A program made the position numbers and the translations under genes. Below the pieces are notes generated by a model. That model made no database searches. It was not told the origin of the DNA and saw only the letters and a list, made by a program, of their open reading frames with translations. Source: Bacillota bacterium (GTDB lineage: Bacteria > Bacillota > Clostridia > Lachnospirales > Lachnospiraceae). From it: a DNA stretch of 64,000 nt. Shown one piece after another: positions 1-64,000 of the stretch. Each line of letters starts with the position of its first letter. Position 1 is the first letter of the stretch. The stretch covers positions 1-64,000 of the forward strand of contig JAQXUQ010000005.1 of assembly GCA_029224465.1 (NCBI GenBank), given 5' to 3'.

Positions 1-96
1 ACATAGACCCCTTAGAGAGTATGAGGTAGATAGGCTTGAGGTGTAAGTGCTGCAAGGCACTGAGCTGACAAGTACTAATCGGTCGGATGCTTATCC
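1..96 (+). rRNA. 23S ribosomal RNA, 3' end (partial)
   Basis: The first ~96 bases match the conserved 3' end of bacterial 23S rRNA: the run GAGGTGTAAGTGC, then CTGAGCTGACAAGTACTAAT and GGTCGGATGCTTATCC, which is the usual domain VI end. The rest of the gene lies left of the window. The exact 3' end is estimated, because the 5' end it pairs with is not visible. tRNA genes on the same strand follow. Confidence 0.93.
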
Positions 97-98
97 TA

Positions 99-250
99 TG
101 TGAAATGCGCGAAGCGCGTTTCATCCGCGAAGCGGACAAACAGCGGAGCTGTTTGCAAGGCGTATGCACGAAGTGCGTACGACCAATGAATGTGAAATGC
201 GCGAAGCGCGTTTCATCCGCGAAGCGGACAAACGGCAAGGCCGTTTGCAA
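99..250 (+). repeat. Tandem mini-hairpin array in the rRNA-tRNA spacer, with a 43-bp direct repeat
   Basis: A 43-bp sequence starting TGTGAAATGCGCGAAGCGCG occurs twice, identically, at 99-141 and 191-233. The whole stretch reads as consecutive small hairpins with three-base GAA, GGA or AAG loops: GAAATGCGC-gaa-GCGCGTTTC, TCCGC-gaa-GCGGA, AAACAGC-gga-GCTGTTT, CGTATGCAC-gaa-GTGCGTACG, then the first two again, and AAACGGC-aag-GCCGTTT. The ORF predicted through it (87-269) is an artefact of the repeat. It could be a processing or stability element of the rRNA transcript, or a mobile palindromic repeat that landed there; the sequence does not decide between these. Confidence 0.85.
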
Positions 251-302
251 TAACTATCATTTGATGTAAAATCTGTATTCAGTTTTGAAGGCACCGGATT
301 TG

Positions 303-331
303 AAAACGCGTTGCAGAAGCGATGCGTTTTT
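303..331 (+). terminator. Hairpin with T-run just upstream of tRNA-Asn
   Basis: AAAACGC and GCGTTTT pair around a weaker inner stem (TTGC/GCGA) with an AGAA loop, and a short T-run follows. It looks like an intrinsic terminator, but only 9 bases separate it from tRNA-Asn and no promoter fits between. It may instead be a processing or attenuating hairpin within one rRNA-tRNA transcript. Confidence 0.5.
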
Positions 332-340
332 GTTGTATAA

Positions 341-412
341 GCCCTGATAGCTCAAAGGTAGAGCACGCGGCTGTTAACCGCGGTGTTGCAGGTTCGAGCC
401 CTGCTCGGGGCG
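341..412 (+). tRNA. tRNA-Asn (anticodon GTT)
   Basis: This is a full cloverleaf of 72 nt. The acceptor stem GCCCTGA pairs with TCGGGGC, with discriminator G. The D arm contains AGCTCAAAGGTAGAGC. The anticodon stem CGCGG/CCGCG holds the loop CTGTTAA, giving GTT, and the T arm is GCAGG-TTCGAGC-CCTGC. CCA is not encoded. It lies downstream of 23S and is probably part of the rRNA transcript. Confidence 0.96.
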
Positions 413-420
413 CTTGAAAT

Positions 421-463
421 GCTTATGACAGCATTCACAAGATGCTCCATAAGCGTTTTTTTA
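421..463 (+). terminator. Intrinsic terminator after tRNA-Asn
   Basis: GCTTATG and AGCAT pair with ATGCT and CATAAGC around a short loop, followed by GTTTTTTT. It ends the 23S/tRNA-Asn transcript; the next tRNAs have their own promoter. Confidence 0.85.
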
Positions 464-471
464 TCAGATAC

Positions 472-500
472 TTGAGTTAATAGCTCTTGTTTGATATAAT
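472..500 (+). promoter_or_regulatory. Promoter for tRNA-Glu/tRNA-Cys
   Basis: TTGAGT (472-477), a 17-bp spacer and a perfect TATAAT (495-500) form a housekeeping-sigma promoter, with the predicted start of transcription about 15 nt before tRNA-Glu. It directly follows the tRNA-Asn terminator. Confidence 0.85.
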
Positions 501-521
501 ATTTAAGCAACATAATAATAT

Positions 522-593
522 GGCTCCGTGGTCAAGAGGTTAAGACATCGCCCTTTCACGGCGGTAACATGGGTTCAATTCCCGTCGGAGTCA
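522..593 (+). tRNA. tRNA-Glu (anticodon TTC)
   Basis: Cloverleaf of 72 nt: acceptor GGCTCCG/CGGAGTC (one G-T pair) with discriminator A, anticodon loop CTTTCAC giving TTC, and T loop TTCAATT. CCA is not encoded. It shares a transcript with tRNA-Cys five bases downstream. Confidence 0.96.
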
Positions 594-598
594 CGCAT

Positions 599-669
599 GG
601 TGACATAGCCAAGTGGTAAGGCGTAGGTCTGCAAAACCTTGATCGCCGGTTCAAATCCGGCTGTCACCT
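599..669 (+). tRNA. tRNA-Cys (anticodon GCA)
   Basis: Cloverleaf of 71 nt: acceptor GGTGACA/TGTCACC with discriminator T, anticodon loop CTGCAAA giving GCA, and T arm CCGG-TTCAAAT-CCGG. CCA is not encoded. It is the last gene of the tRNA-Glu/Cys transcript. Confidence 0.96.
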
Positions 670-676
670 CGCATGC

Positions 677-712
677 AACTGCTGTATCGTTCATTCGGTA
701 CAGCAGTTTTTA
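677..712 (+). terminator. Intrinsic terminator after tRNA-Cys
   Basis: AACTGCTGTA pairs perfectly with TACAGCAGTT across a 12-base loop and is followed by TTTA. It closes the tRNA-Glu/tRNA-Cys unit. Confidence 0.85.
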
Positions 713-1530
713 TTGTCTTGCATGTACACTCAATTTCTTATCTTTCGCAAAGTAAGAATATAGGTAGCAGCATTTGATACACCAACAAGGATTTCCTCTT
801 GCCTGAAATATTTTCAGGACAGAAGCAGTATGGATACATGATAGTTTCCATCCATAGAAAAATTTGTAATTGCGGGAGAAACGAACTTTCCTCTCTTTGC
901 TGAAATCCTGCATGCGGATGGAATCGTTGGAGCAATTATCACTTGCCGGCAAGAATTGTCTTCCTCCCACATCGAGGAATTGTCCAGCGGAAGGAATTTT
1001 CAGCGAGTGCTCTTCTTAAATTTTCATTCCAGAAGATTAACTTGCAGGCAGATGGCAGATTTACGAAAAAGTGAGTCGCAGAGAAGGAAGGCGCCATGTC
1101 TGAGTCCTTCTGTACAAACTTTCGTCTCCCCAGATGGCTGCGGTTCAGGCTGATCCATCTGATCCGTGGCGGCAGCAACACATAATCTCCCATCGATTAA
1201 TGCAATACGCCTCCGCTTGTCTCAGCTGCATAGAATATCCAAGACGAATTAGGAAGATTGACACGGATTGCCTGAAAAACGGTAATTTTAATACAATATG
1301 CAATAGGGCACGCGATATGTCTTGAATAATCTATGCAAATCCAAAAATTGCCCCGGCATTGCATGAAACCAGCTGCGCCTGCCGCAAAACAGCTATAGAA
1401 ACCAGCTGCACCTGCCGCAAAACATCTATAGAAACCAACTGCGCCGGCCGCACCGGCTAACCGCAAAAGCGCCGTAGAAACTGCAGGCGGCCGTGTTGCA
1501 TCCCATCCGGATCTTAATATTTGTTTAACA
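713..1530. other. Gene-poor gap, no supported coding region
   Basis: About 800 bp carry only short ORFs (60-90 codons) on both strands, without good ribosome binding sites or family motifs. The minus-strand ORF 710-970 contains FFYGWKL, faintly like the YG[YF]KLH stretch of some DDE transposases, so a decayed insertion sequence is possible, but no terminal inverted repeats or DDE residues are visible. The right part holds a short 33-bp repeat, listed separately. Confidence 0.6.
1365..1451. repeat. Degenerate 33-bp tandem repeat
   Basis: Two nearly identical 33-bp units (1365-1397 and 1398-1430, starting GAAACCAGCTGC) are followed by a diverged third unit. The period is a multiple of three, so a minus-strand ORF reads as an 11-residue repeat rich in AAGAAGF. 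There is no unique spacer between units, so this is not a CRISPR array. Confidence 0.75.
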
Positions 1531-1604
1531 TTGTCATGCCAGCCTCAAAATATGGTAAAATAATTTTATCTGCACGAAATGACAGGGGTATACAGGGGGA
1601 AATC

Positions 1605-2708
1605 ATGGAGCGTAAGATGAAATTCCGCGCATTTGCGGCGGCTCTCGCGGCCGGCGTGATCTGCGCCGCAGCCGTGCCGGCGAAAAGTGTGTCGGCCGTG
1701 ACAACCACCAGAGTTACGGGGACCGCGGTAAAGGGAACCGAAGCGAACATGCTGTACCTGCAGACAACGCAGGGAACAATGGTGATTGAGCTGGATAAGG
1801 GCACTGCTTTCACGGGCTGTTCGGGAATCAGTGTAGGGAAGAGTCTGGCCGCGGATGTATACCGCGGACAGAATGCGTATATGCATGCGACGCTTGTGAC
1901 AGATGCCGCGAACGGCGCATCCGCCGGAAACAGCGCCTCCAGCACGCCTGTACAGCCGGAGAAGGCCGGAACTGCCGCGACTTCTTCGGTTTACGGGAAA
2001 ATCAACAAGGAATCGACCAGCGATCTCCTGAAGCTTGATACGCAGGGCGGTCAGATGCTGATCCGCATTGACAGCGGCTGCCAGGTTGAAGGATCAAGAC
2101 TGCTTCTCCCGGGAAGAGAGATAACCGTCTACGTCTATCGCGGTCAGGACGCATATATGCATACGAACCGGATCACAAACGAGAAGAAGGTTGTCAGGAT
2201 TACGGTTGACCGGTCACGTACTTATACGGTTTCCGGCACAATTGAACCGGATTCCACCGAGACGACATTGAATTTCAAAACCGATCAGGGGAATATGACG
2301 ATCAAGCTCGATGAAGATACGGCTGTTTCAGGCGGAGGAGTTATTTGGCCCGGACAGAAAGCCGTTATCACCGCAGCCCGCGGTTCGGATGCGTATCTGC
2401 ACGCGGTTTCGATCGAACCTGCCGTGGATTCAAAGAATTCTGCCGGAGGGCTCCGCGTTATCGACAATTCGCTTCAGACAGCGGCGACTTTGGATATGCG
2501 GTCTGCTTTTACGGTATCCGGAACAATTGTATCCGGAACAACCAGCAATTTAGTGAAACTTTCGACATCAAGTGGTACAATGCTGATTAAAATCGACAAC
2601 ACGACCGATGTCAGCAAGATCAGCGCGCTTGTCGTTGGAAGAACGGCGCAGATCCGCTGCGCCCGCGGCTCGGATGCGTATTTGCACGCGCTGAGCATAC
2701 AGTATTAA
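1605..2708 (+). CDS. Exported protein with four ~70-residue repeats (unknown function)
   Basis: The protein has 367 residues from the ATG at 1605, which follows an AGGGGG ribosome binding site; the longer ORF start at 1521 has none. Residues 1-31 form a signal peptide (charged start, Ala-rich core, SVSA cleavage region). The mature part is four repeats, each with the pattern GT-x-LxLxTxxGxMxIxID, a short variable block, then an RGxDAY(M/L)HA motif. The repeats look like small all-beta modules. I do not recognise a named family; lack of a C-terminal anchor suggests secretion or non-covalent wall association. It precedes a DUF3048 lipoprotein and a wall carboxypeptidase, which fits an envelope role. 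A TGGTAAAAT extended -10 lies at about 1553-1561. Confidence 0.85.
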   Translation: MERKMKFRAFAAALAAGVICAAAVPAKSVSAVTTTRVTGTAVKGTEANMLYLQTTQGTMVIELDKGTAFTGCSGISVGKSLAADVYRGQNAYMHATLVTDAANGASAGNSASSTPVQPEKAGTAATSSVYGKINKESTSDLLKLDTQGGQMLIRIDSGCQVEGSRLLLPGREITVYVYRGQDAYMHTNRITNEKKVVRITVDRSRTYTVSGTIEPDSTETTLNFKTDQGNMTIKLDEDTAVSGGGVIWPGQKAVITAARGSDAYLHAVSIEPAVDSKNSAGGLRVIDNSLQTAATLDMRSAFTVSGTIVSGTTSNLVKLSTSSGTMLIKIDNTTDVSKISALVVGRTAQIRCARGSDAYLHALSIQY

Positions 2709-2802
2709 CAACCGCTCCACGGCCGGCAATCATACAGCCTGTTCAGACTGGAGATATATACCGTCCGGGATCGGAAATTCAGTTGAGGAAAGGTTTGTTT
2801 TT

Positions 2803-3933
2803 ATGCGAAACAGAAAATGGATGATTGTAGCAGCAGCTGCACTGATTGCGACCATGGCGACAGCCTGCGGTTCGAAGGGCAAGTCACAGGAATCTTCTCT
2901 TGTAGAGACAATCCCGGTTGATGAGCGCGTAAGCCAGGAGAGCTCGGAAAGCGCAGCCACAGAGGCGAAGACAGAGGAAGCTGCCACCGGTGACACCATT
3001 CCCGAAGGAATGTATGCGAGTGAACTGACCGGACTCCCTGTCAGCGAAGACATCAAGGATCAGAGACCCATCGCGGTCATGATTGACAATGATAAGCGCG
3101 CGCTTCCGCACTACGGTCTTTCCGAGGCGGATATTGTCTATGAGCTGATGAACTCTACAGCCAACAACCGGATTACCCGTCTGATGGCGATGTACAAGGA
3201 CTGGGGCAAGATCGAAAAGGTCGGCAGCATCCGTTCCGTACGTCCTACCAATATCCTGCTTGCGCAGGAGTGGGATGCCGTGATCTGCCATGACGGAGGC
3301 CCTTTCTATATTAATGATTACCTTTCCCGCTATGGAATTCATTTCTCCGGAACGTTTTCCCGCGTAGATAACGGGAAACCCAGAGAATTTACTGAATTTA
3401 TTCTTTCGGGCGACTTGGATAAGAACTTCAAGAATTCTTCTTATTCCACGACGTATGATGACCGTAAGCAGCCCGGCGACCACTTCAATTTCACACAGTA
3501 TGGAACCGAAGTTAATCTGGACGGCCAGGACAATGTCATCGCGGCGAACAACGTAAAGCTTCCGTTTGCCAATACGACACCGGAGCTGAAGTATAATCAG
3601 GATACAAAGACTTACGATTATTACGAGTTCGGTAATCTCAGTAAGGACGGCGGCGACGGTAATACGGTTTCGTTCAAGAATCTATTTGTGCTTTCCTGCG
3701 ATTTCCATCAGTACGACGACAACGGCTACCTGATTTACAATGTTATCAAGGAAGGCGGTCAGGGCTTCTATGTAACCAACGGCAAGGCTGTCCCGATTTC
3801 CTACAGCAAGACAAGTGAGGGCGGAATCACCCAGTACTTTGGAGCTGACGGCAATCCGATTGAAATCAATAACGGCAAAACATACATCACCTATGTTCCT
3901 GACGACAGCTGGAGCAAACTGACAATCAACTGA
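2803..3933 (+). CDS. DUF3048 (YerB-type) lipoprotein
   Basis: The 376-residue protein has a lipoprotein signal ending at Cys22 (MATAC) and a low-complexity Ser/Glu linker to about residue 65. The DUF3048 region follows: RPIAVMIDND, the block SEADIVYELM, ITRLMAMY, the signature GSIRSVRP and a conserved HDGGP. The family includes B. subtilis YerB. Its biochemical role is not established, and a surface location is inferred from the lipobox. AGGAAAGG precedes the ATG by nine bases, and an intrinsic terminator follows, so it is probably transcribed alone or with the repeat protein upstream. Confidence 0.93.
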   Translation: MRNRKWMIVAAAALIATMATACGSKGKSQESSLVETIPVDERVSQESSESAATEAKTEEAATGDTIPEGMYASELTGLPVSEDIKDQRPIAVMIDNDKRALPHYGLSEADIVYELMNSTANNRITRLMAMYKDWGKIEKVGSIRSVRPTNILLAQEWDAVICHDGGPFYINDYLSRYGIHFSGTFSRVDNGKPREFTEFILSGDLDKNFKNSSYSTTYDDRKQPGDHFNFTQYGTEVNLDGQDNVIAANNVKLPFANTTPELKYNQDTKTYDYYEFGNLSKDGGDGNTVSFKNLFVLSCDFHQYDDNGYLIYNVIKEGGQGFYVTNGKAVPISYSKTSEGGITQYFGADGNPIEINNGKTYITYVPDDSWSKLTIN

Positions 3934-3962
3934 TTGTTTTATTACAAAACAGCATAGAGAGG

Positions 3963-4006
3963 GGCTGTAAAGCGGCGGATTGATTGCGCCGCTTCGCAGC
4001 CTTTTT
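3963..4006 (+). terminator. Intrinsic terminator after the DUF3048 gene
   Basis: GGCTG and AAGCGGCG pair with CGCCGCTT and CAGCC, followed by TTTTTCTTTT. Confidence 0.85.
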
Positions 4007-4073
4007 CTTTTGGCGGCGGGAAAACGGGGGCAGAATTGTTCTCTGTTTGTTCACAACGCGGAAAAGTGTTTTG

Positions 4074-4082
4074 TGCTACAAT
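4074..4082 (+). promoter_or_regulatory. Putative extended -10 promoter upstream of the carboxypeptidase gene
   Basis: TGCTACAAT is an extended -10 element 37 bases before the chosen ATG, but no good -35 lies at the right distance. It is placed just after the terminator of the previous gene. Confidence 0.4.
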
Positions 4083-4119
4083 AACGAAGTATTTTTGTAC
4101 ACAGGAGTCAGCTGCAGGA

Positions 4120-5694
4120 ATGTATTACGACAATCAGGGGCAATATGATCCGGACGAAGATTTCTTCGATAACGGGTTTGATGATTATTCAACAATTCCA
4201 TATTCAGACATACCGGAGCGGCAAAGTGGCGACCGAGTAAAGGAAGAAACGTCTGCAGCGCGCAGGCCGGCTGTGCAGGGCGTCGGCCGTGACAGCCGCG
4301 GGAGTGCAGACAGCCGCAAAGGCCGTGGGAACACTGGCAGCAGCCGCGGATCCGCAGACGGCAGCCCGGGGCGAGAAGGCGGAAACCGCGAACGGCTGCG
4401 GCAGCGAAGGAAGAGAGAGCGGAAAGCGAGGGAGCGGAAACGCCGCATCCTGATCGCCGCCATCGCGGGCGGTTCTGCCGCCGCGGCGCTGGTAATCCTG
4501 CTTTCGGTGCGCTTTGTTATGAGCAGAAATGCCGCGAAGAAGCAGGACGCGCTGCGCGAGACAGCCGCGGCTTCCACTTTGAGCACAGTTTCGGAAGCAG
4601 CGCAGGAAGAACAGCTTCCTTCCGATCCCGATGATATGCCGCCGGAGCAGCTCGAAAAGGCGAAAGCGAAGAGAGGGCTTTCGGCGGATGTAGCTTCCTT
4701 TGCGCTCGGATACAAATTCAAGGAGACAGGCGCGACTGCGCAGATCCCGCTGACTGACGCCAACTACAAAAAGATGGAGCAGGAGAAAAAGTGGAATGCG
4801 GCAATTGCCGCGTCCGCAGCCGGGACGACGCCTTCCGCCGCGGAGGATCCCTCGGAAAGCTCCAGTCAGGAAGAACCGGCAGCCACGACGGGAACAGCGC
4901 CCGCAGGAGCGGTCGGTGACGACTATGTAGACAGTGATTACGCGATTCTTGTAAACGCGGACACGAATGAGATCGTGGCAGAGAGAAACCCGCAGGACAA
5001 GATCTGTCCGGCGTCGATGACCAAGGTGCTGACTGTTCTGGTGGCGGCGGAGCATATCGACGATTCGAAGCTGCAGGATACGCAGGAAATCACGCAGGAC
5101 ATCACAGACCTTGCGTATATCAACGACGCGAGCAACGTCGGCTACATGCCGGGGGACAAACCGACGGTCGAGGAGATGTTTTACGGGACAATTCTGGAAT
5201 CCGGCGCGGACGCGGCAATGGGCCTCGCGGATTATGTCGCCGGTTCACAGGATGCTTTTGTCAAACTGATGAACGACAAGCTGGACGAACTGGGGTTGTC
5301 CGCTACCTCGCATTTTACAAACGTTGTCGGCCTGTACGATAAAGATCACTACACAACCGTGCACGACATGGCTGTCATTATGAAGGCGGCGATGGAGAAT
5401 GATTTTGTGCGCAAGGTTATGACCGCGCATACATACACCTGCATGGGCGCGCAGCAGGTATATCCGGAGGGGCGGCTGATCTCGAACTGGTTCCTCCGCA
5501 GGATTGAGGATAAAGACACGCATGGTACCGTCCTCTGCGCCAAAACAGGTTACGTCACAGAATCCGGCAACTGCGCCGTCAGCTATCAGCTTTCCAATGA
5601 CGGCGGGCATTATATTTGTGTAACAGCACTGGCTGCGGGCAACTGGCGCGCGATCCGCGATCACGTGGCCATGTATCAGGAATATACAAAATAA
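4120..5694 (+). CDS. Serine-type D-Ala-D-Ala carboxypeptidase (peptidase S11), N-terminally anchored
   Basis: This low-molecular-weight penicillin-binding protein trims the terminal D-Ala from peptidoglycan stem peptides. The ATG at 4120, after AGGAG, gives 524 residues. Residues 1-109 are an acidic then Arg/Gly/Ser-rich cytoplasmic tail, a single membrane helix spans about 110-134, and a low-complexity linker reaches about residue 265. The S11 motifs follow: SMTK with nucleophile Ser299, SGA at 361-363 where SxN is usual, and KTG at 475-477. Classical enzymes have a cleaved signal and a C-terminal amphipathic anchor; here the anchor is N-terminal (type II). The stop overlaps the next ATG by one base, so the LTA-synthase-like gene is translationally coupled. 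Confidence 0.93.
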   Translation: MYYDNQGQYDPDEDFFDNGFDDYSTIPYSDIPERQSGDRVKEETSAARRPAVQGVGRDSRGSADSRKGRGNTGSSRGSADGSPGREGGNRERLRQRRKRERKARERKRRILIAAIAGGSAAAALVILLSVRFVMSRNAAKKQDALRETAAASTLSTVSEAAQEEQLPSDPDDMPPEQLEKAKAKRGLSADVASFALGYKFKETGATAQIPLTDANYKKMEQEKKWNAAIAASAAGTTPSAAEDPSESSSQEEPAATTGTAPAGAVGDDYVDSDYAILVNADTNEIVAERNPQDKICPASMTKVLTVLVAAEHIDDSKLQDTQEITQDITDLAYINDASNVGYMPGDKPTVEEMFYGTILESGADAAMGLADYVAGSQDAFVKLMNDKLDELGLSATSHFTNVVGLYDKDHYTTVHDMAVIMKAAMENDFVRKVMTAHTYTCMGAQQVYPEGRLISNWFLRRIEDKDTHGTVLCAKTGYVTESGNCAVSYQLSNDGGHYICVTALAAGNWRAIRDHVAMYQEYTK

Positions 5695-8300
5695 TGAAAT
5701 TCTTTCAGACAATACAGTTTAAGATTCTACTCTTTACGGCCATCGCGCTGACGGTGCTGCAGACCGTGCGCTGTGCGGGACAGATTATCAGCTATCCGCA
5801 GGTTTCGATTCCGCTGGAACAGATTTTCGGCGAAGATGATGCAAACCTGAGCGGACTTTCGCGCTCCGGCAGCAGGCTGACCGCGGAGTCCAACCACACC
5901 GCGATCACATTTCCGTTTACCGCGGATGTCGGGATCAAGGAGATCTGTTTTGTCACGGATAACGAGAGCAGAATGAACTGCTGGTCCTACCTTTCCCTCA
6001 ACGAGAGCGGCCGCTACGGACAGGTCATCATGGTTGATGGCAGGAACTATATTACGTTCGATGGCGCGGACAAAACAGACCGCACGAAAACCATCACCTA
6101 CTCGCCGGTGTCGCTGCGAGGGGTCAGTTTTGACCTGCTTTCGATGACAGTGAACCCTCGCGGGCACTTTATCGCGGTCGCGCTGCGCACCCTTCTGCTG
6201 TATCTGGCGGCGGCAATGCTCTTTGAGATTGTCATTTTCGAGCTGGTGAAGAGCCGGCGCCTGAAGACGTCCAGATGGCTGGATACGCGCGCGGTGCTGC
6301 TTGGAGGGCTCCAGTTCGCGCTTTCCCTGTACTTTGTGCATCAATATATGATCAGCGACTGGCTGCCATATACGACCGTGTACTGGTTCGCGCTCTTTTT
6401 ATCGGAGTATTTGTTCATCATCCTTCTTTTGTGGCCGGGGATCAGAAGAACCGGAAAACCTGATAACGGGGAAGAACATGCGGACGAGCGCGCGCTCGTC
6501 GTAATGAAGAAAGAACTTGCGCCTCTCCGGATACTGCTTCTGGCGGTTTTTGACTTCGCGATGGTCGAGATCCTGTATTCGGACCAGTTCAAGTTCACGA
6601 ACATGGAAGCAGCATGGCAGAATCTTGTCGTTTATGCGCTGCTATATCTGGTCACCTATGCTTTGTTTTTCGGAATGAAGGGGCGCAGGTTCGCATGGAC
6701 AATTCCGACGATCTTCTGGACCGTGGTGGCGGGCGTAAACCACTTTTACTTCGAATTTCGCGGGCAGGCGTTCGAACTGTCCGACCTTACGATGGCGGCG
6801 ACGGCGAAAAACGTGATCGGTCAGTACCGGCTCGATTTCACGCCGGAGCTTACGTTTGTGACGATTGCGGCGGCCTCTGTTTTTCTGGCGGCGGGGAGTG
6901 AAGACAGGCTTGTTTTCCGGAAAAAGAAGGCGCCATGGCTGATCCTTTCGGCAGCCCTTGCCGCAGCTTCCATCTTCTATATTCATACGACGCTGCCCGA
7001 GGTCAATCTCTGGAATACGAACCTTGGAACCAAGTATGACGGATATGCGGTTTCGTTCCTGTCGTTCGCCCGCAGGACCCTTGAAAAGCCGGTCCCGGAA
7101 GGTTACAGCAGGAAAGAGGCGGAAGCCGTTATCGAAAAGTACGAGAATCCGGAAGAGACGCAGACCGGCAAGGGGAAGAGTACGGCGACGCCGGACGGAC
7201 AGGCACCGGACATCATCGTGATGATGAACGAGGCCTTCTCGGATCTGCCTTCGATTTACGGGTTTGAGACCAATACCGACGGCATGCCGTATATCCATTC
7301 GCTGTCCGGTAAAAACGTGAAAAAGGGATACCTGCATGTCTCGGTATTCGGCGGGACGACGGCAGATACCGAGTATGAGTTTCTGACCGGAAACAGCATG
7401 GCCTTTCTGCACGGCGAAGCGGTTCCGTATACGCAGTATATCGGCGACAACATTCAGTCTCTGGCAAGACTGTTAAAGGCGAAGAATTATTCCGCGACGG
7501 CATTCCATCCGTTCCTTGCTTCCGGCTACAAACGGTATAAAGTATATCCGCTGATGGGGTTTGACAAGTTTATCAGCTCCGACGACGGCCTTCCGTATAA
7601 CAGCACAATCCGCTCGTATATGAGCGACGACGCGGATGTGGACAACCTGATCCGTCTGTACGAGGAACGGGACAAAACAAAACCGTTCTTCCTCTTCAAC
7701 GTCACAATGCAGAATCACGGCGGCTATAATACGGAGCAGAGCGCGGTCGACGTGACGGTCAATCCGACAGATGAGAAGCTGCAGCTTCCGCAGATTCAGG
7801 AATATCTTTCGCTGATTATTCAGTCGGATGCAGCGTTCAAAAAGCTGACCGATTATTTCGCAAAATCGGACCGCAAGGCCATCATTCTGATGTTCGGCGA
7901 CCATCAGCCGGGAATGAATGACAGCGCTTTCAAGGCAATGGACCCCGCAATGTACGAAGAGGGTGCTTCGCTGGAAGAAAAAGAGAAGAAATATACCGTG
8001 CCCTACGTAATGTGGGCTAATTATGACCTGCCGGAAGGAGAGCTGCCTCTGACTTCGCCGAATTATCTGCGTTCTTTCCTTCTGGAAAACGCGGGACTTT
8101 CGGAGAGCGCGTATGACCGGATGGTCAGCTCGGTGCGGAAGGATTATCCTTCGCTGAACGCTTTCGGTTTCACGGACAGCGACGGAAAACTGCACAGCGT
8201 ATCGGAACTGGACAGCGTGCCGGAGCTTCTGGATTATAAGAAAGCCGCATACTACAATCTGTTTGAGCACGGCAATGTCAACATGGATTTATTCAAGTAA
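5694..8300 (+). CDS. LTA synthase-like membrane phosphotransferase (sulfatase fold)
   Basis: This 868-residue protein probably transfers glycerol-phosphate or a related phospho-group to a surface polymer. The ATG at 5694 overlaps the preceding TAA, and the upstream ORF extension lacks support. One N-terminal helix precedes an extracellular segment (about 30-160), then several membrane helices reach about residue 440. The extracellular alkaline-phosphatase-fold domain begins at about 505 with DIIVMMNEAFSD. FGGTTADTE aligns with the GKTSDAE of LtaS and makes Thr556 the likely nucleophile; MFGDHQPG supplies the C-terminal metal ligands. It is longer than LtaS (about 650 residues) because of the N-terminal insert. 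The exact substrate is unknown. Confidence 0.9.
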   Translation: MKFFQTIQFKILLFTAIALTVLQTVRCAGQIISYPQVSIPLEQIFGEDDANLSGLSRSGSRLTAESNHTAITFPFTADVGIKEICFVTDNESRMNCWSYLSLNESGRYGQVIMVDGRNYITFDGADKTDRTKTITYSPVSLRGVSFDLLSMTVNPRGHFIAVALRTLLLYLAAAMLFEIVIFELVKSRRLKTSRWLDTRAVLLGGLQFALSLYFVHQYMISDWLPYTTVYWFALFLSEYLFIILLLWPGIRRTGKPDNGEEHADERALVVMKKELAPLRILLLAVFDFAMVEILYSDQFKFTNMEAAWQNLVVYALLYLVTYALFFGMKGRRFAWTIPTIFWTVVAGVNHFYFEFRGQAFELSDLTMAATAKNVIGQYRLDFTPELTFVTIAAASVFLAAGSEDRLVFRKKKAPWLILSAALAAASIFYIHTTLPEVNLWNTNLGTKYDGYAVSFLSFARRTLEKPVPEGYSRKEAEAVIEKYENPEETQTGKGKSTATPDGQAPDIIVMMNEAFSDLPSIYGFETNTDGMPYIHSLSGKNVKKGYLHVSVFGGTTADTEYEFLTGNSMAFLHGEAVPYTQYIGDNIQSLARLLKAKNYSATAFHPFLASGYKRYKVYPLMGFDKFISSDDGLPYNSTIRSYMSDDADVDNLIRLYEERDKTKPFFLFNVTMQNHGGYNTEQSAVDVTVNPTDEKLQLPQIQEYLSLIIQSDAAFKKLTDYFAKSDRKAIILMFGDHQPGMNDSAFKAMDPAMYEEGASLEEKEKKYTVPYVMWANYDLPEGELPLTSPNYLRSFLLENAGLSESAYDRMVSSVRKDYPSLNAFGFTDSDGKLHSVSELDSVPELLDYKKAAYYNLFEHGNVNMDLFK

Positions 8301-8452
8301 GCCGGGCAGCGGACTGCATTGTGGCCGGCACGGAAGTGCCGCCGGGAGCGTGGCAGGCCCTGGAGCCCGCGCGTAAGCACCGGCGGGAATGCGGCAGGCA
8401 CGGCTGCCCGCGGGGAGTGCCGCCGGGACGGGCGGTTAAGAAAGGAAAAAAC
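8301..8452. other. GC-rich intergenic region upstream of luxS
   Basis: The stretch is very GC-rich and contains short inverted repeats (for example CCGGCAC-ggaa-GTGCCG). I see no clear sigma-70 promoter and no riboswitch consensus. AAGAAAGGAAAAAAC before the luxS ATG is the ribosome binding site. Confidence 0.5.
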
Positions 8453-8932
8453 ATGAAGAAGATCGCAAGTTTTACGGTAAATCATCTGAAACTCGAACCG
8501 GGCATTTATGTATCCCGGAAAGACCATTTTGGCAATGTAACGCTGACAACCTTTGATCTGCGGATGACGGCACCGAACAGAGAACCTGTCATGAATACGG
8601 CAGAGCTGCATACGATCGAGCATCTGGGCGCTACATTTCTTCGTAACGATCCGCAGTGGATGGACCGCGTGGTCTATTTTGGCCCCATGGGCTGCCGGAC
8701 CGGCTGCTATGTGATTCTCGAGGGAGATCTGGAATCGCAGGATATTGTGGATCTCATCACAAGAATGTTTGAATTCATCCGTGACTTTGAGGGCGATATT
8801 CCGGGCGCCGCGGCAAGAGACTGCGGCAATTACCTGGATCAGAATCTTACGATGGCGAAGTGGCTCGCAAAACGCTATCTGGATCATACGCTGTATGGTA
8901 TTACGAAAGAGCATCTGGTCTATCCGGAGTAA
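8453..8932 (+). CDS. luxS: S-ribosylhomocysteine lyase (AI-2 synthesis)
   Basis: LuxS cleaves S-ribosylhomocysteine to homocysteine and DPD, the autoinducer-2 precursor, in the activated methyl cycle. The 159-residue length is normal for the family. Visible motifs are the metal-binding HTIEH (His53, His57), the catalytic cysteine in FGPMGCRTGC (Cys81, equivalent to Cys84 of B. subtilis) and the third metal ligand in DCGNY near residue 124. The ATG at 8453 follows AAAGGAAA; the ORF extension to 8321 is GC-rich noise. A TPR gene starts three bases after the stop, so the two are cotranscribed. No pfs or other cycle gene is adjacent. Confidence 0.98.
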   Translation: MKKIASFTVNHLKLEPGIYVSRKDHFGNVTLTTFDLRMTAPNREPVMNTAELHTIEHLGATFLRNDPQWMDRVVYFGPMGCRTGCYVILEGDLESQDIVDLITRMFEFIRDFEGDIPGAAARDCGNYLDQNLTMAKWLAKRYLDHTLYGITKEHLVYPE

Positions 8933-8935
8933 TTT

Positions 8936-9739
8936 ATGAAAGATGTTTGTATTTATCATATCGCGGAGCAGTTCCTGTTCGAATACTACTGCCGGCCCGG
9001 CGAATACAGAATCTGCGAAGAAGACCATGCCGGAGAGCTGTTAAAGAAAGGGCTTGCGCAGGAGAAGCGCGGCGGTCTGATGGGGGCTCTGCAGAGCTAC
9101 GAAAAAGCGCTGGCTTTCAATCCCGTCAGCACGCAGATTTATTTCCGACTGATCAGCGTGCATTTCCGGCTGGGACAGCTGGAGGAGCTGTTTTCCCGAA
9201 CGAAAGAAGTCTATCCGTATCTTTCGACAAAGGCCGAAATGGCGCAGTATTACCGGTGGCTCGGATATTATTATCTTGAGAAGTATCAGCCGGAGCTGTC
9301 GGCGGCGCTCTACAGGTACAGCACGTTGTTTTCAAAGAGCGCGCAGGCGGAGGAAGAAATCCGGTATCTAGAGGCGGCGATGGACCGAAAGCTCGCTGAT
9401 GATTCAGAGTGTGAACTGCAGAAAAAACTGCAGAAAGCCGGCATTCCGGTCACCGCTTCCAATGTGACGCTGGCACTCCTTTACAGAGCGGGGCAGGAAG
9501 CGCTGCAGCGTGCGGAGGACGCGGCGAGGAAGCAATTACCGCGGCACGCGATCGGAGCGGCGGGTGAGAATGGAACTGCCGCGCAGCATGTGAATGACAC
9601 AGCCGGGAAGGATGAGACTGCCACGGCAAAACACTGGCGGCAGCAGGCGCTCGACTGCTTTTCGATGATTTATGATCTGACGGAAGACGCACAGATCAAA
9701 GAAGAGACGGAAGCGTTAACCCGCATGGATCTCTCCTGA
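8936..9739 (+). CDS. TPR-like protein encoded with luxS
   Basis: This 267-residue cytoplasmic protein contains helical-repeat sequence at residues 30-140 (for example GALQSYEKALAFNP and LGYYYLEKYQPELSAALYRY), typical of tetratricopeptide repeats, so it probably acts by protein-protein contact. No signal or membrane segment is visible. A low-complexity stretch rich in Ala, Thr and Gly (about 197-235) interrupts the C-terminal part. It starts three bases after luxS and is probably translated from the same mRNA. Its last 24 bases overlap the tail of the minus-strand antiporter pseudogene. The function is not recognisable beyond the repeat type. Confidence 0.85.
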   Translation: MKDVCIYHIAEQFLFEYYCRPGEYRICEEDHAGELLKKGLAQEKRGGLMGALQSYEKALAFNPVSTQIYFRLISVHFRLGQLEELFSRTKEVYPYLSTKAEMAQYYRWLGYYYLEKYQPELSAALYRYSTLFSKSAQAEEEIRYLEAAMDRKLADDSECELQKKLQKAGIPVTASNVTLALLYRAGQEALQRAEDAARKQLPRHAIGAAGENGTAAQHVNDTAGKDETATAKHWRQQALDCFSMIYDLTEDAQIKEETEALTRMDLS

Positions 9740-10145
9740 AAGTTCAAAGCCCTTTTTCGCAGCGATGACGGCAATGATTTCATTGATGACCGCCGCTGCC
9801 TGCACGCGCGGCAGCGAAAGCGGCGGAAACGACCGCAAAAGTGCCCAGTGACTGTGAGAGCGTTGTAAGGATCAGTGCACAGCCGTAGGAGCGGATCTGC
9901 GTCCAGATGAGCTCGGTTCCGAGCATCAGGCCGAAAGCACACTGCATCCAGATAATCGTGATCTTATACCATTCCGTAGAAAGGATCTCTTCGGACAGAA
10001 GTGAAAGCCCGTAAGGACCGAGCAGCATACCCGCGATCAGCCAGCCGAGAATTGCGGGCATTTTCACTTTTGAAATCAGTCTTCCTGCCATTGCCGCGAG
10101 AAACAGCACTGCCGCCCAGCGAAGAACTAAAAGAACTGTATTCAA
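9716..10145 (-). pseudogene. Cation:proton antiporter remnant (internal deletion plus frameshift)
   Basis: The open frame 10145-9780 encodes about 110 residues typical of the first membrane helices of a Kef/NapA-type antiporter (AGRLISKVKMPAILGWLIAG, then GPYGLS). It then shifts frame. In the next frame, 9790-9716 reads AAAVINEIIAVIAAKKG and ends at a stop, which looks like the C-terminal end of the same kind of protein. Intact members are about 400 residues, so about 250 residues of the middle are missing. The initiation codon is TTG after AAAGGAAG. It sits six bases downstream of the TetR gene, and its end overlaps the convergent TPR gene. Confidence 0.75.
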
Positions 10146-10151
10146 TTCAAG

Positions 10152-10790
10152 TCACTTCCTTTCAAGAATTCCATTGAAGAAGATATCCAGCATCACTCTG
10201 CTTCCGTCTTCATGCTTTTCTATGTCTGTCTCATTGTTTTGCAGAGCTGCCATGCCGGCGTTTAAAAAATCCTGCAGACGGTGAAACAGGAGCGTAGCCT
10301 GCTCTTCGGTCAGATCTTTCCGAAGGCGTCTTCCCGCGAGAATCCGGAGGAAGCAGGCGTCATTGAAAGCGTCGAAATCCATGCGGATTCTGCGGATTTC
10401 ATCGAGCAGCTTCGGCGGCGGAATGATTACCGCGCCGCAGAAAATGCGGGCGTAATCCGCGTGCTCATGAAAGAAATTCAGACGGATTTTAAAATAAAGA
10501 TTCAGAAGAGCATCGCCGCACATAGACTCCTCTTTCAAGGAAGCGGATCCCGCAGAGGACATCATTTCGTTCTGCAGGACTGCTGTCAGTGACTGAAAAC
10601 ATTCCTGAACGCAGGCAAGATACAGCGCTTCTTTGGATTCAAAGTAATGGTAGATGATCCCTTTTGATATGCCGCCCTGCTGACAGATGGTGTTCATTGA
10701 CGCAGCCTCATAACCGTGCAGAGCGAATTCATGAACCGCGCTGTCCATAATTTTTCTTCTTGTCTGCCTGTTCTTTTCATCCCGCCGCAT
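10152..10790 (-). CDS. TetR/AcrR-family transcriptional regulator
   Basis: The 212-residue repressor has an N-terminal TetR helix-turn-helix (RRKIMDSAVHEFALHGYEAAS, then GISKGIIYHYFESKEALY) and a variable ligand-binding domain. The ATG at 10790 follows AAGGAG by six bases and is preferred to the TTG at 10805. It is first in a unit with the broken antiporter, which was probably its regulated target. The divergent intergenic region contains two inverted repeats that may be its operator and that of the Rrf2 gene. Confidence 0.92.
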   Translation of the reverse strand: MRRDEKNRQTRRKIMDSAVHEFALHGYEAASMNTICQQGGISKGIIYHYFESKEALYLACVQECFQSLTAVLQNEMMSSAGSASLKEESMCGDALLNLYFKIRLNFFHEHADYARIFCGAVIIPPPKLLDEIRRIRMDFDAFNDACFLRILAGRRLRKDLTEEQATLLFHRLQDFLNAGMAALQNNETDIEKHEDGSRVMLDIFFNGILERK

Positions 10791-10847
10791 AATATGCTCC
10801 TTCAATAGATAAGATCTCCGGTGAAAACAGCTGTTGAATTACGTTTA

Positions 10848-10870
10848 TCTTCCGTTGACATAACGGAAGA
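10848..10870. promoter_or_regulatory. Inverted repeat overlapping a -35 box (candidate operator)
   Basis: TCTTCCGTT-N5-AACGGAAGA is a perfect 9-bp palindrome in the divergent tetR/rrf2 region. Its left arm and spacer include TTGACA (10855-10860), the -35 of the plus-strand promoter, so a bound regulator would block polymerase. The owner is probably the TetR protein, by position. Confidence 0.7.
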
Positions 10871-10883
10871 CACATGCTAATGT
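10855..10883 (+). promoter_or_regulatory. Promoter for the Rrf2-MATE operon
   Basis: TTGACA (10855-10860), a 17-bp spacer and an extended -10 TGCTAATGT (TAATGT at 10878-10883). Both flanking inverted repeats overlap it. Confidence 0.75.
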
Positions 10884-10905
10884 TGTAGCCACAACGACTA
10901 CAACA
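10881..10905. promoter_or_regulatory. Second inverted repeat over the predicted transcription start (candidate Rrf2 operator)
   Basis: TGTTGTAG-N9-CTACAACA has perfect 8-bp arms that cover the end of the -10 box and the expected +1. A different regulator from that of the first palindrome is likely; autoregulation by the Rrf2 protein is the simplest guess. Confidence 0.65.
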
Positions 10906-11008
10906 GCTCTGCGGCAAAGGCAGCATGTATAGCCAAAATCCGGCCCGGCAGCTGCGATCCGGCCTGCAGGTTCAGAATCCGGGCAGCAGAATCAGAAAGA
11001 AGGCAGAA

Positions 11009-11464
11009 ATGTTTTCCAGCAAACTGGCGACGGCAGTTCATATTCTGCTGTACATCGAAGAATACGAGAACGAAGAGAAAATCACCTCGGAGGTTCTTTC
11101 AGATACTACAGGAGTCAACGCTGTCAATATCAGGAAGCTCCTGTCGCTGCTAAAGAGCGCCGGCCTGATTTCTGTCCGGGCGGGGATCGGCGGCGCCTAC
11201 CTAGCAATGCCGCCGGAAGATATTTCTTTGCGCATGATTTTTAACGCAGTCGAAGAAAAGGACGCGGAACTTTTCCGCATGCATGAGCATCCGAATGTGA
11301 ACTGCCCGGTCGGCCGGACAATCAAGACTGTGCTGGATGGAAGGCTGGGGCTGATCCGGAAAGACATGCTGGACGAAATGGATCAGGTGAAGCTATCGGA
11401 GATGTTCCGCGATATGAACGCACGGTTGGAGAAAGACAATGCGGCGGCGCAGGAAAGACAGTAA
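11009..11464 (+). CDS. Rrf2-family transcriptional regulator
   Basis: The 151-residue protein begins at the ATG at 11009 (MFSSKLATAVHIL), the usual Rrf2 start; the upstream 28 codons look untranslated. The winged-helix part contains TTGVNAVNIRKLLSLLKSAGLI and the glycine-rich wing GIGGAYLA. A single Cys near residue 93 (VNCPVG) occurs where iron-sulfur Rrf2 members carry three, so a cluster is unlikely and it resembles YwnA-type members. It lies 47 bases before a MATE exporter and probably regulates it. Confidence 0.88.
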   Translation: MFSSKLATAVHILLYIEEYENEEKITSEVLSDTTGVNAVNIRKLLSLLKSAGLISVRAGIGGAYLAMPPEDISLRMIFNAVEEKDAELFRMHEHPNVNCPVGRTIKTVLDGRLGLIRKDMLDEMDQVKLSEMFRDMNARLEKDNAAAQERQ

Positions 11465-11511
11465 GAAAGCTTGGAAAAGGCAGTAAGGAAACGAAGACGG
11501 AAGACGAAATC

Positions 11512-12867
11512 ATGAAAGTGTCAGAACAGAGAATTGATTTTACAACAGGACCGATCGTAGGACCGCTCCTTCAATTCGCGGGGCCGGTTCTTCTTGCGCT
11601 GTTTCTGCAGGCAATGTACGGCGCGGTCGATCTGCTGGTCGTAGGGAAGTTCGCGAGTCCGGCAGACGTATCCGCGGTTTCCACCGGCTCCCAGATTATG
11701 ATGACGATTACGAATCTGATCAGCAGCCTCTGCATGGGAATGACCATTCTGCTGGGACAGAAGATCGGAGAGAAGAAGACAGAAGAAGGCGGCAGAATTG
11801 TCGGGAGCGGGCTGCTTCTCTTCTTGTCTGTCGGCGTTGTTTTAACGCTGCTGATCCCGCCGCTTTCCCCGAAGCTTGCGGTAATCATGCATGCGCCGCG
11901 GGAGGCTTTTGACCTGACAGCGCAGTATATCCGGATCTGCGGCGCGGGTTCGATTGTCATTATTGCCTATAACCTGATCGGCGGCATTTTCCGCGGCATG
12001 GGAGATTCCAATACGCCGCTTGTGACAGTCCTGATCGCCTGTATCTCCAATATCGCCGGCGATCTCCTTCTGGTCGCGGGCTTTCATCTCGGAACACGCG
12101 GCGCCGCAATCGCGACGGTAGCCGCCCAGTTGATCAGCGTCGTCATCTCCTGCGCACTGATTTCCCGGAAGACACTGCCGTTTGAATTCCGCCGGGAAAG
12201 CATCCGGTGGGATGGAAGAATTGTCCGGAAGATTCTGTTTCTGGGGACGCCGATCGCCCTGCAGGACCTTCTGGTTGGCATCTCGTTCCTTGTAGTTCTG
12301 GCCATTGTCAATTCGATCGGCCTTACGGAGTCCGCGGGCGTTGGCGTTGCCGAAAAGGTCTGCGCGTTCATCATGCTCGTGCCTTCGGCATTCATGCAGT
12401 CCATGTCCGCATTTGTCGCGCAGAACCGCGGCGCCGGTAGGACAGACCGCGCCTTCCGGGGATTCAAATCCGCAGTGGCGATTTCGTTTGCCTTCGGCGC
12501 TTTTATGTTCTATCTTGCGTTTTTCCATGGGGATCTTCTCTCCGGCATCTTCGCAAATGACACGGCGGTTATCGCGGCTTCCGCGGACTATCTGAAGGCT
12601 TACGGGATTGACTGTCTGCTGACCTGTTTTCTGTTTTGCTTCATCGGATTTTATAACGGGATGGGACAGACCGCTTTTGTTATGGCACAGGGGATCCTCG
12701 GCGCGTTCGCGGTCAGAGTGCCTGTTTCCTATATGATGAGCAGATGGGAACCGGTATCTTTGTTCCATATAGGGCTTGCGACACCGTGTTCGACGGTGCT
12801 GCAGATTACCTTATGTTTTATCTATTTAACTTTCCTGCTCCGCAGGATGAACACACAGAAAGGATAA
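11512..12867 (+). CDS. MATE-family efflux transporter
   Basis: This 451-residue membrane protein has the 12-helix MATE layout. It includes the N-lobe segment FAGPVLLALFLQAMYGAVD with VGKFASPADVSAVSTG, the repeat-half start (LGTPIALQDLLVGISF), and FRGMGDSNTP. Such proteins export cationic drugs or metabolites using a Na+ or H+ gradient; the substrate cannot be read from sequence. It follows the Rrf2 regulator, and four further small genes lie close downstream on the same strand. Confidence 0.94.
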   Translation: MKVSEQRIDFTTGPIVGPLLQFAGPVLLALFLQAMYGAVDLLVVGKFASPADVSAVSTGSQIMMTITNLISSLCMGMTILLGQKIGEKKTEEGGRIVGSGLLLFLSVGVVLTLLIPPLSPKLAVIMHAPREAFDLTAQYIRICGAGSIVIIAYNLIGGIFRGMGDSNTPLVTVLIACISNIAGDLLLVAGFHLGTRGAAIATVAAQLISVVISCALISRKTLPFEFRRESIRWDGRIVRKILFLGTPIALQDLLVGISFLVVLAIVNSIGLTESAGVGVAEKVCAFIMLVPSAFMQSMSAFVAQNRGAGRTDRAFRGFKSAVAISFAFGAFMFYLAFFHGDLLSGIFANDTAVIAASADYLKAYGIDCLLTCFLFCFIGFYNGMGQTAFVMAQGILGAFAVRVPVSYMMSRWEPVSLFHIGLATPCSTVLQITLCFIYLTFLLRRMNTQKG

Positions 12868-12870
12868 AAG

Positions 12871-13212
12871 ATGCATATTTTTGAAAGATTAAACGGGAAA
12901 AAGCTTGAAGTATCATATGAAGGCGGCGCACATTACCGCATGACGTATCTGTCAGACAATCAGCTTCGCTGGGAAGCGCTTCATGAGCTGTCCGACGGTG
13001 AAGCGCCGCAGGGAACCGAGCCGTACGCGGCACTGGAAGTAACAGACGGAATCTACAATGTGAACTGGGTGGAAGAGGACGGCATGACCGCTTCGCAGAT
13101 TCTGAATTTCCATACGAATAAGGTCAGTGTTTTCCTTACCTTTGCGGATGAAAAGGCAAGAGGCGGCAGGGACCATGTCCTCCTGCAGGGTAAGTTCCGC
13201 ATTGCGGACTAA
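12871..13212 (+). CDS. Small MoaF/lipocalin-like protein
   Basis: The 113-residue protein starts three bases after the MATE gene. The pattern (EVSYEGGAHYRMTYLSDNQLRWE, later YNVNWVEEDGMTASQILNFHTNKV) is an all-beta sequence like the MoaF-related calycin domains. No signal peptide is seen. Its function is unknown; coupling to the exporter suggests a role in binding or sensing a small molecule, which is inference. Confidence 0.75.
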   Translation: MHIFERLNGKKLEVSYEGGAHYRMTYLSDNQLRWEALHELSDGEAPQGTEPYAALEVTDGIYNVNWVEEDGMTASQILNFHTNKVSVFLTFADEKARGGRDHVLLQGKFRIAD

Positions 13213-13222
13213 GGAGCAGCAG

Positions 13223-13666
13223 ATGGATTTTGAAATCAGATCATGCACAGAACAGCACCTTGACGAATACGGCAGAATCTATGCGGCAGCGTTCTCCGGG
13301 GAGCCATGGAATGACGACTGGAAGGAAGAAGATGCCCGCGTCCATGTACAGGAGCTGCTTGCCTCAGAGCAGGCGTACGGGCTGGAATGCCTTGCGGACG
13401 GCAAGGTTGCCGGATTCATTCTGGGAACGTCCATGTTGTTTCACTACGGACGCAGCTTCGAGATCAATGATCTTGCGGTTGATCCGGCTTTTCAGAAAAA
13501 TGGCATCGCCACGAAACTTCTCGAACAGTGCATTGCCGATGTAAAGGCGCAGGGTATGAAAGATGTGCACCTGATCACGGCAGGGGAAGGAACGCTTCCC
13601 GCCTTTTATGCAAAACATGGCTTCCGGGGTGAAAACAAAGTGATCCTGATGGGAAGAGAACTGTAA
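13223..13666 (+). CDS. GNAT-family N-acetyltransferase
   Basis: The 147-residue protein begins at the ATG at 13223 after AAGGAG. It has the GNAT fold: FEINDLAVDPAFQKNGIATKLLEQ covers strand 4 and the acetyl-CoA loop (Q-x-x-G-I-A), and PAFYAKHGFR is the usual C-terminal motif. The acceptor substrate is unknown. It sits in a tight run of genes after the MATE exporter. Confidence 0.92.
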   Translation: MDFEIRSCTEQHLDEYGRIYAAAFSGEPWNDDWKEEDARVHVQELLASEQAYGLECLADGKVAGFILGTSMLFHYGRSFEINDLAVDPAFQKNGIATKLLEQCIADVKAQGMKDVHLITAGEGTLPAFYAKHGFRGENKVILMGREL

Positions 13667-13687
13667 AATTCAGAGGGAGGAGCCGGC

Positions 13688-14317
13688 ATGGAAATTCTGG
13701 AGTATGGAAATAAAGACGCGGAAACTGTTCTGCTGCAGCCCGTGGATGAACATGATCTGGAAAGTATCGACCGGGAAGTCCGTTTGATCCGGGAATATGC
13801 AGGCAGGGATTTCCGGCTCGCCGCTTTTCGTGTAGGCAGCTGGAACAAAGATCTTTCTCCGTGGAGCGCGCCTGCCGTATTCGGAAACGAAGATTTCGGT
13901 GGCGGCGCTAAAGAGACGCTCTCGCAGATACTGGATTATTGCAGGGAGAAAGACAAGATCTATTCTATCGGCGGCTATTCGCTTGCGGGGCTGTTCGCGC
14001 TGTGGGCAGTCTATCAGACGGACCGGTTCCGGGGAGCCGCAGCAGCTTCGCCATCCATGTGGTTCCCGGGGTTTACGGATTACATGAAACAGAGAAAGCC
14101 CATGTGCAGCCGGATTTATTTAAGCCTTGGCGACAGGGAAGAACGTGCCCGCAATCCCGTGATGGCTTCCGTCGGTGATAGAATCCGGGAAGCCGCAGGC
14201 ATATTGCAGGAGCAGAAGATCGACAGCACACTTGCGTGGAATGCCGGAAATCATTTTAAAGACAATGACCTTCGCACGGCAAAGGCTTTCGCGTGGGTCA
14301 TGGGACGAGCGGAATAA
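13688..14317 (+). CDS. Alpha/beta-hydrolase, putative esterase
   Basis: The 209-residue protein carries a nucleophile elbow GGYSLAGLFALW (Ser near residue 98) and a late catalytic His in GNHF near residue 182, in the order expected of an Esterase-D-like hydrolase. No signal peptide is present, so it acts in the cytoplasm. AGGGAGGAG precedes the ATG. It is the last gene before a bidirectional terminator. Confidence 0.85.
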   Translation: MEILEYGNKDAETVLLQPVDEHDLESIDREVRLIREYAGRDFRLAAFRVGSWNKDLSPWSAPAVFGNEDFGGGAKETLSQILDYCREKDKIYSIGGYSLAGLFALWAVYQTDRFRGAAAASPSMWFPGFTDYMKQRKPMCSRIYLSLGDREERARNPVMASVGDRIREAAGILQEQKIDSTLAWNAGNHFKDNDLRTAKAFAWVMGRAE

Positions 14318-14322
14318 CACAG

Positions 14323-14359
14323 AAAAAGCGCGCGGCTTCATTCGCCGCGCGCTTTTTTT
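14323..14359. terminator. Bidirectional intrinsic terminator
   Basis: AAAAAGCGCGCGGC pairs with GCCGCGCGCTTTTT around a short loop, with a T-run on both strands. It sits between convergent genes and touches the stop of the minus-strand pyrophosphatase. Confidence 0.92.
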
Positions 14360-16002
14360 CAGTCGTAGCTTTCGATGACCTGCGTTACCTTCGGCAGTAT
14401 CTGGAGCTTTCTGGAAAGCAGACCCTCCTGCAGACTGTGCTCCTCGCCGTCCCTGTCCGGAAAAGCTTCCAGAATCCAGGGAGCGCGGTTGCCGCCCGCA
14501 TACACGATCGAGCCATTGTCCATAATTGATGTGAAGACGACGACGGAAAGATCGAGCTGCTTCTTCTTTGCAAACGTGTCCACACTGTTCTGGATTTCCG
14601 CGCTGTCTTCGCGGAAACGTCCGACCGACGGAACCATGACCTGCGAGATCGAGAGCTTGCAGGATCGGATATCATAAATTTTCATATCCTGCGTAATCAT
14701 TTCCGGAAGGCTCCGGCCGCTTGTATCCGCCGTGACAGCGAACATTTCATCGGCGAATGTATCGATGTCGAGATCCGCGAGCGCCGCGAGAATGTTGGCG
14801 GTCTTGTGGTCTTTTTTCGTCGTGGTCGGCGAATGGAAATTCATCGTGTCCGACAAAATCGCGCCGAGCAGAAGTCCCGCGAGATTCTGCGGAATCGGGA
14901 TCTGATTCTCACGGAAGATGGTGGCGACAATCGTTGCCGTTGAACCGACAATCTCATTACGGAAAGAAACCGGCTGCGTGGTCGAGAAATCATTGATCCT
15001 GTGATGGTCAATAACTTCCAGCACCCTCGCTTTTTCAATTGCGCGCACCGACTGAGAGAATTCATTGTGGTCAACCATAATGATTTTCTTGTTCTCGGAG
15101 TTCATGATATGGTAGCGCGCGACATATCTCGTAAGTCGTCCGGAAGGATCGGTGACAGGGTAAATGTGGAAGCGGGAACGCATCATTTTGGCGCCGACAT
15201 CTTCGGCCAGCTCGTTTGTTTTGAAGCTGACAAGCTTTTTCTGCATGATGAGACTCACCGGCGGGGCAAAATAGATATAACGCGAAGTATTCATGCTGCC
15301 GTGTCCGGAAATCATGATCGGGCAGTGATGCTCTTTCGCAAGTTCGATGACGGACGGATCGATGTCCGCTGCCCAGACGACGATCAGAAGTCCCGCGCCC
15401 TCGCGCAAAACCGCCTTCTGCGCCTGTGCATCGTCTCCGATGATGACAATCCGGTCGCGTACGTCGTAGCGGCACAGATTTTCAGGCGAGGTCATCGCGA
15501 TAATGCTGACCTTGCCGTTGAGATGCATTTCGGGATCGTCATAAATCATGCGGCCGTCGATGGTACGGCAGAAGTTTTCCGCGGGTGTCTGCGTAATGAT
15601 GCTGATATTGTATGCAGTATCGCCAAGACCTACCGCTGCGATGTCCGATTTGGTGACCAGCCCGATGAGCTTCCGGTCATCATCGACGACGCCGCAGTAG
15701 GTGTGATTTTCCCGGTTCATCGACTGCAGCGCTTCGAAAATCGTGGTATCCGGCGTAATGTAGGTCAGAGGGTCAAGCTTGATTTCCTCGAGCGTAACCC
15801 GGGCGTCTTTGAGGAGCATCGGCTCCTCGAAATGAAACCGCTGCAGCAGATAGCGGGTCTCGGCGTTCAGGGCGCCGAGGCGGCAGGGTACCGCGTGCAC
15901 ACCAAGGGCGCGCTTATAGAACGCGTAGGCAATCGCGGATGCCACAGAATCCGTGTCCGGATGCAGGTGGCCGGTGATATAGATGGTATCTGACGAAGTC
16001 AT
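14359..16002 (-). CDS. CBS-domain family II manganese-dependent inorganic pyrophosphatase
   Basis: The enzyme hydrolyses pyrophosphate, and the CBS domains normally give nucleotide control. The 547 residues contain the DHH signature set: GHLHPDTDSV near residue 11, VDHNE, DHHRI and a later SDT. The regulatory insert carries two CBS units (from about residue 75, DPLTYITPDTTIFEAL, and near 270, FHIYPVTDPSGRL) flanking a DRTGG-like domain. This CBS-DRTGG-CBS arrangement is known from Clostridia and normally binds AMP, ADP or diadenosine polyphosphates. GGAGG lies three bases before the ATG. Confidence 0.94.
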   Translation of the reverse strand: MTSSDTIYITGHLHPDTDSVASAIAYAFYKRALGVHAVPCRLGALNAETRYLLQRFHFEEPMLLKDARVTLEEIKLDPLTYITPDTTIFEALQSMNRENHTYCGVVDDDRKLIGLVTKSDIAAVGLGDTAYNISIITQTPAENFCRTIDGRMIYDDPEMHLNGKVSIIAMTSPENLCRYDVRDRIVIIGDDAQAQKAVLREGAGLLIVVWAADIDPSVIELAKEHHCPIMISGHGSMNTSRYIYFAPPVSLIMQKKLVSFKTNELAEDVGAKMMRSRFHIYPVTDPSGRLTRYVARYHIMNSENKKIIMVDHNEFSQSVRAIEKARVLEVIDHHRINDFSTTQPVSFRNEIVGSTATIVATIFRENQIPIPQNLAGLLLGAILSDTMNFHSPTTTKKDHKTANILAALADLDIDTFADEMFAVTADTSGRSLPEMITQDMKIYDIRSCKLSISQVMVPSVGRFREDSAEIQNSVDTFAKKKQLDLSVVVFTSIMDNGSIVYAGGNRAPWILEAFPDRDGEEHSLQEGLLSRKLQILPKVTQVIESYD

Positions 16003-16039
16003 GGTCCTCCTTTTCGTTTCAGAGAAAGCAGCACCGCGC

Positions 16040-17374
16040 TTACAAGCGGTAGGAGCCGGCAGCGCCGCCCGAAAGACCCGAGCGGAAGATCACCTGCAGG
16101 ACGCGCGCGAGATAGGCAGTATCCTTTACGCCTGCGGTTTCATACGGAGAATGCATCGCAAGCTGCGGCAGCCCGACATCAACGGTGTTCAGCGAGACAT
16201 GCGCGTTCGAGATGTTGCCGAGTGTGGAGCCGCCTGCCATATCCGATCGGTTTGTAAATTCCTGGAAGGGAACATCCGCCCTGCGGCAGAACATCTTGAA
16301 GAGCGCTGCGCTGACCGCGTCGGTCGTGTATTTCTGGTTTGCATTGTATTTAATAACAATTCCACGGTTCATCACCGGTCGGTTGACAGGATCTGCCTTG
16401 CCGGGATAGCAAGGATGGATCGCATGCGCGTTGTCCGCAGAGACCATAAAGCTGGAAGAAACCGCGCGCAGAAGCAGCTCCGTGCCGCCGCCGAGCACTT
16501 CGTTGATCCTGCGCAGAACATCTTCCAGAAATGTGCTGTCTGCTCCCTGCTTGGTGCCGCTGCCGACTTCTTCATTATCGAAGACCGCAAGGACCGGAAG
16601 CGTTCCCTGCGCGGGCGGGCAGCTGTCATCTGCGGAAGACCCGGACGCGAGAAAGCCCTGCAGCGCCGCGTATACGCACTGGAGATCATCGAGATGCCCG
16701 GCCGCAAGATACTCATGATTTGCGCCGAACACGGTTCCCCTGCCCCGTGCGTAGAGGAAAAGATCATCGCCGAGAATATCTTCCTTTTTAACCCCGGCCG
16801 CCTGCGCCACAATTTCCATAAAATGCCCTGCGCTTGTCTCGTCGCCAAACAAAGGCATGACATCGTTCTGCACATTGAACGCGTGTCCGCTGTTTGCTTC
16901 CCGGTCCATATGGATCGCGAGAGACGGCAGCATCAGAAGATCTCTGTCCACATTCACAAGCCTCGTGGAAAGACCGCCGTTTTCATCCCGCACAATAAGT
17001 CTGCCGGCAACGGACAGCGGTCTGTCAAACCAGGGTGCAATCAGCATGCCGCCGTATTTCTCGACATTGAGTTTGACATACGGCCCGGCTTTCACTTCGG
17101 GATTTGCCTTGATTTTGAATGACGGAGAGTCGCTGTGCGCCGCCGCGATCATAAAATGCGAATAATCTTCCTGCGGGATCCGGAACGCGATGACAGAAGA
17201 TTCGTTTCTTATGGTAAAATAGCGCCCGCCCCGTTGCAGCTCCCACTTCTGTGATTCGGAAAGCTCCGTATAACCCGCCGCGTGGAGCGCCGCCCGGATA
17301 TTGGAAACGGCGTGGAAAGCGGTCGGACTTTTTTCAAGAAAGTCAAGGAGCCCTTTGTTAATATTTTCGAACAT
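16040..17374 (-). CDS. M18-family aspartyl aminopeptidase
   Basis: This zinc aminopeptidase releases N-terminal acidic residues. The start is one of two adjacent ATGs after GGAGG (17377 or 17374), giving about 444 residues; the ORF extension to 17446 crosses the divergent promoter region. Visible metal-site blocks are AAAHSDSPSFK, the GHLDD block, FDNEEVGSGTKQGADS and a late MHSPYE. A short Ser/Asp/Pro insert (SGSSADDSCPPAQ) separates GHLDDLQ from the FDNEE block. It is divergent from the M24 peptidase gene. Confidence 0.93.
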   Translation of the reverse strand: MFENINKGLLDFLEKSPTAFHAVSNIRAALHAAGYTELSESQKWELQRGGRYFTIRNESSVIAFRIPQEDYSHFMIAAAHSDSPSFKIKANPEVKAGPYVKLNVEKYGGMLIAPWFDRPLSVAGRLIVRDENGGLSTRLVNVDRDLLMLPSLAIHMDREANSGHAFNVQNDVMPLFGDETSAGHFMEIVAQAAGVKKEDILGDDLFLYARGRGTVFGANHEYLAAGHLDDLQCVYAALQGFLASGSSADDSCPPAQGTLPVLAVFDNEEVGSGTKQGADSTFLEDVLRRINEVLGGGTELLLRAVSSSFMVSADNAHAIHPCYPGKADPVNRPVMNRGIVIKYNANQKYTTDAVSAALFKMFCRRADVPFQEFTNRSDMAGGSTLGNISNAHVSLNTVDVGLPQLAMHSPYETAGVKDTAYLARVLQVIFRSGLSGGAAGSYRL

Positions 17375-17387
17375 CATGCCTCCGTTC

Positions 17388-17415
17388 TTGTTATTGCTTC
17401 CATCTTGTTTATAAT
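17388..17415 (+). promoter_or_regulatory. Promoter for the M24 peptidase gene
   Basis: TTGTTA (17388-17393), a 16-bp spacer and TATAAT (17410-17415) on the plus strand, about 90 bases before the ATG. Confidence 0.6.
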
Positions 17416-17424
17416 GATAACTGT

Positions 17425-17460
17425 TCAGCCGGAGCTTTGGAATCAAAGGATACCGGCTGA
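17425..17460. repeat. Inverted repeat in the 5' leader of the M24 peptidase gene
   Basis: TCAGCCGG pairs with CCGGCTGA, with an inner CTTTG/CAAAG stem. It begins about ten bases after the predicted -10, so it would form a hairpin at the 5' end of the plus-strand transcript. No T-run follows on either strand. A role in mRNA stability or as an operator is possible. Confidence 0.6.
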
Positions 17461-17503
17461 CTTAAAAATTGTATCACAGCCTTGCAGAAGGAGGACACAG
17501 ATT

Positions 17504-18586
17504 ATGCTGGATGAGAAAAGAGTGCACCGTGTTTTCGGTGAAATGGAAGAAAGAGGACTTACGCAGATGATGGTCAGCGACCCGAACGCGATCTTCTGGC
17601 TGACCGGGAAATGGATTTTCCCGGGCGAGCGGTTTTTAGGACTCCTCCTTCGCCTGAACCGTCCGGCGGTGCTGTATGTCAACATCCTTTTCCAGTTTGA
17701 GGAAGAGATCGGCGTGGAGAAGGTCTATTTCAGCGACACGGATGACATTGTACCTCTGTGGAAGAACGAGATTGATCCCCGGCAGAAGCTCGGCATTGAT
17801 AAAGTCATGCCTTCGAAATTCCTGCTTATGATGATGGAAAACAACGTCGCCGCAGGTTACACCGGCGGTTCGATCGCAATTGATCTGACCAGACAGGTCA
17901 AAGATGAGCGCGAACAGGAGCTGATGCGCAGGAGTTCCAGAATCAACGATGCTGCGATGGAACGCTTTGTAAAGCTCGTCGTCCCCGGTGTCAGTGAAAT
18001 CGAAATCGCAGAGCAGATGCTGCCGATCTACAAGTCGCTCGGCGCGCAGAAATATTCCTTTGATCCGATTGTATCGTTCGGCGCGCATGCCGCGGACCCG
18101 CATCATATGCCGGACGGGACTGTTTTGCAGGAAGGAGACTGCGTCCTGTTCGACGTCGGGTGCGTCGCGGACAATTACTGCTCGGATATGACGAGAACAT
18201 TTTTCTATAAGAAGGAGCCTTCCGACAGGGACCGTCTCGTTTATGAAACCGTGCTGAAAGCCAACCGCGCGGCGGAGCAGATGCTGCGGCCGGGCATTGT
18301 GCTTTCCACTGTTGACAAAACAGCACGCGATATTATCGAAGCGGAGGGCTTCGGTCCGTACTTCACGCACAGGCTCGGCCATTTCATCGGCATTGAAGAC
18401 CATGAGTACGGTGATGTTTCGCTGGCAAACCAGAGTGTAACACGGGCAGGCAACACACACTCGATCGAACCCGGCATTTATCTTCCGGGAGAAATGGGTG
18501 TTAGGATCGAGGATCTGGTGCTGATCACACCGGAAGGGCATGAAGTGCTCAACAGCTATCCGAAGGATCTGGAAGTTATCGGGTAA
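17504..18586 (+). CDS. Xaa-Pro aminopeptidase (M24 family)
   Basis: The metallopeptidase is predicted to remove residues before proline. The ATG at 17504 follows AGGAGG and gives 360 residues. The N-terminal creatinase-like domain covers about 1-130. The catalytic pita-bread domain shows the metal ligands in order: FDVGCVADNYCSDMTRTF, HRLGHFIGIEDHE, a Glu in SIEPGIYLPGE and RIEDLVLIT. The usual HGIGL near the His ligand is replaced by HRLGHFIG. tex begins 11 bases downstream, so the two genes share a transcript. Confidence 0.93.
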   Translation: MLDEKRVHRVFGEMEERGLTQMMVSDPNAIFWLTGKWIFPGERFLGLLLRLNRPAVLYVNILFQFEEEIGVEKVYFSDTDDIVPLWKNEIDPRQKLGIDKVMPSKFLLMMMENNVAAGYTGGSIAIDLTRQVKDEREQELMRRSSRINDAAMERFVKLVVPGVSEIEIAEQMLPIYKSLGAQKYSFDPIVSFGAHAADPHHMPDGTVLQEGDCVLFDVGCVADNYCSDMTRTFFYKKEPSDRDRLVYETVLKANRAAEQMLRPGIVLSTVDKTARDIIEAEGFGPYFTHRLGHFIGIEDHEYGDVSLANQSVTRAGNTHSIEPGIYLPGEMGVRIEDLVLITPEGHEVLNSYPKDLEVIG

Positions 18587-18596
18587 AGGATTTTGC

Positions 18597-20837
18597 ATGG
18601 ATATTATCAGCGTCATTACGAAGGAACAGAATCTGCGGCGGGAGCAGGCACAGGCCGTGATCCGTCTGATCGACGAAGGCAATACAATCCCGTTCATCGC
18701 GCGATACAGGAAAGAGCAGCATGGCAACATGAGCGACGGGCAGCTGCGCGCTTTTGACGAGCGGCTCCGGTATCTGCGCGCGCTCGATGAAAGGCGGGAG
18801 ACGATCCTGACCGCGATTGCAGCGCAGGGGAAGCTTACGCCGGAACTTCGTAAGGAGATTGAGGCGGCGATGACTGCCGCCGCTCTCGAAGATCTTTACC
18901 GGCCGCTCCGGCCGAAGAGACGCACGCGCGCGATGATCGCGAAAGAGAAGGGACTGCAGCCCCTCGCAGACTATCTTCTTCTGGAGAAAACAGAACTGCC
19001 TCCGCAGCAGGAAGCGCAGAAGTATGTGAATGAAGAGGCAGGCATCCCGGACGCGGACACGGCAATTCATATGGCGATGGACATCCTTGCCGAAATGCTT
19101 TCGGATGACGCGGCGGAGCGGGCATGGATCCGGGAGAAGACAATGCGGGAGGGAACGCTTGTAACCGAAAAGGCTGACAGATCCGGAAATGCCGCGAGGC
19201 AAAACGAAAAGCTCGCGCAAAGAGAAGCGGTTTATGAAATGTACTATGAGTACAGTGAGCCGCTTGCACGAATTCCGGGGCATCGGATACTCGCGGTCAA
19301 CAGAGGAGAGAAAGAGAAGTTTCTTTCGGTCCGGATAGAAGCTCCGCAGGAAGAGATTGTGCAGCATCTGTACCGCCGCCTGAATCTGCGTAAGACTTCA
19401 ACCCGTGATGTTTTCCGCGAAAATGAAAAGACCGTGCCGTATCTGCAAGCCGTGGCAGCAGACGCTTATAAACGTCTGATCGCGCCTTCGATGGAAACCG
19501 AGCTTCGCGGCGTTCTAACGGAGAGAGCGGAAGACGGCGCAATGACGGTTTTTGCCTCGAATCTGCGGCAGCTGCTGATGCAGCCACCGGTTGAGGGCAA
19601 GGTCGTTCTGGGATGGGACCCCGCGTTTCGTACCGGCTGCAAGCTCGCGGTTGTAGACAGGACTGGAAAAGTGCTCGCGACAAGGGTAATCTTTCCGACC
19701 GCGCCGCAGAACAAGGTAAAGGAAGCGAAAGAAGAGCTGAACACGCTCTGCCGCAGGTATGGCGTAGATGTGATTTCCTGCGGAAACGGAACAGCTTCCC
19801 GCGAGTCCGAGCAGGTGATTGCGGACTTCATAAAGGAATCCGGGCTTCCATTAAAGTACGCGATTGTGAATGAAGCGGGCGCTTCGGTCTATTCGGCGAG
19901 CGAACTCGCGGCCGAAGAGTTTCCGCAGTTTGATGTCGGGCAGAGGAGCGCAGCGTCGATCGCGCGCCGCCTGCAGGATCCGCTCGCGGAGCTGGTGAAA
20001 ATCGACCCGAAAGCCATCGGCGTCGGCCAGTACCAGCATGACATGAATCAGACAAAGCTCGGAGAAACGCTGCATGCGGTTGTCGAAGACTGCGTGAATC
20101 AGGTCGGCGTGGATGTCAATACGGCTTCCGCGGCGCTTCTGTCTTATATTTCCGGTATCAATAAAACGACCGCGAAAAACATTGTTGCTTACAGAGAAGT
20201 CAACGGCCGTTTCCGCTCAAGGCGCGAGCTTTTGAAAGTGCCGAAACTCGGCCCCAAGGCGTTTGAACAGTGTGCCGGGTTCCTACGTATTACAGGCGGA
20301 AGCGAACCGCTTGATATGACAGCGGTTCATCCGGAAAGTTATGAAGCCGCGAAACTGATTCTCAAAGAACTCGGGTATACGCCGCAGGACATCGCGGATG
20401 GAAGAACAAGAAAGCTTGGGGAGCACCTCCCGCTGCAGCAGCTATCCCGGGATACCGGACTTGGTGAATATACTTTGCAGGATGTTCTTTCAGAGCTTGC
20501 GCAGCCGGGACGGGACCCCAGACAGGACGTGCAGGGGCCGGTCCTGCGGCAGGATGTGCTTTCGCTGGAAGATCTGGAGTCGGGGATGAAGCTGAAAGGA
20601 ACGGTCAGAAATGTCGTGGATTTCGGCGCCTTTGTGGATATCGGCGTGCATCAGGACGGACTTGTGCATATCTCGAAGCTTTCGGACCATTTTGTGAAGC
20701 ATCCGCTGGATGTTGTGCATGTCGGTGATATTGTGGATGTGCAGGTGCTTGATGTGGATCGGAGGAAAGGCCGGATAAGTCTCCAGTACTTGTCTCCAGT
20801 CCGCAGCGCCGGCGCCGGCCGGCGAAATGCGGAGTGA
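18597..20837 (+). CDS. tex: Tex-family RNA-binding transcription accessory protein
   Basis: The 746-residue protein has the Tex layout: an N-terminal helical region (IPFIARYRKEQHGNMSD), a YqgF/RNase H-like domain near 325-450 (VLGWDPAFRTGCKLAVVD), helix-hairpin-helix repeats near 500-560 (NTASAALLSYISGI), and a C-terminal S1 RNA-binding domain (LKGTVRNVVDFGAFVDIGVHQDGLVHIS). Tex is a widespread nucleic-acid-binding protein of incompletely known role. AAAGGA precedes the ATG at 18597. The last 15 residues, after LQYLS, are encoded by a 54-bp DNA repeat and are unlikely to be ancestral. Confidence 0.96.
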   Translation: MDIISVITKEQNLRREQAQAVIRLIDEGNTIPFIARYRKEQHGNMSDGQLRAFDERLRYLRALDERRETILTAIAAQGKLTPELRKEIEAAMTAAALEDLYRPLRPKRRTRAMIAKEKGLQPLADYLLLEKTELPPQQEAQKYVNEEAGIPDADTAIHMAMDILAEMLSDDAAERAWIREKTMREGTLVTEKADRSGNAARQNEKLAQREAVYEMYYEYSEPLARIPGHRILAVNRGEKEKFLSVRIEAPQEEIVQHLYRRLNLRKTSTRDVFRENEKTVPYLQAVAADAYKRLIAPSMETELRGVLTERAEDGAMTVFASNLRQLLMQPPVEGKVVLGWDPAFRTGCKLAVVDRTGKVLATRVIFPTAPQNKVKEAKEELNTLCRRYGVDVISCGNGTASRESEQVIADFIKESGLPLKYAIVNEAGASVYSASELAAEEFPQFDVGQRSAASIARRLQDPLAELVKIDPKAIGVGQYQHDMNQTKLGETLHAVVEDCVNQVGVDVNTASAALLSYISGINKTTAKNIVAYREVNGRFRSRRELLKVPKLGPKAFEQCAGFLRITGGSEPLDMTAVHPESYEAAKLILKELGYTPQDIADGRTRKLGEHLPLQQLSRDTGLGEYTLQDVLSELAQPGRDPRQDVQGPVLRQDVLSLEDLESGMKLKGTVRNVVDFGAFVDIGVHQDGLVHISKLSDHFVKHPLDVVHVGDIVDVQVLDVDRRKGRISLQYLSPVRSAGAGRRNAE

Positions 20838-20912
20838 GGACGCTTGTCTCCAGCCCGCAGCGCCGGCGCCAGCCGGCGAAATGCGGAGTGAGGACGCTTG
20901 TCTCCAGTCTGC
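20789..20912. repeat. 54-bp GC-rich tandem repeat across the end of tex
   Basis: Two full units (20789-20842 and 20843-20896, starting CTTGTCTCCAG) and a partial third (from 20897) occur head to tail. Each full unit contains a GCCGGCGCC core and ends GAGTGAGGACG. The tex stop codon lies inside the first unit. The second unit differs from the first by only two substitutions, so the duplication looks recent. Confidence 0.9.
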
Positions 20913-20920
20913 AGCTTCAC

Positions 20921-21757
20921 CTACTTTAAGTACCTCACCAGCTCAATTCCCCCATACACAGCCAGAATGACCACTGAAGTCAGCAGCGCGTACCCGAGCC
21001 GCCACGCGCTGCCCATATAGCTGTAGATCCACGCAAGCGGCGTGCCCGCCGGCGGAAACAGCACAAACAGATAATTATACCCCGTGAGCACATCGAACAG
21101 CCACACCGGCGGCACGAACACAAGAAGAAACGCGAACGGATACCAGAAATGGTGGATGGTCGGATGGATCCGGCCGGAAATGAGAAGCAGTATCGGATAC
21201 GCTGACAAAACCGCGTGCCACAGAAAGCTGTGCAGGCTCATGAAATTCAGGATCGGATAATTGCTCCAGTCCGGAAACAGGAGCGCACAGAGCGTACCGG
21301 GCAGCAGCAGGACAAAGCCGATTTCGCCGAGTGCTTCGCGAAACGGGGACTGATGGATGCCGGAGGCTTCGCTGTATTCGGGGTCCCGGACCGCAAAGTA
21401 CCGGCCGTTTGCGGGATTCAGTGTCATGACGGTATCATTGTAGGATTCGGGAAGAAATGCGTGCAGCAGATAAACGAAAATCGAAAAGCTGCACAGATGC
21501 AGCGGGAGATAACCAAGGCTCATCCGCCCGATGATCAGTAAAAACAAATCACGAGCAAGATTCCCCGCCAGCATCAGACATGCCAGAATCTTCAGGAACG
21601 TGTTCTGCCGCCGCAGCGGCTGCTTTTTAAACCACAGCGTCAGCAGAGTGATGAAGACTGAGCACAGGAGCAGCATCAGGATATGTTTTGCCGTGAAATG
21701 GCCGAAGCCGACGCTCGCGGGAATATCCTTCCCTTCCATCCAGAAATAACGAAACAT
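20921..21757 (-). CDS. YwaF/TMEM164-type integral membrane protein
   Basis: The 278-residue protein is almost entirely membrane helices (about 7-8). It carries the family's conserved positions LPLHLCSFSIFVY, LFPDWSNYPILNFMSLHSFLWH, a histidine in PTIHHFWYP, and GYNYLFV followed by AGTPL. Members are annotated as TIGR02206/YwaF; the eukaryotic relative TMEM164 is an acyltransferase, but no activity is assigned here. GGAGG lies five bases before the ATG. It is transcribed divergently from the CDF gene. Confidence 0.85.
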   Translation of the reverse strand: MFRYFWMEGKDIPASVGFGHFTAKHILMLLLCSVFITLLTLWFKKQPLRRQNTFLKILACLMLAGNLARDLFLLIIGRMSLGYLPLHLCSFSIFVYLLHAFLPESYNDTVMTLNPANGRYFAVRDPEYSEASGIHQSPFREALGEIGFVLLLPGTLCALLFPDWSNYPILNFMSLHSFLWHAVLSAYPILLLISGRIHPTIHHFWYPFAFLLVFVPPVWLFDVLTGYNYLFVLFPPAGTPLAWIYSYMGSAWRLGYALLTSVVILAVYGGIELVRYLK

Positions 21758-21858
21758 AAAAACCTCCGTAAGAAAAACACAATTATTCTAGCACGGGAGG
21801 CAATTCCGTGGTATAGTTGCGTTGATTTAATTGCGCACAATCAAAGGAGGTGTACGGA

Positions 21859-23043
21859 ATGACGCAGGAACATAGAAAGGAAGAGGAATCCGTAAGGGTC
21901 ACACAGAAGGATCTTTTAAATGACGCGAAGGAGGAAAACCGCAACAAGGTAATCGTACGGACCAGCATCATCGGCATTCTTGTCAATGCTGCTCTCGCGG
22001 CCTTCAAGGCAGTCATCGGCGTGCTTTCAAATTCCATCGCGATTACCCTGGACGCGGTCAACAACATTTCCGATGCGGGCTCTTCGATTATTACAATTGT
22101 AGGAACGAAGCTCGCGGGGAAAGAACCGGACAGAAAGCATCCGTTCGGCTACGGGCGCGTAGAGTATCTCTCGGCGATGATTATCGCGATCATTGTTCTG
22201 TATGCAGGCTTTACTTCGCTGGAGGAATCGGTTAAGAAAATCATCCATCCGGAAGCTTCCGACTATTCGGCAGTGTCACTTTTGATCATCGCGGTTGCGG
22301 TTGTCGTCAAAATCGTGCTTGGCAGATTCTTCAAATCCACCGGGAAGAAAGTCAACAGTGACTCTCTTGTCAACTCCGGACAGGACGCTACAATGGATTC
22401 CGTGATCTCCGCCTCAACGCTGCTCGCGGCAGTGATCTTTCTGGTTTTCCATGTGAGTCTCGAAGCGTGGCTCGGTGCTATTATCTCCGTTGTCATCATG
22501 AAGTCCGGCATCGACATGCTGCGGGAGACGATCGGAAAGCTCCTCGGCACCGGCGCGGACCCCGAACTTGTTAATAAGGTGAAGGCAACCGTGAACAGTT
22601 TTGACGAAGTGCACGGCGCGTACGATCTTATACTTCATGATTACGGCCCGGACAGGTATAATGGTTCTATCCATATCGAAGTGCCGGATACGCTGACCGC
22701 GGATGAAATCGACGAGCTGATCCGTAAAATCGCGCTGAAGGTCTATGAGAAGCACGGCGTGATCCTGACCGGCATCGGCCTGTATTCGATGAATACGAAG
22801 AACGACCATGCCGCGCAGGTGCGGGATTCGATCCGCAAGATGGTCATGAAGAACGAGTATGTCAACCAGATGCACGGCTTCTATCTGTGTGAGGCGGATA
22901 AAACCATCCGCTTCGACCTCGTCATCAGCTTCCGGGCAAAGGACAGACAGGCGGTATTCAGAGAAGTTCTGGAACAGGTGCAGACAGCATATCCGGACTA
23001 TCAGGTAGCCGCCAATATGGACACGGATTTTTCGGAACTGTAA
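21859..23043 (+). CDS. Cation diffusion facilitator, probably manganese-type
   Basis: This metal/proton antiporter of 394 residues (ATG at 21859, eight bases after AAAGGAGG) exports divalent cations. The first metal pair in helix 2 reads N-x-x-x-D (NNISD), and the second in helix 5 reads D-x-x-x-D (DATMD), rather than the D/H pairs of zinc CDFs; this combination is associated with manganese-exporting members. HPFGYGRVEYLSAM marks the loop after helix 2. The cytoplasmic domain (about 215-300) is followed by a roughly 90-residue extension ending in ANMDTDFSEL, longer than in FieF. Confidence 0.92.
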   Translation: MTQEHRKEEESVRVTQKDLLNDAKEENRNKVIVRTSIIGILVNAALAAFKAVIGVLSNSIAITLDAVNNISDAGSSIITIVGTKLAGKEPDRKHPFGYGRVEYLSAMIIAIIVLYAGFTSLEESVKKIIHPEASDYSAVSLLIIAVAVVVKIVLGRFFKSTGKKVNSDSLVNSGQDATMDSVISASTLLAAVIFLVFHVSLEAWLGAIISVVIMKSGIDMLRETIGKLLGTGADPELVNKVKATVNSFDEVHGAYDLILHDYGPDRYNGSIHIEVPDTLTADEIDELIRKIALKVYEKHGVILTGIGLYSMNTKNDHAAQVRDSIRKMVMKNEYVNQMHGFYLCEADKTIRFDLVISFRAKDRQAVFREVLEQVQTAYPDYQVAANMDTDFSEL

Positions 23044-23068
23044 GTGGGAGGAAGAAGGGCAGAACTGC

Positions 23069-24280
23069 GTGGAAAAGACGATTGAAAAATTTAAGGGAAA
23101 GAAGATCCTGATCTGGGGCTGCGGCCGGGAAGGCAGATCGACGGAAAAACTGCTGCGGAGTAAATGCTCTCCGGCTGTACTCGACACTTATGAGGGACCG
23201 CGCGAAGGCGTGCAGGAGGAAAATTACGACTATGTTTTCGTCAGCCCCGGCATCCCGTTTGAAGAAGATGCGCCGGACTGGACAAATACCAAATTCACTT
23301 CGCAGACGGAAGTCTTCATGGAAGAATACGGCGCGCAGACCGTAGGAATTACCGGAACCAAAGGAAAGAGCACAACCAGCGCGCTGCTGTACACGGTGCT
23401 TTCCGCGTGCACGGACAGATCGGTGTTCCTCATGGGGAATATCGGAAAGCCTTGTTTTGACTACATCGATCAGATGGACCCTGACAGCATCGCGGTCTTC
23501 GAGCTTTCCTGCCATCAGTGCCAGCGGCTGCAGGCGGATCCGCATGTCGCTGTATTCCTTGATCTTTTTGAGGATCATCTGGACAGGTATCATACGCTGG
23601 AGCATTACTTTGACGCGAAGTGCGGAATTACGAAACATCAGACGGAGAAAGATATCCTCTATGTTGGCAGCGAAGTTCCGCCGATTGTGACGAAGGCGCA
23701 GAAGCGTGTTGTCGACGCGGAGCATGTAAAAGGCGATTTCGAGCTTCGCATCCCCGGCGTGCACAATCAGTTCAACGCGGAAGTTGTCTGCCGGATCGCC
23801 GAGGAAGTTTTCGGCTGCGGGGAGAGAGAAATCCGGGAAGCGCTTTCTTCATTCCGCGGCCTGCCGCACCGGCTGGAGTACGCGGGAACCTATGACGGGA
23901 TTGCGTATTACGACGATTCGATCTCGACGATACCGGAAGCCGCGATCAATGCGGTAGATGCGGTTCCGGATACAGCGACCGTGCTGATCGGAGGCATGGA
24001 CCGCGGCATTGATTACGATATTCTGATTGATTTTATCCGCAGACGGAGTGACCTGAATTTCATTCTCGCCTACGCTTCCGGAAAGCGGATCTACGAGCAG
24101 GTGAAGGACTGCCCGAACGTGTATCTGGTCGAAGATCTGGAGCAGCAGGTCGCGAAGGCAAGAGAGATCACGCCGGAAGGCCGCGCGGTCGTCATGTCGA
24201 ACGCGGCTGCATCGTACGGGTATTTTAAAAATTTCGAGGAGCGGGGAGACTGCTTCAAGAAGCTGATTCAAAAATCATAA
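23069..24280 (+). CDS. murD: Mur ligase, MurD-like
   Basis: The protein probably adds D-glutamate to UDP-MurNAc-L-Ala in the cytoplasm. It has 403 residues, shorter than the usual ~450. The N-terminal Rossmann region (ILIWGCGREGRST) is compact; the ATP loop is GITGTKGKSTTSA; ELSCHQ replaces the usual ELSSFQL; HNQFNAEV and LPHRLEYAG, then YYDDSISTIPEA, complete the central and C-terminal signatures. The start is GTG, with GGAGG rather distant upstream. It stands alone rather than in a mur/fts cluster, so it could be a second, specialised MurD. mscL follows after 23 bases. Confidence 0.82.
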   Translation: MEKTIEKFKGKKILIWGCGREGRSTEKLLRSKCSPAVLDTYEGPREGVQEENYDYVFVSPGIPFEEDAPDWTNTKFTSQTEVFMEEYGAQTVGITGTKGKSTTSALLYTVLSACTDRSVFLMGNIGKPCFDYIDQMDPDSIAVFELSCHQCQRLQADPHVAVFLDLFEDHLDRYHTLEHYFDAKCGITKHQTEKDILYVGSEVPPIVTKAQKRVVDAEHVKGDFELRIPGVHNQFNAEVVCRIAEEVFGCGEREIREALSSFRGLPHRLEYAGTYDGIAYYDDSISTIPEAAINAVDAVPDTATVLIGGMDRGIDYDILIDFIRRRSDLNFILAYASGKRIYEQVKDCPNVYLVEDLEQQVAKAREITPEGRAVVMSNAAASYGYFKNFEERGDCFKKLIQKS

Positions 24281-24303
24281 TTATTCCTGTAAAGGGGGCC
24301 ATC

Positions 24304-24738
24304 ATGAAGAAACTGTTTGAAGAGTTCAAGACATTTATCAGCCGCGGCAACGTAGTCGACATGGCAGTCGGCGTTATCATCGGCGCTGCTTTCAAGGCGA
24401 TCGTCGATTCGCTGGTCGCGGACATCATCAGCCCGCTCCTTGGTCTGTTCGGTACGCATAACCTGGACAAGATGTCCGTGGTTTTGAAGCAGGGCGCGAC
24501 ACCCGAACAGACAGTATCTCTGAACTACGGCAATTTCATCTCCGCAGTCCTGAACTTCCTCATTATGGCGTTCATTCTGTTCATGATCGTCAAGGCGTTC
24601 AATAAAGCGCATGAAAAGCTCGACCGTCATCCCGCGGCGCCGGCAGCTCCGACAACGAAGATCTGCCCTTACTGCAAGAGTGAGATTGATATTAACGCGA
24701 CACGCTGCCCGCACTGCACATCGCAGCTGGATCAGTGA
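24304..24738 (+). CDS. mscL: Large-conductance mechanosensitive channel with C-terminal zinc ribbon
   Basis: MscL opens on membrane tension to release solutes. Residues 1-100 are a normal MscL: FISRGNVVDMAVGVIIGAAF (helix 1), a periplasmic loop, NFISAVLNFLIMAFILFMIVK (helix 2). The usual C-terminal helical bundle is shortened and followed by a Pro/Ala linker and CPYC-x10-CPHC, a zinc-ribbon. Total length is 144 residues. AAAGGGGG precedes the ATG. The next gene's GTG overlaps the stop. Confidence 0.95.
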   Translation: MKKLFEEFKTFISRGNVVDMAVGVIIGAAFKAIVDSLVADIISPLLGLFGTHNLDKMSVVLKQGATPEQTVSLNYGNFISAVLNFLIMAFILFMIVKAFNKAHEKLDRHPAAPAAPTTKICPYCKSEIDINATRCPHCTSQLDQ

Positions 24739-26333
24739 TCTCCGGGCAAAACAGCCCGTGCGAAAACCCCGGCCAGGAAGAGTATATTCTCGAGGCACAG
24801 CTGCGGGCATATGTTGATCAGAACCTCTATCCGTTTCATATGCCGGGGCATAAAAGGCGGCTTGCCCCGGCACCCGGACTCCCGTATGACTGGGACCTGA
24901 CCGAAGTGGATGGCGTGGATGATCTCCATGACGCGGAGGGAATTCTCAAAGATGCCATGGACCGGACCGCGCGTTTGTTCGGCGCGTATAAGACGTGGTA
25001 CCTTGTCGGCGGCAGTACCGTCGGAATTCTGGCTGCCGTCCGGTGCGCGGCGCGGGCCGGAAGTGAGATCATCGCCGCGAGAAACTGCCACAAGTCTGTT
25101 TTGCATGCGGCAGAACTTCTGAACCTGCGCGTACACTGGGTCTATCCGTCATTTAATGATACTTACGGCATTTACGGCAGCGTGTCGCCGGAGCGTGTGC
25201 GGGAGATGCTTACGCGCTATCCGGATACCCGCGCTGTCGTGATCACAAGCCCGACCTATGAAGGCGTGCTGTCGGATATTGCATCCATTGCCGGCATCTG
25301 CCACCGCGCCGGCGTGCCTCTGATCGTGGATGAAGCGCATGGGGCGCATCTTTCGTTTATAGGAGAGTACCCGGACAATCCGCCGCGGAGACCGCTGCAA
25401 AGCGCTGTTTCCTGCGGCGCGGATCTGGTTATCCAAAGCGCGCACAAAACATTACCTTCCCTGACGCAGACTGCCTTCCTTCACTGGAACGGCAGCTTTT
25501 TCACGCAGCAGGAGATTTCGCGGCAGCTGAATGTCTTTGAGACCAGTTCTCCTTCCTATCCTCTGATGGCTTCGCTGGATGGCTGCACCGGCATTCTTAA
25601 AAACCGCGGCAGAGAAATGTTCAAGGCCTATCGAGGAAACCTCGAACGCCTGGGCAGCCGGCTTCTTGCCCTGAAGAATCTGCGGGTCCTCGGACATGGG
25701 AATGCGGCGGCGCAGGATCTTTCGGATTCTTCCTTCTACGCGCTCGATCCCGGGAAAATACTGATCTGCGGCGGCGCGGCGCTGAGCGGTGCGGCACTGG
25801 CGGATATTCTGCGCGTGCAGTATCATATCGAAACCGAGATGCATTCCGGCAGCAATGTGCTCGCAATGACCACGGTCTGCGATCCCGCGGAAGCGTTTGA
25901 CCTTCTTTCGGACGCGCTCCTTTCAATCGACACCGGGCTTTCTGCCGCGTCCCCGGCGGAAAATGTGCCCTCGGCAGGAAACGCGCTCCCGGCTGAACAT
26001 GCGTCCGCGGCAGGGATTGCGCACGAACCGGAAAACGCAGCCGCAGAGGGCGCCGCATATCGCCTGCCCGAAAAGGAAGAAAGTGTCTGCGCGATAGGCG
26101 AAGCGCTGGACGAACCGGCGGAAGAAGTGCCGGCAGAAGAAGCGGAGGGCAGAATCTGCGCCGAATACGTCTACTGTTATCCGCCCGGAATCCCGATTCT
26201 CGTTCCCGGAGAAAGAATCCTGCCGGAGCACCGAAATGTTCTCGCAAGGCTTGGGCGCTCGGGATGCAGGATTCACCACTCGTTCGCGCGGGAGGGACAG
26301 GACATCTTCTTTGTAACAATAAGCAAAGTTTAA
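24735..26333 (+). CDS. Orn/Lys/Arg-type PLP-dependent decarboxylase
   Basis: The protein has 532 residues from a GTG that overlaps the mscL stop by four bases. The family signatures are clear: YPFHMPGHKR near residue 34, the PLP-binding DEAHGAHL near 200, and SAHKTLPSLTQTAF containing the Schiff-base lysine near 238. Such enzymes decarboxylate arginine, lysine or ornithine to a polyamine; the substrate is not evident. A Glu/Ala/Pro-rich stretch of about 75 residues (roughly 396-472) is inserted before the conserved C-terminal YPPGIPILVPGERI. Length without the insert matches the short YaaO-like group. Confidence 0.9.
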   Translation: MISGQNSPCENPGQEEYILEAQLRAYVDQNLYPFHMPGHKRRLAPAPGLPYDWDLTEVDGVDDLHDAEGILKDAMDRTARLFGAYKTWYLVGGSTVGILAAVRCAARAGSEIIAARNCHKSVLHAAELLNLRVHWVYPSFNDTYGIYGSVSPERVREMLTRYPDTRAVVITSPTYEGVLSDIASIAGICHRAGVPLIVDEAHGAHLSFIGEYPDNPPRRPLQSAVSCGADLVIQSAHKTLPSLTQTAFLHWNGSFFTQQEISRQLNVFETSSPSYPLMASLDGCTGILKNRGREMFKAYRGNLERLGSRLLALKNLRVLGHGNAAAQDLSDSSFYALDPGKILICGGAALSGAALADILRVQYHIETEMHSGSNVLAMTTVCDPAEAFDLLSDALLSIDTGLSAASPAENVPSAGNALPAEHASAAGIAHEPENAAAEGAAYRLPEKEESVCAIGEALDEPAEEVPAEEAEGRICAEYVYCYPPGIPILVPGERILPEHRNVLARLGRSGCRIHHSFAREGQDIFFVTISKV

Positions 26334-26352
26334 GAAAAAGAGGGAATTTCTA

Positions 26353-27705
26353 ATGAAGCAAAACACGCCGCAGGAGCGTTACGCCTACATGACGCAGACG
26401 CCTATACCGAAGCTGATCGGAGGCCTTGCCGTTCCCACGATCATCAGCATGCTGGTATCCAATATCTACAACATGGCGGATACCTTCTTCGTAGGCCGCA
26501 TATCGACGCAGGCGACGGCGGCGGTCGGCATTGTTTTTTCGGTCATGGCAATCATCAATGCCCTTGGCTTTTTCTGCGGCCACGGCTCGGGCAATTTCAT
26601 GTCGAGACGCCTTGGAGCCGGGGATACCCGGCAGGCGAATGAGGCTGCGGCAACCGGGTTCGCACTGGCCTTCATTCTGGGCGCGGTTCTGATGGTTCTG
26701 GGACTCGTTTTTCTGAATCCGCTCTGCAGAATGCTCGGCGCGACGCCTACGATCCTCGAAGACGCGAAAAGCTACCTGCGAATCATTCTGCTCGGCGCGC
26801 CGTTTATGTGTGCGGAACTTGTCGTCAATAACCAGCTCCGTTTCGAAGGAAGCGCGGTATACGCCATGGCAGGACTTGTCAGCGGCGCGGTCATCAACAT
26901 CGGGCTGGACCCGCTGTTTATTTTCGGGTTCGGAATGGGCGTCGCGGGTGCTGCGCTTGCCACGGTGCTCAGTCAGCTGATCGCGTTCGCCATTCTGCTG
27001 TACGGCAGCTATCACGGGCCGAATATTCATATTCATCTGAAAAACGTCCGTTTCAACCGCTATTACATGCTGCAGATTGTCAACGGCGGTTCGCCGTCCC
27101 TCACAAGACAGGGGATGCAGAGCATTTCGACGATCCTGCTGAATACGATGGCCGGCGCAATCGGCGGGGATGCCGCGATCGCGGGCATGTCGGTTGTCAC
27201 AAGAGTCATGATGCTTGCCAATTCGGCGCTGATCGGTTTCGGGCAGGGCTATCAGCCTGTCGCGGCCTTCAATTACGGCGCGAGTCTCTACAAACGTGTG
27301 CGCGAAGGCTTTTTCTTCTGCGTCAAAACAGGCACCGCGTTCCTCCTCGCACTCTCGGCCCTTTTGTTTGCGTATGCGCCTGGAATCATCCGCTTTTTCC
27401 GGGATGACCCGGATGTTGTGGATGTCGGCATGCGCGCGCTGCGCTATCAGACGATTGTCTTCTTCCTTGCAGCGTTTATTGTCATGTCCAACATGATGCT
27501 GCAGTCCATCGGAAAGGGAGTCAGGGCGACGATCCTCGCTTCGGCGCGGTCCGGTCTCTTTTTCATACCGCTCATTCTGATTCTGCCGAAGATGCTGGGT
27601 CTGACCGGCGTCGAAATAACGCAGGCGGTATCCGATGTCCTGACATTCGCAATCTCGATCCCGCTTGTCCGTTCTGTCCTTAAGGAAATGGAGGAGGCAA
27701 AGTGA
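26353..27705 (+). CDS. MATE-family efflux transporter
   Basis: The 450-residue membrane protein has the MATE fold: PTIISMLVSNIYNMADTFFVGRI at the start, GHGSGNFMSRRLGAGD, and the second-half MQSISTILLNTMAGAIGGDAA with GFGQGYQPVAAFNYGA. It is of the NorM/DinF type and unlike the other MATE at 11512 in its loops. Its stop overlaps the GTG of the barnase-like lipoprotein, which links the two genes translationally. The substrate is unknown. Confidence 0.94.
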   Translation: MKQNTPQERYAYMTQTPIPKLIGGLAVPTIISMLVSNIYNMADTFFVGRISTQATAAVGIVFSVMAIINALGFFCGHGSGNFMSRRLGAGDTRQANEAAATGFALAFILGAVLMVLGLVFLNPLCRMLGATPTILEDAKSYLRIILLGAPFMCAELVVNNQLRFEGSAVYAMAGLVSGAVINIGLDPLFIFGFGMGVAGAALATVLSQLIAFAILLYGSYHGPNIHIHLKNVRFNRYYMLQIVNGGSPSLTRQGMQSISTILLNTMAGAIGGDAAIAGMSVVTRVMMLANSALIGFGQGYQPVAAFNYGASLYKRVREGFFFCVKTGTAFLLALSALLFAYAPGIIRFFRDDPDVVDVGMRALRYQTIVFFLAAFIVMSNMMLQSIGKGVRATILASARSGLFFIPLILILPKMLGLTGVEITQAVSDVLTFAISIPLVRSVLKEMEEAK

Positions 27706-28298
27706 GAAGAGTTCTTCGAAGCCGGCTCCGTGCCCTGCTTCCCGTTCTGCTTGTCCTGCTGCTTGTCAGCGGCTGCGGTTCTGCTCCCGCTTCGGCGCCC
27801 GGCAAGCCTGCGGGCGGGGATAGCGTGGCGGCGTCAACAGCCGCGGGCGCAGAACAGTCAATGCCGGAGGAAGCAGGCGCAGCCGCATCGGCAGAGCAGG
27901 ACGCGCCGGACGCCGACATACAGGATGCGCCGGACGCAGAGGCGCCTGCGGAAGACGGCGCGTACACATCGAAAGACGAGGTCGCGCTTTATCTTTATAC
28001 GTACCACCATCTGCCATCGAACTTCATTACGAAGAAGGAAGCCCGAAAGCTCGGCTGGGAGGGAGGTCCGCTGCAGGATTTTGCCCCCGGGAAAAGCATC
28101 GGAGGCGATCACTTCGGAAATTATGAAGGCGTTCTTCCGGAAGACGCGGACTATCATGAGTGCGACATAGATACAAACGGCGGCAGCAGAGGCGCGAAAA
28201 GAATCGTCTGGTCCGGCGACTGGAACATATACTATACGGACGACCATTACGGGCATTTCACGCAGCTGTATAACGCGGACGGGCCGGTTTCTCCCTGA
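27702..28298 (+). CDS. Barnase-like ribonuclease lipoprotein
   Basis: This 198-residue protein is a predicted secreted, lipid-anchored guanyl-specific RNase. The start is GTG, overlapping the MATE stop. A lipoprotein signal ends at Cys25 (LVSGC) and an Ala/Asp/Glu-rich linker reaches about residue 88. The catalytic domain then follows barnase closely: NFITKKEARKLGW, GKSIGGDHFGNYEGVLP, ECDI with the general-base Glu, RIVWS with Arg, and DHYGHF with the catalytic His. All three key residues are present, so it should be active outside the cell. Its inhibitor, barstar, lies 1.1 kb downstream beyond a permease gene. Confidence 0.93.
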   Translation: MRRVLRSRLRALLPVLLVLLLVSGCGSAPASAPGKPAGGDSVAASTAAGAEQSMPEEAGAAASAEQDAPDADIQDAPDAEAPAEDGAYTSKDEVALYLYTYHHLPSNFITKKEARKLGWEGGPLQDFAPGKSIGGDHFGNYEGVLPEDADYHECDIDTNGGSRGAKRIVWSGDWNIYYTDDHYGHFTQLYNADGPVSP

Positions 28299-28385
28299 GG
28301 TTCTTACTGCTCTGTTCCGACGGCTTAACGTTCACACTGCCATCCGGCAGCCTGTCCATTCATATTGCCGGGTTGCCGGGTGGCG

Positions 28386-28415
28386 ATGACAAAACGTATG
28401 CTTATATGATATAAT
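28386..28415 (+). promoter_or_regulatory. Promoter for the EamA-barstar unit
   Basis: ATGACA/TGACAA (28386-28392), a 17-18-bp spacer and TATAAT (28410-28415). It gives the EamA gene, and probably barstar, expression independent of the RNase gene. The rest of the 28299-28471 gap holds nothing I recognise. Confidence 0.7.
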
Positions 28416-28471
28416 CAAAATTCAATGCCGTTGCTGAGGGACGGCGCCAACATCAGGGAGGGAACAATTAT

Positions 28472-29422
28472 ATGGATACTACAACACAGACGAAAAGCCG
28501 GGCGGAGAAATTCTGGACAAACCCGGCGGTCGTCTTTTTTATTGCCTTTTTCTGCTGCTTTCTCTGGGGATCTGCTTCACCGGCGATCAAGATTGGCTAT
28601 GAACTGTTTTCGATCGGGGCCGGGGATCTGGCGTCGAGATTTGTTTTTGCGGGCGTACGGTTTTTCCTCGCCGGCATAATGGTCATCGCGTTCGGAAGCG
28701 CGCAGCAGCGCAGATTCCTGCATCCTTCAAAGACCAGCTGGAAGTATGTCTTCGTGCTGATGTCGTTTCAGACCATTTTGCAGTATATCTTCTTTTATAC
28801 GGCGCTTGCACACACCAGCGGCGTGCGCGGATCTGTCATCAACGCGGCCGGAACATTTTTCTCTCTGTTTCTGGCAGCCTTCGTCTTCCGGTTTGAAAAT
28901 CTTACGGCCGCGAAAGTCGCGGGCAGTATCGCAGGCTTTCTGGGCGTCCTCCTTATCGTGACGGCGGGCGCTTCCTCCGGCGGCGCGGTCAGTTTTGCCG
29001 GAGAAGGGTGCATGGTCATCGCGGCGTTCGCGAATGCAGTCGCCGGCTGCTATATCAAGAAGTTTTCCGCGAAGGAAAATCCGGTAACGCTCAGCGGCTG
29101 GCAGTTTTTCTGCGGTGGAATCGTTCTTACGCTCGCGGGACTTGCGTTCGGAGGACGCCTGCACCCGACAGGAGCCGGCGCTTTTCTGCTTCTTCTGTAC
29201 ATGGGCTTTATTTCGGCGGGCGCTTATACGCTCTGGGGAATTCTTCTCAAGTACAATGATGTAAGCCGCATCACGATTCTCGGCTTCATGAATCCGGTAC
29301 TGGGCGTTCTGCTTTCCGCGCTGTTTCTCGGGGAAGGCAAAGAGGCTTTCAGCGTCCGCGTTTTCTGCGCGCTGGTGCTGGTAAGTATCGGAATCATTCT
29401 TTCGGGGAAAAAGAAACGCTGA
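28472..29422 (+). CDS. EamA/DMT-superfamily permease
   Basis: The 316-residue protein has ten membrane helices in two EamA halves: FLWGSASPAIKIGYELF opens the first, and the second starts near residue 175 (EGCMVIAAFANAVAGCYIKKF) and ends with NPVLGVLLSALFLGEG. Such carriers export metabolites or amino acids. AGGGAGGG precedes the ATG. It separates the RNase from its barstar, and barstar begins 16 bases after it. Confidence 0.92.
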   Translation: MDTTTQTKSRAEKFWTNPAVVFFIAFFCCFLWGSASPAIKIGYELFSIGAGDLASRFVFAGVRFFLAGIMVIAFGSAQQRRFLHPSKTSWKYVFVLMSFQTILQYIFFYTALAHTSGVRGSVINAAGTFFSLFLAAFVFRFENLTAAKVAGSIAGFLGVLLIVTAGASSGGAVSFAGEGCMVIAAFANAVAGCYIKKFSAKENPVTLSGWQFFCGGIVLTLAGLAFGGRLHPTGAGAFLLLLYMGFISAGAYTLWGILLKYNDVSRITILGFMNPVLGVLLSALFLGEGKEAFSVRVFCALVLVSIGIILSGKKKR

Positions 29423-29438
29423 ATGCAAGGAGCAGTAT

Positions 29439-29750
29439 ATGATTGTCTATTATATTGATCTGCAGGGTGTCGGCACGAAGGAACAGCTCCATGAACGCCT
29501 GCGCGAAGCTCTGCCGCTGCCGTCCTATTACGGAAATAATCTCGACGCGCTGCATGATGTTCTGGAAGAGAGCGGCAGAGACTGGGAACTGATTTTCTAT
29601 AACTGCAGGGGAGCCGATCAGGCGCTTGGCGGATACATGGGAGCGCTGCGCGCGATGTGCGCGGAGACGATCGCTTCATGGGAAGATGACCCGCAGTACC
29701 GCGATATGGAAAAGAAGGCCGGGAACTGGCCGGTCAGGTTTTATGATTGA
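29439..29750 (+). CDS. Barstar-family RNase inhibitor
   Basis: The 103-residue cytoplasmic protein matches barstar: IDLQGVGTKEQLHERLREAL, then LPSYYGNNLDALHDVL, whose Tyr/Asn/Asp cluster plugs the barnase active site, and WELIFYNC. It would protect the cell from its own barnase-like RNase. AAGGAG lies seven bases before the ATG. It is cotranscribed with the EamA permease rather than directly with the toxin gene. Confidence 0.94.
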   Translation: MIVYYIDLQGVGTKEQLHERLREALPLPSYYGNNLDALHDVLEESGRDWELIFYNCRGADQALGGYMGALRAMCAETIASWEDDPQYRDMEKKAGNWPVRFYD

Positions 29751-29946
29751 CAGGATATGTAAAAAGACTTCTTTTGAAAATGGCCATCCGCCTGCGGATG
29801 TAGAAAAGGATCAGGTGGTTCTGACCGCGCCGGTATCTGCGGGAACGGTTGTTTTGCGTGGCGTCTGCTGCACTGACAGTGACGTGATCGTCACGAAAAA
29901 CGTCCCGGCGCCCCCGCAGGAGTATACCGGCGGGCGAATCCGCTGA
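29743..29946 (+). CDS. Small hypothetical ORF after barstar
   Basis: A 67-codon frame starts at an ATG that overlaps the barstar stop by eight bases and ends six bases before the convergent hydrogenase gene. There is a Cys pair (GVCCTDSD) and a Pro-rich end, but no family motif, signal or membrane segment, and the ribosome binding site is weak. It may be a coupled small protein or chance. Confidence 0.3.
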   Translation: MIDRICKKTSFENGHPPADVEKDQVVLTAPVSAGTVVLRGVCCTDSDVIVTKNVPAPPQEYTGGRIR

Positions 29947-29951
29947 AACGG

Positions 29952-31793
29952 TCATTCCACCGCGATGAACACATCGCTTCCCTGATGACATACGGGACAC
30001 TCCTGCGGAACTGACGCAGCAAAAACAATTTCTCCACAGACCGTGCATTTCCATGCCGTCACCTGATGGAAATGGCTTTGCTCCTGATGGCAGACATGGC
30101 ATTCCGACGGCGCTTCGTCACCTTCCGTGACATAGCTGCATACATCGCATTGCCAGATCTTTTTGCCTGTCCCGCCGCGGAATAAAGTTACCTGTTCCGT
30201 AATATCCGTAAAAACATCCCTGCCCTGATGGCAGACCGGGCACTCTGCGGGAGGCTGTGTCCCTATGACCACCTCTCCGCAGACCGTGCATTTATAGACA
30301 TGCACCTGCCCAAGGTTATCTGCGCCGGTGTGGAACAGGATGCTGCTTTGGCCGGCGGATGCTTCGGCAGAAGCGGCAGGCGAAAGATTCTGATACTGCT
30401 GATATCTGCCGGCATCTTCCCCGAGTAACCCGCTTCGGTCCTCGTAAACGGTATGCAGCATCTTTTCCGCGAGTTCGCTAAGCGGCTTTCCGTAAAATGT
30501 GCGGTATAGCTCCAGAATCTCTTCATTTTCATGACTGCAGCGCTGCGCTTTCGGCAGGGACGCGTCCCGTTTATACAGACCGTCAATGCGTTTTTCCAGA
30601 AGAATATTTCCCTTTTCCTGCGTACCTTTCGGCTGACCGCCGCCGCCAATGCATCCGCCGGGACAGGTCATGACTTCTACGAAGTGATACTGTACGGGAT
30701 CCTTTTTCTGCCGGTCGAGAAATTTACGTACATTTGCCGTACCGTAGATAACCGCGACACGGATCTTCAGATCACCGATAAGGACGGTGGCATCCCGGAG
30801 ACCGTCCATTCCGCGGACCGGCTGCAGATCATACAGCTGATCCGGTGCCTGTCTGCCGGTAATATAGTAGTAGGCGGTTCTGAGCGCGGCTTCCATGACA
30901 CCGCCGGTGTTGCCGAAGATGACACCGGCGCCGGAGCCTTTTCCCATAAACGAGTCATAAGACTCTTCCGGCAGTGCAGGAAAGTCAATTCCCGCTTCTT
31001 TTGCCCACTTTGCAAGCTCTCTGGTTGTGATGACATAGTCCATGTCGCGCATGCCGTCGATGCCGGAATATCTGCCTGCCGCGTTCATTTCATCCCTGCG
31101 GATCTCGAATTTCTTGGCAGTGCAGGGCGTCAGAGCAACGTTCACGATTTTGCGAGGGTCTATTCCCATCTTACCTGCAAAATAGGTTTTAATCGTGGGC
31201 CCCTGCATTCCGATCGGGCTTTTGGCTGTTGAAATATTGGGCAGCAGCTCCGGATAATAGATTTCGGCAAACTTTACCCATGCAGGGCAGCAGGATGTAA
31301 ACTGGGGGAGAGGTTTGTCTTTACGGGTGATGCGTTCTACAAGCTCGCTCGCCTCTTCCACAATCGTCATATCCGCCGCGAAGTTTGTATCCAGCACATA
31401 GTCGGCGCCGAGCTTTCGAAGAAGCGCGACTATTTTTCCCTCGACAAAGCTGCCGTCTGTCATACCGAATTCCTCGCCCAGAGAAATCCGGACGGAAGGA
31501 GAAGTGCTGAAGATGACAATCTTTTCGGGATCGCGGATCGCCTGTTTGACCAACTCGGTCTCCGGAACCTCGGAGATGGCTCCGGTCGGGCAGACGTTGG
31601 CACACTGACCGCAGTGAATGCAGACGGCCGTGTCATCTGTATGTTTGAGGTTGTAGTAGCCGAGTACGGAAATATAGTCCCGGCATACATCCCTGCAGCT
31701 GCCGCATTTAATACATTTCTCCTCTGCGCGATAAATAGAAGGATTACCCGGTTCGATGGGAACGCGAATGTCTGACGAAAGATGTTTGCTCAT
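29952..31793 (-). CDS. [FeFe] hydrogenase with three C-terminal rubredoxin-like domains
   Basis: The 613-residue enzyme (ATG at 31793 after AGGAGG) would produce or oxidise H2 in the cytoplasm. Two 4Fe-4S clusters are held by CIKCGSCRDVC and CIHCGQCANVCP near residues 25-70. The H-cluster motifs follow: TSCCPAW (L1), TPCTAKK (L2, where MPC is usual) and MTCPGGCIGGGGQP (L3). After a linker near 470-490 come three rubredoxin/rubrerythrin-type metal sites: CTVCGE...CPVC, CDVCSY...CHVC and CTVCGE...CPVC. These suggest electron exchange with a one-electron carrier or an oxygen-detoxifying partner. No maturation genes (hydE, hydF, hydG) are nearby. It lies downstream of the glycerate genes. Confidence 0.94.
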   Translation of the reverse strand: MSKHLSSDIRVPIEPGNPSIYRAEEKCIKCGSCRDVCRDYISVLGYYNLKHTDDTAVCIHCGQCANVCPTGAISEVPETELVKQAIRDPEKIVIFSTSPSVRISLGEEFGMTDGSFVEGKIVALLRKLGADYVLDTNFAADMTIVEEASELVERITRKDKPLPQFTSCCPAWVKFAEIYYPELLPNISTAKSPIGMQGPTIKTYFAGKMGIDPRKIVNVALTPCTAKKFEIRRDEMNAAGRYSGIDGMRDMDYVITTRELAKWAKEAGIDFPALPEESYDSFMGKGSGAGVIFGNTGGVMEAALRTAYYYITGRQAPDQLYDLQPVRGMDGLRDATVLIGDLKIRVAVIYGTANVRKFLDRQKKDPVQYHFVEVMTCPGGCIGGGGQPKGTQEKGNILLEKRIDGLYKRDASLPKAQRCSHENEEILELYRTFYGKPLSELAEKMLHTVYEDRSGLLGEDAGRYQQYQNLSPAASAEASAGQSSILFHTGADNLGQVHVYKCTVCGEVVIGTQPPAECPVCHQGRDVFTDITEQVTLFRGGTGKKIWQCDVCSYVTEGDEAPSECHVCHQEQSHFHQVTAWKCTVCGEIVFAASVPQECPVCHQGSDVFIAVE

Positions 31794-31851
31794 AAGTACC
31801 TCCTTATAAATCACTGTGCTGTATATTGCATGCTGCAGCCGGGGAGCATGT

Positions 31852-33084
31852 CTATCCTAAAAGCGCTACGGCTGCGTCATTGACATTGGTGCCGGTCGGG
31901 CCGGTGATAATCAGTCCGCCGGTTTTTTCGAGTGCGTGATAGGCATCATTTTCCTTCAGCACATCTGCGATATGAACGCCTGCCGCCAGCAGTTCTTTGT
32001 CTGTATCGGCATCAACGTAGCCGCCGTCCGCGTCGGTCGGGCCGTCTGTTCCGTCACTGCCGAACGAGAAAACGGCAGCATTCGGAAGATCCTTTATCAG
32101 CGGCGCCGCCGCGAGAGCGAGCTCCTGATTTCTGCCGCCCAGTCCCTTGCCTGTCAGGTGCACAACAGTTTCGCCGCCGGCGATAAAGGCAAGTTTTTTG
32201 CCTTCTTTCGCGTGGGTTCTTAAAATGCCCGCGAGGAAAATACCGGCCTCGCGCGCTTCGCATGAGAGCTGATCTGTCAGGATTACGGGTTCGTACCCGA
32301 GCGACTCTGCTTCTTTTGCCGCCGCAGCGGCAAGCTCCCGTACAGAACCTGTGATGACAGTCGTGACATTATCAAGCGACTTGGGCGTTTCCTGCCCGAG
32401 CAGTTCCAGCGCCTTAGAGGAAAGCCGCAGATTGTATTTGCGCGCGATTTCCAGCGCCATATCACAGGTGGAAGAATCCGGATAAGCGGGACCGGAGGCA
32501 ATCATATCGAGAGGATCGCCCAGAATATCCGACAGAACAATCGAATATACCTTCGCCGGTGCGCAGATCTGCGCGAACCTGCCGCCCTTGACAGCCGAAA
32601 GCCGTTTGCGGATCGTATTCATTTCCGTAATGTCGGCGCCGCTGGCAAGCAGCTGCTTCGTGATATCCTGCAGTTCTTCTCCGGAAACCAGCGGTTTCTC
32701 GAACAGAGCGCTGCCGCCGCCGGAAAGAAGAAACAGGACAGTGTCATCCGCAGTAAGAGCGCTTACGAGGTCAATCGCCTTCTGCGTTCCCTGAAAACTG
32801 TTCTCGTCCGGAACCGGGTGGCCTGCTTCGCAGCATGAGACTCCCGGGATTTCTCCCATCACGTGTCCGTACTTGGTGACAACGACGCCCCCGTCGACGC
32901 TGCCAAGGACATGGACTGCGGCGTTTGCCATCTGCCATGCGGCTTTTCCTGTGGCGACAAGTACGACCCTGCCGCTTCCCCGCCGGAAATCCTTCAGCGC
33001 GCGGCTTACGGCTTCATCCGGAAGCACCGCGTGAATACTTGCCTTTACGATTGCATCGGCGTCTGCTCTTAATTGTGTATTCAT
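31852..33084 (-). CDS. Glycerate kinase, MOFRL family
   Basis: The enzyme phosphorylates D-glycerate, normally to 2-phosphoglycerate, feeding glycolysis. The start is taken as the ATG at 33084 (MNTQLRADADAIVKA), with AGGGGG upstream; another ATG at 33108 exists. The 410 residues contain the N-terminal VATGKAAWQMA block, the glycine-rich LLSGGGSALFEKP, TEMNTIRKRLSAVKGGR, and the MOFRL C-terminal region with GGRNQELAL and SDGTDGPTDADGG. The GntP permease gene upstream is its natural partner for glycerate uptake. Confidence 0.95.
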   Translation of the reverse strand: MNTQLRADADAIVKASIHAVLPDEAVSRALKDFRRGSGRVVLVATGKAAWQMANAAVHVLGSVDGGVVVTKYGHVMGEIPGVSCCEAGHPVPDENSFQGTQKAIDLVSALTADDTVLFLLSGGGSALFEKPLVSGEELQDITKQLLASGADITEMNTIRKRLSAVKGGRFAQICAPAKVYSIVLSDILGDPLDMIASGPAYPDSSTCDMALEIARKYNLRLSSKALELLGQETPKSLDNVTTVITGSVRELAAAAAKEAESLGYEPVILTDQLSCEAREAGIFLAGILRTHAKEGKKLAFIAGGETVVHLTGKGLGGRNQELALAAAPLIKDLPNAAVFSFGSDGTDGPTDADGGYVDADTDKELLAAGVHIADVLKENDAYHALEKTGGLIITGPTGTNVNDAAVALLG

Positions 33085-33117
33085 AATGGAATGCAACCCC
33101 CTTTTCATTTTTGTTTA

Positions 33118-33140
33118 TTATACACTGCCTGCGGTGTATG
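33118..33140. promoter_or_regulatory. Palindrome upstream of the glycerate kinase gene
   Basis: ATACAC-N8-GTGTAT lies between the permease terminator and the kinase start, next to AT-rich sequence that could be a -10 for the minus strand. It is a possible operator; limits are approximate. Confidence 0.4.
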
Positions 33141-33154
33141 ATTCAGCAGAAATT

Positions 33155-33189
33155 AAAATCCGGCCGCGGCAGATGCAGCGGCCGGATTG
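33155..33189 (-). terminator. Intrinsic terminator after the GntP gene
   Basis: AATCCGGCCGC and GCGGCCGGATT form an 11-bp stem; on the minus strand it is followed by TTTAATTT. The T-run is short, so read-through into the kinase gene is likely. Confidence 0.6.
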
Positions 33190-33193
33190 CGTG

Positions 33194-34585
33194 TTAGTGC
33201 AGGAATAACGACAACAGGAAAATCTCGAGGATAGAGGCAATACCCATGATCAATGTATTGACGGTTTCTGCCTTATATCCTTGTTCGGGCGTCATTTCAC
33301 CAAAATTCGTAACTACCCAGAAATAAGAGTCGTTTGCATGCGATACGGTCATCGCGCCGGCGCCGATCGCGAGCGTCACGAGCGTGATCTGCACCGGAGT
33401 GGTAAAGCCAAGCACCGGCAGAAGCGGCGCTACAATGCCGGCTGTCGTTGTAAGTGCAACAGTCGAGGAACCCTGCGCGGTCTTTAAAATCGCGGAGAGG
33501 ATGAACGGGAAGAAGATCCCCATCGCGGACAGAACACCCGCATGCTGGGAAATGTAATTCACCATATCCGAGCTCGAGATGACCTTGCCGAGGACACCAC
33601 CCGCTGCCGTGACGAACAGAATCGGTCCTACCGTTTTAAGCGTATCTTCGGTAACCGCGTAGAATTCTTTGATTTTGCCTGCGCCCTGCATCTGCAGAAT
33701 CGCGAAAACCGTGCCGACCGCGAGCGCGATGATCGGTGTGCCGAGGAATTTCAGAAGGTCCGCGAACGCGCCGCTCATTTTTGCCATCGAAACGATCGAA
33801 GAGAGCGCCATCAGGATGATCGGAACGATAATCGGTGCCAGTGCGGAGAAGCCGGACGGCAGTTTGCCGTATTCCGCGACCAGTTCCTCATAGGTCTTGG
33901 ACAGTTCGGCCTTGGAGGCTTCGTCTCCTGCCTGAATCGTTTTGCCGATTTTATTGGCCCACAGATACCCTGTGATCAGCGGGAAAACAGAACAGAGAGC
34001 ACCAAGCCCCATCAGCAGCAGAAGATTGTCGCCGATGCCGAGTGTGGATGCCGCGGCGATCGGGCCCGGAGTCGGCGGGATGAACACATGGGAAATATAC
34101 AGACCGGAAGCAAGGCCGATGGACATTGCCACGCTGGACGCGCCGGTTCTCTGCACAAGCGCCTTGCGGATCGGATTGAGAATTACAAAACCGGAATCGC
34201 AGAAGACCGGAATGGATACAACCCAGCCCATCAGCTCGATCGCGAGAACCGGGTGATTTTTGCCGACGAGATGGATGACCATGTCGGCGAGCTTGAGCGC
34301 CGCTCCTGTCTTCTCGAGAACGGAGCCGATCAAGGCACCCAGAATGATGACGATGCCGATACTCGTAAATGTGCCCGAGAAACCCTGTCCGATTACAGTC
34401 GCAAGTCCGCTGACTTTTGTGCCGTCGTCCAGTGTCCGGTCAACCAGCGGAATACCCGCGATCAGCCCCAGCACCAGCGAAACCGTCATGATCGACAGAA
34501 ACGGATGAATCCGCAGCCTGGAAATCATGAGGATCATGCAGATGATCGCCAGCACGAAGACGAGAATTAATGGTAAGCCTGTCAT
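33194..34585 (-). CDS. GntP-family permease, likely for glycerate or gluconate
   Basis: The 463-residue carrier has 12-14 membrane helices. Family blocks include FSGTFTSIGIVIILGALIGSVLEKTGAA, the SIPVFCDSGFVIL stretch, HVFIPPTPGPIAAA, AQGSSTVALTTTAGI and SHANDSYFWVV. GntP proteins import hydroxy-acids with protons; the kinase downstream points to glycerate. The ATG at 34585 follows AGAGGGGG by eight bases; the longer ORF start is unsupported. A promoter and an inverted repeat lie just upstream. Confidence 0.94.
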   Translation of the reverse strand: MTGLPLILVFVLAIICMILMISRLRIHPFLSIMTVSLVLGLIAGIPLVDRTLDDGTKVSGLATVIGQGFSGTFTSIGIVIILGALIGSVLEKTGAALKLADMVIHLVGKNHPVLAIELMGWVVSIPVFCDSGFVILNPIRKALVQRTGASSVAMSIGLASGLYISHVFIPPTPGPIAAASTLGIGDNLLLLMGLGALCSVFPLITGYLWANKIGKTIQAGDEASKAELSKTYEELVAEYGKLPSGFSALAPIIVPIILMALSSIVSMAKMSGAFADLLKFLGTPIIALAVGTVFAILQMQGAGKIKEFYAVTEDTLKTVGPILFVTAAGGVLGKVISSSDMVNYISQHAGVLSAMGIFFPFILSAILKTAQGSSTVALTTTAGIVAPLLPVLGFTTPVQITLVTLAIGAGAMTVSHANDSYFWVVTNFGEMTPEQGYKAETVNTLIMGIASILEIFLLSLFLH

Positions 34586-34602
34586 TTCAAATACCCCCTC
34601 TT

Positions 34603-34623
34603 TATTGTCTAAAATGAACAATA
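34603..34623. promoter_or_regulatory. Inverted repeat downstream of the glycerate promoter (candidate operator)
   Basis: TATTGT-N9-ACAATA lies between the -10 box and the GntP ribosome binding site, just after the predicted transcription start. A bound repressor, for example of the GntR type, would block transcription. No regulator gene is adjacent. Confidence 0.55.
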
Positions 34624-34633
34624 CTTATCGTTT

Positions 34634-34662
34634 ATTCTAATAAATTATGTGCAACATGTAAA
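34634..34662 (-). promoter_or_regulatory. Promoter of the glycerate permease operon
   Basis: On the minus strand, TTTACA (34662-34657), a 17-bp spacer and TAGAAT (34639-34634) form a housekeeping promoter. The 5' leader is about 40 bases. Confidence 0.75.
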
Positions 34663-34749
34663 TAGACAGCTTGCTGTTTTGCATGCTGCGTTTTTTGAAT
34701 CTTTCCGGAGTATTGCCTGTGGAAGGTGCGCGGAGGCTGTGATCCTGCT

Positions 34750-35916
34750 TTAGAAGAGCGGCTGCACGTCCAGAATTTTCTCGCCCCGCGTCCGGAATTT
34801 CCAGATGGAATGGCCCGGAATCCGGTGCTCTGTCAGATAGCAGACACCGTCTTCGAACGCGATATAGTAGGGAGTTCCGCCGCCGATGAAATATCTGTTG
34901 TAGATATCTTCGAATCTACCCGGGGAGAGCAGATTCAGGTCCTTTGTCCGGATGATGGTCGCCGCGTCCTGCGAGCCGGAAAGGTCTGTTGATACTGTTA
35001 TATACCAGTCGTCTCCTGACTTCATGAGTCCTGCCATGCCTGCAATGGCGTCCGGCACGGCGTATTCCTGGATCAGCGTAAAATCGGAAAGGCGGCAGCG
35101 GCGGATGCAGGGACGGGTGCCGTCCAGCGGTATTCCCGAAACAAAGTAAATGTCGCCGCCTTCGATCGTGAACGAGCGGATATATGACTTTTCCATACCG
35201 GCAATCGTATGCACCGCGGTTAGCCTCATCTGCGTATCCCCCGCCGCGTGACGGAAAAGATACATCTGTCCGGTCATGGAACTCAGGACATAAAAAGTGT
35301 CCGTCGCGGAATCGTAAACGGAATAATGCGGCCGGTTTCCGATATTGTCAAAGGTCTGTGTATGATAGAAGTGCCCGTCCTTTTTAACAAAGATCAGAAC
35401 ACGGTTCTGCTCTGTATCATCGACAAGATAAACGGTTCCGTCGCCGGCAATTGTGTGCGGCTGCACGGCGTCACCGGTCAGCACATGCCAGTTCGAAAGC
35501 GGCGCTGAAAGGTCATCGCTGTAAATGACCTGATTATGGTAGCAGTCGGCGATAAACCAGGTGCTGCCGATTTTCCGGATGCAGGTAGGGACGCTGAGAG
35601 TATCGAAGGAATTCAGAGCATCGGATACTTCCGCCTGTGACCCGCTGAGGATTGTTCCGGCGCTGCCGGATTCTTCCACTTGTGCGCTGCCGGTCATCGC
35701 TCCTGCAGATCCGGACACGGCAGTCTCGTCTGCGCCGCAGCCGCAAAGTAATAGAATCGGGAGGAAAAGAGCGCCAATAAGGAGGCGGCAGCGGAAAGGC
35801 CGTCCGGCGCGGAAAAGCTGCCTGACGAGAGCAGGCAGCCGGCTTCGGAATGTGAAATTGGAATATTCGCTGCGGCGCGGCCTTCGCGCGCCGGTAACAC
35901 AGGTAAGAAATTGCAA
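34750..35916 (-). CDS. Lipoprotein with beta-propeller-like repeats (unknown function)
   Basis: The 388-residue protein starts at a TTG (35916) about nine bases after GGGAG. A long basic N-region ends in a hydrophobic core and the lipobox LCGC near residue 60, then a Ser/Gly/Ala-rich linker. The remaining ~280 residues show recurring short strands (WFIADCYHNQVIYSDD, GTVYLVDDTEQNRVLIF, DTFYVLSSMTGQMYLF), like the blades of an NHL- or WD-type propeller. It probably sits on the outer face of the membrane and binds a ligand. An extended -10 (TGATAAAAT) lies upstream on the minus strand. No catalytic motif is recognised. Confidence 0.8.
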   Translation of the reverse strand: MQFLTCVTGARRPRRSEYSNFTFRSRLPALVRQLFRAGRPFRCRLLIGALFLPILLLCGCGADETAVSGSAGAMTGSAQVEESGSAGTILSGSQAEVSDALNSFDTLSVPTCIRKIGSTWFIADCYHNQVIYSDDLSAPLSNWHVLTGDAVQPHTIAGDGTVYLVDDTEQNRVLIFVKKDGHFYHTQTFDNIGNRPHYSVYDSATDTFYVLSSMTGQMYLFRHAAGDTQMRLTAVHTIAGMEKSYIRSFTIEGGDIYFVSGIPLDGTRPCIRRCRLSDFTLIQEYAVPDAIAGMAGLMKSGDDWYITVSTDLSGSQDAATIIRTKDLNLLSPGRFEDIYNRYFIGGGTPYYIAFEDGVCYLTEHRIPGHSIWKFRTRGEKILDVQPLF

Positions 35917-35997
35917 GAGAAATTTACTCCCTTCAAGGAACGGGCTTTGTGTATCCGTATTTTATCACGGATGCGCTGCCTGAAAAATAAAGATGGC

Positions 35998-36026
35998 TTG
36001 CAGGAGAGAAAGGATTGGTATAAAAT
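35998..36026 (+). promoter_or_regulatory. Promoter of the half-size EamA gene
   Basis: TTGCAG (35998-36003), a 17-bp spacer and TAAAAT (36021-36026), followed by a 50-base leader to the ATG. Confidence 0.65.
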
Positions 36027-36077
36027 AGTAATCGTTCCTATTATTGTAATTCTCAAATGAAATAAGGGGGTATTTCC

Positions 36078-36491
36078 ATGTGGTTTGTATTTGCGCTGCT
36101 GTCATCCGTTTTCGCTGCACTGACGTCCATTCTGGCCAAAATCGGCATTGAAGGAGTCAATTCGACGCTGGCTACAGCCGTCCGCACCGGTGTTGTTCTT
36201 GTCATGTCCTGGGGGATGGTATTTTTAACCGGGGCGCAGGGAGGTCTTTCCGCAATCAGCAGGAAGTCGTGGCTCTTTCTTGTTTTGTCGGGACTTGCGA
36301 CCGGCGCGTCCTGGCTTTGCTATTACAGGGCACTGCAGATCGGGGAGGCCTCAAAGGTGGTCCCGATCGACAAGCTGAGTGTAGTGATTACGCTGATCCT
36401 GGCTTTTGTTTTTCTGCACGAGCAGGTCACCGGTAAGTCGATTATCGGCTGCATTCTGATCGGCGCGGGAACGCTGCTGATGGTGCTGTAA
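36078..36491 (+). CDS. Half-size EamA-family transporter
   Basis: The 137-residue protein is a single EamA repeat with five predicted helices: FALLSSVFAALTSILAKIGIEG, ATAVRTGVVLVMSWGMVFLTG, a YYRALQIGEASKV segment, and the end FVFLHEQVTGKSIIGCILIGAG. Full DMT carriers have two such halves, so this one probably works as a dimer. AAGGGGG precedes the ATG. The substrate is unknown. Confidence 0.92.
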   Translation: MWFVFALLSSVFAALTSILAKIGIEGVNSTLATAVRTGVVLVMSWGMVFLTGAQGGLSAISRKSWLFLVLSGLATGASWLCYYRALQIGEASKVVPIDKLSVVITLILAFVFLHEQVTGKSIIGCILIGAGTLLMVL

Positions 36492-36558
36492 TACGCGGCC
36501 GCAGATCGGGAAATCCGTGCGGGGCGCCGGCTTCCGCGCCGAAAGGCCCCTGACAGCG

Positions 36559-36588
36559 TTGACAAAAGAGCCTCCGCGCGCGTAATAT
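36559..36588 (+). promoter_or_regulatory. Promoter of the scfA-scfB operon
   Basis: TTGACA (36559-36564), an 18-bp spacer and TAATAT (36583-36588). The leader carries a small hairpin, ATCCGG/CCGGAT. Confidence 0.75.
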
Positions 36589-36652
36589 TATGCAAGGTAT
36601 CCGGACTTTCCGGATGCCGCGCGCGAAAAAACCTATATAGGAGGAAACATCA

Positions 36653-36799
36653 ATGAAGCACATCATTACTCTGAACACACGTGATATGGCAAAGAGTGCT
36701 GTTACGGGCGGCTGCGGCGAATGCCAGACATCCTGCCAGAGCGCATGCAAGACAAGCTGCGGCATCGCGAACCAGACCTGCGAGAACAAGAACAGATAA
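36653..36799 (+). CDS. scfA: SCIFF six-cysteine ranthipeptide precursor
   Basis: A 48-codon gene absent from the ORF track: it starts MKHIITLNTRDMAKSAVTGG and continues with six cysteines (CGEC, TSC, SAC, TSC, TC) before a basic end. This is the SCIFF peptide (six cysteines in forty-five residues) found across the Clostridia, in which radical-SAM chemistry makes thioether links from Cys to neighbouring residues. AGGAGG lies seven bases before the ATG. The maturase gene follows after a strong hairpin. Its biological role is debated, with quorum or redox functions proposed. Confidence 0.97.
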   Translation: MKHIITLNTRDMAKSAVTGGCGECQTSCQSACKTSCGIANQTCENKNR

Positions 36800-36816
36800 T
36801 CTTGCCGCAAGGTGCG

Positions 36817-36861
36817 ACATTGGAAAGCCGGAGCGCGAGGAGCGTTCCGGCTTTCCAATGT
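36817..36861 (+). promoter_or_regulatory. Intercistronic hairpin between scfA and scfB
   Basis: ACATTGGAAAGCCGGA pairs perfectly over 16 bp with TCCGGCTTTCCAATGT around a 13-base loop. No T-run follows, so it is not a typical terminator. It probably protects the short peptide mRNA from 3' decay and lowers maturase expression. It ends five bases before the maturase ribosome binding site. Confidence 0.85.
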
Positions 36862-36876
36862 ATATAAGGAGATTTC

Positions 36877-38283
36877 ATGATCCACCAGTACAAGTTAAAC
36901 GGTTACAATATCATTCTGGATACTTACAGCGGCAGCGTGCATGTCACGGATGAGGTCGCCTACGATGCGGTTGAAGGGCTGGATGCCGGAAAACCGCGCA
37001 GCGAGATTGCAGCGCAGCTGCTTGACAAATATAAGGACAAGGGCGTTACGGGCAAGGATATCGAGGACACATTCAGCGATATCGACGAACTGATCTCGCA
37101 GGGAAAGCTCTTTTCCGAAGATATCTTTCAAGGTAAAGCATTTGATCTGAAGAACCGCAGCAATGTCGTCAAGGCGCTGTGTCTTCTGGTCGCGCATACC
37201 TGCAATCTGAACTGCTCGTATTGTTTTGCCTCCCAGGGAAAGTTCCACGGGCAGCAGGGCCTTATGGATTTTGAAACCGGGAAACGGGCGCTCGACTTTC
37301 TGGTGGAAAACTCGGGCCTGCGGAAGAATCTCGAGGTTGATTTCTTCGGCGGCGAGCCGCTGGTGAACTTTGAGGTATGCAAACAGCTGGTCGCGTACGC
37401 GCGGAGCATCGAGAAGGAGAAAAACAAGAACTTCCGCTTTACACTGACGACAAACGGCGTAAATCTGACTGACGAAGTCATTGCGTGGGCGAACAAAGAG
37501 TGCTACAACGTTGTTTTGTCGCTGGATGGCAGGAAAGAGGTCAATGACCGCTTCCGTGTGGATAAAAACGGGAACGGCTCGTATGACAGGATCGTTCCGA
37601 ATTTCCAGAAGCTCGTCGAAGCGCGCGGAGGAAAGGGATACTATATGCGCGGCACCTTCACGCATTACAACACCGACTTTACGAAGGACATTTTCCATAT
37701 GGCGGACGACCTTGGCTTCGACCAGCTGTCGATGGAGCCTGTCGTGACAGATCCCTCGAACCCGAGCGCGCTGACAGAGGAAGATCTGCCGGTGATTTAT
37801 CAGCAGTACGAAATTCTCGCGAAGGATATGATCCGCAGGGAGAAGGAAGGAAAGCCGATCACGTTCTACCATTACATGATCAATCTGACCGAAGGACCCT
37901 GTATCTACAAGCGGATTTCGGGATGCGGCTCGGGCACGGAATACATGGCCGTCACCGCGTGGGGAGATCTGTATCCGTGCCATCAGTTCGTCGGAGACGA
38001 GCAGTACAAGCTCGGCAATATCTGGGACGGCGTTACGAATACGGAACTTCGGGACGAGTTCAAGCTCTGCAATGTATACGCAAGACATGACTGCGACAAC
38101 TGCTGGGCAAGACTCTACTGCTCGGGCGGATGCGCCGCGAACGCTTACCATGCGACCGGCGACATTCACGGTACGTATGCGTACGGCTGTGATGTTTTCC
38201 GCAAGAGGATCGAGTGCGCGATCATGATCAAGGCCGCGGAAGCTGCGATGCAGGCGGAAAACGGACAGACGACAGACAGGTAA
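36877..38283 (+). CDS. scfB: SCIFF radical-SAM maturase (thioether-forming)
   Basis: The 468-residue enzyme installs thioether crosslinks in the SCIFF peptide. An N-terminal recognition (RRE-like) segment covers about 1-90. The radical-SAM cluster motif is CNLNCSYC near residue 109, with FFGGEPL as the SAM-binding GGE block. The C-terminal SPASM region holds the extra Cys ligands: GCGSGTEYMAVTAWGDLYPCHQF, then CDNCWARLYCSGGC, and a late Cys in YGCDVF. Immediate linkage to scfA fixes the assignment. A clear terminator follows. Confidence 0.97.
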   Translation: MIHQYKLNGYNIILDTYSGSVHVTDEVAYDAVEGLDAGKPRSEIAAQLLDKYKDKGVTGKDIEDTFSDIDELISQGKLFSEDIFQGKAFDLKNRSNVVKALCLLVAHTCNLNCSYCFASQGKFHGQQGLMDFETGKRALDFLVENSGLRKNLEVDFFGGEPLVNFEVCKQLVAYARSIEKEKNKNFRFTLTTNGVNLTDEVIAWANKECYNVVLSLDGRKEVNDRFRVDKNGNGSYDRIVPNFQKLVEARGGKGYYMRGTFTHYNTDFTKDIFHMADDLGFDQLSMEPVVTDPSNPSALTEEDLPVIYQQYEILAKDMIRREKEGKPITFYHYMINLTEGPCIYKRISGCGSGTEYMAVTAWGDLYPCHQFVGDEQYKLGNIWDGVTNTELRDEFKLCNVYARHDCDNCWARLYCSGGCAANAYHATGDIHGTYAYGCDVFRKRIECAIMIKAAEAAMQAENGQTTDR

Positions 38284-38308
38284 TCCGGAAAATCGACAGG
38301 ACAGACAG

Positions 38309-38346
38309 TCAGGGACTGCGGGCAGCCGCGGTCCCTGATTTTTCTT
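38309..38346 (+). terminator. Intrinsic terminator after scfB
   Basis: TCAGGGAC and GCGG pair with CCGC and GTCCCTGA, followed by TTTTTCTTTT. It separates the ranthipeptide operon from the glycan locus. Confidence 0.92.
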
Positions 38347-38359
38347 TTGTGCGCATACG

Positions 38360-38368
38360 TGGTAAAAT
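38360..38368 (+). promoter_or_regulatory. Extended -10 promoter of the glycan locus
   Basis: TGGTAAAAT is an extended -10 about 30 bases before the first glycan gene; the -35 region overlaps the terminator T-run (TTTTCT) and is weak. No other good promoter is seen upstream of the early genes of the locus. Confidence 0.55.
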
Positions 38369-38399
38369 ATCTTGATTATCTTGCGAAAGGATTTTCTGT

Positions 38400-39509
38400 A
38401 TGCGCAGAGAACGCATTTATGTCTGCCACACCTATTACCATGTGTATGTGGCGTGCCTGAAGGAACTGAACCTTACGGAGGAGGCAAAAGGCGGGGCGAC
38501 GCTTCTTCTGTCGTCGATGTCCACGGATTTCGGGGATCTGCTGCAGCGGGCAAAACAAAGCGGAATCTTCGAGGACGTCCTTCCCTATGATGAGAAGGCG
38601 TTTGAATTCTTTCCGGAACTTACAGAGCTGAAAAGAGACAGAGGCTCCCTTCTTTTGAACATGCTGCAGAGAATCCGGTTCGAGCGAAGGCTCGGGCAGC
38701 TCGAGGAGCCGTATGTGCCGGTCGACTTTGCAAAGTACAAAGACCGGTATGTTTTCTGCGATTCGGATCCCGTAGGCTGTTATCTCGCATATAAAAAACT
38801 TCCGTATCACGCGCTTGAGGACGGCCTGAACTGCCTGCGCTACAGGGATACGGCGCGCGAGGACAACGCGGGACATTTCAGCTTCAAGGCGAAGCTGGCC
38901 GCACTCGGCCTCATCTTCATTCAGAACGGATACAGCCGCTGGTGCGTGGACATGGAGGTCAACGATCTTTCGGTGCTGGATCATCCGATGGAGAAGATGG
39001 TCGAAGTTCCAAGAGAGAAACTTGTCCGCTCTCTATCGTGCAAGGACAGGGAGACGCTGGTCCGCCTTTTTATTCCCGCCAGGGAGGAGATTGCCGCCGC
39101 GCTGGAAAAGGCGCACGCGAAGGGCCTGCCGGTGATCCTGATTCTGACAGAGCCGCTCTGCAAAGACCTTGCGGTCAGAAGAAAACTGTTTGCGGACATG
39201 ATCGAGCAGTACGCTTATTCGGACGGAAAGAAGGGAACTGCCGTGATCAAGCCGCACCCGCGGGATCTTCTGGATTACAAAAAGGAATTTCCGGATGAAA
39301 TTGTGCTGGACGCACGGTTTCCGATGGAAATTTTAAATTTTCTGGATGTGCAGTTTGACCGTGTCGTCACGGTTTATACCGTGCCGGATGCGATTCACTG
39401 CGCGAAGGAGAAAATTTATCTCGGAAATGCGTTCATGGACCGTTATGAGCCGAAGGAAGCGCATGCGCACGTAACACACGCGGAAGCGGGGGAACAGAAA
39501 GAATGCTGA
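38400..39509 (+). CDS. Glycosyltransferase, GT52/sialyltransferase-like
   Basis: The 369-residue protein opens with YVCHTYYHVYVACLKEL and has the late block VIKPHPRDLLDYKKEFPDE, the pattern of GT52 (lipooligosaccharide sialyltransferase) and related GT-B enzymes, where the HP motif binds the nucleotide sugar. No membrane helix is seen. The sugar cannot be predicted; CDP- or CMP-activated donors are used by relatives. It is first in the glycan locus, and its last bases overlap the ABC transporter start by seven. Assignment to GT52 is by pattern only. Confidence 0.72.
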   Translation: MRRERIYVCHTYYHVYVACLKELNLTEEAKGGATLLLSSMSTDFGDLLQRAKQSGIFEDVLPYDEKAFEFFPELTELKRDRGSLLLNMLQRIRFERRLGQLEEPYVPVDFAKYKDRYVFCDSDPVGCYLAYKKLPYHALEDGLNCLRYRDTAREDNAGHFSFKAKLAALGLIFIQNGYSRWCVDMEVNDLSVLDHPMEKMVEVPREKLVRSLSCKDRETLVRLFIPAREEIAAALEKAHAKGLPVILILTEPLCKDLAVRRKLFADMIEQYAYSDGKKGTAVIKPHPRDLLDYKKEFPDEIVLDARFPMEILNFLDVQFDRVVTVYTVPDAIHCAKEKIYLGNAFMDRYEPKEAHAHVTHAEAGEQKEC

Positions 39510-41311
39510 AAATGTTCAGAAAAATTGGGCTTCTGCTCGACGCGCGCCAGAAGAGAAAGATGGTCTGGCTGGTTTTTCTCATGCTGATCGGAGCGCTTCT
39601 GGAGGCCCTCGGAATTACGCTTGTCATTCCGATTATGATGGCGATCGTTGATCCCGCCTCGATCCGGCAGAATAAATACCATATGGGTGATATTTACAAC
39701 CTGCTGGGAATGCGCAGCACGATCCAGTTTGCGGTCGTCATGATGGCCGCGATTATCGTTGTTTTTGTGCTGAAGAACCTTTTCCTGTTCTATCAGAACG
39801 TAGCGCTGCTCAAGTTCATTTATACGAACCAGTTTGAGACCAGCAACCGGATGATGATCAATTTCATGAAGCGGCCGTATGAGTATTATCTTGGCGCGAA
39901 CACGTCCATCATCCAGCGCAACATCACTTCGGACATCAACAACGTGTATGCGCTGATTCTGACGATCCTGCAGCTCACGTCCGAAGTTATCGTCTTCATT
40001 ATTCTGGTCTGCGTGCTGCTTCTTGTCGACGCGAAGATGATCGCGGTGATCGCGGGACTTTTAATCGGCGTCCTGATGATCGTAAAGTGGGTGATCAAGC
40101 CGATTATGATCCGCGCCGGCAAACAGAATCAGGACTTTTATACCGGACTGTTCCAGTGGATTTCCGAATCCGTGAACGCGATCAAGGAAATCAAAATCGG
40201 CGGCAAGGAGAACTACTTCATTAACGAATACGCGAGGTGCGGCAACGGTTATGTCAGCGCCGTGCAGAAGTACAATGTATTCAACTCGACGCCAAGGCTT
40301 CTGATCGAGACGGTTTTCATCACAGGCCTTGTCGGGTATATGCTGATCGAAGTTCTGCGCGGAGGCGCCGACCCTACCGCGATGATTTCACAGCTTGGCG
40401 TTTTCGCGGCAGCGGCCGCAAGGCTCCTGCCTTCCGCCAACAGAATCAACAACTACCTGACGAGCGTGGCTTACTTCTCGCCGTTTCTGGACAATGTCAG
40501 CGAAAATCTGCAGGCCGAAATTCATGAGAGCGGAAGATCCTATGATGTGAAGGACTATCCGGTCGGAGAAAACGTGACGAAGCTCCCGGTACACAGGGAA
40601 ATTCAGCTGCAGAATATCACCTACCGTTATCCGGGCGGCAATACCTATGTGTTCCGGAACGCGGATGTGACGTTCAGGGTCGGAGAGTCGATCGGTATCG
40701 TCGGACCTTCCGGCGCCGGCAAAACAACGATCATCGACATCATGCTCGGCCTTCTGCATCCCGAGAGCGGGAAGGTGCTCGCGGACGGCGTCGACGTACA
40801 GTCGAACTATAAGGGATGGCTTCGCAACATCGGCTACATCCCGCAGTCGATTTTTATGTTCAATACTTCGATCCGCAAAAACGTCGCCTTCGGCGTTCCG
40901 GAAGAAGACATCGACGATGAAAAGGTCTGGAAAGCGCTGCATGAAGCGCAGCTGGATGAGCATGTGCGCTCCCTGCCGGATGGCCTGGACACGCAGATCG
41001 GCGAGCGCGGCATCCGCTTTTCGGGCGGCCAGCGGCAGCGGATCGGCATCGCGAGAGCTTTGTACGAAGATCCGGAAGTGCTGGTGCTCGATGAAGCGAC
41101 AAGCGCGCTCGACAACGATACCGAGCAGGCCATCATGGACAGCATCAACCGCCTGCACGGAAGAAAGACACTGATCATTATCGCGCACAGGCTGGAAACA
41201 ATCGAAAAGTGCGATGTCGTGTACAGAGTGCAGGACGGCAAAATTGAACCCGAAGAGCATTACACCGAGAAGATTGAAGAGGCGCTTGCCCGCACAGGCG
41301 CGGGAAAGTAA
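39503..41311 (+). CDS. ABC transporter half-molecule, PglK/lipid-linked glycan flippase type
   Basis: This 602-residue protein probably flips a lipid-linked oligosaccharide across the membrane. A six-helix permease domain covers about 1-330. The ATPase domain follows from about 360: Walker A GPSGAGKTT, Q-loop IPQSIFMF, signature RFSGGQRQRIGIARAL, Walker B VLVLDEATSALD and the switch IAHRLET. A membrane-plus-ATPase half-transporter inside a glycan locus with PglF- and PglC-like genes matches the Campylobacter PglK layout. It would act as a homodimer. Confidence 0.9.
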   Translation: MLKMFRKIGLLLDARQKRKMVWLVFLMLIGALLEALGITLVIPIMMAIVDPASIRQNKYHMGDIYNLLGMRSTIQFAVVMMAAIIVVFVLKNLFLFYQNVALLKFIYTNQFETSNRMMINFMKRPYEYYLGANTSIIQRNITSDINNVYALILTILQLTSEVIVFIILVCVLLLVDAKMIAVIAGLLIGVLMIVKWVIKPIMIRAGKQNQDFYTGLFQWISESVNAIKEIKIGGKENYFINEYARCGNGYVSAVQKYNVFNSTPRLLIETVFITGLVGYMLIEVLRGGADPTAMISQLGVFAAAAARLLPSANRINNYLTSVAYFSPFLDNVSENLQAEIHESGRSYDVKDYPVGENVTKLPVHREIQLQNITYRYPGGNTYVFRNADVTFRVGESIGIVGPSGAGKTTIIDIMLGLLHPESGKVLADGVDVQSNYKGWLRNIGYIPQSIFMFNTSIRKNVAFGVPEEDIDDEKVWKALHEAQLDEHVRSLPDGLDTQIGERGIRFSGGQRQRIGIARALYEDPEVLVLDEATSALDNDTEQAIMDSINRLHGRKTLIIIAHRLETIEKCDVVYRVQDGKIEPEEHYTEKIEEALARTGAGK

Positions 41312-41335
41312 CAGGAAGGCATGACCTGCGGCTTC

Positions 41336-41357
41336 GCCGCCAGGCAGACCTGGCGGC
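41336..41357 (+). promoter_or_regulatory. Intercistronic hairpin before the acyltransferase gene
   Basis: GCCGCCAGG pairs with CCTGGCGGC around a four-base loop. It lies in the only sizeable gap (about 100 bp) in the first part of the glycan locus, preceded by a smaller GCGGC-ttc-GCCGC hairpin. There is no T-run. It may adjust relative mRNA levels. Confidence 0.6.
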
Positions 41358-41413
41358 AGGCTCTGCGGCCGCGCTGCAGGTCTGCGGGACAGCTGCAGAG
41401 AGAGGTAAAACGT

Positions 41414-42541
41414 ATGTCACAGCCTACGGAGAAGCGGCGCATAGCATCCATTGAGCTTCTGCGCATTATATCGATGCTCATGGTCGTGACGCTGCACTAT
41501 ATTTCGAAGACGGACGCCCTTGCTCTCCCCGGAGACGAAATGACGCCGGCGCGGTACATGGGCGGGTTTCTCGAGTCCTTCTGCATCGTGGCGGTCAACG
41601 TGTATGTGCTGATCAGCGGATACTTCCTTTCCGCCGTGCCGTTTAAAGTAAGCCGCGGCGTCCGGCTTCTTGCGCAGGTCCTTTTCTATACGCTTCTGAT
41701 TCCGCCGGTTCTCCGGGCGGCGGGCCTTCCGGTTTACGGCCAGGGCGTCTGGAAGGCGGCGGCGTATTTTCTGCCGGTGTCAACGGAGCATTACTGGTTC
41801 GTAAGTGCGTATATTCTGATGCTCGTATTTTCCCCGCTTTTGAACGCGGCGGTGGAAAAACTGCAGAGGAAGGCACTGCGTACGGTCATTTTGCTTCTGT
41901 TATTCTTCACCTGTTTTTTAAAGAGTATTTCGCCGGTGCAGCTCGTTACGGACAGGATGGGGTATGATTTCGGCTGGTTCCTCGTACTGTATCTGCTCGC
42001 GGCATATATCAGAAAGTACGGCCTGCGCCGGCTCGAAGATCCGGTAAGAGCCGCTTGTGTCTATATCGGCAGTTGCCTCGCCACCTACGGGCTGCACGTC
42101 TGTCTGCATATCGTTAACGAAAAGTCCGGAGCGCTTTCGTATTACGCGACGGTGCCGTTTCATTACAATTCGCTGCTGTGCCTTACGGGGGCGCTCGGCT
42201 TTTTCAGTCTGTTCCGCTGCCTGCGGCTTCGGGAGAACGGCTTTGCCGCAGCCTTTTCCCGCGCAGTGGCGCCGTATGCGTTCGGTGTTTATCTGATTCA
42301 TGAACAGATCGATATTCGGGACAGATGGGTCATCTGGATGCAGACGCTGACGGGAAAGGTGCGGCAGGGATCGCCGCTCCGGTTTCTTCTGCAGGCGCTC
42401 GTTACGGCCGTGATTGTTTTTATCTGCTGCGCGCTGATCGACTACCTGCGGAGCAGACTGTTCAAGGCCGCATCGCGCTGCCTTCGCGGCAGCAGGATCG
42501 CGTCGGCGCTGCGGAAGGCGGACGCAATTTTTGCAAGATAA
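41414..42541 (+). CDS. Acyltransferase-3 family membrane O-acyltransferase
   Basis: The 375-residue protein has about ten membrane helices. The family start RIASIELLRIISMLMVVTLHY contains the conserved R/E-L-R and catalytic His; later YWFVSAYILMLVFSPLLN and YAFGVYLIHEQ are typical. It would O-acetylate a glycan at the membrane. The ATG at 41414 follows GAGAGG; the longer frame includes hairpin DNA. Confidence 0.92.
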   Translation: MSQPTEKRRIASIELLRIISMLMVVTLHYISKTDALALPGDEMTPARYMGGFLESFCIVAVNVYVLISGYFLSAVPFKVSRGVRLLAQVLFYTLLIPPVLRAAGLPVYGQGVWKAAAYFLPVSTEHYWFVSAYILMLVFSPLLNAAVEKLQRKALRTVILLLLFFTCFLKSISPVQLVTDRMGYDFGWFLVLYLLAAYIRKYGLRRLEDPVRAACVYIGSCLATYGLHVCLHIVNEKSGALSYYATVPFHYNSLLCLTGALGFFSLFRCLRLRENGFAAAFSRAVAPYAFGVYLIHEQIDIRDRWVIWMQTLTGKVRQGSPLRFLLQALVTAVIVFICCALIDYLRSRLFKAASRCLRGSRIASALRKADAIFAR

Positions 42542-42557
42542 CACGGGGACTTTCGAC

Positions 42558-44297
42558 ATGCTGAAAAAACTGAAAAAACTGCAGAATCCGCTCGAGAGAT
42601 ATGTTTTTCCGCTGCTTCTTGTCCTCTGGCCGCTTGCGGCACTGCGGCAGGGCGTCAGCGTGATGGACACGACTTACAGCCTTGCCAACTACCGGTATCC
42701 GCAGGGGGCCGGGACGATGTGGAACATCGCGACTTTCCTTGCCAATGTGACGGGAAGGGCGTTCATGGCGCTGCCGGTCGGAAAAACAATGGCCGGCATG
42801 AACCTTCTGTGCCTTCTTCTGATTTCTTTGACCGCGCTTGCCTGCTACTACGTTCTCGGCCGCATGATCCCGGGCTGGATGATCTTCTGCGGAGAATTTC
42901 TGGCAGCCGCGTTCTGCTGGTGCCCGGCAGTTATCCTGTATAATTATCTGACCTACCTTCTGCTGACGCTCGGCACATTGTTTCTGTTTCTGGCGGTTTC
43001 ATCGGTGCCGGAGAAGAAGCGGTATTATATTCTCGCCGGGGTCTGCCTTGGCCTGAATGTGACTGTCCGGTTCTCGAATCTTACGCAGGCAGCCTTGATT
43101 CTGGCACTCTGGTTCTGGTGCGCCTGCGCGGGAAAAAGATTTTCCGCCGCCGCCAAGAGGACGCTCCTCTGCGTATCCGGATACGCGGCGGGTTTCGGCG
43201 CGGGGTATTTTTTGTGCGCCGCGATGTACGGCCCCGCGGCTTACTGGCAGATGATTCCGCAGCTTTTTTCGGCGGCCGGAAATGTGCAGTCGTATACGGC
43301 GGCCGGCATGCTGCTTTCGACGCTCAGCGCATATGGACATACGCTCCGCTGGTTCCTGATCCTTGTGCCCTGTGTGATCATGGGCGCTATTTTCTTCGCG
43401 ATGCCGCTGCTTCGGAGCAAGGAGTGGCTGAAGCGGCTTCTGTATATTGCGGGGATCGTCGTGATCGTGCGGTTCTACTATTCGCGCGGCATGTTCAACA
43501 GGAACTATCAGGATTACGGCAGCATGTTCGAGTGGGGAATGATGCTGGTGATCCTGGCGCTCATCCTGTGCGTCATCGGAATGGCGGGTGCATACGGCGC
43601 GAATCCGGACGAGCGGTTCCTATCGGCCGCAGTATTTGTGACGATCCTGATTCTGCCGCTTGGCTCCAACAATTATACGTATCCGGTACTGAACTGCATG
43701 TTCATAACGGCGCCGTACACGCTCTGGATGCTGCGCAGAATCTGGCAGGAGACAAGACACACGGCGACACATTTTTCCTGGCACGCCATGACGGTGATGA
43801 TCCTCTGCATGACACTGGTACAGGGGAGTCTTTTCCACATTTTCTTCGCGTTCCGGGACGGAACGGATGGGATACGAAGAAGCGCCGTGATCCGGACGAT
43901 CCCGGTGGCCGCCGGCATGCACACGACGCCGGAGAACGCACAGGAACTCGAAGATCTGTGGCAGTATCTGCACTCGGAAGGCCTTACAGGGACGCCGGCT
44001 GTCGTTTTCGGCAGCGCGCCCGGCATTCACTATCTGATGGAGCTGCCGCCCGCGCTGGACAGCGCGTGGCCGGATCTTGACAGCTATCCCGCGGAGCAGT
44101 TTAAAGAGCAGCTGCGGCAGCTGAAGGAAGACAGCCTGCCCCTCATTATTCTGCATGAAGAAGAAAAACCGCAGTCGGCGTCTTCGGATGAGAAGTGCGG
44201 CGAGCTGTTCGATTTCATGCGGGACAATGCTTATCAGCAGGCATATACAGGCGGCGCCTACACGGTCTACACAGCCGCCGGAAAGGAACAAGAATGA
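42558..44297 (+). CDS. Multi-spanning membrane protein of the glycan locus (GT-C-like)
   Basis: The 579-residue protein (ATG at 42558 after ACGGGG) has about 11-12 membrane helices and then a soluble C-terminal domain of about 130 residues from HTTPENAQELEDLW. The first extracellular loop has an acidic DTTYSLANYRYP, where GT-C glycosyltransferases place their catalytic Asp. It may transfer a sugar from a polyprenyl-phosphate donor. Family assignment is by topology only. Its stop overlaps the next ATG (ATGA). Confidence 0.72.
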   Translation: MLKKLKKLQNPLERYVFPLLLVLWPLAALRQGVSVMDTTYSLANYRYPQGAGTMWNIATFLANVTGRAFMALPVGKTMAGMNLLCLLLISLTALACYYVLGRMIPGWMIFCGEFLAAAFCWCPAVILYNYLTYLLLTLGTLFLFLAVSSVPEKKRYYILAGVCLGLNVTVRFSNLTQAALILALWFWCACAGKRFSAAAKRTLLCVSGYAAGFGAGYFLCAAMYGPAAYWQMIPQLFSAAGNVQSYTAAGMLLSTLSAYGHTLRWFLILVPCVIMGAIFFAMPLLRSKEWLKRLLYIAGIVVIVRFYYSRGMFNRNYQDYGSMFEWGMMLVILALILCVIGMAGAYGANPDERFLSAAVFVTILILPLGSNNYTYPVLNCMFITAPYTLWMLRRIWQETRHTATHFSWHAMTVMILCMTLVQGSLFHIFFAFRDGTDGIRRSAVIRTIPVAAGMHTTPENAQELEDLWQYLHSEGLTGTPAVVFGSAPGIHYLMELPPALDSAWPDLDSYPAEQFKEQLRQLKEDSLPLIILHEEEKPQSASSDEKCGELFDFMRDNAYQQAYTGGAYTVYTAAGKEQE

Positions 44298-45442
44298 CAG
44301 ATATCAAAATTCCGTTTAACATTCCGCCGTATATCGGCAGTGAAATGGAGAATATCCGGATTGCCTGCGAACGCAATCACAAGATCTGCGGTGACGGTCC
44401 GTTCACGAAAAAGTGCAAAGGCTGGTTTGAAGCCAGAACAAATACGTCCAGCTGCCTCCTCACAACGTCTGGAACAGACGCGCTTGAGCTTGCTGCACTC
44501 CTGACCGGCGTCTCCCGGGGGGACGAAGTCATCATGCCGGCTTATACGTTCTGTTCAACCGCGGACGCGTTCGTTCTGCGCGGCGCGGTGCCGGTCTTTG
44601 TCGATATCCGGCCGGACACCATGAACATCGACGAGACGAAAATCGAGGATGCCATCACGGACAGAACGAAGGTCATCGTGCCGGTGCATTACGCGGGCGT
44701 TGCCTGCGAAATGGATAAGATCATGGATATCGCGAAGCGCCATCATCTTCTCGTTGTGGAGGACGCCGCGCAGGGGGTCATGGCAAAGTACAAGGGGAAA
44801 GACCTCGGGGCGATCGGCGACTACGGCTGCTATTCCTTCCACGAGACCAAGAACTACAGTATGGGAGAAGGCGGAGCGACGCTGATCAGAGATCCGGAAA
44901 ACATTGAGCGCGCCGAGATCTTCCGTGAGAAGGGAACGAACCGGAGCAAGTTTTTCCGCGGGCAGATCGACAAGTACACCTGGGTCAGCTACGGCTCGTC
45001 GTATCTGCCGAGCGAGCTCAATGCCGCCTATCTGTACGCGCAGCTGCAGCACGCGGAAATGATCAACAATACCAGGCTCGCCAGATGGAACCGGTATTAT
45101 GAAGAGCTTACGCCGCTTGCCGAGGCGGGACGGATCTCTCTTCCGGTCATTCCGCAGGGGTGCGAGCACAACGCGCATATGTTTTACATCAAGACAAAGG
45201 ATCTGGAAGAACGCCAGAAGCTGATCGGGTATCTGCGGGAACACGGTATTCTTGCGGTCTTCCATTACATTCCGCTGCATACGGCGCCGGCGGGCGTCCG
45301 TTATTGCCGTTTCCACGGCGAGGACGTTTATACGACAAAGGAAAGCGAGCGGCTGCTGCGGCTTCCGATGTACTATTCGCTCACAGAGGAAAACGTGGAT
45401 GAAGTCGTCACAAGAATCAATGAGTTCTACCGCGCGAACTGA
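44294..45442 (+). CDS. wecE: dTDP-4-amino-4,6-dideoxygalactose transaminase (WecE/RffA type)
   Basis: The 382-residue PLP enzyme converts a 4-keto-6-deoxy nucleotide sugar to its 4-amino form. Motifs: TTSGTDALELAAL near residue 60, MPAYTFCSTADAF, VVEDAAQGV with the PLP Asp, and SFHETKNYSMGEGGA with the Schiff-base Lys near 190. HETKN is characteristic of the WecE/RffA group. The matching dehydratase genes (rmlA, rmlB) are not in the window. The GNAT encoded two genes downstream could acetylate the product, as WecD does. Confidence 0.92.
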   Translation: MTDIKIPFNIPPYIGSEMENIRIACERNHKICGDGPFTKKCKGWFEARTNTSSCLLTTSGTDALELAALLTGVSRGDEVIMPAYTFCSTADAFVLRGAVPVFVDIRPDTMNIDETKIEDAITDRTKVIVPVHYAGVACEMDKIMDIAKRHHLLVVEDAAQGVMAKYKGKDLGAIGDYGCYSFHETKNYSMGEGGATLIRDPENIERAEIFREKGTNRSKFFRGQIDKYTWVSYGSSYLPSELNAAYLYAQLQHAEMINNTRLARWNRYYEELTPLAEAGRISLPVIPQGCEHNAHMFYIKTKDLEERQKLIGYLREHGILAVFHYIPLHTAPAGVRYCRFHGEDVYTTKESERLLRLPMYYSLTEENVDEVVTRINEFYRAN

Positions 45443-47243
45443 CAGATTAAAAAGCGCCGCGGCAGCAGCTTCCGTAACGCTCCTGTTCGTATGTTTCATC
45501 AGCGTGAAATGGGATTTTTACTGGGATCTGAACGATGATTTCATGATCGACCGGTTACTGACCGGTGCCTATACCGGGCGGCCTGCCGCACATGATATCC
45601 AGAACATGTTTCCTTTCAGCTTTGTCGTCAGCCGGCTGCAGATCCTGCTTCCCTTTGCGGACTGGTACGCGCTTATTCTGTGTCTTTGCCAGTTCGGCGC
45701 GCTGTTTCTTGTCCTGTACAGGCTCCTCCGGAAGAAGATGCGGACCGGCGCGGTCCTTGCGGTATTTCTTACGGCCGGCATGTTGCCGCGGCATTTTGTG
45801 TTCATCCAGTATTCGGTGACGGTCGGGATCCTCGGAGCCGCCGCGGTTTTCTGGTTCCTTACGATGGAGCCTTTTCAGAATCTGCGGGGATACCTTTCCG
45901 GCGCGCTGCCGGGCATCGCCCTGATGCTGCAGGGATACCTGATCCGGTCGGAGATGATGCTGTTTATGACGCCCGTGTGCGCCCTTGCGATTCTTTTCAG
46001 AACGCTGGATCTTGTCCGCACAGGACAAAGAACCGGCGGGGATGCTGCGGGAAGGAGAACGCGGTTTGAAACCGTCAAAAAGACCGCGCTTCTTCTTGCG
46101 TGCGCGGGCCTTGTTCTCGGCACATCGTTTACAGCCGTGTACGCGGCGGACAAAACTGCATACAGCGGGGAGTGGACTTCGTTCCGCTCGTTTTTTGACG
46201 CGCGGACGAAGCTGTACGATTTCGCGGATATCCGCGATGTTCCCTACGATGAAAACCGGGACTTTTATGAAAGCATCGGCGTAACGCGCGGGGAAGTGAC
46301 ACTCCTTGAAAACTATAACTTCGGTCTGGACGAAAATCTGGATGCCGGAAAGCTGCAGGCTATTGCCGATTACGCCTATGAGAAAGCGCACGCCGGACAG
46401 AATCAGAAAGACAGAATCCGCAGTGCCCTCTGGAACTACAGGACATCTCTGGGGCCCTCGGGCGATATGCCGTACAGCATGCTCGCTTTTACGCTTTACG
46501 GACTGGTTCTTATTACGGCACTTCTTAGCATCGCGGGAGCGTCCGCGGCAGAGAACCGGCGGTACGCCGGACTGGAGGCGGCGGAGACGCTCGTCCGCGC
46601 GGGACTTGTTTTTCTTGTCCGCAGCGCGCTTCTTCTGTATCTGCAGTATAATAACCGTCCGGTTGCGCGGCTGACGCACAGTCTGTACCTTGCGGAAGCC
46701 GTACTTCTTGCGGCGCTGCTCCTGCGGCAGGGAGATGCGTTCTTTAAGAACCGGCAGGGTACGCCTAAGGCACTGCGGCATTCGGCTGCGGTTATTGTGA
46801 CGCTGGCGCTTTTTCTCGCGGCGCTGTCGCAATACCGCAGTGTCGAGGCAGAATACGCGAAAAGAGAGAGTGTAAATGCGGACTGGGCGTCTCTGATGGA
46901 TTACACGGCGGAGCATAAAGACAGTCTCTTTCTTGTCGATGTTTATTCGAGCGTGGATTTTTCCGAGAAAATGTTCACGGGGAAAAGAAAGGAAGGCAGC
47001 TGGGACCTTGCGGGCGGCTGGGTTTACGGCAGTCCGCTGCAGAAGGAGAAGCTTGCGAAGGAAGGGTATGCATCCTTTCAGGACGCGCTTTTAAGCGACG
47101 GCCCGGTCTATCTGGTCTGCCGAAGGGACGCGGATACATCGTGGCTGACCGCATACTTTGCAGGCAAAGGGCAGCAGGTCATGGTGAACGCCGCGGACAC
47201 GATCGGGGACTGCTGGACCGTCTATAAGGCGGACCGTTGGTGA
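45420..47243 (+). CDS. Large multi-spanning membrane protein of the glycan locus
   Basis: The protein has about 607 residues if it starts at the ATG at 45420, which overlaps wecE by 23 bases; the ribosome binding site is poor. A first helix is followed by DFYWDLNDDFMIDRLLTG, an acidic loop reminiscent of GT-C enzymes, then about ten helices, a soluble segment near 230-330, further helices and a C-terminal soluble region. I recognise no named family. It may be a polyprenyl-phosphate-dependent glycosyltransferase or a polymerase subunit. Confidence 0.72.
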   Translation: MSSTARTDRLKSAAAAASVTLLFVCFISVKWDFYWDLNDDFMIDRLLTGAYTGRPAAHDIQNMFPFSFVVSRLQILLPFADWYALILCLCQFGALFLVLYRLLRKKMRTGAVLAVFLTAGMLPRHFVFIQYSVTVGILGAAAVFWFLTMEPFQNLRGYLSGALPGIALMLQGYLIRSEMMLFMTPVCALAILFRTLDLVRTGQRTGGDAAGRRTRFETVKKTALLLACAGLVLGTSFTAVYAADKTAYSGEWTSFRSFFDARTKLYDFADIRDVPYDENRDFYESIGVTRGEVTLLENYNFGLDENLDAGKLQAIADYAYEKAHAGQNQKDRIRSALWNYRTSLGPSGDMPYSMLAFTLYGLVLITALLSIAGASAAENRRYAGLEAAETLVRAGLVFLVRSALLLYLQYNNRPVARLTHSLYLAEAVLLAALLLRQGDAFFKNRQGTPKALRHSAAVIVTLALFLAALSQYRSVEAEYAKRESVNADWASLMDYTAEHKDSLFLVDVYSSVDFSEKMFTGKRKEGSWDLAGGWVYGSPLQKEKLAKEGYASFQDALLSDGPVYLVCRRDADTSWLTAYFAGKGQQVMVNAADTIGDCWTVYKADRW

Positions 47244-47304
47244 GTGCGGATGATGGAGCGCCCCGGCAGGCTCCGGAATTTTAAAAAGCCGCGGAGGATG
47301 CGGA

Positions 47305-47856
47305 ATGGAATATCAGGTTCATAAACAGGGAAAGCGCGTTTATCTGCGCCCTCTTTCGCTCGAAGATTCGCCGCTTGTTGTGCGCTGGCGCAACAATCCG
47401 CGCGTGCGGGAAAACTACATTTACAGAGAGCCGTTTACGCTGGAAGGGCAGGAAGCCTATTACCGGGATGTGATTCAGACGGGAAAAGCCGTGCAGGCGG
47501 TCATCTGCGAGAAGGGAAGCGGCATGCCGGCCGGGTGCTGTGTGCTGAATCATCTGGACTTTGCAAGAAGGCAGTGCGAGTTCGGTTTTTTCATCGGGGA
47601 AGACAGCGCGCGGGGGAAGCACTTAAGCTCCGAAGCCGCGCACCTGATGCTGGACTACGCGTTTACGGACCTTTCGATGACCAGAGCCTATTCGCGGATT
47701 TTTGTGTTCAACGCGCCGTCCCTTAAAGGAACCGGCGGTTCCGGCTTCGTGATTGCCGGCAGATGCCTGAAGGTCAGATGCACGGACGGATTCTGCTCCG
47801 ATATGTACATGTCGGAGTGTCTGAAGGATAATTTTTATGGAAAACAGAACGGATAA
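47305..47856 (+). CDS. GNAT-family acetyltransferase, sugar-modifying candidate
   Basis: The 183-residue protein resembles RimJ/PseH-type GNATs: VYLRPLSLEDSPLVVRWRNNP at the start and the C-terminal FVFNAPSLKGTGGSGF...DGFCSDMYM. The usual A-loop Arg-Gly run is represented by GEDSARGKHLSSEAAHLML. In PseH and WecD, relatives acetylate 4-amino-6-deoxy nucleotide sugars, so this may act on the product of the neighbouring transaminase. GGAGG precedes the ATG. It overlaps the GT2 gene by 20 bases. Confidence 0.85.
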   Translation: MEYQVHKQGKRVYLRPLSLEDSPLVVRWRNNPRVRENYIYREPFTLEGQEAYYRDVIQTGKAVQAVICEKGSGMPAGCCVLNHLDFARRQCEFGFFIGEDSARGKHLSSEAAHLMLDYAFTDLSMTRAYSRIFVFNAPSLKGTGGSGFVIAGRCLKVRCTDGFCSDMYMSECLKDNFYGKQNG

Positions 47857-48919
47857 CCTTGAAACGCCAAAGCTTGTCAGCTTCATCATTCCCTGTTATC
47901 ACTCGGCGAAGACGCTGCCCGGCGTCGTGGAAGAGATCGATAAAACCATGCAGGAGCTGCCGCAGTACAGAACGCAGATCATTATGGTCAACGATGACCC
48001 GAAAGACGGGACCTGGGGCGTGATTCAAAAGCTATGCCGGGAGAAAGAGGGCAGGGACGGCATCTGTTTTGCGCGGAATTTCGGTCAGCACGCTGCTCTT
48101 ATGGCGGGTATCCGGAGAGCGCAGGGCGACATTCTGATCTGCCTTGACGACGACGGACAGACGCCGGCCTGCGAGGCTCCGGAGCTGATTGCCGCGATTG
48201 AAAACGGCGCCGATGCCGCTTACGCGAAATACGAAAAAAAACAGCACTCCGGCTTCCGCAACTTCGGTTCTTCGGTCAATGAGAAGATGTGCGAGATCCT
48301 TCTGGGCAAGCCGAAGGATCTGTATGTGTCGAGCTATTTTGCGATGCGCCGTTTTGTCGCGGAGGAAGTAAGGCGCTACGAAAATTCCTACCCGTATCTT
48401 CTGGGACTGGTGCTGCGTTCGACTTCGAATATCGTGAACGTGCCCGTGCATCACAGGAAAAGAGAGAGCGGAACGAGCGGCTATACGCTGGGAAAGCTTT
48501 TCGGGCTCTGGATGAACGGGTTTACGGCATTCTCGATCGAGCCGCTCCGGATCGCAACGAAAATGGGCGCTGTTTTCGCGTTTGTTTCCTTTATCTACGG
48601 CATCTATACAATTATCAAGAAAATCATCAATCCCGCCGTACCGATGGGATTTTCGGCCATGATGACGGCCATTATCTTCTTCGGCGGGATGCTGATGCTG
48701 ATGGTCGGGCTCGCGGGCGAGTATATCGGGAGGACGTACATCTCCGTCAACCGTGCGCCGCAGTATGTGATCCGTGAAACGGCAGGTGCACCGCAGGCCG
48801 GCGCCCGCGCCGGGGGATGCGGCAGGGAGACGGCGGATGCCCCCGCGGGCGGGAACGGCCGGCAGGCAGTCGGCACCCGCGGAGAAGAAATTCGGAAGGA
48901 TCCGGAAGATTTATGCTGA
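47837..48919 (+). CDS. Membrane-bound GT2 glycosyltransferase (ArnC/GtrB type)
   Basis: The 360-residue protein has a GT2 domain (VSFIIPCYHSAKTLPGVVEEI, IIMVNDDPKDGTW, and DXD-like ICLDDDGQTP) and two membrane helices near 245-310, followed by GEYIGRTYISVNRAPQYVIRE. This is the layout of enzymes that make polyprenyl-phosphate sugars or of dolichol-phosphate-mannose-synthase-like proteins. Its product could feed the GT-C-like proteins upstream. The last ~45 residues are Gly/Ala/Arg-rich and look like an expansion. It overlaps the next gene by seven bases. Confidence 0.93.
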   Translation: MENRTDNLETPKLVSFIIPCYHSAKTLPGVVEEIDKTMQELPQYRTQIIMVNDDPKDGTWGVIQKLCREKEGRDGICFARNFGQHAALMAGIRRAQGDILICLDDDGQTPACEAPELIAAIENGADAAYAKYEKKQHSGFRNFGSSVNEKMCEILLGKPKDLYVSSYFAMRRFVAEEVRRYENSYPYLLGLVLRSTSNIVNVPVHHRKRESGTSGYTLGKLFGLWMNGFTAFSIEPLRIATKMGAVFAFVSFIYGIYTIIKKIINPAVPMGFSAMMTAIIFFGGMLMLMVGLAGEYIGRTYISVNRAPQYVIRETAGAPQAGARAGGCGRETADAPAGGNGRQAVGTRGEEIRKDPEDLC

Positions 48920-51534
48920 GAAAGATTGTAGAAAAGAAAAATGCGGCGCTCTTTGTCATCGCGCTCATCACGGCCCTTCTGCTGTCCCTCCTCTGGCCGC
49001 TGCGGCTGTTTACGCAGGACATTCCGCTCGAGGGCGGAGAGATCACAGAAAGCACCGGCGTCATTGATGACGGGAGCGACGCCGGGGAATATTTCACCGC
49101 GCAGTATTCGCATTTACAAAGCGCGCGGATTTATATTTCCGGCGTTTCAAAGGGAAGAGCGTTCAAAGCGCAGCTTTTTCATCAGGGAAAGGACGGCACG
49201 GAACTGGCCGCCGAGGAGCTCGTCCGCTTTCCGCAGGATGTGCCGGACTATGTGACGATTCCCATGGACGCCGATCTGATCCCGGGAGACACCTATATCC
49301 TGCTGCTGCGGGGAATCCATTCCTCGTTTACCGCGGGGCTGACCGGCACACAGGAAGGGGACGGCGCGCCGCTGTATCTTGGAGGCTTCTATCAGGACAC
49401 CTCGCTGAACGGGCTCCATACCGCGGCGGATCTGACCTACCGGGTCCCGCTGCAGAAGGGAAGAACGCTTGCAGCCGCGGCGGCAGTGCTTGCCGCGGGA
49501 CTGCTCATTGCTTTTGCGGCTGTACTTTGGTTCCGGAAGAAACCGGAGAAAAACACACTGGTTCCCGTGCTTACAGTCCTGCAATATGTTCTGACGCCGG
49601 TGGTCCTGACCGCCGGCGCCGCCGCGGGTATCTGCATCTGGCCGCTGAAGCTCTTCGACACGAGCCCTCTCGACATTGTGTTCTATGAAGCCGGCACCGC
49701 GGTTTTCGTCCTTTCCGCACTGTACGGACTCTGGCACAAGCGTCCGGTCTTTACGGAAATGGAACGCGAAATGTCGTTCGGGGAAGCTGTCTCCTCTGTC
49801 CGGCATCTTCTGAATATTGTCTGCATCGCGCTGCTTTTCAAGTATTCCGCGGACTACATGAACGCGCTCAGCGATATCACGCATGACAATGCGCAGAACG
49901 CGATCATCATCCTTCTGTGCCTTGTCATGCTGATCATGGGCGATCTTTCGTGGACGCTGAACGGATGGACGGTTCTTACGGCCGCGGGTGCTTCGGCTGC
50001 CGCTGTCCTCTGGTATCACGCGCACAAAGAGGGGCCGCAGGTCCGGTATTATCTGGAACACAACAGCGTTTACCGCTCGTCCGCGGCAGCCATGGTGTTT
50101 GCCGCTGTGACAGCAGTTTCCTTAATTGTCATGCTCACGCGCCGGACCGGCTGCCGGAAAAAGCTTCCGAAAGCGCAGCTTCTGACAGCGCTTCCGCTTA
50201 CGGCTCTGCTTGCATGGATGCTGATCTTCCGGGGACCCAGACAGTGGGTCCTTGTGATGGTTCTCATCCTTGTCATGTTTTACGCGCGCTATCTGTTCTT
50301 TACGGACAGAAAGCTGTGGCTGCGCGACGTATCCTGCGGCATCGCCCTGCACTTTGTGTGCTCGGTCCTGTACTCGATGCTGCACAGATACTACATCGCT
50401 TACGAATACAACCGCTTTTCGATGCAGTTCCATACAGTGACCGTGACGGCCTACTATCTGCTCATTGTGTCCGCAGTTTCGGTAACGCTTCTTCTTTCGA
50501 AGCTCCGCGCATATCGGGGACTGCCGCTCCGGCAGAAGCTCTCGTATATCTGGAAGGAGGTCCTGTTCTTCGGCTTTACGGCTTCGTACATGCTGATGAG
50601 CCTTACAAGAGCAGGCATCGGCGGACTGTTCCTTTTCTGCGTCTTTTCCGCGTTCGCGCTCTGCGGAGGAAAGAAAATGCGGATCCGGGGGCCGCTGACC
50701 GCGCTGGCATCGATGCTTCTGATTGTGCTGATCACGTTCCCCGCGGCCTTTACCGGGCAGCGGCTGGTTTCCACAGTGGCGGAAAGACCGCACCGCTTTG
50801 AAGAAATCGAGCCGTATAATGACAGTCTTCTGCGGAACGTGCGCTGGGATTCACGGTGGTTTATGAATCTGGAAATCTTCATCCGCGATTTCGGCGACCG
50901 GATTGTCGGCGGCGGAACCGGATCAAAGCTGTATTTCGGGCTCGGCTGGAACGAGCAGCGGGATTTTATGGATGACCGTGAAAGGCTCATGGGCGAGATC
51001 GAAGACGATATCGCACAGGAGGCAGCCACCGCGGAAGGAGCACGCAAAGAAGAACTGGAAGGTCAGGAAGAGGCGCTGTTTGCCGGAGACGGACAGGAGA
51101 GCTCTTCCGCACAGGCGACCGGCACGGAAGGCTCGCTTGCCAACGGCGATCTTTCAAACGGCCGGGTCGAGCTGTGGAAGCGGTATCTGGAGCAGCTGCG
51201 GCTGACGGGCCACGATGAGATGGGGGTCGAACTGCTGGGCGGACAGGTGGCCGTGCACGCGCACAACGTCTACCTGCAGGCAGCCTATGACTTCGGCATT
51301 CCGGGCGGAATCCTGTTCTTTGGCTTTACTGTTTTGACACTGGCCGGAACATGGATATACTATGTAAAGAATCGCGCATGGAACTTGTACGGGTTTGTCC
51401 CTTTCCTGACCGTTTCGGGCTTCATGATCACGGGACTTGTGGAATGGATCTTCCAGTTCTGCAACCCGTATACGCTGGCGCTCTTCCTGATGATTGCTCC
51501 GGTGCTTTTTCAGGAGCCGGAAGCCGCGGAATAA
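48913..51534 (+). CDS. O-antigen ligase/polymerase-type membrane protein
   Basis: The 873-residue protein begins at the ATG at 48913, inside the end of the GT2 gene; the longer frame is shadow. After an N-terminal helix and an extracellular domain of about 150 residues come 12 or so helices. Near residue 640 lies RNVRWDSRWFMNLEIF and, after an acidic Ala/Glu-rich insert (about 700-755), HAHNVYLQAAYDFGIPGG, which matches the Wzy_C/O-antigen ligase loop with its catalytic His. It probably polymerises or ligates the lipid-linked glycan outside the membrane. It is much longer than usual (about 400-450). Confidence 0.85.
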   Translation: MLRKIVEKKNAALFVIALITALLLSLLWPLRLFTQDIPLEGGEITESTGVIDDGSDAGEYFTAQYSHLQSARIYISGVSKGRAFKAQLFHQGKDGTELAAEELVRFPQDVPDYVTIPMDADLIPGDTYILLLRGIHSSFTAGLTGTQEGDGAPLYLGGFYQDTSLNGLHTAADLTYRVPLQKGRTLAAAAAVLAAGLLIAFAAVLWFRKKPEKNTLVPVLTVLQYVLTPVVLTAGAAAGICIWPLKLFDTSPLDIVFYEAGTAVFVLSALYGLWHKRPVFTEMEREMSFGEAVSSVRHLLNIVCIALLFKYSADYMNALSDITHDNAQNAIIILLCLVMLIMGDLSWTLNGWTVLTAAGASAAAVLWYHAHKEGPQVRYYLEHNSVYRSSAAAMVFAAVTAVSLIVMLTRRTGCRKKLPKAQLLTALPLTALLAWMLIFRGPRQWVLVMVLILVMFYARYLFFTDRKLWLRDVSCGIALHFVCSVLYSMLHRYYIAYEYNRFSMQFHTVTVTAYYLLIVSAVSVTLLLSKLRAYRGLPLRQKLSYIWKEVLFFGFTASYMLMSLTRAGIGGLFLFCVFSAFALCGGKKMRIRGPLTALASMLLIVLITFPAAFTGQRLVSTVAERPHRFEEIEPYNDSLLRNVRWDSRWFMNLEIFIRDFGDRIVGGGTGSKLYFGLGWNEQRDFMDDRERLMGEIEDDIAQEAATAEGARKEELEGQEEALFAGDGQESSSAQATGTEGSLANGDLSNGRVELWKRYLEQLRLTGHDEMGVELLGGQVAVHAHNVYLQAAYDFGIPGGILFFGFTVLTLAGTWIYYVKNRAWNLYGFVPFLTVSGFMITGLVEWIFQFCNPYTLALFLMIAPVLFQEPEAAE

Positions 51535-51558
51535 TTCACTGCAAAACAGGTATTACGG

Positions 51559-53508
51559 ATGGCTGACAACAGACAGACAAAAAAACCATTTAATTACGCC
51601 AAATTCTGGCGAAGAACCGCGCTCATTCTCTACGACATCATGAGCGTCATCGTTTCCTGCGCGCTCGCGCTTCTGATCCGGTATGAGTTTCATATCGGGG
51701 AGGTGCCGGAGTATTTCTATATTCCGGTGATGCGCGCGATGCCGCTGCTTGTCGCGTCGACAATCGCGATATTCTGGTTTCTGAAGCTCTACAATTCTCT
51801 CTGGGCGTTCGCCGGGGAAACGGAGCTGCAGAATCTTGTGATCGCGTGCGTGCTCTCCGGCGCGGCGGGCGTCATCATTCTGCCGTTTTTCAGGATCGAG
51901 CAGCAGGCGGTGCCGCAGAGCTTCCATTTCATGTATGTGTTCCTTCTGATCACGATGACCTTCATCAGCAGGTTTTCCTACCGGTTTCTGCGAAGCCTGA
52001 AGCACAGGAACGCCAACAAGAACAACAGCGTTTCCGTCATGGTGATCGGCGCGGGCGAAGCGGGCAATATCATCATCAAGGAAATCCTGAACTCTCATTA
52101 CAGCACGATGAATTTAAAGTGCATCATCGACGATAATCAGGAAAAGTGGGGGCGGTATATTCAGGGCATCAAGGTCGTCGGCGGCAGGGACCGGATTCTG
52201 GAAGCCGCGGCGGAATATGACATTGACGAGATCATCATCGCGATTCCTTCGCTCTCAAGGCAGAAGCTCGCCGGCCTTCTGGACATCTGCAAGGAGACCA
52301 AGTGCCGGCTGCAGGTGCTGCCTGCCATTTATCAGCTGGTCAACGGCGAAGTCAGCGTTTCGAAGCTGCGCAATGTCGAAGTTGAAGACCTACTCGGAAG
52401 AGAACCTGTCCGGGTCGACATGGATTCGATCCTCGGTTACGTACAGGGTAAAACAGTCCTCATCACCGGCGGCGGCGGCTCGATCGGCTCCGAGCTCTGC
52501 AGACAGATCGCGGGACATCATCCGGGGCAGCTGATAATCGTGGATATTTACGAGAACAATGCCTATGATATCCAGCAGGAGCTGAAGAAAACGCATCCGG
52601 AGCTCAAGCTCACGGTTCTGATCGCCTCGGTCAGAAACGCCGAAAGGCTCAACTGGATTTTCAAGAACTACCGGCCGGACATTGTCTATCACGCGGCCGC
52701 GCACAAGCACGTGCCTCTGATGGAAGACAGCCCGTGCGAAGCCGTCAAGAACAATGTCTTCGGCACCTTCAACACGGCGATGGCCGCGGCGCTGTACCAT
52801 ACGCAGCGTTTTGTTATGATTTCGACCGACAAGGCGGTCAATCCGACCAATATCATGGGCGCGTCCAAAAGGATCTGTGAAATGATCGTGCAGGCGTTCA
52901 ACAGCGAGTATCCGGATACGAATTTCGTCGCGGTCCGCTTCGGAAATGTACTGGGCTCCAACGGCTCGGTGATTCCGCTGTTTAAAAAGCAGATTGCGGC
53001 AGGCGGTCCCGTGACCGTAACAGACCCGAACATCATCCGGTATTTCATGACGATTCCCGAAGCGGTTTCCCTTGTGCTGCAGGCCGGCGCCTACGCGAAG
53101 GGCGGCGAAATCTTCGTGCTCGACATGGGAAAACCGGTCCGCATTCTGGATCTTGCGGAAAACCTGATCAAGCTTTCGGGCTATAAGGTCGGCGAAGATA
53201 TCAGAATCGAATTTACGGGACTGCGGCCCGGCGAAAAGCTCTATGAAGAAATGCTGATGGACGAAGAAGGCCTGCGGGATACCGAAAACAGTCAGATCCA
53301 TATCGGAAAGCCGCTCGAAATTGACCGCGATCACTTCTTCAGTCAGCTGATCGCGCTCAAGAAGGCGGCTTATGTCGAATCGCCGGACATCCGCGAGTAT
53401 GTGAAGGCGATTGTGCCGACATATAAAAAGAATACGGAAGTCAACGATACGGCCATCAGGGAGCATGCGCTGGACAACAGGGCAAATGAAAATTACGCAA
53501 AACAATGA
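51559..53508 (+). CDS. UDP-sugar 4,6-dehydratase, PglF/CapD type
   Basis: The 649-residue membrane-bound enzyme converts UDP-GlcNAc to a 4-keto-6-deoxy sugar. Four helices cover about 15-150, followed by a CoA-binding-like Rossmann domain (VMVIGAGEAGN). The catalytic SDR domain starts at about 300 with VLITGGGGSIGSELC, then YHAAAHKHVPLME, and STDKAVNPTNIMGASKR with the Met/Lys pair of this group, and later LRPGEKLYEEML. Its product is the substrate of the aminotransferase gene that follows after 15 bases. Confidence 0.96.
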   Translation: MADNRQTKKPFNYAKFWRRTALILYDIMSVIVSCALALLIRYEFHIGEVPEYFYIPVMRAMPLLVASTIAIFWFLKLYNSLWAFAGETELQNLVIACVLSGAAGVIILPFFRIEQQAVPQSFHFMYVFLLITMTFISRFSYRFLRSLKHRNANKNNSVSVMVIGAGEAGNIIIKEILNSHYSTMNLKCIIDDNQEKWGRYIQGIKVVGGRDRILEAAAEYDIDEIIIAIPSLSRQKLAGLLDICKETKCRLQVLPAIYQLVNGEVSVSKLRNVEVEDLLGREPVRVDMDSILGYVQGKTVLITGGGGSIGSELCRQIAGHHPGQLIIVDIYENNAYDIQQELKKTHPELKLTVLIASVRNAERLNWIFKNYRPDIVYHAAAHKHVPLMEDSPCEAVKNNVFGTFNTAMAAALYHTQRFVMISTDKAVNPTNIMGASKRICEMIVQAFNSEYPDTNFVAVRFGNVLGSNGSVIPLFKKQIAAGGPVTVTDPNIIRYFMTIPEAVSLVLQAGAYAKGGEIFVLDMGKPVRILDLAENLIKLSGYKVGEDIRIEFTGLRPGEKLYEEMLMDEEGLRDTENSQIHIGKPLEIDRDHFFSQLIALKKAAYVESPDIREYVKAIVPTYKKNTEVNDTAIREHALDNRANENYAKQ

Positions 53509-53523
53509 CGGGAGGGCACTCCT

Positions 53524-54816
53524 ATGCTGAGTACAAAAGATTTTTCAGGAATCGAACCGTTTGAAAAGAAAGTCTGGCTCTCGTCGCCGACCATGCACGG
53601 CGATGAGCTGCGCTATATGAAAGAGGCGTATGAGACAAACTGGATGTCGACGGTCGGAGCGAACATCAACGAAGTCGAAAGGCAGATTGCGCAGAAGGTC
53701 GGCTGCCGGTACGCAGTGGCGCTTTCGGCGGGTACGGCTGCGCTGCATCTTGCAACGAAGCTTGCGGGAGAGCGGCTCTACGGCATGGCAAGGCCGTCGG
53801 AAGGAACACTCCGGGGACACAAGGTTTTCTGCTCCGACATGACTTTTGACGCAACGGTGAATCCGGTCGCGTATGAGGACGGCGAAGCGGTTTTTATCGA
53901 CACCGAACGGGACACCTGGAACATGGACCCCGCGGCGCTCGAAAAGGCGTTTGAACTGTATCCGGACGTCCGCCTGATTGTGACCGCGCACCTGTACGGA
54001 ACGCCCGGAAAGATCGACGAGATTTTAAAGATCGCGAAGGCGCATGACGCACTCCTCATCGAGGACGCCGCGGAGTCGCTCGGCGCGCTTTACAAAGGCC
54101 GGCAGACCGGGACCTTCGGAGATTACAACGCGATTTCGTTCAACGGCAACAAGATCATCACCGGGTCTTCGGGCGGTATGTTTTTAACGGACAGCAGGGA
54201 AGATGCCGACAAGGTCCGCAAGTGGTCGACCCAGTCGCGCGAGGCCGCGCCCTGGTACCAGCATGAGGAAATCGGATACAACTACAGGATGAGCAATGTG
54301 ATCGCGGGTGTTATCCGCGGCCAGATTCCGTATCTTGACGAACACATCGCGCAGAAGAAGGCAATTTACGGGCGTTACCGCGAGGGACTCTCCGATCTTC
54401 CGGTCACAATGAATCCGTATGACGCGGAAAACTCGGAGCCGAATTTCTGGCTTTCCTGTCTTCTGATCGACCCTTCCGCGATGTGCAGGCAGGTCCGGGG
54501 CGAGAAGCAGCCGCTGTTTATTTCAGAGCCCGGCAAAACATGCCCGAGCGAGATTCTCGAAGCGATCGAAAGCATCAACGCGGAGGGACGCCCGATCTGG
54601 AAGCCGATGCATCTGCAGCCGGTTTACCGGATGAACGGTTTTGTTACGGCGAAAGGAAACGGCAGGGGACAGAGCAATGCCTACATTGACGAAGGCGAAC
54701 CTCTGGACGTCGGCGCCGACATTTTCGCGCGGGGTCTGTGCCTTCCTTCGGATAACAAGATGACACAGGAGCAGCAGGAGCGGATCATCGAAGTGATTCA
54801 CAGATGCTTTGCGTAA
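53524..54816 (+). CDS. DegT/DnrJ/EryC1-type aminotransferase (PglE-like)
   Basis: The 430-residue PLP enzyme would aminate the 4-keto sugar made by the PglF-like protein. Motifs: YETNWMSTVGANINEVE at the start, ALSAGTAALHLA, IEDAAESLGALYKG for the PLP Asp, SFNGNKIITGSSGGM with the catalytic Lys near 214, and the C-terminal RPIWKPMHLQPVY. It contains an extra loop near 80-95. Gene order dehydratase, transaminase, then PglC-like transferase follows the Campylobacter pgl logic. No PglD-type acetyltransferase follows. Confidence 0.95.
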   Translation: MLSTKDFSGIEPFEKKVWLSSPTMHGDELRYMKEAYETNWMSTVGANINEVERQIAQKVGCRYAVALSAGTAALHLATKLAGERLYGMARPSEGTLRGHKVFCSDMTFDATVNPVAYEDGEAVFIDTERDTWNMDPAALEKAFELYPDVRLIVTAHLYGTPGKIDEILKIAKAHDALLIEDAAESLGALYKGRQTGTFGDYNAISFNGNKIITGSSGGMFLTDSREDADKVRKWSTQSREAAPWYQHEEIGYNYRMSNVIAGVIRGQIPYLDEHIAQKKAIYGRYREGLSDLPVTMNPYDAENSEPNFWLSCLLIDPSAMCRQVRGEKQPLFISEPGKTCPSEILEAIESINAEGRPIWKPMHLQPVYRMNGFVTAKGNGRGQSNAYIDEGEPLDVGADIFARGLCLPSDNKMTQEQQERIIEVIHRCFA

Positions 54817-54847
54817 AAGCTTTGTCTGCACAGAAGGAGAGACTGCC

Positions 54848-55510
54848 TTGAAAACGGGAATCTACGGAAAATACGTAAAGCGGCTGCTCGATGTTGTCTT
54901 TTCCCTGGCGGGACTGATACTGATCAGCCCGGTTTTTCTGACCGTGATGATCCTCGTCCGGGTGAAGCTCGGCAGTCCCGTATTCTTTCATCAGAAGCGC
55001 CCCGGCAGGAACGGAAAGATTTTCGGGCTTTTAAAGTTCCGCTCGATGACCGATGAACGCGGAGAGGACGGAGAGCTGCTGCCGGACGAACAGCGGCTGC
55101 CGCATTTCGGCAGGGTGCTGCGAGCAACGAGTCTCGACGAGCTGCCCGAATTCCTCAATATCCTGAAGGGAGACATGAGCTTTGTAGGCCCCAGACCTCT
55201 GCTGGTCCGGTACCTCCCTTATTACACTGAAGAGGAAATGCACCGGCACGATGTCCGTCCCGGCCTGACCGGCCTTGCACAGATCCACGGGCGGAACGCG
55301 TTGAACTGGGAAGACCGGTTCCGGTATGATCTTCTGTATGCCGGAAATGTGACGTTTGCGCAGGACTGCAGGATTGTGTTCGCGACAATCGGAAAAGTTC
55401 TGAAAAAGAGCGGCGTTCAGTCCGGCGCGGACCAGTCGGTCGAAGATTTTGATGTCTACAGGAAGCAGCAGGGAATGCAGCCGCTCCGCAGCACGGAAGA
55501 GTTTGAATAA
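54848..55510 (+). CDS. Initiating sugar-phosphate transferase (PglC/WcaJ-type)
   Basis: The enzyme loads the first sugar phosphate onto undecaprenyl phosphate. The start is probably a TTG at 54848, nine bases after AAGGAG; an ATG at 54809 would overlap the previous gene. The 220 residues have one re-entrant hydrophobic segment (LLDVVFSLAGLILISPVFLTVMI), then PVFFHQKRPGRNGKIFGLLKFRSM, the DELPEFLNILKGDMSFVGPRPLL catalytic block (Asp-Glu) and RPGLTGLAQIHGRN. It lacks the N-terminal helices of long WbaP-type enzymes, so it is the small monotopic PglC class. Confidence 0.95.
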   Translation: MKTGIYGKYVKRLLDVVFSLAGLILISPVFLTVMILVRVKLGSPVFFHQKRPGRNGKIFGLLKFRSMTDERGEDGELLPDEQRLPHFGRVLRATSLDELPEFLNILKGDMSFVGPRPLLVRYLPYYTEEEMHRHDVRPGLTGLAQIHGRNALNWEDRFRYDLLYAGNVTFAQDCRIVFATIGKVLKKSGVQSGADQSVEDFDVYRKQQGMQPLRSTEEFE

Positions 55511-55552
55511 AGACGCGGCGCCGGATGGTACCGCTGTCCCTGGAGAAAAGAA

Positions 55553-56611
55553 ATGCGGGAGAAAAACGGGAAACTGAACACGATCGCCGTACTGGAGAGC
55601 AGATTTGTACCGACGCCGGTGCAGGCGCTTTCCGGCGATTATTCGGATAACAGGATTTATGTGAAACGGGACGATCTGATCCCGTTTTCTTTTGGCGGAA
55701 ACAAGGTGCGCAAGGCACAGTGTTTTTACGCGGACATCATGAAAGAGCAGCCGGATATCCTTGTGACCTACGGATCGAATTCCTCGAACCACTGCCGCGT
55801 GATCGCGAACATGGCGGCTTCGATGGGAGTTCCCTGCCATATTATTTCGAGTGATCATGCGGTGGAGGGGAAAGACGGGAGAGAACTTTTCAACCGAGAG
55901 CTCATCAAACAGTTCGGGGCGGACGTGGAGACTGTTCCGGTATCCATGGTGCATGATACAATTGAGACAAGGCTGGAAGACTACAGAAGACAGGGAATGA
56001 AGCCGTATTTCATCCAGGGCGGCGGCCACGGGGACCTCGGCACCGATGCCTACACAAAGGCGTACGTCAACGAGTTCCTCGCGCAGTTGAACGCGCTGAA
56101 GATTGACTATCTGTTTCTGGCCTCCGGTACGGGCGCGACGCAGGCGGGACTGATCTGCGGGAAGACCTTTATGAGCACGCAGCTGCGACAGCTGAATCTT
56201 GCGGCACAGTTCCGGGCGGACGGGAACCATCAAACCATTGACGCCGATCCGGACAAGCCGGTCATCGTCGGCATCAGCATCGCGAGAAATGAGGAGCGCG
56301 GCCGGGAGGTGGTCAAGGAGAGTGTCCTTTCCTATCTCGAGCACTGCATGCACGGGCGGCAGTCGTGGTTCCGCGAGGAGGATCTGATCTTTGACGACCA
56401 CTACATTCTCGGCGGGTACGGTCTGTACAATGAACAGGTTCTGAATACGATTGAAAAGGTCTTCCGGTGCGACGGCATTCCGATGGATACAACTTATACC
56501 GGAAAAGCCTTTACCGGAATGTTAAACTATCTTACGGACCATGGCATCCGCGGGAAAAACATTATGTTCCTGCATACCGGCGGAGCGCCGCTGTTTTTTG
56601 ACAGGCTTTAA
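55553..56611 (+). CDS. PLP enzyme of the ACC deaminase/D-cysteine desulfhydrase family
   Basis: The 352-residue fold-type II PLP protein begins with a conserved VKRDDLIPFSFGGNKVRKA, whose Lys in GGNKVRK is the Schiff base. VTYGSNSSNHCRVIA binds the phosphate and substrate, and ASGTGATQAGL and HTGGAPLFF are the usual later blocks. Family members act on D-cysteine or aminocyclopropane carboxylate. It lies between the initiating transferase and an ATP-grasp gene, 14 bases upstream of the latter, which is unusual for this family. A role in making a beta-substituted or D-amino acid for the glycan is inferred. Confidence 0.9.
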   Translation: MREKNGKLNTIAVLESRFVPTPVQALSGDYSDNRIYVKRDDLIPFSFGGNKVRKAQCFYADIMKEQPDILVTYGSNSSNHCRVIANMAASMGVPCHIISSDHAVEGKDGRELFNRELIKQFGADVETVPVSMVHDTIETRLEDYRRQGMKPYFIQGGGHGDLGTDAYTKAYVNEFLAQLNALKIDYLFLASGTGATQAGLICGKTFMSTQLRQLNLAAQFRADGNHQTIDADPDKPVIVGISIARNEERGREVVKESVLSYLEHCMHGRQSWFREEDLIFDDHYILGGYGLYNEQVLNTIEKVFRCDGIPMDTTYTGKAFTGMLNYLTDHGIRGKNIMFLHTGGAPLFFDRL

Positions 56612-56625
56612 AGAGGAGTTATCTC

Positions 56626-57624
56626 ATGGATGAATACAATATCCTGATTCTGGCTGCCGGCACCCGCGACAAGGTTGTCCGGGCTTTCCGGAAGGAGTTT
56701 TCGGGGCAGGGACTTGTGATTGCCGCCGACGCTTCGCCTTACGCACCGGCCCTGTATGATGCCGACAAGGCGTATATTGTGCCGCGCATTGACGCGCCGG
56801 GATATATTGATTTTATTCTGGAGATCTGCAGGAAGGAGAAGGTGCGCGCTGTTTTGACACTGATCGATCCCGAGCTTTCGCTCCTTGCAAAGAACCGGGC
56901 CCGGTTTGAGGAAATCGGCGTGACAGTCATTGTTTCATCGTACGATCTCTGCGAGCTCTCTCTTGACAAGTACGCGATGTATGAGAAGCTGTGTGCACAG
57001 AGTATTCCTACCGCGCGCTGCTGGCTTACAAAAGAGGCCTTTGACGCCGACAGGGCAGAGGGTGTCCCCGGCGCAGAGTATCCGGTGTTTGTCAAACCCA
57101 GAAAAGGCAGCGCTTCGATCGAAATCAATCTCGTGCGCAGTGAAGAAATGCTGACCGCCCTCCTGCATGCGGACAGCGGTCTGATGATACAGGAACTGAT
57201 GCGGGGACAGGAGTACGGGTGCGATGCCTACCTTGATCTGATTTCCGGCAGATGCACCTCCCTGTTCCTGAAGAAGAAGCTCCGCATGCGCGCCGGGGAG
57301 ACCGACAAATCGGTGTCCGTCCACGAGCCCGCAGTGATGCGCAGGATCACGGAATTCGCGGAAAACATGGGTTTCCGCGGCATGATCGACCTCGATCTTT
57401 TTCATGATGAAGAGAAGGACCTCTGGTATCTTTCCGAGGTCAACCCGCGCTTTGGTGGCGGCTATCCGCATGCCTACGCCTGCGGCGTGAATTTCCCGGC
57501 GGCGATTCTGCGCAACCTCCGCGGACAGGAGAACCCCGCGGCGGACTTTGCGTACAAAGACGGCGTTTACATGATGAAATACAATGACATTGTCATCCGG
57601 TCTCAAGAGGAGCTGATAAAGTGA
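56626..57624 (+). CDS. ATP-grasp ligase of the glycan locus
   Basis: The 332-residue protein has a CarB-like ATP-grasp layout: an N-terminal Rossmann region (NILILAAGTRDKVVRAF), the ATP-binding YPVFVKPRKGSASIEI near residue 150, a central LMIQELMRGQEYGCDAYLD, and the metal/ATP-binding end FRGMIDLDLF...WYLSEVNPRFGGGYPHAY. Such enzymes form amide or peptide bonds via acyl-phosphates. Its partner PLP enzyme lies just upstream and the next GT4 gene overlaps by four bases. It could amidate an amino sugar with an amino acid; the substrate is unproven. Confidence 0.9.
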   Translation: MDEYNILILAAGTRDKVVRAFRKEFSGQGLVIAADASPYAPALYDADKAYIVPRIDAPGYIDFILEICRKEKVRAVLTLIDPELSLLAKNRARFEEIGVTVIVSSYDLCELSLDKYAMYEKLCAQSIPTARCWLTKEAFDADRAEGVPGAEYPVFVKPRKGSASIEINLVRSEEMLTALLHADSGLMIQELMRGQEYGCDAYLDLISGRCTSLFLKKKLRMRAGETDKSVSVHEPAVMRRITEFAENMGFRGMIDLDLFHDEEKDLWYLSEVNPRFGGGYPHAYACGVNFPAAILRNLRGQENPAADFAYKDGVYMMKYNDIVIRSQEELIK

Positions 57625-58709
57625 AGACAATTCTGATTCTGGCCAACTCTTCGGGCGGGCTTTACGACTTCCGGAATGAACTCGTACTGGAGCTGCGCAA
57701 AAACTATCAGGTGGCCGCGAGCCTTCCGGACAGCGTCAAAACAGACCTTCTCGAAAAAGAAGGCGTGGAAATCATAAAGACGCCGGTCAACCGGCGCGGC
57801 GTCAACCCGTTCGAAGACTTAAAGCTCCTCGGGGCTTATAAAGACCTGATCCGCAGGTATCGTCCCGCGCTTGTCCTGACCTATACGATCAAGCCGAACA
57901 TCTACGGCGGCATGGCCTGCGCGGCGCTCGGCGTTCCGTATATCGCGACGATTACCGGCCTTGGCAGCGCCTTTGAGAAAAAGGGCCTGTTTCTTTCCAT
58001 GATCGAGATCATGTACAGGCGGGGACTGCGGAAGGCAGACTGTGTTTTCTTCCAGAATCAGGAGAACCTGAATCTGTTCCGGCAGTACGGCCTTGTGACG
58101 GGAAAATCGCGCCTCGTATCCGGCTCCGGCGTCAGCCTTTCCGCGCACCCGTTCATGGAATATCCCGAAGGGAATGACACCTGTTTCCTTTATGTCGGGC
58201 GGATGATGCGCGAAAAGGGAATCGGGGAACTGCTGACCGCGGCAAGGCGGCTTTCGGGCGAAAGAGTGCATTTCGGTCTGATGGGCTACTGCGACGAAGA
58301 CTGGCAGGAAAAGCTGGATGAAGCGCAGCAGCAGGGATTTATTGACCAGCTCGGTTTTCATACGGAAGTCAATGAATATTATAGAAGGGCATCCGCGGTT
58401 GTGATGCCGACCTACCATGAAGGCATGTCGAACGTTCTGATGGAGGCATCCGCCTGCGGCCGTCCGGTGATCGCGTCCAATATCAGCGGCTGCCGGGAGA
58501 TCTTTGAAGACGGGGTGACCGGGATCGGCTTCGCACCGAAATCGGCGGATTCGCTGACGGACGCCCTGAAAAAATTTCTCGCGCTCGACAGGGGGCAGCG
58601 CGCGGCGATGGGGCAGGCAGCTCATGACAAGATGGTCCGGGAATTCGACAGGACGAAAGTCACCGCGGCGTATCTGCAGGAGATTGAGAAGGCGGTACCC
58701 ACGAAATGA
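57621..58709 (+). CDS. GT4 glycosyltransferase (PglA/CapM-like)
   Basis: The 362-residue GT-B enzyme starts at a GTG that overlaps the ATP-grasp stop. LVLTYTIKPNIYGGMACAALGVP and IATITGLGSAFE are typical of PglA-like enzymes that add the second sugar to a lipid-linked bacillosamine-type sugar. The C-terminal donor site reads VVMPTYHEGMSNVLMEASACGRPVIASNISGCRE (E-x7-E). With the PglC-, PglE- and PglF-like genes it completes a pgl-type start of glycan assembly. Coupled to the next gene by ATGA. Confidence 0.94.
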   Translation: MKTILILANSSGGLYDFRNELVLELRKNYQVAASLPDSVKTDLLEKEGVEIIKTPVNRRGVNPFEDLKLLGAYKDLIRRYRPALVLTYTIKPNIYGGMACAALGVPYIATITGLGSAFEKKGLFLSMIEIMYRRGLRKADCVFFQNQENLNLFRQYGLVTGKSRLVSGSGVSLSAHPFMEYPEGNDTCFLYVGRMMREKGIGELLTAARRLSGERVHFGLMGYCDEDWQEKLDEAQQQGFIDQLGFHTEVNEYYRRASAVVMPTYHEGMSNVLMEASACGRPVIASNISGCREIFEDGVTGIGFAPKSADSLTDALKKFLALDRGQRAAMGQAAHDKMVREFDRTKVTAAYLQEIEKAVPTK

Positions 58710-59962
58710 AAAAACTTCTGCTGATGGTGCCGATGCTCCACCAGGGCGGTTTTGAACGCGTCTGCGTTCAGACCGCGCGGCTTTTGCAGGGCACCTTTGA
58801 TGTCACGATCCTGATCTTTTCCGACAAGGATATCAACTATGATGTCACGGGCCTCCATGTCATCAACATCGATGTACCGAGCGTCCCGGGGAAAGCCGGG
58901 AAGCTCCGGAATGTCCTGAAGCGGATCCGCAGAGTGCGGGCTTTGAAAAAACAAAACCGCTACGACATTTCCTACAGCTTCGGGGCCAGTGCTAATCTCA
59001 TCAATGTTTTTACAAGGACAACCGGAAAAGTCGTGACGGGTCTGCGCTGTCAGACAGATCTCGAAGAGCCGCGGCAGGTGCGGCTCTTCTGCAGAAGATC
59101 GGACAGAGTGCTTTCCTGCTCGAAGGAAATCGTCGATGAGCTGGAGCGGGATTTCGGCTATACAAGGAGCACTTATATCTACAATCCGCTGGCTGTGGAA
59201 GAGATTAACAAACGTGCGGAAGAGGAGATCGGCGATTTTCCGTTTCCGCGCGGCGATGAAGATCTGAAAGTTATCTGCAGCCTTGGCCGGGATGACAGAA
59301 TTAAAGGTTTCTGGCATCTGGTCAAAGCATTTTCGATTGTACATGAAAAGCTGCCGCAGGCAAGGCTTTTGATTCTGGGCGCAGGACGTTTTGACGGCTG
59401 CAGAGAGCTCGCGGAAAAACTTGGTATCGCAGATGTGACCGCGTTTCCGGGCGTTCGCAAGAATCCGTTTCCGTATGCGGCGCAATGTGACCTGTTCCTG
59501 CTGCCCTCGAACCGGGAAGGCTTTCCGAATGCCCTGCTGGAGGGGATGGCGCTGGGCCGCCCCGTGATCGCGGCCGACTGCGAGACAGGACCCAGGGAAA
59601 TTCTGCTTTCGGATGAGCAGTACCGGCAGCTTATGAGAGGAGAACTGCCTGCGGAGGAAGAAGGCGCCGGCAGAAACGGCGCGCGCGCCGGCGCTTCATC
59701 GGAAAGCCGCAGAAGCGTGAAAGGAATTGTCCGCGGTGCCTACGGCATGCTCGTTCCCGATCTGGACGACCATGAGGATTATGACGCTTCCAGCATAACG
59801 GAAGACGACAGAATCCTCGCGAAAGCGATGCTGCAGATGCTGGAAGACGAAGAACTGCAAAGGCACTACAGCGGGGCTGCAAAAGCGCGCGCGCTGACGT
59901 ACACGCCGGACCGGTACCGGCAGGCGCTTACGGACACGCTGACGGATATTCTGGAGAACTGA
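58706..59962 (+). CDS. GT4 glycosyltransferase
   Basis: The 418-residue GT-B protein begins MKKLLLMVPMLHQGGFERVC and contains the donor-site pattern PSNREGFPNALLEGMALGRPVIAADCETGPREIL. Between that site and VRGAYGMLVPDLDDH lies a low-complexity insert of about 30 residues (rich in Glu, Gly, Ala, Arg) not found in the sister genes. The sugar is unknown. It overlaps its upstream neighbour by four bases. Confidence 0.93.
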   Translation: MKKLLLMVPMLHQGGFERVCVQTARLLQGTFDVTILIFSDKDINYDVTGLHVINIDVPSVPGKAGKLRNVLKRIRRVRALKKQNRYDISYSFGASANLINVFTRTTGKVVTGLRCQTDLEEPRQVRLFCRRSDRVLSCSKEIVDELERDFGYTRSTYIYNPLAVEEINKRAEEEIGDFPFPRGDEDLKVICSLGRDDRIKGFWHLVKAFSIVHEKLPQARLLILGAGRFDGCRELAEKLGIADVTAFPGVRKNPFPYAAQCDLFLLPSNREGFPNALLEGMALGRPVIAADCETGPREILLSDEQYRQLMRGELPAEEEGAGRNGARAGASSESRRSVKGIVRGAYGMLVPDLDDHEDYDASSITEDDRILAKAMLQMLEDEELQRHYSGAAKARALTYTPDRYRQALTDTLTDILEN

Positions 59963-59967
59963 GTGTT

Positions 59968-61083
59968 ATGAAGATAGCATTTCATCTGAACTGCCTGACA
60001 CACGGCGGCGCCGAGCGCGTCGTCACCAATCTGGCGGGAACGTTCGCAGAGCACGGCGATGAAGTCATTGTCGCGACTGAATGGACTGATCCGAATGAAT
60101 ATGAACAGCACCCTTCTGTCCGCAGGGTCCATGTGGGGCTTCTGCCTTCCGAAGAAGGAAAGGGAAGAGCCGCAAAAGCGCTCGCGCGGCGCTCTCACCT
60201 GCATGATTTCATGGTGCGTGAAAAGCCGGATGTTCTTGTCGCGTTCGCGAGAAAGGCTATCTACCGCTCGCTTTCCGCCTGCAGGGGAACCGGTGTTCCG
60301 GTTGTCATCAGTGTCCGCGTTGACCCGAAGGCATCCTATACAGGCGTTATGAATTCGATCATTATAAGGCTCCTTTTCGGCCGCGCCGCGGGAGGCGTTT
60401 TCCAGACGCCCGACGCGCGGGATTTCTTTTCGGAAGACATAAGAAAGCGCTCGGTCGTCATTCTGAATCCGATTACGCAGAAGTATATCGACGCGCCGGA
60501 CACGCCGCTTTCCGCAAGGACAAAGACTGTTGTCAGTGTGGGCCGGCTTGTCTTTTTCAAGAACCAGACCATGCTGGTACACGCGTTTTCGAAGGTTCAT
60601 GAAAAGCATCCGGACTATGTTCTGAAAATTTACGGTCCGGATTCGGGGGACGGCGCGAAGAGAAGCATTGAAGATGCTATTCATGGACATCATCTGGAAG
60701 ACGCGGTGTTCCTGATGGGTGACTGCAGTACGCTGGAGAGGGAGATCCGGGACGCGGCCTGTTTCGCCTTTCCGTCGGATTATGAAGGCATGCCGAACGC
60801 CCTGATGGAAGCCATGGCTCTGGGTTTACCTGTCATTTCAACGGACTGCAGGCCGGGTGCGCCGCGGATGCTGATCCAAAACGGTGAGAACGGTCTGTTA
60901 GTGCCTGTCGGTGATACGGACCGGATGGCGCAGGCGGTTTTGTATATGATCGAGCATCCGGAGAAGGCGCAGGCCATGGGAGACCGTGCGAGAAAAATCC
61001 GGGAAAGTGCAAACGAAGAGGTCATTTACCGGCAGTGGCGTGATTTTCTTTTGGAGGTTTCCGCGCATGGAAGACGCAGCTAG
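59968..61083 (+). CDS. GT4 glycosyltransferase
   Basis: The 371-residue GT-B protein has the N-terminal HLNCLTHGGAERVVTNLA loop and the donor-site EGMPNALMEAMALGLPVISTDC, with VSVGRLVFFKNQTMLV opening the C-terminal domain. It starts five bases after the previous stop. Many of these blocks recur almost unchanged in the next gene, so the two are probably an old tandem duplication with diverged acceptor domains. Confidence 0.94.
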   Translation: MKIAFHLNCLTHGGAERVVTNLAGTFAEHGDEVIVATEWTDPNEYEQHPSVRRVHVGLLPSEEGKGRAAKALARRSHLHDFMVREKPDVLVAFARKAIYRSLSACRGTGVPVVISVRVDPKASYTGVMNSIIIRLLFGRAAGGVFQTPDARDFFSEDIRKRSVVILNPITQKYIDAPDTPLSARTKTVVSVGRLVFFKNQTMLVHAFSKVHEKHPDYVLKIYGPDSGDGAKRSIEDAIHGHHLEDAVFLMGDCSTLEREIRDAACFAFPSDYEGMPNALMEAMALGLPVISTDCRPGAPRMLIQNGENGLLVPVGDTDRMAQAVLYMIEHPEKAQAMGDRARKIRESANEEVIYRQWRDFLLEVSAHGRRS

Positions 61084-62269
61084 AAAAGAGGCGCCGCACA
61101 TTGTCCTGTATATCGGCTCACTCCAGAAGGGAGGTGCCGAGCGGGTGATGGGGAATCTTGCCGAGTATTTCTACGCGCAGGGAATACGCGTGACGCTCGT
61201 AACGACGTATTTCCATCCGCCGGAATATGTGCTGCCGCACGGGGCGTGGGACCCGGTGACGGGGGAGCCTCTGGAGAACGAAGCCGGCATCCGGAGAGTC
61301 TATTCCGATCCGCCGGAAGCGCTGCTTGCAGGCGGAAGACTGCACAATTTCAGGGTCCGTTTCGACAATCTGCGCGGAATCTGGAAGAGCCTTTCGCCGG
61401 ATCTGATCCTTTCCTTCTCCGGAAAGAACAACCTGATGGCGGTCGCGACCGCGAAAGGCCTGAAGCATATGGTTGCGGATGACAAGGGACGGCAGGTAAA
61501 GAGGCCGCTCCCGGTGGTCGTTTCGGTGCGCGGCATGCCGGCGCGGGAATACAGCGGCAGAGGTATGAAATTCTGCGCACAGGCGCTGTTCGCGCATGCC
61601 GCGGGCGTTGTGCTACAGACGAAAGGCGCGGCAAAATATTTCCGGCGCGCTGTCCGCAGGAAGGCGGTTCTTCTGCCGAATTCGATTCATCCCGCGTTTC
61701 TGCGGCCGCCCTATGAGGGAAAACGGCGCAAGGAGGTGGTCTGCGTCGGGCGCCTGGACGAGAACAAGAATCAGGGAATGTTGATCCGCGCGTTTGCGAA
61801 GACGCGGGAGACGCATCCCGAATATACGCTTCACATCTACGGCGACGGCAGGAAAAGGGCAGACTTCGAGGCGCTTTCGGAGGAGCTGGGGATCCGGGAC
61901 CACGTTGTTTTTCACGGGGCGGTTTCGGGCGTGGACAGACGCATTGACCAGTCCGAGATTTTCGTCCTTCCGTCCAGAACAGAAGGCATGCCGAACGCCC
62001 TGATCGAGGCGATGAGCCTCGGCCTTGCCTGTATTTCGACGGACTGTCCGTCGTACGGCCCGCGGGACCTCATCCGGGACGGTGAGAACGGTTTTCTGGT
62101 CCCGGTGGACAGGGATGATATAATGGCAGAAAAGCTGGCGGTGCTGATGTCGGACCAGGCGCTTCGCGCGAGGTTTGGCGCGGCAGCCGCCCGCGTACAG
62201 GAAATGTACAATCCGGACAGAATCAACCGGCAGTGGCTGGACTACCTGAAGGGTCTTATGTGCCGATGA
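61067..62269 (+). CDS. GT4 glycosyltransferase
   Basis: The 400-residue protein starts at the ATG at 61067, nine bases after GGAGG and inside the end of the previous gene. IGSLQKGGAERVMGNLAEYF and EGMPNALIEAMSLGLACISTDC mirror the preceding GT4. A larger N-terminal domain with ILSFSGKNNLMAVATAKGLK distinguishes it. Its stop overlaps the MBOAT start (ATGA). Confidence 0.94.
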   Translation: MEDAARKEAPHIVLYIGSLQKGGAERVMGNLAEYFYAQGIRVTLVTTYFHPPEYVLPHGAWDPVTGEPLENEAGIRRVYSDPPEALLAGGRLHNFRVRFDNLRGIWKSLSPDLILSFSGKNNLMAVATAKGLKHMVADDKGRQVKRPLPVVVSVRGMPAREYSGRGMKFCAQALFAHAAGVVLQTKGAAKYFRRAVRRKAVLLPNSIHPAFLRPPYEGKRRKEVVCVGRLDENKNQGMLIRAFAKTRETHPEYTLHIYGDGRKRADFEALSEELGIRDHVVFHGAVSGVDRRIDQSEIFVLPSRTEGMPNALIEAMSLGLACISTDCPSYGPRDLIRDGENGFLVPVDRDDIMAEKLAVLMSDQALRARFGAAAARVQEMYNPDRINRQWLDYLKGLMCR

Positions 62270-63720
62270 ATTTCAACTCGCTGATCTTTATTTATCTGTT
62301 TCTGCCCGCAGTGACGGCAGGATTTTTCCTTGCGGGGAAACATGGAAGGCGGGCAGCCGACGGATTCCTTCTGGCTGCCTGTCTTGTTTTCTATGCCTTC
62401 GCGGGAATCCCGGCGGCCCTGCTGCTTCTTGCCTCTTCCGCTGCAACGTTTGCCCTGACAGAATGTACCGGGAAAGCGCGGGAAAAAGGGAACTCCGGAA
62501 AAGGCTCTTTTCTCATTGCGGTCTTTCTCAATATCGGCCTGCTGCTGTTTTTCAAATACACGAATTTCTTTCTGGACACCGCGGGCACACTCCTGCAAAG
62601 ACAGCTCCCGCAGCCGTCCGTCCTGCTGCCGCTTGGCATCAGCTTCTACACGTTTTCCCAGCTGGCTTTCTGTGCAGAGCGCTATCATGGAAAACTGGGA
62701 AATGTAACGTTTCCGCAGTATCTGCTCTATGTTTCGTACTTTCCCAAGCTCTCGCAGGGGCCGATTATGCAGCCTTCGGCCTTCTTTGAACAGCTTTCGG
62801 GGGAAAACAGAACGCGGCCGGACGCGCACCGCTTTGTGACAGCGGCGCAGATGTTCACGCTGGGCCTTGCCAAAAAGCTTTTTCTTGCGGATACGTTCGC
62901 GAAGGCGGCAGCCTTCGGATATCAGAATTACAGAAACTGCACTACGTTTGATGTGATCATCGTCATGCTTTCGTATTCGCTGCAGATCTATTTTGACTTT
63001 TCGTCGTACTGCGATATGGCAGCGGCGGTTTCGATGATGCTGAACATCGATCTGCCTTTGAACTTCAACTCGCCGTACAAGGCGGTTTCCGTGACGGAGT
63101 TCTGGAAGCGCTGGCATATCACGCTGACGGACTTTTTCCGGACCTATGTGTATTTTCCGCTCGGCGGTTCCAGAAAAGGGAAGCTCCGCACGTACAGAAA
63201 TATTATGATCGTCTTTCTGATCAGCGGTTTCTGGCACGGCGCGAACTGGACCTTTGTCGTCTGGGGACTGCTGCACGGCGCGGCGCAGTGCTTCGAGCGG
63301 ATTTTCAAGAAGCCGCTCTCGTATGTGCCGAAAATCATCCGTTGGTTTTTCACGTTCTTTTTCGTCAATGCCGCATGGCTTCTGTTCGGCGCGTCGTCGT
63401 TTGCGCAGTGGCGGTATCTGACCGCGCAGCTTTTCAACGGAGGTTACATTCTGAATCAGGAGCTTGCGGGACTTCTGCGGATTCCCGGACTTCGCGCGGT
63501 TTTGCAGCTTCTGGGGTTTTCGGTTTCGGACAGTGTTGTTTTCACGTTGTCCGCGGTCATCCTGCTTGGCACCGGACTGATTCTGTGCCTCTTTACGAAA
63601 AACCTGCAGGAGCGAAAGTACAAGGCAGGGAAACCGCAGCTTGTCCTGACTGCGCTCCTTCTTGTCCTTTGCGCGGCTTCGACGGGAACCGTATCGACCT
63701 TTATTTATTCGAACTTTTAA
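62266..63720 (+). CDS. MBOAT-family membrane O-acyltransferase (AlgI/DltB-like)
   Basis: The 484-residue protein has about 11 helices. Diagnostic blocks are LLPLGISFYTFSQLAF, YVSYFPKLSQGPIM, QIYFDFSSYCDMA, NFNSPYKAVSVTEFWKRWHITLTDFFRTYVYFPLGG, and SGFWHGANWTFVVWGLLHG with the catalytic His. It passes acyl groups across the membrane to a surface polymer and works with an SGNH-like partner, whose gene begins 24 bases downstream. The ATG at 62266 overlaps the GT4 stop. Confidence 0.95.
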   Translation: MNFNSLIFIYLFLPAVTAGFFLAGKHGRRAADGFLLAACLVFYAFAGIPAALLLLASSAATFALTECTGKAREKGNSGKGSFLIAVFLNIGLLLFFKYTNFFLDTAGTLLQRQLPQPSVLLPLGISFYTFSQLAFCAERYHGKLGNVTFPQYLLYVSYFPKLSQGPIMQPSAFFEQLSGENRTRPDAHRFVTAAQMFTLGLAKKLFLADTFAKAAAFGYQNYRNCTTFDVIIVMLSYSLQIYFDFSSYCDMAAAVSMMLNIDLPLNFNSPYKAVSVTEFWKRWHITLTDFFRTYVYFPLGGSRKGKLRTYRNIMIVFLISGFWHGANWTFVVWGLLHGAAQCFERIFKKPLSYVPKIIRWFFTFFFVNAAWLLFGASSFAQWRYLTAQLFNGGYILNQELAGLLRIPGLRAVLQLLGFSVSDSVVFTLSAVILLGTGLILCLFTKNLQERKYKAGKPQLVLTALLLVLCAASTGTVSTFIYSNF

Positions 63721-63744
63721 AGACGAGGAGAGGCGCGCGGCGCA

Positions 63745-64000
63745 ATGAACGAAAAACGATGGATTAGAAACTTCATCATTCTTACGGCAGCGGTTACCGC
63801 GGGCGTCTGCATTTACACCGCGGTGCTGGATCCGTTTTTTCATTATCACGCGCCGCTTCCCGGGTTTTACTATAAGCTGGAGAATCAGCGGGCGCAGAAC
63901 GACGGCATCACGAAGCATTTCGCTTACGACAGTCTGATTACCGGTACCAGTTTTACCGAGAATTTCCGTACTTCGCAGTTCGACAGCCTCTTTGATGCTT
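63745..64000 (+). CDS. AlgX/AlgJ-like SGNH-type partner of the MBOAT (partial)
   Basis: The first 85 codons of a gene cut by the window end, missing from the ORF track. It has an N-terminal helix (FIILTAAVTAGVCIYTAVL), then DPFFHYHAPLPGFYYKL and SLITGTSFTENFRTSQFDSLF, whose GTS would hold the nucleophile of an SGNH hydrolase-like domain. Proteins of this type follow MBOAT genes in many Firmicutes. GAGGAG precedes the ATG. Confidence 0.82.
   Translation, partial: MNEKRWIRNFIILTAAVTAGVCIYTAVLDPFFHYHAPLPGFYYKLENQRAQNDGITKHFAYDSLITGTSFTENFRTSQFDSLFDA

Follow-up and report, generated by a model that had tools for sequence, protein, structure and literature searches.

A [FeFe] hydrogenase with three fused rubredoxin-like domains: a candidate H2-uptake enzyme of the HydR/CpII lineage that may serve a separate rubrerythrin

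To what end would a [FeFe] hydrogenase carry three rubredoxin-like (Rd) domains in a row, and which protein would receive the electrons that pass through them? The question is raised by a gene of a gut-type anaerobe (Lachnospiraceae), found in a stretch of 64,000 nucleotides that was analysed as a whole and is called here the window. The gene is encoded on the minus strand, with its ATG at 31793 and a stop codon ending at 29952, and comprises the following features.

29952..31793, minus strand: [FeFe] hydrogenase with three C-terminal Rd domains, 613 aa (open reading frame, Pfam and NCBIfam)
31798..31805, minus strand: ribosome-binding site AAGGAGGT, 4 nt 5′ of the ATG (sequence reading)
31590..31715, minus strand: two [4Fe-4S] (F-cluster) motifs, Cys 27/30/33/37 and 58/61/64/68 (Pfam and motif reading)
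30639..31523, minus strand: H-cluster domain, PF02906 (Pfam)
31278..31298, minus strand: L1 motif TSCCPAW, residues 166-172 (motif reading)
31104..31130, minus strand: L2 motif TPCTAKKFE, residues 222-230, the same as in CperHydR (motif reading and comparison with the paper)
30630..30677, minus strand: L3 motif EVMTCPGGCIGGGGQP, residues 373-388 (motif reading)
30435..30599, minus strand: Fe_hyd_SSU domain, fused in the same chain (Pfam)
30315..30389, minus strand: predicted flexible linker, residues 469-493, pLDDT below 50 (AlphaFold2)
30210..30296, minus strand: Rd domain 1, RUBY_RBDX (profile, motif and Rd comparison)
30069..30155, minus strand: Rd domain 2, RUBY_RBDX (profile, motif and Rd comparison)
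29967..30053, minus strand: Rd domain 3, RUBY_RBDX (profile, motif and Rd comparison)

The initial annotation described a normal core with two clusters and an H-cluster, followed by three fused rubredoxin-type sites, and both parts of this description, which gave no strand, are borne out. In Pfam, the protein matches Fe_hyd_lg_C (1.3e-90) and Fe_hyd_SSU as well as ferredoxin motifs, and RUBY_RBDX is hit in three separate stretches (3.9e-22). The protein also passes the NCBIfam profile for group A [FeFe] hydrogenases (TIGR02512) with 468.9 bits against a cut-off of 405.95. Three complete C-x2-C-x12-C-x2-C sites are present in the tail, at residues 502-521, 549-568, and 583-602. The cysteine ligands are complete, with eight for the F-clusters, those of L1, L2, and L3 for the H-cluster, and 12 for the Rds; among the 26 Cys in all, C419 is the sole one without a motif assignment. 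The AlphaFold2 model has a mean pLDDT of 88, with the disordered linker 469-493 preceding the Rds, and a fold search returned [FeFe] hydrogenases as the closest solved structures (about 40-45% identity). By its profile score and its complete L1, L2, and L3 cysteines, the protein is a group A [FeFe] hydrogenase of predicted activity.

The L2 motif had been regarded as altered because it reads TPC instead of MPC, the lost Met being taken as an oddity. The reading is correct, but Thr is normal for the lineage, being present in 108 of 110 relatives and replaced by Ala in the other 2. L2 is TPCTAKKFE in CperHydR, the [FeFe] hydrogenase-rubrerythrin chimera of C. perfringens (Taylor et al. 2025, JACS), and TPCTAKKYE in CpII of Clostridium pasteurianum (PMC11926857). 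Both CpII and HydR are biased toward H2 oxidation (PMC11926857, PMC5506873), and the Thr/Ala pair has been discussed as a cause of this bias (PMC11926857). It has also been reported by Therien et al. that the commonest replacement of Met353 among CpI homologues is Thr (PMC5506873). The second-sphere residues listed for CpII are S99, T137, and T223 (PMC5506873), and S98, T136, and T222 of the window protein correspond to them through a constant offset of one, which together with A226 gives the set S98, T136, T222, and A226. Judged by its residues, the L2 of the window protein is thus ordinary for the CpII/HydR lineage, and the Thr is ruled out as an anomaly. The initial annotation had named a Thr common in active enzymes as grounds against its reading, and for L2 this is what was found, as the residue is a CpII/HydR signature present in active enzymes.

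The catalytic domain, for which a phylogenetic placement had been suggested at that stage, falls in the HydR/CpII lineage. In the HydA-domain tree, where relatives with the HydR architecture stand in for CperHydR, itself absent, the window protein groups with G005, G036, L005, and L007, all of them carrying Rds only (1-3 copies), with 99/98 support, and this subclade nests within the HydR/CpII clade. Other Rd-only proteins are placed elsewhere: L004 and L006 cluster with L008, a HydR, and L123 with the HydRs L122 and L124. A single origin of the confident Rd-only forms was rejected when they were constrained to one clade (p-AU 2.6e-5), and a second Rd-only group (2-4 Rds) evolved separately from that of the window. 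The hydrogenase lineage of the window occurs in just 3 of 37 sampled members of the genus, while L005 and L007 bear the names of other genera; horizontal transfer or repeated loss is therefore likely.

Tails were classified from 80 loci of the genome collection and from the sampled genomes. There are 49 proteins of the HydA-Rd-diiron-Rd type, 32 without a tail, seven of a HydA-Rd-X-Rd type (L042, L053, L054, L058, L060, L062, and L077), and the Rd-only set. The Rd count in relatives, also suggested by the initial annotation, ranges from one to four within this set: the window protein has three, L004 four, L005, L006, and L086 two each, and L007, L123, L040, and L045 one each. L040, on a short contig, and L045 are doubtful one-Rd entries and were left out of the confident count. 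L045 was rejected as an Rd-only form, being likely a HydR broken by one in-frame stop; at 1541-3580 this stop parts a HydA-Rd frame from an Rbr-Rd frame in an otherwise HydR-like sequence. Another fusion variant is seen in L009 (5938-8025), in which HydA-Rd is followed by a ferritin domain of the reverse-rubrerythrin type. The Rds of the window protein and of the other Rd-only forms are closer to the linker Rd of HydR than to the C-terminal Rd of rubrerythrin.

The number of three is not due to chance, since the congener G005, whose gene is split across two contigs, retains three Rds and all 12 Cys at a tail identity with the window protein of only 64%. Matching Rds of the two proteins are 80, 70, and 67% identical, values which mostly exceed the identity between Rds within one protein, and the triplication is therefore probably older than the split between them.

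The neighbourhood of the relatives points toward peroxide stress. Regulator genes, named PerR-like for the similarity of their products to a PerR-like protein, are situated upstream of the hydrogenase gene and on its own strand at 21 of the 45 HydR loci that have sufficient flank, and at 7/7 HydA-Rd-X-Rd loci versus 1/31 tail-less loci. A rubrerythrin gene (rbr) is found directly downstream in all seven HydA-Rd-X-Rd loci and of three tail-less HydA genes (L013, L015, and L017); that of L017 encodes an Rd-diiron-Rd protein, and the pair amounts to HydR in two pieces. The rbr downstream of L053 encodes a ferredoxin-Rd-Rbr-Rd fusion. The X domain (ELSAVCSNLARGCEKQY...RICVWGEKVTR), unlike the Rds on either side, is recognised by no Pfam family and is without ExxH ligands; its AlphaFold model is helical and poor (mean pLDDT 46).

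No rubrerythrin or PerR-like gene adjoins the window hydrogenase. Among the other confident Rd-only genes for which flanks are available, the one exception is L123, which has a PerR-like gene in divergent orientation. Upstream of the window hydrogenase, on the same strand, lie genes for a glycerate kinase and GntP, the kinase stop being about 60 bp upstream. A functional operon with them was given little weight; the upstream neighbour in G005 differs. Elsewhere in the window, a Barnase-type ribonuclease and a barstar-like gene lie close together at 27702-28298 and 29439-29750 (both plus strand), and the window opens with the last part of a 23S rRNA (3′ end, positions 1-98), after which come three tRNAs. 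At more distant loci, the genome encodes a stand-alone rubrerythrin (diiron domain and Rd; contig C4) and a reverse rubrerythrin adjoining a PerR-like gene (contig C30), and it also encodes two flavodiiron proteins (contigs C14 and C4), a superoxide reductase, and two stand-alone rubredoxins.

On balance, with confidence only somewhat above even, the window protein would be an H2-uptake hydrogenase that supplies rubrerythrin-type peroxide reductases with electrons in trans. As a cytoplasmic enzyme of the CpII/HydR lineage, it would split H2 at the H-cluster, and the electrons would then run via the two [4Fe-4S] clusters into the flexible tail of three one-iron Rds. The potentials of rubrerythrin-type Rds are far above that of the H2 couple, so this flow would be downhill. 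Since the diiron module is missing, delivery to a separate rubrerythrin would be the simplest reading; the tail would most likely reduce the stand-alone rubrerythrin of the genome, which would in turn reduce H2O2 to water. The protein may thus be seen as HydR minus its peroxide-reducing diiron module, with the electron-delivery domain multiplied. We infer the catalytic direction, the iron in the Rd sites, and the identity of the acceptor from these comparisons, and the value of three Rds would lie in electron buffering and docking. The link between H2 and the removal of peroxide or oxygen, put forward in the initial annotation, thus gains support from the lineage and from the PerR-like and rbr genes beside relatives, while the acceptor itself is deduced.

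The flavodiiron proteins are the main rival acceptor. They commonly draw electrons from rubredoxin, and the same uptake hydrogenase might feed them (for O2 or NO), the superoxide reductase, or the rubredoxin pool, for all of which the genome has genes. This is a possible but clearly less probable outcome: what relatives conserve beside their hydrogenase genes are genes for rubrerythrin and PerR-like proteins, the queries used revealed no flavodiiron gene in these flanks, and the acceptor fused in the characterised HydR is a rubrerythrin. The tail might instead bind zinc in its Cys4 repeats as a docking or structural element, as small Cys4 knuckle domains can do, and the copy number does vary from one to four; this seems very improbable, given that the best family match is the rubredoxin domain of rubrerythrin and that the Rd centres of CperHydR are ferric by EPR (PMC11926857). 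Least to be expected is a sensory hydrogenase signalling H2 or redox state through the tail, a role also raised in the initial annotation. There are [FeFe] hydrogenases that act as sensors with the help of accessory clusters, but the Pfam scan returned no PAS, kinase, or other sensor or output domain, so that a place in groups C/D was rejected; the core is of group A with CpII/HydR residues, and the neighbours of the lineage indicate peroxide stress.

A separate doubt concerns maturation of the H-cluster, because the searches for HydF (TIGR03918) and HydG (TIGR03955) detected neither maturase in the two three-Rd genomes, that of the window (95.9% complete) and G005 (93% complete). HydF is present in 19 of 37 genus members, and HydG exceeded the cut-off in 0 of 37. 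Without HydE, HydF, and HydG, the protein might stay apo or have shifted to a redox or structural role, and thus not work as a hydrogenase here. We regard this as doubtful, as every H-cluster ligand is conserved, the genome holds two further proteins with H-cluster motifs, and G036, a two-Rd form, has HydF. Moreover, clostridial acetogens with HydE and HydF have already posed the puzzle of an apparently absent HydG (PMC9431212), and the missing HydF and HydG may reflect incomplete assemblies, with contigs lost, or divergent maturases. It is more doubtful still that, in the organism of the window and in G005, an H-cluster protein of intact appearance dispenses with the HydEFG route and yet functions, coupled to the Rd array, whether matured along another path or serving in redox chemistry without the two-iron subcluster.

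The wider meaning of these proteins lies in the relatives, which show HydR to be one arrangement among several in a modular set: the full fusion itself, HydA alone beside rbr, HydA with 1-4 Rds, and HydA with another middle domain beside rbr. Those with Rds only are natural test proteins for the exit of electrons from a CpII-type hydrogenase, and from them one could learn whether gut anaerobes can use H2 against peroxide when the proteins involved are separate.

The closest known system is HydR, which has been described as a unique fusion burning peroxide with H2 and has been shown experimentally to oxidise H2 and to reduce H2O2 via Rd and diiron centres (PMC11926857). The window protein shares with it the core of two [4Fe-4S] clusters and an H-cluster, the identical L2, and an Rd fused after Fe_hyd_SSU; the tree and the Rd comparison support a common lineage of the HydA core and the presence of a linker-type Rd. 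The window protein departs from the HydA-Rd-diiron-Rd order of HydR in its tail: its three Rds are all linker-type, the diiron four-helix domain is missing (no PF02915 match in the Pfam scan), and so is a C-terminal Rd of the rubrerythrin type (WECRNCGH). The linker Rd of HydR sits between the hydrogenase and the diiron centre, and it is this one that the window Rds resemble. CpII is matched in having two F-clusters only, the L2 Thr, and the corresponding second-sphere residues (by offset), from which a bias toward H2 oxidation would be expected, but CpII has no C-terminal accessory domain, whereas the window protein has its three Rds. The Rds are of the type found in rubrerythrin and reverse rubrerythrin (PF21349), although the diiron peroxidase domain of those proteins is lacking. 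Finally, the unfused relatives (L013, L015, L017, and the seven HydA-Rd-X-Rd loci) belong to the same hydrogenase lineage and have the acceptor on a separate chain, as is proposed for the window protein; there rbr is adjacent, whereas in the window genome it lies at a distant locus.
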